From positions 1 through 28,753 of the IMG/VR virus record IMGVR_UViG_3300024518_002449: a DNA stretch of 28,753 bases; one strand, written 5' to 3'. Positions within the stretch are counted from its first letter, which is position 1. Each line of letters opens with the position of its first letter. The notes beneath the pieces are model-generated. The model was not told the DNA's origin, did no database searches, and saw only the letters and a program-made list of their open reading frames with translations. The translations under genes and the position numbers were made by a program. Below, piece after piece: positions 1 to 28,753 of the stretch. Origin of the DNA: a virus.

Positions 1-186
1 CGAGTTCGTATCGAAGAGGATGGGGATCGAGGCGCCGAGAACACCGTCCGCGTCCACGAAATCGACCGAGACGTGGATCTTGCCGAGCCCCCCGGGGTGA
101 GCGAACCCCTCCTGCGTGATCGAGACAGACGAGGTCTGTGAGAATGCCACACCGCAGAGGGCGAGCCATGCGATGAGGGTTCTCAT
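1..186 (-). CDS. Exported protein of unknown function, N-terminal part only (cut by window edge)
   Basis: An open frame starts with ATG at 186 and continues without a stop past the left edge; 62 residues are visible. The first 17 or so residues look like a classical signal peptide: a positive residue (R2), a hydrophobic core (LIAWLALCGVAF), then S-Q as a likely signal peptidase I cleavage site. The rest (SVSITQEGFAHPGGLGKIHV and onward) has alternating hydrophobic and polar residues, suggesting a beta-rich secreted domain. The start overlaps the stop of the upstream gene in an ATGA junction, so it is the last visible member of the leftward operon and is probably translated by coupling; the Shine-Dalgarno match is weak. 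The function cannot be read from this fragment. An exported early-region phage protein could act at the host envelope, but that is inference. Confidence 0.6.
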   Translation of the reverse strand, partial: MRTLIAWLALCGVAFSQTSSVSITQEGFAHPGGLGKIHVSVDFVDADGVLGASIPILFDTNS

Positions 187-434
187 GACGGAGCCGAGGC
201 CAACCAGTTCAGCCACGCGGCGATGGAAGGAACTCCAGGAAACGGCTCACTCTGACCCCAGACGATCGGGGCGTCAGGCGTCGAGTGGTCGCGCGCCATC
301 ACGCTGATGACCGTGACATCCTCGGTGAGCTGGACGTTGATCGACACCTTCACTTCGGGGTACTGAACCATGAGCCGCGCTTGGAGGGCGACACGCGCGG
401 TCTCCCAATCGTCAAGTTCCGGGAACGTCGTCAT
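183..434 (-). CDS. Small hypothetical protein, 83 aa
   Basis: I do not recognise this family. The ATG at 434 has a good ribosome site (AAGGA, six bases upstream). The gene overlaps the end of the upstream cysteine-cluster gene by 23 bases and the next gene by 4 bases, as expected for a member of the leftward operon. The protein is acidic at its N-terminus (ELDDWETARVALQARL) with a probable first helix, then a strand-rich middle (VKVSINVQL, VTVISVMARD) and a tryptophan-containing C-terminal helix (SIAAWLNWLAS). No signal peptide, membrane segment or catalytic motif is visible. The alpha/beta pattern and the clean start make it likely to be a real, small, folded cytoplasmic protein. It might be a binding partner of its neighbours, but nothing in the sequence proves that. 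Confidence 0.6.
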   Translation of the reverse strand: MTTFPELDDWETARVALQARLMVQYPEVKVSINVQLTEDVTVISVMARDHSTPDAPIVWGQSEPFPGVPSIAAWLNWLASAPS

Positions 435-804
435 CGGTTTTCCTTTTCATGACGCGAACGAGTTCGTAATGCTTCGTCACGCCGTTCTCTTTGAGCCACT
501 CGAGGATCGGTGACTCCTCCATCGAATTGAAGTCCTCCCAGATGTGGAGCTTCCCTTTCGACTCGATCGAGACGGACAGCATTATACCCGAGCGATCGGG
601 TCGGAACTCATCCGGCATCTCGGGAGAGGTGAGCCAGACGCAATTGAACGAGTCGCAAGCGTCTGGTCTCTTCCGATAAATGTTGCAGCAGCCGTTCACG
701 CGGTTCTGACGCGCGTGCTCGCACTTGACCCCCGCGAGCTTCGAGGTCTCCTCGATCGGCGGGAGAACGCAACATGTGTGGCAGGGGCCGCACCGTCTAT
801 CCAC
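412..804 (-). CDS. YkgJ-type cysteine-cluster protein
   Basis: The N-terminal half carries the CxxCxxCC signature (C5, C8, C11, C12), then C28, C39, C40, the motif NIYRKRPDAC (Y43, R46-P47, C50), F53 and C55. This spacing is that of the YkgJ / zinc- or iron-chelating cluster family (Pfam YkgJ, CxxCxxCC), whose members bind a metal or Fe-S cluster and whose biochemical role is generally unknown. The C-terminal half (about residues 71-130) holds strands (IMLSVSIES) and helices and ends in a basic then acidic tail. The start is GTG at 804 and overlaps the stop of the upstream gene by 8 bases. The usual family length is about 100-150 residues, so this one is complete. Family assignment is fairly sure; which metal it holds and its use to the phage are unknown. 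Confidence 0.75.
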   Translation of the reverse strand: MDRRCGPCHTCCVLPPIEETSKLAGVKCEHARQNRVNGCCNIYRKRPDACDSFNCVWLTSPEMPDEFRPDRSGIMLSVSIESKGKLHIWEDFNSMEESPILEWLKENGVTKHYELVRVMKRKTDDDVPGT

Positions 805-1159
805 TGTAGGGCCCCATGGAGAGAACCAGCGACAGGATCGAGCGGGTGCCGTATCCGATCGTTGGTGCGTCCCACATCTGTGAGTGGACCGCGTCGTGCA
901 GTTCGGGGATCAGTTCGTTGACGACCTGATCTTGAGCGACCTCGTCGAAGTTGTCGCCCTCGTGGATCTTCAGCATCTCTTTGATGTTGTCGGGCTGGAT
1001 CGAGTGGGCGACGAGGATCTTTGCGATCCCGTAGTTCATGACGTCGTTTTGGTACGGCGGCATCCCTGTCGCGGAAGGGTACTGGTCCGCGAGCTTGATC
1101 AAGAGGGCGAAGCCTTCGTAGAGGTCGCCCGCTTCTTTGAGTTCGAGTGGTATCTCCAT
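797..1159 (-). CDS. Hypothetical helical protein, 120 aa
   Basis: I do not recognise this family. I chose the ATG at 1159 because it is preceded by TTGAGGGAGCTG, with GAGG six bases away, and sits 8 bases after the stop of the upstream gene. A longer form from ATG 1258 would overlap that gene by 91 bases and has a weak ribosome site. The short form begins MEIPLELKEAGDLYEGF and is largely helical, with many acidic residues (HEGDNFDEVAQDQVVNELI) and a hydrophobic C-terminal stretch (SILSLVLSMG) too short and interrupted to be a sure membrane anchor. The middle contains one motif with paired prolines (SATGMPPYQNDVMNYG). It is part of the leftward operon and overlaps the YkgJ-type gene by 8 bases. 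No enzyme motif is visible; function unknown. Confidence 0.6.
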   Translation of the reverse strand: MEIPLELKEAGDLYEGFALLIKLADQYPSATGMPPYQNDVMNYGIAKILVAHSIQPDNIKEMLKIHEGDNFDEVAQDQVVNELIPELHDAVHSQMWDAPTIGYGTRSILSLVLSMGPYSG

Positions 1160-1167
1160 CAGCTCCC

Positions 1168-1563
1168 TCAATCGTTTGTGAGAGTAGTGTTCCGAAGCCA
1201 GTTGCCGAAGGACTCGATCCAAGCCGCGCGTTTCGACGAGTCTTTGGTTTTCATCCATTGGTACCAGATCTTCTTCTTCAGTCGGTCGATCCCCTCAAAC
1301 GCGGTTCGGACCTCGACTCGGTTGAACTGTTGGTGAGAGTTACAGAGGCGGCATGTCCTGCCGTGCGGGCCAATCACCACGTCGTCGACATCGAAGTTCA
1401 TCTCTTCGGCCACAAGCCGCATGAGGTCGATCAGTTTCGGGTCTGACGATTCGCGCGCAAGCACCTTCAGTCTGGCGAAGAACTCAATCAAGCAGTCGTG
1501 GCGGACCCCCTCAACGAAGGATTCTAGCGGGAGGCCCCCATCAGCAGGTGATTTTGTATCCAC
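1168..1563 (-). CDS. Hypothetical protein with possible zinc knuckle, 131 aa
   Basis: The start is GTG at 1563, supported by AGGAG eight bases upstream. The first 60 residues are helical (LIEFFARLKVLAR, KLIDLMRLVAEEM). The centre has HGRTCRLCNSH, in which H68, C71, C74 and H77 are spaced as H-x2-C-x2-C-x2-H, a plausible small zinc site. It is followed by a basic, tryptophan-rich helix (RLKKKIWYQWMKTKDSSKRA), which would suit nucleic-acid binding. The gene overlaps the upstream gene by 23 bases and is 8 bases from the next. No known family is recognised. A nucleic-acid-binding accessory protein is the best guess but is inference; a structural zinc site in a protein-binding module is equally possible. 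Confidence 0.6.
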   Translation of the reverse strand: MDTKSPADGGLPLESFVEGVRHDCLIEFFARLKVLARESSDPKLIDLMRLVAEEMNFDVDDVVIGPHGRTCRLCNSHQQFNRVEVRTAFEGIDRLKKKIWYQWMKTKDSSKRAAWIESFGNWLRNTTLTND

Positions 1564-1888
1564 GGAATCTACTCCTGATTCTCTGGATCTCTACAGTAGG
1601 CACGCCGTAGGAGCGAGACAGGTAGGCGGAGCTTGTGCAAAGGGGGGCGGTAGCGATCCTCGTTCGTTCTCGCTTCCCGAGCCTCACTCTCCTCTTGGGC
1701 CCCTCTCCTGGTTCCTGGTAGTGAACGCTCGACCGGATCCGTTGCGTGTGAAACATGAGTCGGATCGCGTGCGCTTTCGGGTTCCTCTCCTGGAGCCCAC
1801 TCTGTGAAAAGAACCAGTAGATCTCATGCTCCTCTAGGAGCGGAAGTCTTTCTTGTATCTCGCTAACCTTCGCGCGATCGAGATGCAC
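1541..1888 (-). CDS. Small basic protein with possible helix-turn-helix
   Basis: The GTG start at 1888 has a near-perfect ribosome site (GAGGAGGGA) seven bases upstream and lies 26 bases inside the upstream gene; the gene then overlaps the next one by 23 bases. The N-terminal half is helical (EIQERLPLLEEHEIYWFFSQ), the middle is basic (PKRRVRLGKRERTRI), and the C-terminus contains SAYLSRSYGVPTVEIQRIRS. The arrangement 'LSRSYGVPTVEIQRI' matches the spacing of a helix-turn-helix in which the turn is YGV and the recognition helix is TVEIQRIRSR, similar to the small repeats found in phage HNH and DNA-binding proteins. Whether it really binds DNA needs testing. It could be a regulator of the nearby divergent control region. 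The protein is short and has no other recognisable domain. Confidence 0.5.
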   Translation of the reverse strand: MHLDRAKVSEIQERLPLLEEHEIYWFFSQSGLQERNPKAHAIRLMFHTQRIRSSVHYQEPGEGPKRRVRLGKRERTRIATAPLCTSSAYLSRSYGVPTVEIQRIRSRFRGYKITC

Positions 1889-2102
1889 GCAGGTCCCTCC
1901 TCACGCGCTCGGCGAGCGCAGTCGCCTCCCCCAAGTGAAAGTACATCCCCGGTATGCTGCCCTTCGCGTACGACAACGTCATCTTGTCGATGGTACTGAG
2001 CAGTTCCTCGAGCGCGGTCCAACTTGGTGCGAACGGAGGACCACTGACCTCGTCGTAGATGTTTTGGATTCTGTAGTCAGCCTCTTCGAGCTCATCGGTC
2101 AC
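1863..2102 (-). CDS. Small hypothetical helical protein, 79 aa
   Basis: I do not recognise this family. The start is GTG at 2102, sharing one base with the TAG stop of the upstream gene (a TAGTG junction), preceded by a run of six G. The protein is mostly helical: an acidic first helix (ELEEADYRIQNIYDEV), a second (ALEELLSTIDKM), and a last basic one (EATALAERVRRDLRASRSRE). There is no signal peptide or membrane segment. Its position inside a closely overlapping operon and its consistent amphipathic pattern make it probably real. Length and composition suit a small helical-bundle binding protein, but no function can be stated. Confidence 0.55.
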   Translation of the reverse strand: MTDELEEADYRIQNIYDEVSGPPFAPSWTALEELLSTIDKMTLSYAKGSIPGMYFHLGEATALAERVRRDLRASRSREG

Positions 2103-2530
2103 TATCCCCCCAGTTTCTTCAACTTGTTGTTCACGGAACGCAATTCGGAATCGAGAGAATCAGAATGACGACCGTAGCTCTTCGTCGAGTGGTCGATCGT
2201 TGCCTGGATCTCATCACGCCGGGCCCGCAGTTCGTCAACGGCAGTTGTCCCCTGTCCCGCCCATACACCGCAGAGCAAGTCATCGAGTCGAGAGCATCCC
2301 TTAGAGGTGAGCCGACTCAACGAAAGGGTGAGTGGTGTGCCCGCCCCGCCGTTCGAGGCGAGGCGTACGGCGTTGATCAGCTCCTCCCAATTCCCATCAA
2401 TGTACTCGTCGATCAGAGCAAGCGCGTGGTCTCTTGTCACCCCCCACTTCCTCGGCATTGGAGCCCTGACCTCTGGGTTATTTGCCGCTGTCTTCGCTAC
2501 CCGCTCCCACTGGTTTCGCAGATCGATCAT
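2102..2530 (-). CDS. Hypothetical protein with C-terminal coiled coil, 142 aa
   Basis: I do not recognise this family. ATG at 2530 overlaps the upstream stop in an ATGA junction and has AAAGG nine bases upstream. The N-terminal third is helical with an arginine/proline patch (EVRAPMPRKWGVTRDHALAL), the middle holds a leucine-rich segment (TPLTLSLSRLTSKGCSRLDDL), and the last 45 residues form a heptad-like coiled coil (VDELRARRDEIQATIDHSTK and SELRSVNNKLKKLGG), which suggests oligomerisation. There is no signal peptide, membrane segment or catalytic motif. It is the second gene of the leftward operon. A structural or adaptor role in the early region is possible, but nothing specific can be shown. 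Confidence 0.6.
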   Translation of the reverse strand: MIDLRNQWERVAKTAANNPEVRAPMPRKWGVTRDHALALIDEYIDGNWEELINAVRLASNGGAGTPLTLSLSRLTSKGCSRLDDLLCGVWAGQGTTAVDELRARRDEIQATIDHSTKSYGRHSDSLDSELRSVNNKLKKLGG

Positions 2531-2850
2531 TCAGTGCGGCCTTTCGACAGTCTGGACCTGTAGACCTGGATGGCATGACTTCTTTCGGGGCAGTCGTCAA
2601 GGGAGCAAAGCCAGTTGAAGACACGCTCTTGAATCCCCCGCCAGTTCTCATAGAGAAGTGGGTCCCTGGGGTCGGTGAGGAACTGAGCAAGCCCTTCATC
2701 GTCCAGAGTTCCCCCGACAATCCTGGACTTCCATCCCTGGCTTGGGGGCCAGGAGACCCCGACCGCTGCGAGTTGCTTCTTCGTCCACCCACCACGTTTC
2801 GTTTTTGCTTTTTCGATCAGGTCGTAAGTGACAGGCGTTCTCATGGACAT
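2527..2850 (-). CDS. Hypothetical phage protein with WPP-type motif, first gene of leftward operon
   Basis: This is the first gene leftward of the divergent control region. ATG at 2850 and ATG at 2844 are both possible; the second has GAAGG six bases upstream, the first a G-rich run, so the start is uncertain by two residues. The protein contains RGGWTKKQLAAVGVSWPPSQ followed by GW and a basic helix. The pattern 'x-LxxxGVxWPPxxGW' resembles small uncharacterised phage proteins that I recall in several tailed-phage genomes, in which the motif follows a Thr-x-x-x-Leu helix. The C-terminal half is helical with three cysteines or tryptophans nearby (FNWLCSLDDCPERS) and a basic end. No enzymatic function is known to me; the motif may be a protein or nucleic-acid binding element. 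Confidence 0.6.
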   Translation of the reverse strand: MSMRTPVTYDLIEKAKTKRGGWTKKQLAAVGVSWPPSQGWKSRIVGGTLDDEGLAQFLTDPRDPLLYENWRGIQERVFNWLCSLDDCPERSHAIQVYRSRLSKGRTE

Positions 2851-2959
2851 CCTTCCCCCACACCCCCATCCAGTACACGAACGTGACTAGTTGAGATGTT
2901 CTTGATGATGTTGTGTGTGTGCTAGAGGGAGTGTGAGGGAGATCCTCGGCACTCAGGCC

Positions 2960-3004
2960 AAAAAAAAACACGAAGCGTCCGTATCGGGGAAGTGCAAGAC
3001 TTCG
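2960..3004 (-). terminator. Weak candidate leftward terminator or attenuator
   Basis: On the minus strand, an inverted repeat (CGAAG at 3004-3000 pairing with CTTCG at 2975-2971, loop 24 bases) is followed two bases later by nine T. A smaller hairpin (GAAGT/ACTTC, 2989-3003) lies inside the loop. A leftward transcript starting to the right of 3004 could stop or pause here before reaching the first leftward gene. The stem is short, so this is only a candidate. Confidence 0.2.
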
Positions 3005-3019
3005 CCGAGCTAGGAGGAA

Positions 3020-3044
3020 TCGTTTAAAAAAACGACACTAGTGT
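3020..3044. promoter_or_regulatory. Pair of adjacent palindromes, possible operator
   Basis: TCGTTT (3020-3025) and AAACGA (3030-3035) form a perfect inverted repeat around AAAA. It is followed at once by the perfect 10-base palindrome ACACTAGTGT (3035-3044). The weak -10-like TTTAAA (3023-3028) lies in the first palindrome, so a repressor or activator bound here could control rightward transcription. No second full copy of either palindrome was seen, though ACTAGT recurs at 2886-2891. Function is inferred. Confidence 0.3.
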
Positions 3045-3045
3045 T

Positions 3046-3199
3046 TAGAGCTGGCCACCCAATGCGGTAGGATCCCGGCTCTTCTTCATGTACACCCGGG
3101 ACCATACGGCCAGGGCGCTGCTTCTGCAAGCCCTCCTCGGTCGAACACCCACGACCTGCCGGGCATGACTCGCCCCTCTGGTATGGCCCCGGATTTTTT
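3046..3199 (+). ncRNA. Candidate structured leader RNA before the late operon
   Basis: Several inverted repeats are ordered along this stretch. CTGGCC (3051-3056) pairs with GGCCAG (3108-3113) and encloses a second stem, TCCCGG (3073-3078) with CCGGGA (3096-3101), extended by two G-C pairs across a one-base bulge. Then come GCTT/AAGC (3120-3123 with 3128-3131), GGTCG/CGACC (3139-3143 with 3152-3156), and finally the intrinsic terminator at 3159-3199. A transcript starting near 3035-3045 would thus give a folded RNA of about 155-165 bases ending in U. Short terminated leader RNAs are known at the late promoters of lambdoid phages, and folded antiterminator RNAs are known in HK022 (put sites). 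Random hairpins are common in GC-rich DNA, so folding alone is not proof. No convincing ORF fills the stretch. Confidence 0.3.
3159..3199 (+). terminator. Intrinsic terminator 41 bases upstream of the first late gene
   Basis: CCGGGCAT (3159-3166) can pair with ATG (3183-3185) plus CCCGG (3188-3192), leaving bases 3186-3187 as a bulge and a 16-base loop; the stem is followed by A and six T (3194-3199). It reads in the direction of the late operon and lies between any upstream promoter and the small terminase gene, so read-through or antitermination would be needed for expression unless a promoter lies in 3200-3239. Confidence 0.45.
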
Positions 3200-3239
3200 C
3201 CTCCCTTGACTCCCGTTCCTGTCATGGTCCCCTATCCAC

Positions 3240-4010
3240 ATGAAGGAACGCAAAGTCCACCTTCCCGACATCGGGAAGCAGAAGCGCCCCTCCCTTGCCG
3301 TGAGCAAGATCGTCGGTGCTGTCGATTCCGGCACCTCCTGGGCCAGATCCCTTTCCCAGTCGCAGATCGCCGATCTGATCGATCTCGCGGGCGAACTCGC
3401 CCAGATCTTCCCACCCATGAAGAACCGGCAGATCACCCAGAAGGTGTTCGATGCCAAGCTCGAGGAGATCGGGGAACTCGAGAATGGGCGGGCGAAGCTC
3501 GCGCGGGTGATCGGGCTCGGGAACGGGCTCCTCTCGCTGTACCTCGTCTGGTGGTCGTTTTCGTACTGCTTCAACTTCACCCGGATCTCCGGGCTCGGCG
3601 TCAACGAGGACGAAGAGGACACGATCAACCAGAAGGTCGCCGCGTCCATGGGAGTCAGCGAGTCGGTCCTCCTGTCGCGCGTGACGCGCCGCGACGTCGG
3701 CTACTTGGTGAACCTCTTCCTCCAGCGTAGCGCGCAGGAGATGCGCGGCCAGGTGGCCTGGACGGTCACTCAGGGTGCCATGGCTGGGAACGGTCATGCG
3801 ATCAACGCCTACTTCAAGCACATCGTCGGCGACGGGGAGGAGGCGGCGGGTCGCGGCACCCACTTCGATCCGTTCTCCATGACCGAGGGTGAACTCGAGG
3901 CTGAGATCTCCAAGATCAAGAAGCAGGTTGGCGAGGAGAGCATCAAGAAGCGTGATCTCCCGGAGGAGGCGAAAGATGTCGAGTTCGATATCCGATCAAC
4001 AGGAGATTGA
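3240..4010 (+). CDS. Probable terminase small subunit (TerS-like)
   Basis: The gene lies directly before the large terminase and overlaps it by 35 bases, the usual place of the small, DNA-recognising terminase subunit. The N-terminus is basic (KERKVHLPDIGKQKRPSL) and the central part is helical. The C-terminal part contains NAYFKHIVGDGEEA followed by an acidic/basic helix (SMTEGELEAEISKIKKQVG), an arrangement that recalls small terminase C-termini that contact the large subunit. At 256 residues it is longer than the usual 140-200, and I see no clear N-terminal helix-turn-helix, so the name rests mainly on position. ATG 3240 is the first start in frame after a TGA at 3207-3209; it lacks a clear Shine-Dalgarno, which is odd for the first gene of the operon. 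The small subunit would bind the packaging site and regulate the motor. An unrelated replication or regulatory protein is the main alternative. Confidence 0.5.
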   Translation: MKERKVHLPDIGKQKRPSLAVSKIVGAVDSGTSWARSLSQSQIADLIDLAGELAQIFPPMKNRQITQKVFDAKLEEIGELENGRAKLARVIGLGNGLLSLYLVWWSFSYCFNFTRISGLGVNEDEEDTINQKVAASMGVSESVLLSRVTRRDVGYLVNLFLQRSAQEMRGQVAWTVTQGAMAGNGHAINAYFKHIVGDGEEAAGRGTHFDPFSMTEGELEAEISKIKKQVGEESIKKRDLPEEAKDVEFDIRSTGD

Positions 4011-5442
4011 ACCGGCTTTCCGCGATCATCGGCAAGAGCAGATCGAGGAACTCGAACGCCTGCGCCTGAAGCGGGATCTGATCCGCCGCGCCCCGTACTT
4101 CCACAATGAACCCTGGGGATCTCAGCGCGGTTTCCGCGGTTCAGAGGCCCGGATCCGCATTCTCCTCGGTGGCAACCGATCGGGGAAGTCGACCGAGGGG
4201 ATCATAGAGGACACCTCCTACTGCCTCGGGTTCCGGCCAGACGGATCGAAGAAGGGTCTTCCGGTTCCGCCCGTCAAGCTCGGCGTGTTCGTCAACGACC
4301 GGGCGAAGATCGCGACCACGATCATGCCGAAGATCCGGGAGTACATCCCGAACGACTGGATCAAGAAGATCAGGAACGGGCACGACGGTCTCCCCGAGGT
4401 GATCACTTGGGAGAACGATTCGGAGATGTGGCTCCAGTCCTACGCGCAGGACGTGAAGGGCCAGGAGGGGATCGACTGGGATGGCGCGCACTTCGATGAG
4501 CCGCCCCCTCGTGGTTACTGGATCGCTGTGCGTCGTGGGCTCATCGACCGGGGTGGCCGCGCTTGGTTCACGCTGACGCCGCTCGGCTGCCAGTGGTTGT
4601 ATAACGATATATACAAGAAGGCGGACGGCCACAACATCGCGGTGTTCGAGATGGACATGCGTGAGAATCCGCACCTCGACCCCAAAGAGATCCAGGCGTT
4701 CATTGACGATCTCCACCCCGACGAGTTCGAGTCGCGCGTGCTCGGGAAGTTCTCGCACCTCCAGGGTGTGATCTTCCCTGAGTTCCGCAGGTCGACCCAC
4801 GTCATCCCAGCTCACACCCCACCGGACGACTGCCCGATCTTCATGGTCATGGACCCGCACGACCGTCGCCCGAGCTACATGATCTGGTGCTACGTCGACC
4901 CGCGCGGTCGGATCGTGGTGTTCGATGAATGGCCGAATGAGGCGTTCGAGCACATGAAGACTTCGCGTCTCTCGATTCGCGACAACGCGAAGATCATCTG
5001 GGACAAAGAGGCGCGTCTTCGGAACAACCCGCACGAGCGCCTGATCGATCCGAACTTCGGTCGGACCCCAAGCCACCTCTCTGGGACCACGCTGATCGAG
5101 GAATACACCGAGTTCGACCTCGACTTCTTTGGCGACATCAATAACGACATCGCGCTCGGTCACACTAGGATTCACGAGGCTTTGGCCTGCGATGGACGAG
5201 ATCCCATGCTCATGGTCACGGAGAACTGCCGGAATATGGTCTGGGCCTTCGAGGCATACTCGTGGAAGATGGTGGACCTGGAGCGGACGACCTCGAGGGA
5301 GCGCCCCAGTGACATCGGGAAGGACCAAATGGATGTCCTTCGCTACCTGTTCGACTACCGCCCGACGTACGACATGGGCAACGAGATGTTGAACGAGACC
5401 GACAACTTCACCCCGGAAGACTACGGAGAAGGCTATGGATAA
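3976..5442 (+). CDS. terL: Terminase large subunit, ATPase and nuclease
   Basis: This is the DNA-packaging motor and headful or site-specific nuclease. I use ATG 3976 (488 residues), which has GGAGGAGG seven bases upstream; an in-frame ATG at 3889 lies deep in the previous gene and has no such site. Motifs in order: Walker A LLGGNRSGKST (residues 63-73, K71); Walker B IDWDGAHFDE (166-175, with catalytic D174-E175); coupling motif TLTPLG (199-204); then an RNase H-like nuclease with the first acidic residue in VMDPH (D293), the second in LIDPNFG (D358), and the third in GKDQMDVLRYL (D450 or D453). Length fits the family (450-550). It would dock on the portal at the procapsid and use ATP to pump DNA. 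It overlaps the portal gene by 8 bases. Identification is firm; the packaging type (cos, pac or terminal repeats) cannot be told. Confidence 0.95.
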   Translation: MSSSISDQQEIEPAFRDHRQEQIEELERLRLKRDLIRRAPYFHNEPWGSQRGFRGSEARIRILLGGNRSGKSTEGIIEDTSYCLGFRPDGSKKGLPVPPVKLGVFVNDRAKIATTIMPKIREYIPNDWIKKIRNGHDGLPEVITWENDSEMWLQSYAQDVKGQEGIDWDGAHFDEPPPRGYWIAVRRGLIDRGGRAWFTLTPLGCQWLYNDIYKKADGHNIAVFEMDMRENPHLDPKEIQAFIDDLHPDEFESRVLGKFSHLQGVIFPEFRRSTHVIPAHTPPDDCPIFMVMDPHDRRPSYMIWCYVDPRGRIVVFDEWPNEAFEHMKTSRLSIRDNAKIIWDKEARLRNNPHERLIDPNFGRTPSHLSGTTLIEEYTEFDLDFFGDINNDIALGHTRIHEALACDGRDPMLMVTENCRNMVWAFEAYSWKMVDLERTTSRERPSDIGKDQMDVLRYLFDYRPTYDMGNEMLNETDNFTPEDYGEGYG

Positions 5443-7627
5443 GGTCGATCCAGAAGTTGCGCCGAACGCATCGGTCAAGGACGAGGTCATTGACCAGATC
5501 GTCAAGGACGGCGAGCGCGCACTCAATGACCGACGCGACTGGGAGCGCAAGGCCCGGGAGTGGTACTCGCGCCGCTACGGGATCCGCTCTCCGAAGAACT
5601 TCCCGTGGAAGGGCGCGTCCAACCTCAACATTCCGCTCACCGACAAGATCATGCGCCGGATCAAGCCGACGTTTCAGAACGCTGTCTTCTCCGTCAACCC
5701 GATCGCGACGATCGAACCGCTCGGCGAAATGCCGAAGACGACAGCGACGTCGATCGAACGCGGGTACGACTGGCTGGTTCGCTACCGAATGGAGCGGTCA
5801 CGTCAGGAGATGGGCTACGTCGATGACGCCATGCTCACCTACGGTTTCAGCCTGCTGAAGACGGTGTGGGAGTACGAGGCCGAGAGGGCGACTCGCTCCG
5901 TTCGTGTCGACTGGCTGACGCCGGAAGAGGAAGCGGAGCGTGACATCGTTCCGCCCGCGACCGTGGCGCGCGACATTGCTCGACGGTTCGCGCTCGACGA
6001 GGTTGACGACATCGAGCTGATCGAGGAACTCACGAGGTCGTTCTTCGCGGGCGAGGAAGAACTCACGATCACCCTCACCACCGAGGTCTACGACGCGCCT
6101 CGCTGGCACTACGCATCGCCAATGGATGTGATCGTCCCGTGGGACTCCTCCCTCAACATTGACGATTTCCCGTGGATAATTCACCGGATGTACCTGACCC
6201 CATCGCAGTTGGAGCAGCGGATCCACTCGGGCCGCTACGACGGATCGAAGCTCCCCGCTGGCGCGGAACTCATGGGACGCGAGACTCCCGCCACCGCCGA
6301 ACTCGATCAGCGGCAGCAGTGGCGTGAGGGTGTGCAGGGCTCGGAGCAGAACGCCGAGTCGCAGATCGTCATGTGGGAGATCTACTTCCGCCATGACGCG
6401 GACGGTGACGGCGTCTCGGAGCGGTACGTCGCGACGGTCCACAAGGCGTCGAACACCGTGGTCCGTGTCATCCCGTTCCCGTACGAGCACCGCGAGTGGC
6501 CGTTTACCCGTTTCGACTTCGAGTCGAACGAGCCTCGCTGGTACGCCACCCGGGGGATCCCGGAAATGATTCACGACCTCCAGGTCGAGATCAACTCGCA
6601 GCACAACGCCAAGACCGACAACATGGCGATCGGCAACTCGAAGGCGTTCGTCTACCGCAAGGGCTCGATTCGGAACGCGGGCAACTGGAAGTTCCGCCCC
6701 GGTGCCATGTTCCCGGTAGCTCGAGGGCCAGACGACGTCAGGGAGATCCCCCACCAATCGATGGACTTCTCGTTCAACGCGGAGGAAGAGAACCTGCGCG
6801 CGTGGGCGGAGGAGTACATTGGGACGCCCGACTTCGGGATCTCGAACATCAACCAGCGGGTCGAGCGCCGTACCGCGACCGAGGTGCAGCAGATCCAGCA
6901 GTCGACTGGTGCGGTCGCAGAGCTGACGCTCCGCCGGTACCAAGAGTCGATGCGCCGGGTCCACCGGCAGACCCTCTTCCTCTGGGCGCAGTACGGCGAC
7001 CCAACTGTTCTGGTCCGTGTCGCTGGCGGCGAGCCGATCACGTTCATTCGATACGACATCTATCGAGACTTCGACTTGGTCCCGACTGGTGACACCAACA
7101 ACCTCACTCCGCAGGCGCGGCTTGCGCGAGCGACGGCGCTGACCAACTTGGCGGAGAGCCAGGTCTTTGGTCCGTACGTCCGTCCATTCGAGATCGCCCG
7201 CGAAGTCGTGGAAAACCTGGACTTTCGCAACGCGGAGAGGTATCTCATCGAACCGGGCATTGAGCGTACCGACGCCGCAGATCAACAGATCGACGAGATC
7301 GCAGCGATGCGGATCTACCTCCAGCCGGAGCCGGTCGACCAGCGCGACAACCACCAGGAACACTTGCAGGTTCTCCAGGCTGCGCTCACGAACATGACTG
7401 GCGATGATCCTGCGGCGGCTGCGTTGACTGCTCACTTCGCGATCCATGCGAGCTTTGTTGGGGAACAAGGCCCGCTGAACCAGATGCTCGACGCGGGTTT
7501 GCAGGTACAGCAAGTGGGGACGAAGATAGTGGCGCGGTTGCCAGCGGAGCCACAAGGCCAACCGCAACAGGCGCAACAGGCGCAACAGCCACAAGATCAG
7601 GGGCAGGGGCAGCCAGTGCCCCAGTAA
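5435..7627 (+). CDS. Portal protein, P22-like
   Basis: The portal is the dodecameric ring at one capsid vertex through which DNA enters and leaves. The position right after the large terminase, the length (730 residues, typical of podovirus portals) and the sequence support this. There is an N-terminal helical region with the conserved FPWKGASNLNIPLTDKIMRR (about residues 56-75), a long central domain including RWYATRGIPEMIHDLQVEIN (about 367-386) and NAKTDNMAIGN, and a helical part with RRTATEVQQIQQSTGAVAEL that fits the stem/wing helices. The last 30 residues are rich in glutamine and proline (PQQAQQAQQPQ) and are encoded by short DNA repeats; such a tail is probably flexible. ATG 5435 overlaps the terminase stop by 8 bases, with GGAGAAGG just upstream. 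I am confident of the role and less so of the exact subfamily. Confidence 0.9.
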   Translation: MDKVDPEVAPNASVKDEVIDQIVKDGERALNDRRDWERKAREWYSRRYGIRSPKNFPWKGASNLNIPLTDKIMRRIKPTFQNAVFSVNPIATIEPLGEMPKTTATSIERGYDWLVRYRMERSRQEMGYVDDAMLTYGFSLLKTVWEYEAERATRSVRVDWLTPEEEAERDIVPPATVARDIARRFALDEVDDIELIEELTRSFFAGEEELTITLTTEVYDAPRWHYASPMDVIVPWDSSLNIDDFPWIIHRMYLTPSQLEQRIHSGRYDGSKLPAGAELMGRETPATAELDQRQQWREGVQGSEQNAESQIVMWEIYFRHDADGDGVSERYVATVHKASNTVVRVIPFPYEHREWPFTRFDFESNEPRWYATRGIPEMIHDLQVEINSQHNAKTDNMAIGNSKAFVYRKGSIRNAGNWKFRPGAMFPVARGPDDVREIPHQSMDFSFNAEEENLRAWAEEYIGTPDFGISNINQRVERRTATEVQQIQQSTGAVAELTLRRYQESMRRVHRQTLFLWAQYGDPTVLVRVAGGEPITFIRYDIYRDFDLVPTGDTNNLTPQARLARATALTNLAESQVFGPYVRPFEIAREVVENLDFRNAERYLIEPGIERTDAADQQIDEIAAMRIYLQPEPVDQRDNHQEHLQVLQAALTNMTGDDPAAAALTAHFAIHASFVGEQGPLNQMLDAGLQVQQVGTKIVARLPAEPQGQPQQAQQAQQPQDQGQGQPVPQ
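7564..7588 (+). repeat. Short tandem repeat, unit CAACAGGCG
   Basis: A nine-base unit (GCAACAGGC register) is repeated about 2.8 times and encodes the repeated Q-Q-A of the portal C-terminus. Short in-frame repeats of this type can gain or lose units by slippage without breaking the frame. Confidence 0.6.
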
Positions 7628-7636
7628 GGGGGCTGA

Positions 7637-8203
7637 GTGGTACTTCTCAAAGAGACACCCATGATGGCGAACAGCCACGCATGGATGATCGCAGACGCGG
7701 TTCCCGACAAGGGGACCTTGGTCGAGTTCGGTGGCGGTTCTTCGACCTTCTTTTGGTTGGAGAACACGCCAGCCGCAGAGTTGTACGTCATCGAGCACAA
7801 CTCGGAATACTACAGGGCGATCTCTGAACGGGCGTCGGACCTATGGATGGAACGCTTGTTCCTTTTCCATATTCCGATCAGCGGGCAGAAGGGACGATTT
7901 CACGAGGATTCTCGCGGCGCGAGTGAGTACGCAAGCGGGGGGGATGGTGTCGTACCTTTAGACCAAGCGGACGTGATCCTGATTGACGGTCACGTCCGCT
8001 GCCTGTGCCTCGCCTACTCCGCCATGCGGGCGAAGAAGGGCGCGGTCATGTTCCTTCACGACTCAGAAGACCCGGTCTACGCATGGGCGAAGAAGTTCAT
8101 GCACGGGCACCCTGACTGGCGGCCCGTCAGCACCAACGTGATCCCTCCCCCCGAGGACGATTTCCGAAACGTCGAAATGGCGTACTGGGAACGCATCAAC
8201 TGA
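7637..8203 (+). CDS. Class I SAM-dependent methyltransferase-like protein
   Basis: The N-terminal part shows a Rossmann-type SAM site: LVEFGGGSSTFF (residues 28-39) fits motif I (hydrophobic-E/D-x-G-x-G), and LYVIEHN (49-55) supplies the acidic residue at the end of the second strand (E53). ADVILIDGHVRC (111-122) gives the fourth strand with D117, and KKGAVMFLHDSE (133-144) the fifth. This resembles the loose 'methyltransferase 24-like' group, whose members often modify sugars or small molecules. A specific substrate cannot be read. The GTG start has AAGGGGG five bases upstream, supporting it over the ATGs at 7661 and 7664. The stop overlaps the following glycosyltransferase start (TGATG), so the two are probably made together and may act on the same target. 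Catalysis is not proven: some members of this fold have lost activity. Confidence 0.65.
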   Translation: MVLLKETPMMANSHAWMIADAVPDKGTLVEFGGGSSTFFWLENTPAAELYVIEHNSEYYRAISERASDLWMERLFLFHIPISGQKGRFHEDSRGASEYASGGDGVVPLDQADVILIDGHVRCLCLAYSAMRAKKGAVMFLHDSEDPVYAWAKKFMHGHPDWRPVSTNVIPPPEDDFRNVEMAYWERIN

Positions 8204-9111
8204 TGGCGTGGGAGAGTGAGGATCCGGCGACGGGGAAGATCCTTCCCGTCCGACCGTTGACCCGAAACGACAACTTCCCCGACCACGCCTTCGACGGCCC
8301 CGGTTGGCCCTCCCTCGAGAAGTCGCTCGCGATCCACGGCTCTCTCGGCTCGTGCGTGGTGGTGACGCCGTACACCCCGCGCCACAAGCGTTACCTCGAT
8401 CGCTCCATGTCCTGTCTGGAGAATGCGAAGGCGTACAGCAGCGGCCCGTTCGACGAGATCACCCAAGTGTTCTACGAGGACAAGGATCTCAAAGGGCCGG
8501 GCTACGCGCGCAACCAGATTATTGGTGGCCCGCTGAAGCCCGACTGGTACTTCTTCGTGGATGCCGACGACATGATCAAGCGACACACCTTCGAGGCCAT
8601 GAACTGGTTGTTGGATCGCGACGGCGAGGTCACCGACATCGTGTGGGGTCAGATCGAGCACCGCGGTACGCGCATGGGTGAGGTGATGATGCTCGGGAAT
8701 GCCGGTGCCTACGAGCCCTTCGGGTGGAACCGGTTCCTTGCTCGCGGGCACGACCGTGGTGGCGGGATCAACTGCGGGTTCTTCGCTCGCGGTGATCTGA
8801 TTCGCCGGTACCAGTGGTTCGAGGGTCAGTTCACGCTAGAGGACATTGAATACTTCACAACTATCATGTCGGAGGGCACGTTTCTCCGGTTGCCGTTCCC
8901 GTTGGTGACGGTCGACAGCATGTCGGCGAGCACGCGGGACACGCGCAAGACGAAGAAGGGTCTCAACCGGAAGAAGAACACGCTCTTCGATGCGATCCGT
9001 GCGTTCTGGCGTCGGAACGGTCGTCGCCCGCTCCACGAGGAGGTGCGCGAGATCCGCAACACAGTCGCTCTTTCAGGGGAGGGGATGGTGGACTTCTATG
9101 GCCGGGGGTGA
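8203..9111 (+). CDS. GT-A fold glycosyltransferase (family 2-like)
   Basis: The protein has the order expected of a GT-A glycosyltransferase. A first beta strand with a nucleotide-binding start (SCVVVTPYTPRHKRYLDRSM, residues 50-69) is followed by GPGYARNQIIGG (98-109), which resembles the RNxG region. DWYFFVDADDMI (114-125) carries the DxD metal/UDP-sugar motif (D120-A-D122), and TLEDIEYF (211-218) carries an acidic ED pair that could serve as catalytic base. No membrane segment or signal peptide is visible, so it would act in the cytoplasm. It is translationally coupled to the methyltransferase (one-base overlap) and is followed by a 14-base overlap into the next gene. Lying between portal and scaffold genes, it could glycosylate a virion protein, host surface sugar or DNA base; which of these is unknown. 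The fold assignment is good, the substrate is inference. Confidence 0.75.
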   Translation: MAWESEDPATGKILPVRPLTRNDNFPDHAFDGPGWPSLEKSLAIHGSLGSCVVVTPYTPRHKRYLDRSMSCLENAKAYSSGPFDEITQVFYEDKDLKGPGYARNQIIGGPLKPDWYFFVDADDMIKRHTFEAMNWLLDRDGEVTDIVWGQIEHRGTRMGEVMMLGNAGAYEPFGWNRFLARGHDRGGGINCGFFARGDLIRRYQWFEGQFTLEDIEYFTTIMSEGTFLRLPFPLVTVDSMSASTRDTRKTKKGLNRKKNTLFDAIRAFWRRNGRRPLHEEVREIRNTVALSGEGMVDFYGRG

Positions 9112-9475
9112 GATCAAGCGCAGGCTCGCAGATTCGCGACACCGGCTCAAAACGGAGCTGGAGGAGTTCGGCTTCCAGGACGTACTCCTACGCAGAGTGG
9201 CTTCAATGGCCGAATCTGGCGATCTGGCGATCCTGGAGTTGGTGCTCATGAAGCGGAGCCGAGACGTCGGGAACGTGCTTCTGAGCCCGATCCCGGGCCA
9301 GGAGGTCGATGTCTGCCGAGGTCAGCTCCTCGCGCTCCGTGAACTCTGGCTCGATTTTTTGCTTTTGGACTCAGATGACGAGCAGGAGCGGGAATACGAC
9401 CGTAGCCACAACATCTTCGAGCACCTCGACGACGACGAAGAGGAACAGGGCCCCAGGTTTGAGATTGGCTCTTGA
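9098..9475 (+). CDS. Small acidic-tailed protein of unknown function, 125 aa
   Basis: I do not recognise this family. I use ATG 9098, which gives MAGGEIKRRLADSRHRLK and overlaps the glycosyltransferase end by 14 bases; longer in-frame starts lie deep in that gene. The nearest Shine-Dalgarno-like run (GGGGAGGGG, 9077-9084) is 13 bases away, longer than usual, so coupling may matter. The N-terminal half is basic and helical (FQDVLLRRVASMAES), the middle is leucine-rich (LLALRELWLDFLLLD), and the C-terminus is strongly acidic (HLDDDEEEQG), as in some assembly chaperones and inhibitors. It sits between the sugar-transferase pair and the scaffold. A head-assembly helper is possible but unproven. 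Confidence 0.55.
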   Translation: MAGGEIKRRLADSRHRLKTELEEFGFQDVLLRRVASMAESGDLAILELVLMKRSRDVGNVLLSPIPGQEVDVCRGQLLALRELWLDFLLLDSDDEQEREYDRSHNIFEHLDDDEEEQGPRFEIGS

Positions 9476-9530
9476 CACCCACCTCGTGCCAATCGACCCT
9501 TACATGACAATCAGAACAGGAGGGGCGTAA

Positions 9531-10358
9531 ATGTCCAACCCCCAGGACAACCCGGGCGTAGCCGCCAGCCAGCCGAGCGGCGAGGGTCCCCCGGCCCAAG
9601 GATCAGAGGCGAGCCCGGCTGCGAAACCTTTTGGAGCACCCAATGCCTCGGGTGGCGGAAACGAAGGTTTTGTCCCCCGAGGTCTGGTCGACAGGCTCTC
9701 GGAAAAGCTGGAAAGGAGGGAGGCGAGGATCGCAGAGCTTGAGGCTTTGCATTCATCCTCCCCCGCTGCGAGAGCAGAGGCGCAGCCGCAGTCAGCCAGC
9801 GTGCATTCGGATCAGATCGATTTGCTGAACCAGGAGATCTCGAACTACCTCGAGACTGACCCCGGGAAAGCGGTCCCTCTGCTTCGGAAGGTGGCGAAGC
9901 TGGAAGCGGAGGCTGCCTCTTCGAGTCTCCTTGAGGGCTTCCTCAAGGATCAGCAGTCGCAGGCAACCAAAGACCAGTACCAGCGTGGTATGGAGCAGTC
10001 GTGGGCCCGCGCCATGACCGAGTTCCCCGAGCTGTCTGATCAGAACTCCGAGTTCTATCAGGAGGCCGGTGGTATGTGGTCCCGCGATCAGTTCCTCCAG
10101 GCGGATCCTGAAGGGATGCTGAAAGCCGCTCGTCTCGCTGATCGTGAACGACAGGCTCGCGGTGGGAGACGCCCGCCGACGCTTGAAGGTGGCGGGACCG
10201 CTCCTGTACCGACCGGCGGCCAGAAGACTGTCGACGAGCGTTACAGCGACGTGCGGAAGAACTTGCAGATCTACGGGGACAAGAAGGGATTGGAGGACTT
10301 CATCGAGGGGAACTTCAACGACCTTCTGCACAAGGATGCAAACCGACGCCCCGAGTAG
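9531..10358 (+). CDS. Probable scaffolding protein
   Basis: Scaffolding proteins form the inner template of the procapsid and leave before or during packaging. The gene lies directly before the major capsid gene, the usual position. The first 45 residues are low in complexity (Gly, Ser, Pro, Ala, Asn). There follows a coiled coil (LVDRLSEKLERREARIAELE), a long helical middle (KAVPLLRKVAKLEAEAASSS, FLKDQQSQATKDQYQRGMEQ), and a C-terminal helical end with basic residues (DERYSDVRKNLQIYGDKKGL) like the capsid-binding end of known scaffolds. At 275 residues it has typical length. The ribosome site AGGAGGGG is strong and the gene is separated by 55 bases from the previous one. No protease motif is visible. 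Confidence comes from position and helical character; sequence similarity was not searched. Confidence 0.65.
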   Translation: MSNPQDNPGVAASQPSGEGPPAQGSEASPAAKPFGAPNASGGGNEGFVPRGLVDRLSEKLERREARIAELEALHSSSPAARAEAQPQSASVHSDQIDLLNQEISNYLETDPGKAVPLLRKVAKLEAEAASSSLLEGFLKDQQSQATKDQYQRGMEQSWARAMTEFPELSDQNSEFYQEAGGMWSRDQFLQADPEGMLKAARLADRERQARGGRRPPTLEGGGTAPVPTGGQKTVDERYSDVRKNLQIYGDKKGLEDFIEGNFNDLLHKDANRRPE

Positions 10359-10376
10359 TGATCTTCAGTCTCGCTC

Positions 10377-11294
10377 ATGGCTACCCTAGCTAGTTCATTC
10401 CGTACCGATCAGATGATCGGCTTGACGGTACGAGAAGATCTTCTCGACGTCATCACCGACATCTCCCCCAAGGACACCCCGTTCTTGTCCATGCTTCCGC
10501 GGACGACCGCGACCAGCGTGAAGCATGAATGGCTCGAGGACTCGCTTCAAGCGGTCGCGACTGGCGGCCAGGTCGAAGGTAACGAGTTCGCTGCCGGGAC
10601 AATGACGACCCCCACTCGTCACGTCAACTACACCCAAATCCTCCGCCGTGACTTCGCGATCACCGGCTCGAACGAGGCTGCCCTCCACGCTGGCATGGCC
10701 AGTCAGGTCGGCTACCAGGGTCGCAAGGCCATGGAAGAGCTGGCGCGCGATACCGAAGCGACCCTGATTCAGTCGGTCCAGGATCCGGGCACCACTCCGC
10801 TCGGTGACGACGGCGACATCCGTACCATGGACGGGCTCTCCGCATGGGCGGGCAACGTCTCCGCGGTAGCCCTCGGTGAAACTGATTCGATCGTCGAATC
10901 GGAGATCAACGAGGTGCTCGAACTCATCTGGGACGATGGCGTCATGGCCGACACGGTCTTGGCTTCTTCGTTCTTGAAGAAAGAGTTCTCCGGGTTCACG
11001 TCGGTCACTCGGATTCACCACGATGGCGGAGTGAACGATCCCCGCGCGATCGTCCGCAACGTGGAGTTGTACGAGTCCGACTTCGGCTCCGTCAACGTCT
11101 TCCTTGAGCGTTACCTCAGTGCGAACGACATGGGTTACGCCTTCAACAAAAACTACCTGCGCCTCGCAGTCCTTCGTCCGACTCGGATGGAGCGGCTCGC
11201 GAAGACAGGTGACGCTGAGAAGATCATGGTGCTCCATGAGTTGACGCTCGAAGTGTTGGCTCCAGACGCCGTGGGGATTTACCTCGGAACCTAA
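10377..11294 (+). CDS. Major capsid protein, SU10-like (DUF5309 type)
   Basis: The start of the protein shows a pattern I associate with the SU10-like / DUF5309 capsid family: ITDISPKDTPFLSMLPRTTA (about residues 26-45), then a conserved HEWLEDSL (50-57), then NEFAAGTMTTPTRHVNYTQI. The C-terminus (KIMVLHELTLEVLAPDAVGI) fits the last beta strand of such shells. Length (305 residues) fits HK97-fold capsid proteins without a large cleaved N-terminal delta domain, consistent with a separate scaffold gene just upstream. It would form the icosahedral or prolate shell. Notably, no clear Shine-Dalgarno lies upstream (TCTTCAGTCTCGCTC), odd for the most abundant virion protein. It overlaps the next start by one base. 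The role is near certain from position and motifs; the family name is from memory. Confidence 0.85.
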   Translation: MATLASSFRTDQMIGLTVREDLLDVITDISPKDTPFLSMLPRTTATSVKHEWLEDSLQAVATGGQVEGNEFAAGTMTTPTRHVNYTQILRRDFAITGSNEAALHAGMASQVGYQGRKAMEELARDTEATLIQSVQDPGTTPLGDDGDIRTMDGLSAWAGNVSAVALGETDSIVESEINEVLELIWDDGVMADTVLASSFLKKEFSGFTSVTRIHHDGGVNDPRAIVRNVELYESDFGSVNVFLERYLSANDMGYAFNKNYLRLAVLRPTRMERLAKTGDAEKIMVLHELTLEVLAPDAVGIYLGT

Positions 11295-11653
11295 TGGCCG
11301 AGTTGGTTTCTAGTGGTGGGGCGGGAGCCAAGGTTGCTCCCGCCCACATCATTATCTCCAAGGGTGACGGTGCGAAGACGACTCTGGACAAGATCTTCAA
11401 GGTCTGGGCCAAGCGTTACCCGGCTGAACTTCGCGAGTACATCTCAGAGGTCAAGTTCAAGCGCGAGACATTGCGCAACGGCACCGGCATGGCGACGACC
11501 GGCGACTACGCCGCGCATGGCATCGTGCCTGTTCGTATGCAGATCGCGCTCGACAAACTGATCCCAGGATTCTGGGCCAACGGTGGCATGGACCTCTGGC
11601 ACGACCTTTTCCCCGATTTCAAAATCCGAACTGAGAAGCTGGGGTACCGATAA
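11294..11653 (+). CDS. Small virion-region protein, 119 aa, function unknown
   Basis: I do not recognise this family. ATG 11294 overlaps the capsid stop by one base, and GGA lies six bases upstream. The N-terminus has a glycine-rich start then a strand (APAHIIISKGDGAKTTLDKI). A helical centre (DKIFKVWAKRYPAELREYIS) is followed by a part with aromatic residues (PGFWANGGMDLWHDLFPDF) and a basic end. Location directly after the capsid gene suggests a head component such as a decoration, capsid-vertex or head-completion protein. There is no signal peptide or membrane segment. With no recognised domain this stays a guess; a small head-to-tail connector is also possible, although a better connector candidate lies at 16342-17277. 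Confidence 0.55.
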   Translation: MAELVSSGGAGAKVAPAHIIISKGDGAKTTLDKIFKVWAKRYPAELREYISEVKFKRETLRNGTGMATTGDYAAHGIVPVRMQIALDKLIPGFWANGGMDLWHDLFPDFKIRTEKLGYR

Positions 11654-12141
11654 TGGCAGTCACCGCTGAGTGGCAGGAGTGGACGACACTCGCTCAAGCC
11701 GAGACCGCAGGGGTCGAGATCACCAACACGAACTGGGGCTCGACGAACGCCGTCGACCTCGTCGCGTTGTCGTTCCCGATCGCTCAGGGGGCTCGTTCGT
11801 TCTACAAACAGCAGGGCCTGTACGTCACGGCGATCTCTGCGTCGGAGACGGTGCAGAACCCGACCGTCTACCGATCGTCGGGAGCGCCGACTTCGGGCGA
11901 CTTCCTCTACTTCGCTGACCAGGGAGACACGAGTTCGGTTGCGCCAACGATCTCTTCGATCGGTACGACTGAGCTGTCGGCTCTTGCTGGCACGCCCTCG
12001 GTCATCTCTCCGGGCAACCTGACGATCTCGACCGCGCTGAATGCGTTCGACTTCTTCCAGACGCAGATCCTTGTGGATGCTGCGACGACCACGGGCGGGT
12101 CGGGGATCACCTTGACCCTCGAGTACGAGGTGGTTGCGTGA
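11653..12141 (+). CDS. Beta-rich virion-type protein, 162 aa
   Basis: I do not recognise this family. The protein is dominated by Ser, Thr, Gly and Ala with alternating hydrophobic residues (VDLVALSFPIAQGARSFYKQ; GTTELSALAGTPSVISPGNL; GITLTLEYEVVA), typical of beta-sandwich or capsid-decoration proteins. Few charged residues and no cysteine occur in the middle. It overlaps the previous gene by one base (TAATG) with GGGG eight bases upstream, and its last four bases overlap the next start. As the second gene after the capsid gene, a surface or decoration protein is the most likely role, by inference from position. A minor tail protein is the alternative. Confidence 0.55.
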   Translation: MAVTAEWQEWTTLAQAETAGVEITNTNWGSTNAVDLVALSFPIAQGARSFYKQQGLYVTAISASETVQNPTVYRSSGAPTSGDFLYFADQGDTSSVAPTISSIGTTELSALAGTPSVISPGNLTISTALNAFDFFQTQILVDAATTTGGSGITLTLEYEVVA

Positions 12142-12485
12142 GTGTCAGGACGGAGACCAAGGGCCACTACCAGTGGGAGGCTGTCCTCCACAGTGGTGCC
12201 GTTGTTGATGGCGGTGTGGCTCCGCAGAGCTACGCGCGGTCTCTCGGTCCTGTCCGTATGTTGATGGTGAAGGGGCATGGCTTGACGGTGAAGCATGGGA
12301 TCCCGATCCCGGTCGGTGCTGAACCGTGCGTCATGCTCATTCATGGGATGAGTGTGTCCCAGGGCGAGGGCGATTCGCTCTACGAAATGGGCATGAAGTA
12401 CGCCTTCGGTTGGGAGAACGAGAAGGAGCGCCAACTGTGGCGCTTCGGTGGTCCGAAGATCGAGTTCCAACGTCGGGAGAAGTGA
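12138..12485 (+). CDS. Small virion-region protein, 115 aa, function unknown
   Basis: I do not recognise this family. It starts with GTG at 12138 overlapping the upstream TGA stop (GTGA), with a GAGG-type ribosome site nearby. The sequence has alternating strands (YQWEAVLHSGAVVDGGVAPQ; RMLMVKGHGLTVKHGIPIPV; PCVMLIHGMSVSQGEGDSLY) and a basic end (GGPKIEFQRREK). There is no transmembrane segment or signal peptide. The composition fits a small beta-barrel or beta-sandwich virion protein. It sits in the run of six unfamiliar genes between capsid and adaptor, all closely linked, so it is probably part of the head or head-tail surface. No specific role can be stated. Confidence 0.5.
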   Translation: MSVRTETKGHYQWEAVLHSGAVVDGGVAPQSYARSLGPVRMLMVKGHGLTVKHGIPIPVGAEPCVMLIHGMSVSQGEGDSLYEMGMKYAFGWENEKERQLWRFGGPKIEFQRREK

Positions 12486-12488
12486 GCC

Positions 12489-13187
12489 ATGGCCGTGACG
12501 CTGGTGCAAGACGGAGCGACGGCGATCCCCGGCAAGTCGTCGAGCGTCACTGTGGTCCTGGGCGGGACCCCGACCTCGGGGAACCTTCTGGTGGCGCTTC
12601 CAAGCACGACCAATGACAACACGGTCCCGACCTCTGCGATCCAGGGGTCGGGGAAGAACTACACACTCCTTGTTGACAAGACCTGGAACACGAACGAACG
12701 CTGTTGGGTCTACGCCCGGATCGCTGACGGTACCGAGAGCGCGACTGCCACGTTCACCTGGGCCGCCGGTTTGGGCGGCGTGCTCTACGTCGCGGAGTTT
12801 TCACCTAATGCCACATGGGAGACGATTGGGTCCGTCTTGGGCACTACTGCCACGACTGACACCGGCAGCGGAAGCCCCTCGGTTGGCGCGGTCGGGGCAA
12901 CTGCGGCGTCTACTTTGCATGTGGCTATCCTGACCACGACCGGCGCGACGGCCCACACTTCGCCGACTAACTCATACACGAATAGGCACTCGACCTCCTC
13001 GAATGGCGGAGAGATCCTCTCCTCGCATCTCTATAAGGTCTACACGGCCCCGTCGACAAGTGAGGGCGTAGCGGTCACGGCTGGTAACGCTCCGAACGGT
13101 GCGATACACGCAGAGTTCCTTGAAGCCGCCAGCTCGGTACCGGGCGGCGCAGCGATTCACCACTACAAACAGATGCGGAGTCGCTGA
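12489..13187 (+). CDS. Jelly-roll or Ig-like virion decoration protein, 232 aa
   Basis: The protein is rich in Ser, Thr, Gly and Val with little charge. The N-terminus (TLVQDGATAIPGKSSSVTVV, then TSGNLLVALPSTTND) resembles the 'fibronectin/jelly-roll-like' surface proteins common in environmental phages: a strand, a 'GNLLV' strand and a long run of beta segments (RCWVYARIADGTESATATFT; TLHVAILTTTGATAHTSPTN). It ends with basic residues (HYKQMRSR). There is no signal peptide. The gene follows its neighbour after three bases, with GGGAG nine bases upstream of ATG. Likely roles are capsid decoration or receptor-binding appendage; which cannot be decided. Confidence that this is a beta-sandwich structural protein is moderate; I know no experimentally characterised member. 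Confidence 0.55.
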   Translation: MAVTLVQDGATAIPGKSSSVTVVLGGTPTSGNLLVALPSTTNDNTVPTSAIQGSGKNYTLLVDKTWNTNERCWVYARIADGTESATATFTWAAGLGGVLYVAEFSPNATWETIGSVLGTTATTDTGSGSPSVGAVGATAASTLHVAILTTTGATAHTSPTNSYTNRHSTSSNGGEILSSHLYKVYTAPSTSEGVAVTAGNAPNGAIHAEFLEAASSVPGGAAIHHYKQMRSR

Positions 13188-14008
13188 TGGCGATGCACCT
13201 CAAGCAATCGACCGCGAGCCAGTCGGTTCTGATCGGCCCGTTCCTCGACGACACCGATTTCGTATCGGAAGAGGTTTCGCTCACGATCTCAAACACTGAC
13301 ATCCGTCTCTCGAAGAATGGCGCGAATCTCGCCGCGAAGAACTCGGGCGGCGGCACCCACGATGAGAGCGGGTGGTACCAGATCACCTTGGACGCGACGG
13401 ACACCGACACGGTGGGCCGACTCCAGCTCTTCGTTCACGAGACCGGAGCCCTTCCGGTCTTCGCGGAGTTCGAGGTGTTGGAGGAAGCTGTCTACAACCA
13501 CATCTACGCAAGCGCGGCTGCCCTGAACATCGATGTCAACGATGTGCAGGGAGACGTGCAGGGCAACGTGGACGGGTCCGTCGCCTCAGTGACCGGCGCG
13601 GTGGGCTCCGTCACCGGCAACGTCGGCGGCAACGTCGTCGGGTCCGTGGCCTCCGTCACCGCTCGCGTCACTGCCGACGTGGATCAGGTCGACGGCGTGG
13701 CACTCGCCTCCCACACAGCCGGGTACGTTCCGGCGGAGACCGTGGCCGATCTTGGCAGCTACATTGAGCTGACGGTCGACGACTCAGGGTTCACTCCGAC
13801 GACGACGCAGTTTGAGATCCTTGAGGCGAGCCCGTTCGCGATCGACGACGTGATCATCGGCAAGCGGCTCTGGTTCTCCGACAGCGGCGACACGCTGTAC
13901 GGGGCGGGTACGTTCATCCTGGATTGGGACAACACGAATAAGCGAGTCACGGTACGGATTCTCCCACAGGCCCCGAGCGACGGGGACATCATCAGGATTG
14001 AAGTGTGA
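13187..14008 (+). CDS. Virion protein with internal VTG/VGS repeats, 273 aa
   Basis: This protein has three parts. Residues 1-105 form a beta domain (SQSVLIGPFLDDTDFVSEEV; DESGWYQITLDATDTDTVGR; LQLFVHETGALPVFAEFEVL) that resembles the N-terminal modules of phage baseplate or fibre proteins, with the 'GWYQITLDATDTDTVG' loop. Residues about 115-170 are a tandem repeat with units such as GSVASVTGAVGSVTGNVGGN, probably forming a beta-solenoid or fibrous rod. Residues 190-273 form a second beta domain (TTTQFEILEASPFAIDDVII; RLWFSDSGDTLYGAGTFILD). The start overlaps the previous stop (TGATG). The repeat rod between two domains suggests a spike- or fibre-like part attached to the head or tail. Host-binding is possible; decoration is the alternative. 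Confidence 0.6.
   Translation: MAMHLKQSTASQSVLIGPFLDDTDFVSEEVSLTISNTDIRLSKNGANLAAKNSGGGTHDESGWYQITLDATDTDTVGRLQLFVHETGALPVFAEFEVLEEAVYNHIYASAAALNIDVNDVQGDVQGNVDGSVASVTGAVGSVTGNVGGNVVGSVASVTARVTADVDQVDGVALASHTAGYVPAETVADLGSYIELTVDDSGFTPTTTQFEILEASPFAIDDVIIGKRLWFSDSGDTLYGAGTFILDWDNTNKRVTVRILPQAPSDGDIIRIEV
13544..13692 (+). repeat. Tandem repeat in virion protein gene
   Basis: The segment GGGTCCGTnGCCTCnGTnACCG occurs at 13574 and 13640, exactly 66 bases (22 residues) apart, with related copies in between (GGGCTCCGTCACCGGCAACG). Protein units follow the pattern G-(S/N)-V-x-(S/G)-V-T. The DNA copies differ mostly at third positions, which shows that protein sequence is being kept. Confidence 0.7.
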
Positions 14009-14011
14009 CCT

Positions 14012-14614
14012 TTGGCCCTTGAGACACCGCGAGAACTAGGGCTTGAGCCCCTTCACTCCTCGTGGTGGTGGAGGGCGAGGCGTCCGTTGGCTTCGGTGAG
14101 CATGTTCACGGAGCAGGGAGCATCGCGTCAGCAGATAGGGATCTCGGCAGCGGTGCCGGTTCGGTTCCTCCATGACCTATGGGTCGTGGTGTCAGCCGAC
14201 GCTTCTGACGTTGCTATTGCGCAGAGCTTCGAGGTCCAGGCGAACTTGTTCTTCCAGGTCAACGCGAGGCACTCGGTATCTGGCGGCATCGATGTACCGC
14301 CGACCGAGCAGGACGTCGGGTGGTCGGACATCAATGTCGGGCTGCGGGCTGGCGCTACCGTCAGTGTCGGGCCCGACTTCGAGCTGGACTACTCCGAGCC
14401 GGTGAAGGAGGCGCGCTCGCTCTACGACGACGAGGGCGTGCTCGACTTCGTGCGCTTGAAGCTCGTCCTGAACACCAACGGGGCTTGGACTGGGAAAGTT
14501 GTGGTGAATGCTCACCTCTGGGGGAACGAGCAGGCGCACAACCTCTACCCCGAGATTCCGCAGTCCGAGAAGAGAAGCCATCTCGCCGACGCCAGCACCG
14601 GGGAGGCTTTGTAG
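14012..14614 (+). CDS. Virion-region protein, 200 aa, function unknown
   Basis: I do not recognise this family. The most likely start is TTG at 14012, three bases after the previous stop; a stop codon lies immediately upstream in frame, and the next good candidates (GTG 14096, ATG 14102) would shorten the protein by about 30 residues, so the start is uncertain. The sequence is beta-rich (RQQIGISAAVPVRFLHDLWV; QSFEVQANLFFQVNARHSVS; LDFVRLKLVLNTNGAWTGKV) with an acidic stretch (LYDDEGVLDFVR). It ends four bases before the next gene's ribosome site and overlaps that gene by one base. Strand pattern and position suggest a jelly-roll-like surface protein, in line with the neighbouring genes. There is no signal peptide or transmembrane segment. 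Confidence 0.5.
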   Translation: MALETPRELGLEPLHSSWWWRARRPLASVSMFTEQGASRQQIGISAAVPVRFLHDLWVVVSADASDVAIAQSFEVQANLFFQVNARHSVSGGIDVPPTEQDVGWSDINVGLRAGATVSVGPDFELDYSEPVKEARSLYDDEGVLDFVRLKLVLNTNGAWTGKVVVNAHLWGNEQAHNLYPEIPQSEKRSHLADASTGEAL

Positions 14615-16332
14615 TGCCGACCCCGACGACTGACCTGATCTGCATGTCCACCGAGGGGTCAACCCTCAGTTCTGCTTGTATCGGATCGATCATCGAGTTC
14701 GGGTACTTCTGGTACCCGACAGGTAGCTCCGAGACGATCTCCTACCTCGGTCGGACCTGGGAGATGTTCTTCTACTGGGACGGGACTGGAGGCAGCGCAG
14801 AGAGGGTGCTTCGAGAGACGATCCACAACAACGTACTCCACTTCGAGATCGCCTACCAGGACACCGGGCACGCTTCGGGTTCGAGCATCTGGACGATCAA
14901 GTCGAAAACGATTTTCCAGCCTCATGTCTTCGTCTTTCAGGAGCCATTGATCCCGCACGAGTGGTACCGAATCGTGCTCCGAACGCTTGTCGGTAGTGGG
15001 GATACCCTCATCGCCCCTGACTTCACTAGTGCCAACAACAGGATGTTGATCCAGATCGGGAGGATGGGCGTGACGGCTAATGGCGGTGCCTCCGCTGGTG
15101 CCGACACGTTCCCGTACGGACTATCCGCGAACGGTGGGTTTGGTCAGGCTTTCGGCCTCCCGTCGTTCCTGCCATACGTCCTCGCGATCCGGTGCTTTGG
15201 TGCTGATCAGAGCAACCGGCCAGTTCGCATCTCATGGGGTGGCAGGATGTTCAATGACCAGGGTACCGAGACGGACGTGAACCCCGTCTTCTCGGATATC
15301 TGGCAGGGTGGGTACTGCGAGGAGCGCCTCTGGTCTGGTGTCCTGTCCGACACGGAGGTTCTCGCTGGCTCTACGTTCGTGAACCCATCTTCAACCCTGA
15401 CGAACTTGCGGCTCAACGATGTGATTGGCGACATCCCGAGCTACGTTTCGACGGGCACCTCATTGATCGCTGGTCAGATCGGCTTCAGTTTCGGCGGCTC
15501 GATCAACACCGCTGGGAATGGCGATGTGGCTTTCATTAACCACGTCGACCCTGGAATCAATGTGGCTTCGGAGAACCCGACAGGGTACCCGGCTCACCCG
15601 TTCAAGACGGTGTCGATCAAACCGATCGTAGTTAGCAACAGCGGGTACGACGTCCTCTATGAAGCGACCCCTATCGAGGAGGTCGGTGCGTACAAGGTCG
15701 TCAAGGTGGTGCCGATCGAGCCGCCGGGGATCTACAAGGTCAACGTCCCCGGTGAGATCACGCCGAACCCTGTCGGCGCATACAAGGTACTCGAGGAGGC
15801 GACCCCCATCGAAGAGGTGGGCTCGTACATGGTCCTGGATGACGCCACTCCGATCGAGAATGACGGTGCCTACAACATCCTCCTCGAAGCCGGAGTGATC
15901 ACGCCCGCCCCGCAGGGTGAGTACGACGTGGTGGTGAACGCCGATGAGGAACTGCGAGAGGGAGTCTACCGGGTGATCTCGCCCGCCACTCCGGTCGAGG
16001 AGGACGGCGACTACAAGGTCCTCATCGAGAATGAGATCGAGGACGTGGGTGCGTACCGGGTCATTTACAGCGGCACGACCCTCACGAGCGGGACCAGCGA
16101 ATACTTCGTCATCCAGTCCACGGCGACGATCCCGAATGTCGGGGCTTACGAGATCGCTGCGGAGATATTCCAGATCAACAGACAGGGCGCGTACGCGATC
16201 GACGGCGTAGAATCACCGAAGATCGAGAAGAGTGGCAGATACGCCGTGCAGGTGGACGCCGCTGGCCTCGCTGACAAGGCTCTCAAGACCCTCGGGTGGG
16301 AGCGCATGAACCGTTTGTCGGGTAGACCGTAG
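14614..16332 (+). CDS. LamG/concanavalin-like protein with 13 tandem C-terminal repeats
   Basis: I start it at GTG 14614, overlapping the upstream TAG by one base, with GGGGAGG seven bases before it; a longer in-frame ATG at 14320 lies wholly in the previous gene. Residues about 1-290 look like a lectin-type beta-sandwich (concanavalin A/LamG-like): strands such as TWEMFFYWDGTGGSAERVLR, the 'HEWYRIVLRTLVG' strand, and the end motif EERLWSGVLSDTEVLAGSTF, which is typical of LamG-like domains in phage and surface proteins. Residues about 345-549 form 13 tandem repeats of 14-17 residues with a Y-x-V...I-x3-G-x pattern. The last part ends in a basic tail. It is probably a virion surface or fibre protein binding sugars, but the repeat fold is unknown. 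Domain call moderate; receptor-binding role inferred. Confidence 0.6.
   Translation: MPTPTTDLICMSTEGSTLSSACIGSIIEFGYFWYPTGSSETISYLGRTWEMFFYWDGTGGSAERVLRETIHNNVLHFEIAYQDTGHASGSSIWTIKSKTIFQPHVFVFQEPLIPHEWYRIVLRTLVGSGDTLIAPDFTSANNRMLIQIGRMGVTANGGASAGADTFPYGLSANGGFGQAFGLPSFLPYVLAIRCFGADQSNRPVRISWGGRMFNDQGTETDVNPVFSDIWQGGYCEERLWSGVLSDTEVLAGSTFVNPSSTLTNLRLNDVIGDIPSYVSTGTSLIAGQIGFSFGGSINTAGNGDVAFINHVDPGINVASENPTGYPAHPFKTVSIKPIVVSNSGYDVLYEATPIEEVGAYKVVKVVPIEPPGIYKVNVPGEITPNPVGAYKVLEEATPIEEVGSYMVLDDATPIENDGAYNILLEAGVITPAPQGEYDVVVNADEELREGVYRVISPATPVEEDGDYKVLIENEIEDVGAYRVIYSGTTLTSGTSEYFVIQSTATIPNVGAYEIAAEIFQINRQGAYAIDGVESPKIEKSGRYAVQVDAAGLADKALKTLGWERMNRLSGRP
15646..16260 (+). repeat. Protein-level tandem repeat, 13 units of 14-17 residues
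   Basis: Units begin with Y-x-V or a variant and contain x-P/I-x-x-x-G-x before the next Y: for example YKVLEEATPIEEVGS, YMVLDDATPIENDGA, YRVISPATPVEEDGD and YEIAAEIFQINRQGA. Thirteen units can be counted over residues 345-549. DNA identity between units is low except for ATPIEE(V/D), so the repeats are old or under selection for the protein pattern. Confidence 0.75.
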
Positions 16333-16341
16333 GAGGTCGAC

Positions 16342-17277
16342 GTGAAGAACTTTGAAGAACTCGTGGACGAGACGGCCCGAGCCATCCAAAGGACCGATGC
16401 GACCTTTCGCCCGATCCTTGAGGACGCCATCCGCCGTCGTTACCGGCAGGTCTTGCGGGTGATTGGCTGGGTCGAGAAGACGTCGCGCATGAGCATCGTC
16501 ACGACGGCTTCGACCAGCCTAATCGCAGTCCCTGAGATCGCGAGGGATATCGTCTCGGTCTACAACGCGACGACGAACGAGAAGGTTGAGCCCCGTGGGG
16601 TCGAGCAGCTCGACCGGGACTACGACGATAACGTGAGCAGCGCGACAACGGGCCACGTCTACTCGCGCGAGAGGGTCTCGCCGTGGAACGGTGTCTCGTT
16701 CGGCACCGCGAACAACTTCTTCGGTGTGTTCTCCACCGCCGCAGGCGACTCGCTGGCGGTCAAGGTGAAGCTCCTCAACGATGAAGGCCATGTGTTCGAG
16801 GCGACGGGCACCGTCAATGGAGCAACGCTCACCACGATCACGACGCTGCCGGTGGCGTCTTTGATTCAGGACGTCATCTCGTTCACGAAGATCGGCGACT
16901 CAGCAGGCACGATCAAGTTGGCGCACGGGACAACAGGCAATGTCGTCTCTTCGATCGGTCCTCTCAGTAGGACTGCGCGTTACACATGGTTGCGGCTCTC
17001 TTCTGCTGCCGCGCTCGGCACTACTTTCCAGATCCGGTACCGGAAGGGGATGCAGGACATCGACTCCCCCATTGAGGTTCCGCAGGTCGACTGCGGTGAC
17101 ATCCTCGTGGTTGGCGCGCTCGCTGACGGGCTCCGCAGCATGAATGCAAGCCAGCGATCCTTGATCGAAGAGGGTCGGTTCGGCCAGATGCTCGACGACT
17201 TCATGAACGAGTACGAACTCGAAGGTGAAGAGTACCGCCAGGCGAGTGGGTCGGTGGACGAGTACAGGGTGATGTAA
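16342..17277 (+). CDS. Probable head-tail adaptor
   Basis: The start is GTG 16342 with AGGAGG six bases upstream. The N-terminus forms helices (FEELVDETARAIQRTDATFR; EDAIRRRYRQVLRVIGW), and the C-terminal part has LVVGALADGLRSMNASQRSL and GRFGQMLDDFMNEYELEGEE, a helix pattern I associate with phage adaptor/connector (gp6- or P22 gp4-like) proteins that bind under the portal. A beta-rich insert lies between (about residues 100-230). It lies directly before the nozzle gene, which would attach to the adaptor. At 311 residues it is longer than many adaptors (100-170) because of the beta insert, which is unusual and could be a decoration-like extension. It overlaps the next gene by one base. Role is inferred from order and helices. 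Confidence 0.55.
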   Translation: MKNFEELVDETARAIQRTDATFRPILEDAIRRRYRQVLRVIGWVEKTSRMSIVTTASTSLIAVPEIARDIVSVYNATTNEKVEPRGVEQLDRDYDDNVSSATTGHVYSRERVSPWNGVSFGTANNFFGVFSTAAGDSLAVKVKLLNDEGHVFEATGTVNGATLTTITTLPVASLIQDVISFTKIGDSAGTIKLAHGTTGNVVSSIGPLSRTARYTWLRLSSAAALGTTFQIRYRKGMQDIDSPIEVPQVDCGDILVVGALADGLRSMNASQRSLIEEGRFGQMLDDFMNEYELEGEEYRQASGSVDEYRVM

Positions 17278-18890
17278 TGGGGATTGACTTCCGACTCATT
17301 CCACAACTGCGAGAGCAACCGGACGTCCCCCTTCTGTCGAAGGACGTTCGATCGTTCCGTATGGGTGTGAACAACAAGAGTCACCCGATCGCTCTCGCGG
17401 ATACCGAGGCGGTGCAGATCGTGAACTTCCTGCTGAAGCAGGGGGCTATGGCGGAGCGTCGTTCCGGTACGACCAACGTCATGAACGCGGTTGAGCCGAT
17501 CGCTGGTGAGAGCTACGGCCTTGGGTACTGGAACCCGCCCGACTCACCACCGATTCGGAAGCTCTTCTCTGCCACGGCGGAGGGCTTCTGGTCATGGGAT
17601 GGGTCGGGGACCTGGACTCGGCTGACGGGTGGTGCGCCTGTCGGTACGGAACCGGTGATCCTGGTGCAGGCGACACGCACCGACCCGACGTTCGAGAACG
17701 TGTCGTACATCATCCAGAAAGACAGCGACCAAGTCCTCGAGTGGAAGGGCGGGGCTGCGGTCACCACCGTCAGCGGTGGTGCGTCGGGCAGCCTGTCGTC
17801 GATCCCAAGCTGCAAGGACGGGCTCTCTTGGCTCGGTCGTTTGTGGGTAGCGGAGGACAAGGAGTTCAACGGCTACATCCGCTACTCAGAGTTCGGGAAG
17901 CCGACGAACTTCGATCTCGGGTTCGGTTTCTTGATCAGTCCCGAGGACGAACTCGTTCGCATGGTCCAGTGGTTCAACGCTGGGATCTTGTGCTTCTTCC
18001 GCAATTCGATCTGGGTCCTCGGGATTGACCAGGCGAACTTCGGGATCGAGTTCTTCGACAACACGCAGATCGAGACGTTGAACTACGACATTGGGTGCGT
18101 TGCTCGCAATGCTGTGGCGCAGGCGGGGCAGGACTTCTTCTTCCTCTCTCGTTTTGGTGTTCACCGGTTGTCGAAGACGACGCAGGACATGGCGATCGGA
18201 CTGTCGGTTCCGATCTCCGACAAGATCGAGACGATCATCGACCGGATCAACTGGCCGTACGCCGACAAGGCGTCAGCGGTTGTGTGGGACAACTTCTACA
18301 TGCTGGCGGTCCCGATCGACTCGAGCCAAGTGAACAACATCGTACTGGTCTACGACTTGAGAGACGGTGCATGGACCACGATCGAGGGTTGGAATCCGGC
18401 AGACTGGCAGCTCGCACATTTCGACTTCGACGAAGACAAGCTCTACTTCGCAACCTCGAGTGTCACAGGCGAAGGCAAGGTCTACGAGGCGTTGGACGAG
18501 GTCACCGGAACAGACGACGGTGTCGACGTCACGGCGACTATCGACACGCCTCGGTATGACTTCGGCACGACGTCGCAGCGGAAGCAGTTCCGTTGGATTG
18601 ACGTGTTCACAGACGGGAGCATCGGCGGTGATTTGACCGTGTACGTTGCGACTGAGAACAACGTCTTCCAGTCGCTCGGGACGATCACGATCAGCCCGAG
18701 CGTACCGGTGTTGCCGCAGATCTTGCCGTTCAATCTGGCTGACACGAACTTGCAGCGTGACCGCTTCTACCTCGACGGGCTTGGTCACCCGACAGACATC
18801 CAGTTCCGATTCGAGTCGATCGGTGACGACCTGATCCGAATCCTCTACTTCACGATCGATGCTCACGGGAGCGAAACGGAGTACAGCTAA
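17277..18890 (+). CDS. Tail nozzle / hub protein (P22 gp10- or T7 gp12-like)
   Basis: This 537-residue protein begins with helical and loop residues and then runs as repeated beta-blade-like units: segments such as EGFWSWDGSGTWTRLTGGAP, NVSYIIQKDSDQVLEWKGGA, IWVLGIDQANFGIEFFDNTQ and FYMLAVPIDSSQVNNIVLVY. Tryptophan and aspartate at blade turns and the size fit beta-propeller nozzle/hub proteins of podovirus tails that close the portal channel and connect to the fibres. The C-terminus ends in short strands (DDLIRILYFTIDAHGS). ATG 17277 overlaps the previous stop and AGGG lies close upstream. It follows the adaptor, exactly as in podovirus tails. Position and strand pattern support the role; no domain search was possible. 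Confidence 0.7.
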   Translation: MGIDFRLIPQLREQPDVPLLSKDVRSFRMGVNNKSHPIALADTEAVQIVNFLLKQGAMAERRSGTTNVMNAVEPIAGESYGLGYWNPPDSPPIRKLFSATAEGFWSWDGSGTWTRLTGGAPVGTEPVILVQATRTDPTFENVSYIIQKDSDQVLEWKGGAAVTTVSGGASGSLSSIPSCKDGLSWLGRLWVAEDKEFNGYIRYSEFGKPTNFDLGFGFLISPEDELVRMVQWFNAGILCFFRNSIWVLGIDQANFGIEFFDNTQIETLNYDIGCVARNAVAQAGQDFFFLSRFGVHRLSKTTQDMAIGLSVPISDKIETIIDRINWPYADKASAVVWDNFYMLAVPIDSSQVNNIVLVYDLRDGAWTTIEGWNPADWQLAHFDFDEDKLYFATSSVTGEGKVYEALDEVTGTDDGVDVTATIDTPRYDFGTTSQRKQFRWIDVFTDGSIGGDLTVYVATENNVFQSLGTITISPSVPVLPQILPFNLADTNLQRDRFYLDGLGHPTDIQFRFESIGDDLIRILYFTIDAHGSETEYS

Positions 18891-20059
18891 TGCCATTCCT
18901 AGTGCCAGGGTTCACCTACGTCACGGGCAGTCAGGTAACGGCGGCCAACCTGACAGCCTTGGTCGAGGACGCTACCCCCCAAGACTTCAACCGCAACCAC
19001 TTCGATGCGAACACGCGGGTGCTCACGTCGGGTCCGAGTGAGACGCCGAGTCCGCTTGTTGGCGAGCTGTACTACAGCTCTGCGAACCAGAGCTTGGCGA
19101 CCTACAACAGCACCCGGTTCTTGCGGATCCACCCGTTCCAGGAGTTCGAGTTCACGGCGACGTCGACCATGGTGGTCGGTGAGGTCGTGGTGCAGGACAC
19201 GGCGGCGGACCTGTCGGTGAAGACCGAGGCGCTCGCGAACAACCCGCTGGTGATCGGCGTCTGCGGTGAGGCGGTGACGTCCGCCCCAGTGGTTACGCGG
19301 ATCGCAACGGCGGGCGTGGTGGACGTCGCGTGTGACACGGTAGCGGTGTCGGTCGGTGACTATCTCGGGACTTCGGGGGTCACTGCCGGTCAGGCGACCA
19401 GCGTAGGTGCGAGCCCTACGGTGGGGATCTTCGGTCGTGCGTTGGAGGCGAAGGCGTCGGGTGGTGCGGGCACGTTGGTCTCGTGCAGCATGACGACGAT
19501 CGGCACGGCTGACGTGAAGTCGTACCTCCAGTCGACGGCGTCGTTCGCGACCTCGAGCATGTCGAGCGTCTCGACGTTGGGCTCGACTTGGTACGACGTA
19601 CCCCAGACAGCGAGGGGTGCGGTTGCGCCGACGACAGACGGCACCGACGCCATGGAGTTGGACTTCACCACGACGGTGACGAACGCCCTTGTCTTCCTCC
19701 ATGTTCAAGACCTCGGCATCGAGTCAACGAATGCGACAGCACCGTCGAACAACAACGGGATCGATGGGATCCGCATCAACCTTGACGACGGAACGATCGT
19801 CGCGAGCTGGGGCACAGCGGGGACGACCTTCCCCCCGGAGACCAGTGGTACTCAAGAGGTGTTCGGCCCGGTGGTGTGGAGTTACGACGGAACTAGCCAG
19901 GACTTGGCGATGCGTGATTTTGTGATCCCTTACGTCGTCGCGACTGCTGGCGCTCATAACTTCCGAGTCCAGTTCCACACCCAGTCGGACACGACGAACA
20001 GGATCCACGCAAAGAACTTCGGCGCGACAACCTTGGCTGCCTACGAGCAGTACGTCTAG
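18890..20059 (+). CDS. Tail or fibre-type structural protein, 389 aa
   Basis: The first 80 residues include a helix-loop start with phage tail-like features (VPGFTYVTGSQVTAANLTAL and LYYSSANQSLATYNSTRFLR). Residues about 90-205 form a small beta-barrel region (VVGEVVVQDTAADLSVKTEA; VVTRIATAGVVDVACDTVAV; SPTVGIFGRALEAKASGGAG), a pattern like DUF2190 or capsid/fibre decoration modules. The C-terminal 150 residues look like a jelly-roll (TWYDVPQTARGAVAPTTDGT; NGIDGIRINLDDGTIVASWG; AHNFRVQFHTQSDTTNRIHA), as is common at the tips of tail fibres. ATG overlaps the nozzle stop (TAATG) with GGAG eight bases away. Its place right after the nozzle supports a tail appendage. Receptor-binding is likely but not shown. 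Confidence 0.6.
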   Translation: MPFLVPGFTYVTGSQVTAANLTALVEDATPQDFNRNHFDANTRVLTSGPSETPSPLVGELYYSSANQSLATYNSTRFLRIHPFQEFEFTATSTMVVGEVVVQDTAADLSVKTEALANNPLVIGVCGEAVTSAPVVTRIATAGVVDVACDTVAVSVGDYLGTSGVTAGQATSVGASPTVGIFGRALEAKASGGAGTLVSCSMTTIGTADVKSYLQSTASFATSSMSSVSTLGSTWYDVPQTARGAVAPTTDGTDAMELDFTTTVTNALVFLHVQDLGIESTNATAPSNNNGIDGIRINLDDGTIVASWGTAGTTFPPETSGTQEVFGPVVWSYDGTSQDLAMRDFVIPYVVATAGAHNFRVQFHTQSDTTNRIHAKNFGATTLAAYEQYV

Positions 20060-20068
20060 GAGGGCACA

Positions 20069-20830
20069 ATGACACTCGACTTCTCACAGGGGCAGAACGC
20101 AACGACGTCTGGTCAAGCTGCCGTGTCTGGTGCGGCACAAGGCGCGTCGGCGGGAGCAGTCGCTGGCCCGTGGGGTGCCGTGATTGGTGCCGTCATTGGT
20201 GGTGTTGCTGGAGCAGCGTTCGGTCGTGGCAAAACGACAGGGTTCGGGAAGGCGCTTGATCGCAGCCTTGACGCGAACACGCGCTCGTTGCAGCGTGGTG
20301 CGGAGAACTTCCGTAACGTGTTCCCTGACTTCATCAGTTCGTTCCGTCAACACTCGCCCGTGTTCGGTGCCCTCGAGGCCCGGGCTCTCGGCGACCTCAA
20401 TGACACACAACGTACGGCCCGGTTGGAGAACGCATTCCAAACGAGGCTCGCGCAGCAGCAATCCACTCGTGGCACATTCCGTTCACCGAGTGCCGCGTTG
20501 CAGTCGAGCTTCGCGGGTCTTCAGTTCCAGGAGCAGATACGGCAGCAGTCGTTCCAGAATGCGATGGGATTCCAGACGCAGCTCGGTCAGCCGTTGGCGA
20601 CGGGCTTCTTCCAGGCGGGCCTTCCGAACATCCAAGGGGACATCGGATTCCAGCAGCACGCTCTTGAGGTGGGCCAAGCGCAGGCGCGTAACCAGTCGAT
20701 CGCGAACGGTTTGTCTCAAGGGTTCAACGCCGGTTTGAACTTCCCCACTGGTGGCAACTCTGGTCAGCAGGTAACCAATGCCAATGGGTCTATCACTCTG
20801 CCGAGTGGTGGCACCCTCACCATGGGCTAA
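20069..20830 (+). CDS. Probable ejection protein with glycine-zipper membrane segment
   Basis: Residues about 21-52 are a long Gly/Ala-rich hydrophobic stretch (GAAQGASAGAVAGPWGAVIG then AVIGGVAGAAFG), a glycine-zipper that could insert in or cross a membrane. Residues 60 onward are Gln/Phe-rich helices (RTARLENAFQTRLAQQQSTR; QSFQNAMGFQTQLGQPLATG) that resemble the first of the three internal proteins of podoviruses (T7 gp14- and P22 gp7-like), which leave the head at infection and form a channel in the host envelope. The ribosome site is strong (TAGGAGGGCACAATG). It is the first of three consecutive ejection-type genes, of increasing size. Composition and order fit well; the identity with gp14-type proteins is by analogy, not by sequence similarity that I can show. 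Confidence 0.65.
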   Translation: MTLDFSQGQNATTSGQAAVSGAAQGASAGAVAGPWGAVIGAVIGGVAGAAFGRGKTTGFGKALDRSLDANTRSLQRGAENFRNVFPDFISSFRQHSPVFGALEARALGDLNDTQRTARLENAFQTRLAQQQSTRGTFRSPSAALQSSFAGLQFQEQIRQQSFQNAMGFQTQLGQPLATGFFQAGLPNIQGDIGFQQHALEVGQAQARNQSIANGLSQGFNAGLNFPTGGNSGQQVTNANGSITLPSGGTLTMG

Positions 20831-20839
20831 GGAGCCAAC

Positions 20840-23317
20840 ATGGTCGACTTCACCTCCGGCTCACTCTTTCAGCCGATCCAGTTCGACTTCACGTCGGGGA
20901 TCAAGTTCCTGCAAGAGCAGCAGAAGATCAACATCGAGCGCGAGCGGCTGGAGCTACAGAAGCAGCAGGAAGAGTTCGACCAGGGTGTCGAGCGTCAGGG
21001 GCGCGCAGGCAAAAATAGGCTGATCGCCGCCGAGGCGTTCAGGGCCGAAGAGGCTGGCAAGCAGTCGGCGTCGCAGAGGCGCACCGAAGAGCAGGCGTTC
21101 GAGATCAATGCTCGCATGAACTCTGCGTTGGAGGGCGTGACTGGCTTCGTCCAGGAGAAGGGCAACGACCTCGACGCCCTCGAGGGTGCGTTCGAGAGCA
21201 TCGATGCGGTGACGCCGAAGATCGTCAACGGTTCCTTGAAGGGTACCGGCACGTCGTTCCGCAAGGGCGCGAACGTCAACTCTGAGGTGGCGAAGGTGTT
21301 CTCCCGACCGTTCGTCGATCATCTCCAGCTAGGGCTCTCTGAGGGCGACCTAAACATCGCTGCGATTGGTGTCAATCAGAGGAAGTCTCCGTTCAAGTCC
21401 CTGTTCACGCCGACCATGAACAAAGCGTCTGAGCGCGTGGTCAGCAGCGCGATCACCGGGGTCAACAAGGCCACGGGTTTCATCTCCGATCGGATTCCGA
21501 CTGTCGAAGAGCTGCACGCGCAGAACCCTGCGGAGGCGATCTCCGTACTCAGCAGCATGCGCTCTGAGCTTGCGAACCAGACGGAGAGCTTGGCTCACCC
21601 GGCGTTCGCCTCCTCCCTGGACGAAGCGCGCGGCGCGCTCGACAACATCAACGAGGCGCTCAAGCAGGTCGATCAGCTTGAGGCTCAGATCCGTGCGGGC
21701 GACGGGGTGTTGGCTGACCCGGGCAAGGCTGCCGTGACTGGCAATGAGATCGCGGGAGTGAACAAGCGTCTTGACTCCTCGATCGCCCTCTACCGTGGGT
21801 CGTCGACTCCTGATCAGAACCTCGACCTCGCTGTCGGTACCATCGTGAACTCGGATATCTGGCCGACCGCTGCTGTTGGTGTCTTCACCGACGCGACCGA
21901 GTCCACTGACCCGGTGTCCCAGGTGAAGGCTTCGATGTTCCTCGACCGGTTGAAAGGTCAGCTCGGTCGGAACGCTGACTCGGAGATGTACGATTCGATC
22001 TCTGCTGCTGGCAAGAACAAGGGCGTCGGCTTGAAAGAGTCGCTGCTCCGTATCTCGGCTGCACGTCGGACGTACTTCGAGCCGACCAACGTGGGCTTCT
22101 CGACTGAGAATGAGATCCTCAATGAGTTGAACCGGTCGGCTGCTGAGATCGGCCCTTCCGGTGGGCCGGCCACGGAGCGGTTGTCGATCGCGCAGCAGGC
22201 GTGGAAGGACTACACGCAAACGATCGTCGACCGTGTCGATCAATCGTTCTCGAACCAGGGCGCTGTCTCTTCCTTGGCTCTCAGCGAGGAGTCGGGCAAG
22301 CAGCTCAAGGCTTCGTCGGTCGAGGGGCAGACGACAGAGGATTCCCGCATCGCGCGGACGCGGTCACTCGCCTCTCAAGAGATTGGCGAGAACGAGAAGC
22401 GGTTCTTCACCTCGGTGGACGTGAACCAACTCGCTGACTTCTACGACGTCGACAGCCCGAGCGACCTACCGACTCAGTTCTACGATGACTACTGGCTCGA
22501 ACTCACGACGAACGCGAACCTCGAGAGCACCTCGCTTGAGGCACAGCGCCCGGCTGCGAGTGCGAACCAGCGCAAGAACTGGTCGAAGCCGTGGGTCATT
22601 GGCGACGTCGAGAACAAGGCGGTGAACGACCACCCCGTCAAGTTCGCCCGTGCTCAGTGGGGTGACCAGATGTCAGAGGATCTTGCCGCTGACGTCTTCT
22701 ACTACCAACTGCTCCCCGAGCTGGCGAAGTCAGGCGGCGAGGTGCTCGAACTTGATCAGCTCTCCATCGAGAAGCGTGTCGGCTTCAACAACAACGGCGA
22801 GGTGTTCGAGGCGTACAACGTCAGCGAACGTTCCAACGGAAACCTTCTCGTCGAGGGGTACGTCCCAGACTACACGCCTACGGGACTGCGTGATGTGGTG
22901 AACACGGCGACGAGGTTCGCGCTTGCGGTGCGCAAGGTCTCTGTCGACTTGACGACGAGTGAGTCGCCGCTTGACTTCAGCCTTCGCCGTCGCCCGCCGA
23001 TCAGGAAGCTGACGAGCGGCGAGATCGACACGATCATGTCTGACCCTGAGCTTCTCGAACGGTTCGCTGGAACTTCGATCCCGCCGACTGGTAGGGGTGT
23101 CGGGATTGACTCGGTGCCGGCGCGATTGCGCAGGTTCCTTGGCCGCCAAGGGCGAGAGGATCTCACCCGCGAGCAGAAAGTTGAGATCCTCAGACGTGGA
23201 AACGAGACGAGACGGCCTGTCGTGCGTGGCAAGTCGCCACGTCTGCCGTCCAAGCGAACGACCAAGCGTGCGTTCGACAACGCTGACTTCGTACCCGGAG
23301 TTGAAAGCGAGAACTGA
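20840..23317 (+). CDS. Internal virion / ejection protein, 825 aa
   Basis: Second of the three ejection-type genes. Residues about 22-110 form a long coiled coil (EQQKINIERERLELQKQQEE; RLIAAEAFRAEEAGKQSASQ), followed by long helical regions with few cysteines or membrane segments (ALDNINEALKQVDQLEAQIR; ESLLRISAARRTYFEPTNVG). The C-terminal 100 residues are strongly basic (RRFLGRQGREDLTREQKVEI; KSPRLPSKRTTKRAF), which would suit DNA contact in the head. Length is close to that of T7 gp15-type proteins (about 750-800). ATG 20840 has AAGGAG six bases upstream. It would form part of the internal core around the portal and be injected with DNA. No lytic motif is visible. The role is inferred from order, length and helical composition. 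Confidence 0.65.
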   Translation: MVDFTSGSLFQPIQFDFTSGIKFLQEQQKINIERERLELQKQQEEFDQGVERQGRAGKNRLIAAEAFRAEEAGKQSASQRRTEEQAFEINARMNSALEGVTGFVQEKGNDLDALEGAFESIDAVTPKIVNGSLKGTGTSFRKGANVNSEVAKVFSRPFVDHLQLGLSEGDLNIAAIGVNQRKSPFKSLFTPTMNKASERVVSSAITGVNKATGFISDRIPTVEELHAQNPAEAISVLSSMRSELANQTESLAHPAFASSLDEARGALDNINEALKQVDQLEAQIRAGDGVLADPGKAAVTGNEIAGVNKRLDSSIALYRGSSTPDQNLDLAVGTIVNSDIWPTAAVGVFTDATESTDPVSQVKASMFLDRLKGQLGRNADSEMYDSISAAGKNKGVGLKESLLRISAARRTYFEPTNVGFSTENEILNELNRSAAEIGPSGGPATERLSIAQQAWKDYTQTIVDRVDQSFSNQGAVSSLALSEESGKQLKASSVEGQTTEDSRIARTRSLASQEIGENEKRFFTSVDVNQLADFYDVDSPSDLPTQFYDDYWLELTTNANLESTSLEAQRPAASANQRKNWSKPWVIGDVENKAVNDHPVKFARAQWGDQMSEDLAADVFYYQLLPELAKSGGEVLELDQLSIEKRVGFNNNGEVFEAYNVSERSNGNLLVEGYVPDYTPTGLRDVVNTATRFALAVRKVSVDLTTSESPLDFSLRRRPPIRKLTSGEIDTIMSDPELLERFAGTSIPPTGRGVGIDSVPARLRRFLGRQGREDLTREQKVEILRRGNETRRPVVRGKSPRLPSKRTTKRAFDNADFVPGVESEN

Positions 23318-26300
23318 TGCCGATCATCGAAGGCTTCCGCACCCTTCGTGGTGATCGGGAGGCACGCCAACTGATCCAGGGTCTCCCTGTCGAGGACGTG
23401 AACCAGACGCTAGGCGAGGTGTTCGGTGCCGGGTTCCGTCAGGAGAACCTTGCCGTGAACCTGATCCGGTACCTGTCGAGGGACGACGACCTCGGTGACT
23501 TCGACCCGAACTATCAGGTTTGGGAAGATCCCCTTGTGAGCGATCGCGCGCTCGCCGACCCGTACCGCTTCTCCGGTGTCGAGAACCAGCGTGAGGCGCT
23601 GGCGATCATTGACCGGATCGAGCGGAACGAGGAGGACGAGCGGACGCTGGCTCGGGCTGGCGGTTTAGGGTTCGTGGCGGGCATGACGGGGGGGATCCTC
23701 TCCCCCGAGAACCTGATCCCGGTGTCGTGGGTGGGTCGTGTCGGTCGTGGGATCGAGACGGCGGGCCGTGCTGGTCGTGTCGTCTCGACCGCTGACGACG
23801 CTGCCCGTTTGGGTGTGCGGCTGACGGCGGCGGAGCGTGCGGCTGCGAAGGCGGGGACCCAGACGAAGCGGTCGCCCACGATCGGGCTCACGCAGGACGA
23901 GATCTCCTCCCTGACCCCGACCCCGGCGGCGAAGCTGACCCCGGGCGCTCGTCGGTTGAACTCCACCAAGCAGGCGGTGAGGGACCAGAAGGTCGCTGAT
24001 GGGGTCGTTGCCCGTGACGCAGCGTTCAAGGCCAGCCTGACCAAGGCGCAGCAGGAGCGGACCGAGGGCTTGGCTACCCTGCTGGGGCCAGAGGAGCGCC
24101 AGCTTCAGAACGCGCTTGAAGAGTTCCGCACCACACCGGGGGCCACGGCTGCCCGTGCCCCGATCAAGGCGAGGATCGACCGTCACCGGGCGAACCTGGC
24201 CAAAGCGAGAGAGGACTTCATTGAGTCCACCCCCCTCCCCAAGCCTCCTCGGGCGCTGTCCGAGGTCGAGCAGCAGGCGATCGCCAGGGTTCGGAGGCGT
24301 GCCCAGGGGTTGAGCCCGGGGTCGGCAGCGACCCGGGCTCGGGACCTCGTGAACCTCGAGCGGGTGCGTGAGGGAGCCATGGCCAAGATCGCCGCCGAGA
24401 CGGAGGCTTTGAGCAAGGCCCGTGGTGCGCTGCTGGAGGGCGGTCCGGCCTCGGTGTCGGTGTCTGACTCCATCATCAAGGGCGCGACCGTAGGGGGCGT
24501 CACAGGCGGTGCCAGCGAGACGGTCCTCCAGGCCCTCCAGGAGGGGCGAGACGATGAGCTGCTGGCCAACGTGTTCATTGCGTCGGCTGGCTTCGGCGCG
24601 ATCTTCGGTGCCGTGGGTGGATCCATGGCCAGATATGGGAATCGTCGGCTGCGTGCTGGGCACGAGGCCATGGTCGAGGAGCTGACTGGCGGCCCACTAC
24701 CAGATCGTATCCCTGACCGGCTGAAGCTCACTCCCGAGGAGTTCCAGAATCTCCACCCTGCTGAACTCGACGCCCGGATCATCGAGATGGTGCGGCAGCA
24801 TTCGCCTGCGGAGGCCGAGCTTCTCGTCGGTGGGAAGCCGAGGGCTGCCATCCCTGGCACCGAGGCCCGGGCTCGGATTCAGGGTGAGGAGGTTCCTCCT
24901 GTCCCCGAGGTCGAGGGCAGTGGGTTCGACACCGGGCCGGTGACCGAGAAGCACAAGTTGGTGGGCGAGGACGTGCCCCTCGTGGGGCGGTACCTCCGAG
25001 CCATGATGCACACGAGCCCGGGTGCCCGGCTCATGAAGAACAAGCGGCTCGCTGGGATCCGTGACTTCGCAAGGCTCGCGATCCCGACCCCGTTCATTCG
25101 TCGTGGCCCGGGGATCGGTGTCTCTCTCGCCGCCAAGATCCGCACCCACTCCGAGATCGGTATGTTCCTCTCCCGTGAGGTGACTCGCCTTCGTGGGAAG
25201 CAGGACATCACGTTGTGGAATCGTCAGCTCGCTCGCTTCATTCGTCAAGAGGGGAAACTCGTTGGTGAAGAGGCGCTGCCGGGAGTGGCGGAGTCGGCCA
25301 CCATGCTCACTCGGTACTTCGATGACATGAAGGCCCGGCTCGAGGCTGCCGACATGCTCCCCGATGGGGTCGATCTTGGTGCGGACCTTGCCTATCTGAC
25401 TCGGATCTTCGATCAAGACGCGCTGATCTCGCGCGAAGCAGACGCGATCGCTGTCTTCACGCAGCACCTCGGCAACGAGCAGAAGGCGCGCGAACTCTAC
25501 GAGGAGCTGACGACTCTCGGGTACGAGTCGTTCGGTGCGGACGCCTACAACATGACGGGCAAGGCTTCGCAGCTCAGGGCTCGTGGCCTCCGTGACATCC
25601 CTTCGTCCGCGCTCGAAGAGTTCCTGATCGATGACGTCAACTACCTGATCACCCGCTACGCCCGCAATGTCGGGGCGCAGTTGGAGTACGGGCGCGTCTT
25701 CAAGGAAGGCACCGTCAGCGATCGCCTGAACATGACGGAGTTCAAGAGGGAAGTGACGGCGAAGTACGACGAACTGCGGAAGGCTGCCAAGGAAGGCAAG
25801 CCACGGGATCGGATCCAACAGGAGTTCAAGGACGTCATGCGGGACATTGAGTTCCTGCGTGTGCGTCAGCTCGGTGACGTGGCGAGGGACCCGTTCAGTG
25901 CGAGTTCGCGATCGGTCGCGCAGTCGATCAGCCGTGTCGCCTCGTTCGAGTTCCTCGGTGGTGCTGGCTTCGGCTCCCTCCCTGACCTGATCTCCAGTGT
26001 CTTCACGACGGGCGCACCAACTTTCTTCCGTGTCGCCATGCACCGGCTGAAGAAGCTCGGTCAGCTCCGTGCGACAGACGGTGACGAACTCAAGGCCATG
26101 GCCACGCTGCTTGAGTGGACGGGGCAGGAGCACAGTCGGGCGGGGTACTACTCGAGCTTCGCACGTCAGGGTGCCAAGGTGCCGAACAACGTGGCGAAGA
26201 CGGGGTTCGCTGGCGTCGTCGAGCGGGGTCACAACCTGTTCATGATCGCGAACCTGCTCCGCCCCGTGACTGCGTTTGCTCGTGGCCTCCACGTCCAGGC

Positions 26301-27123
26301 GGGGCAACACAAGCTGCTCAGCATCGGGCGCAAGCTCGACCAGGGTGGCACGCTGTCACGTCACGAGGTGAACGTCCTCAAGGTGGCGGGTGTCGACGAG
26401 GCGACAGCCAAGCGGTACGGCAAGCAGATCCGTAACGGCAAGGGCTTGGTCGAGGACGAGGGGATCTTGCTCGCCGAGATCGGTGAGTGGGACGATCAGC
26501 TCGGCTTCGACTTCAGGTCCGCAGTCAACCAACTCTCCATGACGGGGATCCCCAACCCGGGGCCGGGCGAAGTACCGATCATGATGTCACACGAGATCGG
26601 GTCGATCTTCTTCCAGTTCATGGGAGTGGTGTTCGGGTCGAACTCGAACTTCCTCGTGTCGGGGCTGCAACGTCACGACTCGGCTGCTTTCGCTGGAGCC
26701 CTTGGCCTCCTCGGTACCGGCATGTTTGTCGAGGCGGTGAAGTCAGCGTCCCGTGGCGAGGAAATCCCCGAGGTGGAGGATCTCGTGATCGCAGGCATGG
26801 AGCGAAGCGGGCTCCTCGGTGTCCACGAGATGGTGAACTCGCCAGCCTCGAGGTTGACCGGAGGGATCGTCGACTACTCGAACTTCCTTGGTGCGAAGAC
26901 GGCGCTCGAAAGGTTCGGGCCGGTCGAGAACGTCGGTGACGTGGTACCGGGTGCTCGTGCGTTCGAGGACGTGACCCGACTGGTCAAGACTGGTTTCCGT
27001 CTGTCGACGGGCGAGAGGATTTCGGAGCAGGAAGCGAAGTCGTTCGCGAATCGTCTGCCCCTCATGCGTGGTGTGCAGATGACACCGATCCGGCAGGGTC
27101 TCGTGAACATGATCAAGGAATAA
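23317..27123 (+). CDS. Large internal virion protein (gp16-like), 1268 aa
   Basis: This is the largest protein of the window and the third ejection-type gene. Near the N-terminus is GGLGFVAGMTGGILSPENLI followed by PVSWVGR (about residues 115-140), a glycine-rich hydrophobic part ending in 'S/D-P-x-N-L-I-P', a motif I know from large internal virion proteins of podoviruses. A second hydrophobic glycine-rich segment (about residues 388-440) includes GATVGGVTGGASETVLQALQ and GFGAIFGAVGGSMARYG. The rest is helical and basic (RLTAAERAAAKAGTQTKRSP; TEFKREV-like helices) and ends in RQGLVNMIKE. No clear lytic transglycosylase motif (E-S-x-A-x-S..GLMQ type) is present, unlike T7 gp16. It probably helps DNA cross the host envelope. 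It overlaps the previous gene by one base. Confidence 0.7.
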   Translation: MPIIEGFRTLRGDREARQLIQGLPVEDVNQTLGEVFGAGFRQENLAVNLIRYLSRDDDLGDFDPNYQVWEDPLVSDRALADPYRFSGVENQREALAIIDRIERNEEDERTLARAGGLGFVAGMTGGILSPENLIPVSWVGRVGRGIETAGRAGRVVSTADDAARLGVRLTAAERAAAKAGTQTKRSPTIGLTQDEISSLTPTPAAKLTPGARRLNSTKQAVRDQKVADGVVARDAAFKASLTKAQQERTEGLATLLGPEERQLQNALEEFRTTPGATAARAPIKARIDRHRANLAKAREDFIESTPLPKPPRALSEVEQQAIARVRRRAQGLSPGSAATRARDLVNLERVREGAMAKIAAETEALSKARGALLEGGPASVSVSDSIIKGATVGGVTGGASETVLQALQEGRDDELLANVFIASAGFGAIFGAVGGSMARYGNRRLRAGHEAMVEELTGGPLPDRIPDRLKLTPEEFQNLHPAELDARIIEMVRQHSPAEAELLVGGKPRAAIPGTEARARIQGEEVPPVPEVEGSGFDTGPVTEKHKLVGEDVPLVGRYLRAMMHTSPGARLMKNKRLAGIRDFARLAIPTPFIRRGPGIGVSLAAKIRTHSEIGMFLSREVTRLRGKQDITLWNRQLARFIRQEGKLVGEEALPGVAESATMLTRYFDDMKARLEAADMLPDGVDLGADLAYLTRIFDQDALISREADAIAVFTQHLGNEQKARELYEELTTLGYESFGADAYNMTGKASQLRARGLRDIPSSALEEFLIDDVNYLITRYARNVGAQLEYGRVFKEGTVSDRLNMTEFKREVTAKYDELRKAAKEGKPRDRIQQEFKDVMRDIEFLRVRQLGDVARDPFSASSRSVAQSISRVASFEFLGGAGFGSLPDLISSVFTTGAPTFFRVAMHRLKKLGQLRATDGDELKAMATLLEWTGQEHSRAGYYSSFARQGAKVPNNVAKTGFAGVVERGHNLFMIANLLRPVTAFARGLHVQAGQHKLLSIGRKLDQGGTLSRHEVNVLKVAGVDEATAKRYGKQIRNGKGLVEDEGILLAEIGEWDDQLGFDFRSAVNQLSMTGIPNPGPGEVPIMMSHEIGSIFFQFMGVVFGSNSNFLVSGLQRHDSAAFAGALGLLGTGMFVEAVKSASRGEEIPEVEDLVIAGMERSGLLGVHEMVNSPASRLTGGIVDYSNFLGAKTALERFGPVENVGDVVPGARAFEDVTRLVKTGFRLSTGERISEQEAKSFANRLPLMRGVQMTPIRQGLVNMIKE

Positions 27124-27126
27124 CCA

Positions 27127-27441
27127 ATGGCCTCATTGCAGGCAGACGTGACCGACGCCGCCACGAAGACATTCAGCGGTGCCCCGCAGTGGGCAGCGGT
27201 GATCCTCATCGTCGCCGGGTTCCTAACGTACCTCTACATGCACGAGCAGTTCTTGCAGAAGCAGTACCAACGGCAGGACCTCGTGACTGTGCAGCGCATT
27301 GACTCGTGCCATGACGTACAAGACCGATCAATCGACACGATGGAGAAGTTGTCGGAGGTGCTGGCGAACCAGGCCGCAGCCTTCAACTCGATGGCCGAGG
27401 CCATGAGTCGCCTTGAGGAAACGATAAGGGAGAGACCATGA
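27127..27441 (+). CDS. Small single-pass membrane protein with coiled coil
   Basis: The first 20 residues are polar, then one hydrophobic helix (PQWAAVILIVAGFLTYLYM, residues 20-38) and a long helical region with heptad pattern (MEKLSEVLANQAAAFNSMAE, then AMSRLEETI). The topology (one membrane segment followed by a coiled coil) fits an inner-membrane spanin (i-spanin) or a holin-like protein; the position before a lipoprotein gene and at the end of the structural genes, where lysis genes often lie, supports a lysis role. ATG 27127 has AAGGA six bases upstream, and the end overlaps the next start (ATGA). It has a single cysteine (C61). No enzyme motif. The exact role is uncertain; a virion membrane protein is the alternative. 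Confidence 0.55.
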   Translation: MASLQADVTDAATKTFSGAPQWAAVILIVAGFLTYLYMHEQFLQKQYQRQDLVTVQRIDSCHDVQDRSIDTMEKLSEVLANQAAAFNSMAEAMSRLEETIRERP

Positions 27442-27785
27442 AGACGCTGTTGTTGTCGCTTGTTCTGCTGTCGGGCTGCGCTCTCTTTGAGCCTACGCCC
27501 AAGGTGGGGCAGACTGTCGTTGACCCTGTCACTGGCGAAGCACGCCCCGCCACGGTGGACGACACACTCGCCGAGGTGGCGCGTATCCAGGCCGAACTCG
27601 ACGTGATCTCTGACTCTGCTACTGCTGCCAACACCAACCCATGGATTGCAGGCACTGGTATCGCAGCGATCGTTGCTGCCATGGCTGCCGCGAAGCGTCG
27701 TCGTCTCGAGCTGGAGAAAGCCAAGCTGTTGGCTGAACTCGAGTCGCGCAACTTGGACGTACCGAAAGGCATCGAGCTGGGGTAA
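27438..27785 (+). CDS. Lipoprotein with internal membrane segment; possible one-piece spanin
   Basis: The N-terminus is MKTLLLSLVLLSGCALF: a short basic start, a hydrophobic core and a lipobox (L-S-G-C, cysteine at position 14), so the mature protein should be lipid-anchored, probably in the outer membrane. Residues 15-66 would be periplasmic. A second hydrophobic stretch at about 68-85 (NPWIAGTGIAAIVAAMAAA) is followed by KRRR, which should stay in the cytoplasm. Lipid anchor, periplasmic part and inner-membrane segment is the layout of a u-spanin, which fuses outer and inner membranes in the last step of lysis. Known u-spanins have longer periplasmic parts and short tails, so this is only a candidate. 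The start overlaps the upstream stop (ATGA) with GGGAG six bases upstream. Confidence 0.55.
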   Translation: MKTLLLSLVLLSGCALFEPTPKVGQTVVDPVTGEARPATVDDTLAEVARIQAELDVISDSATAANTNPWIAGTGIAAIVAAMAAAKRRRLELEKAKLLAELESRNLDVPKGIELG

Positions 27786-28144
27786 TGGCAAAGAAGACAG
27801 ACCTGACTAAGAGAGAGCAGGGCCTCATTCAGCGGGCCAGGGACCTGCTCGACAAGACCGTGGCAAATAGCCTAGCGTCTGACCGGCGCAGGAAGGCAGC
27901 GGCGGTCGCCTCGGCGGCGGAGAGGGCCGCTGCTGATGCGAAGAAGAATCGAAGGGCGGCGGCGGCGCGGAGAATGGACGACGTGGAGCGCCGGGCTTCT
28001 GCATTGCTGCGGTCCATTGAAGACCGCGAGCGGGCGAAGCGAGGATTCCCCAACAGGACATCGAGCGTGGGTCTGGCGGTCGGAATCGCGAGTAACGCCG
28101 CGAAGAAAAGGGCAGCAGCAAAAAGTAAAGGAAAGAAGAAATGA
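27785..28144 (+). CDS. Very basic Ala/Lys/Arg-rich protein, 119 aa
   Basis: The protein is extremely rich in Ala, Lys and Arg (RRKAAAVASAAERAAADAKK; AAARRMDDVERRASALLRSI) and ends in KKRAAAKSKGKKK. Most of it should be a single charged helix or coiled coil, with a glycine/serine-containing segment near residue 95 (TSSVGLAVGIASNAAKK). The composition resembles histone H1-like or nucleoid-associated proteins, so DNA binding is plausible; such low-complexity sequence also occurs in non-DNA-binding coiled coils. ATG overlaps the previous TAA by one base, and its last four bases overlap the next start (ATGA). No other domain is seen. The role could be condensation of DNA in the head or a host-takeover protein; inference only. 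Confidence 0.5.
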   Translation: MAKKTDLTKREQGLIQRARDLLDKTVANSLASDRRRKAAAVASAAERAAADAKKNRRAAAARRMDDVERRASALLRSIEDRERAKRGFPNRTSSVGLAVGIASNAAKKRAAAKSKGKKK

Positions 28145-28341
28145 AGATCCTAGAAGAACTGATCTCGTTCGGATCGAAGGGTTCTCGCAAGGCACAGGTC
28201 TTCGCCTTCGGTGGCATTGCGTTGCTCGCCGGTCCGTCGCTGAAGTTGGACCCCACGCAGACCCACGTCTTCGCTGGCCTGTGCGGTGTGTACATCCTGG
28301 GGCGTGCGCTCCATGACTACGGGACGGCGAGAGCAGGGTAA
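28141..28341 (+). CDS. Small two-helix membrane protein, holin-like
   Basis: This 66-residue protein has two hydrophobic stretches: about residues 18-33 (KAQVFAFGGIALLAG) and 40-56 (QTHVFAGLCGVYILGRAL), separated by a short polar turn (PSLKLDPT), with a charged start and end. Two membrane helices in a very short protein at the end of the late genes is the layout of class II holins, which make holes that release or activate the endolysin. No endolysin is visible in the window. The ribosome site AAAGGAAAGAAGAA is good and the start overlaps the previous stop (ATGA). Hydrophobicity of both helices is moderate, so this remains a candidate, and a different small membrane protein is possible. Confidence 0.5.
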   Translation: MKILEELISFGSKGSRKAQVFAFGGIALLAGPSLKLDPTQTHVFAGLCGVYILGRALHDYGTARAG

Positions 28342-28343
28342 CC

Positions 28344-28753
28344 GTGGGATATGCTTACTACAAAGAGTTGACGGTCGACTCGACGCTGATCGGGTCTGAC
28401 CTCACCGGCTTCCCGGCTGCGATCACGATCGCTTCGGACAACGACCTGCGAGATCTGCTCAATGGTGGCAGTGTCACGTCAGCCTCGGGGTTTGACATCG
28501 GATTCTTCTCTGACTCTGCGTTGATGGATCAGTTGCCGCACGAGATGATTGCGTACACCGATTCGACCGGTGCGTACAAGGCTTGGGTGAAGCTCGACCC
28601 CACCGCAGCGGCGGACAAATCCATTTACCTGGGGTACGGGAACGCCGACATTACCACCGACCAGTCGGACATCACCACGACGGGCACGTTCTCAGCCTAC
28701 GCTGACGGGGGCTTCGGCTTCGTCTGCCACCTCAACGAAGACCCCGACGTAAG
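28344..28753 (+). CDS. DUF2341-type fibre or adhesin protein, N-terminal part only (cut by window edge)
   Basis: The frame starts with GTG at 28344, two bases after the previous stop and with AGGG nearby, and runs past the right edge without a stop; about 136 residues are visible. The start YAYYKELTVDSTLIGSDLTG followed by FPAAITIAS fits the DUF2341 domain (Trp/Tyr-x-Y..ITIDS...DLTxFP). GFDIGFFSD, LPHEMIAYTDSTGAYKAWVK and IYLGYGN continue that pattern in the right order (the last is the 'I-Y-x-Y-Y-G-N' motif). DUF2341 usually precedes a LamG-like lectin domain in fibre, adhesin and carbohydrate-binding proteins, so the missing part may be such a domain. Placement after the lysis-type genes fits a tail fibre or appendage. 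The domain call is good; the role is inferred. Confidence 0.75.
   Translation, partial: MGYAYYKELTVDSTLIGSDLTGFPAAITIASDNDLRDLLNGGSVTSASGFDIGFFSDSALMDQLPHEMIAYTDSTGAYKAWVKLDPTAAADKSIYLGYGNADITTDQSDITTTGTFSAYADGGFGFVCHLNEDPDV

Follow-up and report, generated by a model that had tools for sequence, protein, structure and literature searches.

Control of phage late genes by antitermination is known from few model phages. In the lambdoid phages lambda and 21, a terminator (tR') lies between the late promoter PR' and the late genes, and late expression depends on readthrough under the Q protein (PMC6606751). In the AlpA operons of Pseudomonas aeruginosa, intrinsic terminators lie directly before the first gene, beginning 26 or 54 nt after the site where transcription starts, and are bypassed with the help of an antiterminator (PMC7969949). 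The put RNA of HK022, of about 70 nt with two stem-loops, operates in early operons and makes RNA polymerase resist later terminators (PMC9378689), and in the Caulobacter gene transfer agent antitermination by GafY/GafZ controls the capsid and packaging cluster (PMC11150451). A keyword search of the literature returned no title or abstract describing the arrangement reported here, which is weak evidence of novelty given the incomplete coverage of such a search.

The locus considered here lies in IMG/VR virus record IMGVR_UViG_3300024518_002449, a genome fragment of an uncultured phage; the whole stretch of 28,753 bases was analysed and is referred to as the window. Small leftward genes end at 2850, a divergent intergenic region occupies 2851-3239 and the rightward late operon runs from 3240 (Table 1). 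The original prediction of an antitermination switch was built on the order of control site, short structured RNA, terminator and terminase. Sequence reading and gene annotation confirmed this order of parts, from the divergent control region through the foldable stretch and the T run to terS and terL. Reading of the sequence also confirmed that a T6 run (3194-3199) sits 41 nt 5' of the terS ATG (3240) and in the same direction. The terS-position gene had no matches in PHROGs or Pfam and has no clear Shine-Dalgarno sequence, its SD score of -2.2 being among the weakest in the window. The terL reading frame opens at 3889, and its ATG at 3976 has a strong Shine-Dalgarno sequence (SD score -12.1); genes for the portal (phrog_1216) and the major head protein (phrog_1328) follow. 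No family match was found for the minus-strand ORF at 3010-3225, and Rfam and tRNA searches of the window found none.

Table 1. Features of the divergent intergenic region and of the start of the late operon (window coordinates).
Feature	Position	Strand	Basis or remark
ACTAGT-centred palindrome ACACTAGTGT (3036-3045) inside AACGACACTAGT	3031-3045	.	repeats D2 and I8; candidate operator
5' hairpin GAGCTGG.../...CCGGCTC (segments 1:2)	3048-3081	+	minimum-energy fold
TCCCGG/CCGGGA pair (segments 2:3), competitor of the terminator stem and inner nested stem	3073-3101	+	ensemble folding
Putative terminator domain, 3096-3107:3181-3192 (segments 3:4) around three hairpins, then A + T6	3096-3199	+	repeat I3; z -3.65
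Hairpin with one bulged G, burying the terS start codon (3240-3242)	3215-3249	+	predicted fold
terS-position gene (256 aa), opening the late operon	3240-4010	+	22-33% identity to same-place genes of relatives
Terminase large subunit gene (terL)	3976-5442	+	phrog_2, E 1.7e-22; Pfam Terminase_6N above cut-off

Only two T6 runs occur on the plus strand of the 28.7-kb window, and one of them is that at 3194-3199. The local hairpin originally proposed to form an intrinsic terminator with it (3159-3199) did not hold up: the stretch 3158-3200 folds no better than its dinucleotide shuffles (z +0.23), and this short-range candidate was dropped in favour of a better, long-range stem. The latter is the inverted repeat I3 (3096-3107/3181-3192; 12 nt, 92%), for which ensemble probabilities give P = 0.99 in RNA 3048-3200. 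As a terminator stem it would be atypical, since it encloses about 70 nt of branched RNA. Against dinucleotide shuffles, the best domain, 3094-3201, folds with z -3.65, its boundaries having been picked after the fold was seen; the corresponding values are z -2.9 for 3048-3201 and z -3.7 (1/300 shuffles) for the leader plus start, 3048-3255. The comparison of 3030-3210 with shuffled controls, which had been put forward as a check of the original prediction, gave z -2.45, with 3 of 200 shuffles equally good. As a background, 5.2% of 744 windows taken from both strands of the contig lie at z -2.4 or beyond, and 1.9% at z -3. The energy of the closing stem is matched by 24 of 1000 shuffles (p about 0.024). 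By these measures the predicted leader fold beats chance by a modest margin, and appears unusual rather than exceptional.

In trp-type attenuators, successive rival stems (1:2, 2:3 and 3:4) compete, and the last of them carries the U run. The predicted folds of the leader show the same order of successive, mutually exclusive stems and the same terminal U run, although the window contains no convincing leader peptide or sensed signal; two short frames, with ATG at 3063 and 3087, have no clear Shine-Dalgarno sequence by eye. This topology arises in 2.6% of shuffles (39/1500) and in 4.8% of native stretches (209/4368). The order in which the stems form was followed by folding a growing transcript, with 3048 assumed as its 5' end. 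The TCCCGG/CCGGGA pair has a probability of 0.88-0.98 in nascent RNAs ending at 3140-3160 and of 0.00 in those ending at 3193-3200, where the arm 3181-3192 is complete and the terminator stem reaches 0.99. Once the 5' hairpin is formed, TCCCGG is hidden and the terminator stem is free to form; in RNAs beginning at 3056-3070, which miss the first bases of this hairpin, the probability of the terminator stem is only 0.12-0.31. The nested pair of stems noted in the original prediction (CTGGCC 3051-3056/GGCCAG 3108-3113 around TCCCGG 3073-3078/CCGGGA 3096-3101) is indeed present in the sequence, but its probability in the complete terminated RNA is about 0. According to the folding model, it would represent an antiterminator-like competitor, favoured only until the terminator arm has been synthesised.

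The strongest local structure is found at the start of terS, where 3201-3260 folds at -18.1 kcal/mol (z -3.9, 0/500 shuffles). Among 23 starts in the window that of terS has the lowest z (-3 to -4), the other 22 rightward starts all being at -1.5 or higher. In all readthrough lengths tested from 3250, the terS ATG is paired with a probability of 0.87-1.00, either within the start-codon hairpin or with 3084-3105. If formed as predicted, the hairpin would act as a translational brake on terS. We rejected its conservation in relatives: a similar hairpin seemed to occur in L013 and L022, two loci of the sister clade described below, but with z of -1.7 and -0.6, and it is absent from L024.

How does this locus compare with the described systems? 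For the lambdoid feature of a terminator between promoter and first late gene, the window offers a T6 run and a 12-nt stem as candidates, with the modest statistics given above. Unlike lambdoid tR', the putative terminator of the window sits just before terS, its stem closing a branched domain about 100 nt long, and neither a promoter nor a Q family gene was found in the window. A scan of 2000-4500 for sigma70 promoters, the one promoter type it covers, found 0 promoter-like sites; since this includes 3200-3239, transcription of terS would have to arrive from upstream, across the T run. No gene of the lambda-type Q families (PF06530, PF03589) was found in the window, which is a genome fragment, and such antiterminators need not share sequence. 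Like the leader, HK022 put is a foldable RNA placed close to where a phage operon begins; Rfam searches gave no match, the fold and position in the window differ, and the structure here, unlike put, contains the terminator. In the Caulobacter gene transfer agent, the terminator comes after the first gene and is made up of three 150-bp repeats, again unlike the window. More generally, Rfam yielded nothing at the gathering threshold and nothing up to E=10 in 2850-3300, the phi29-type packaging RNA family included; blastn of the intergenic region against the loci collected up to that stage gave nothing significant, and DNA patterns of the leader had 0 matches in IMG/VR.

Our preferred reading, to which we give a probability of roughly 0.4, is that the element serves the late operon as a terminated leader, that readthrough of it is regulated, and that the start of terS is buried. 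From the sequence parts and predicted folds we infer the following course. A putative promoter upstream of about 3048 would give a transcript about 150 nt long. Its 3' portion, 3096-3199, would fold into the branched domain and, through the 12-nt closing stem and U6, stop transcription by default. Late expression would then depend on readthrough, which either a phage factor targeting RNA polymerase or the rival TCCCGG/CCGGGA fold could bring about. In the readthrough RNA, the terS start codon would be held in its hairpin, so that terS, as the first late gene, would be restrained a second time.

Relatives of the phage were sought at several levels. No DNA-level relatives were present in 50,697 phage records, among which the best TerL identity was 29%, and a scan of IMG/VR for exact TerL octapeptides returned 0. 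An alignment-based search retrieved 21 IMG/VR loci, including 14 whose TerL shares about 50% identity with that of the window, and later a larger set at about 30%. In the TerL tree, where eight rows represent the 50% group, the window branches as its sister (support 100/98), while its relationship to the large clade at about 30% has support of just 40/24. The sister clade has the gene order and divergence of the window, and the terminated RNA before terS is absent from its loci. In three of these loci (L013, L015 and L022), TATGTA is followed by 6 nt and the terS ATG, an arrangement resembling a -10 box with a leaderless start. Locus L188, with TerL 49% identical to that of the window, is filed in the Euryarchaeota metagenome bin Guaymas_22; this may reflect mis-binning, or point to archaea as hosts of the sister clade.

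The large clade at about 30% TerL identity to the window (62-73% among ten members) is separate and differs in this respect. Within the 800 nt preceding terL, 18 of 50 loci carry a sigma70 promoter and, after it, a hairpin with a T run ahead of terS, whereas dinucleotide shuffling, repeated for 20 rounds, gave 0-2 of 50 (mean 0.4); downstream of terL, only one promoter-terminator pair was found in 228 kb. A second scan with somewhat looser criteria gave 34 of 64 contigs, which come down to 30 distinct cases showing an extended -10, in which the hairpin mostly starts 6-23 nt past the -10 (two cases lie at 27 and 36). In contigs L189-L268 (for example L231, L236 and L244), the extended -10 sigma70 promoter (TTGACA, TATAAT), the close hairpin terminator and terS lie roughly 500-650 nt ahead of terL. 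Eleven cases, selected for shared sequence around the hairpin, form a sub-group that has GAGGCAAATGGACAG in common, running up to the stem and into it. Among them 90% of cells are paired compared with 75% in shuffles (0/500 as high), and the covariation score is 0.553 compared with 0.249. This covariation shows selection for the hairpin, and says nothing of a particular function because terminators need stems. The order of promoter, terminator and terminase in the separate clade is real. It is the promoter-terminator order of lambdoid late control, placed before terS. The AlpA operons come closest to its promoter-terminator spacing; their pathway, with a known antiterminator, concerns host lysis and is prophage-like, unlike the terminase operon of the window. 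The Pfam Q families were not found in 11 long contigs of the clade, which are fragment records. Three members carry group I introns (Rfam RF00028, bits 62-73; L137:6749-7029, L143:6438-6640 and L147:6732-6974), at about equal distances downstream of terL.

The real terminator before terminase in the separate clade raises the prior for a regulatory reading of the window, and by this analogy late-operon control by readthrough is plausible there. The two are not demonstrably the same: the window has no promoter found, no sequence in common with the separate-clade unit and another fold, and its closer relatives lack the element. The original idea of an antitermination switch thus retains its layout and the separate-clade analogy, while the stem it named was unconvincing and the searches found no promoter, Q gene, Rfam match or RNA-bearing relative.

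Could the RNA instead act in trans? A stand-alone small RNA, about 150 nt long and with its 3' end at 3199, with the late operon on its own non-consensus promoter, would agree with the compact fold and T6 end, and the promoter-like TATGTA directly before terS in the sister clade would be a precedent for such a promoter. The leader segment 3084-3105 is, moreover, 77% complementary to the terS start (3224-3245). This pairing beats every leader shuffle, yet equally strong pairing with the leader is reached by 98 of 480 native stretches, and we did not retain it; its probability varies from 0.03 to 1.00 with transcript length. With a promoter found on neither side of the T run, and both an Rfam match and a homologue absent from the searches, we regard a trans-acting RNA as unlikely.

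Another alternative is that the region functions as DNA, serving control through operators or packaging through a cos or pac site, and that the RNA folds are by-products of inverted repeats. The palindrome that the original prediction placed before the stems was located by sequence reading (Table 1), and AACGACACTAGT (3031-3042) recurs at 10 of 12 bases as AACGTGACTAGT (2880-2891), so that ACTAGT repeats stand on either side of the divergent region; ACTAGT has only 3 copies in the window, two of them within the intergenic region. The same region contains an A9 run (2960-2968), which reads as T9 on the minus strand and precedes the first leftward gene by about 110 nt. We considered a mirror-image leftward terminator at this run and discarded it, its fold being ordinary (z -0.05 and -1.2). 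In the separate clade, more than 20 contigs from different metagenomes (L125-L186) start with CACC[CT]G..CA.ATATAT..CCCCC (or CCCCAC...), and joined forms in L151, L155, L159 and L174 read GTGAC-CACCC; therefore the left end of these genomes, judged from contig sequences, is very probably fixed and cos-like, just before the promoter-terminator-terS unit. This end, 100-200 nt before terS, occupies a place equivalent to the leader of the window. However, its sequence has no match in the window, the one-arm bulge of the start hairpin would fit RNA better than a symmetric DNA site, and the T6 run is left unexplained, which makes a DNA-level site improbable.

The least probable explanation is a plain insulator terminator or chance, with a spacer T6 behind GC-rich folds and no regulated leader: 3'-closing helices with a minimum of 8 pairs are common (482 of 1500 shuffles, 1763 of 4368 native stretches), a simple terminator scanner found only a 5-bp stem at the T6 run, chance alone predicts 2.0 terminator-like sites in the 2.5 kb scanned, and the sister clade has not kept the element, but the scarcity of plus-strand T6 runs, the closing-stem energy and the z of -3.7 for 3048-3255 speak against it.

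If the terminated leader is the correct reading, the window would carry a more elaborate form of the separate-clade unit, specific to its lineage; the evidence from the window alone is suggestive only. That an immediate terminator at the head of the packaging operon, here joined by a start-codon hairpin, is a widespread means of late-gene timing in uncultured tailed phages, relieved by a non-Q antiterminator or by the RNA fold itself, is a broader proposition that we consider doubtful. The separate clade, with its extended -10 promoter, close hairpin terminator and terS, nonetheless provides a defined set in which to seek new antiterminators.
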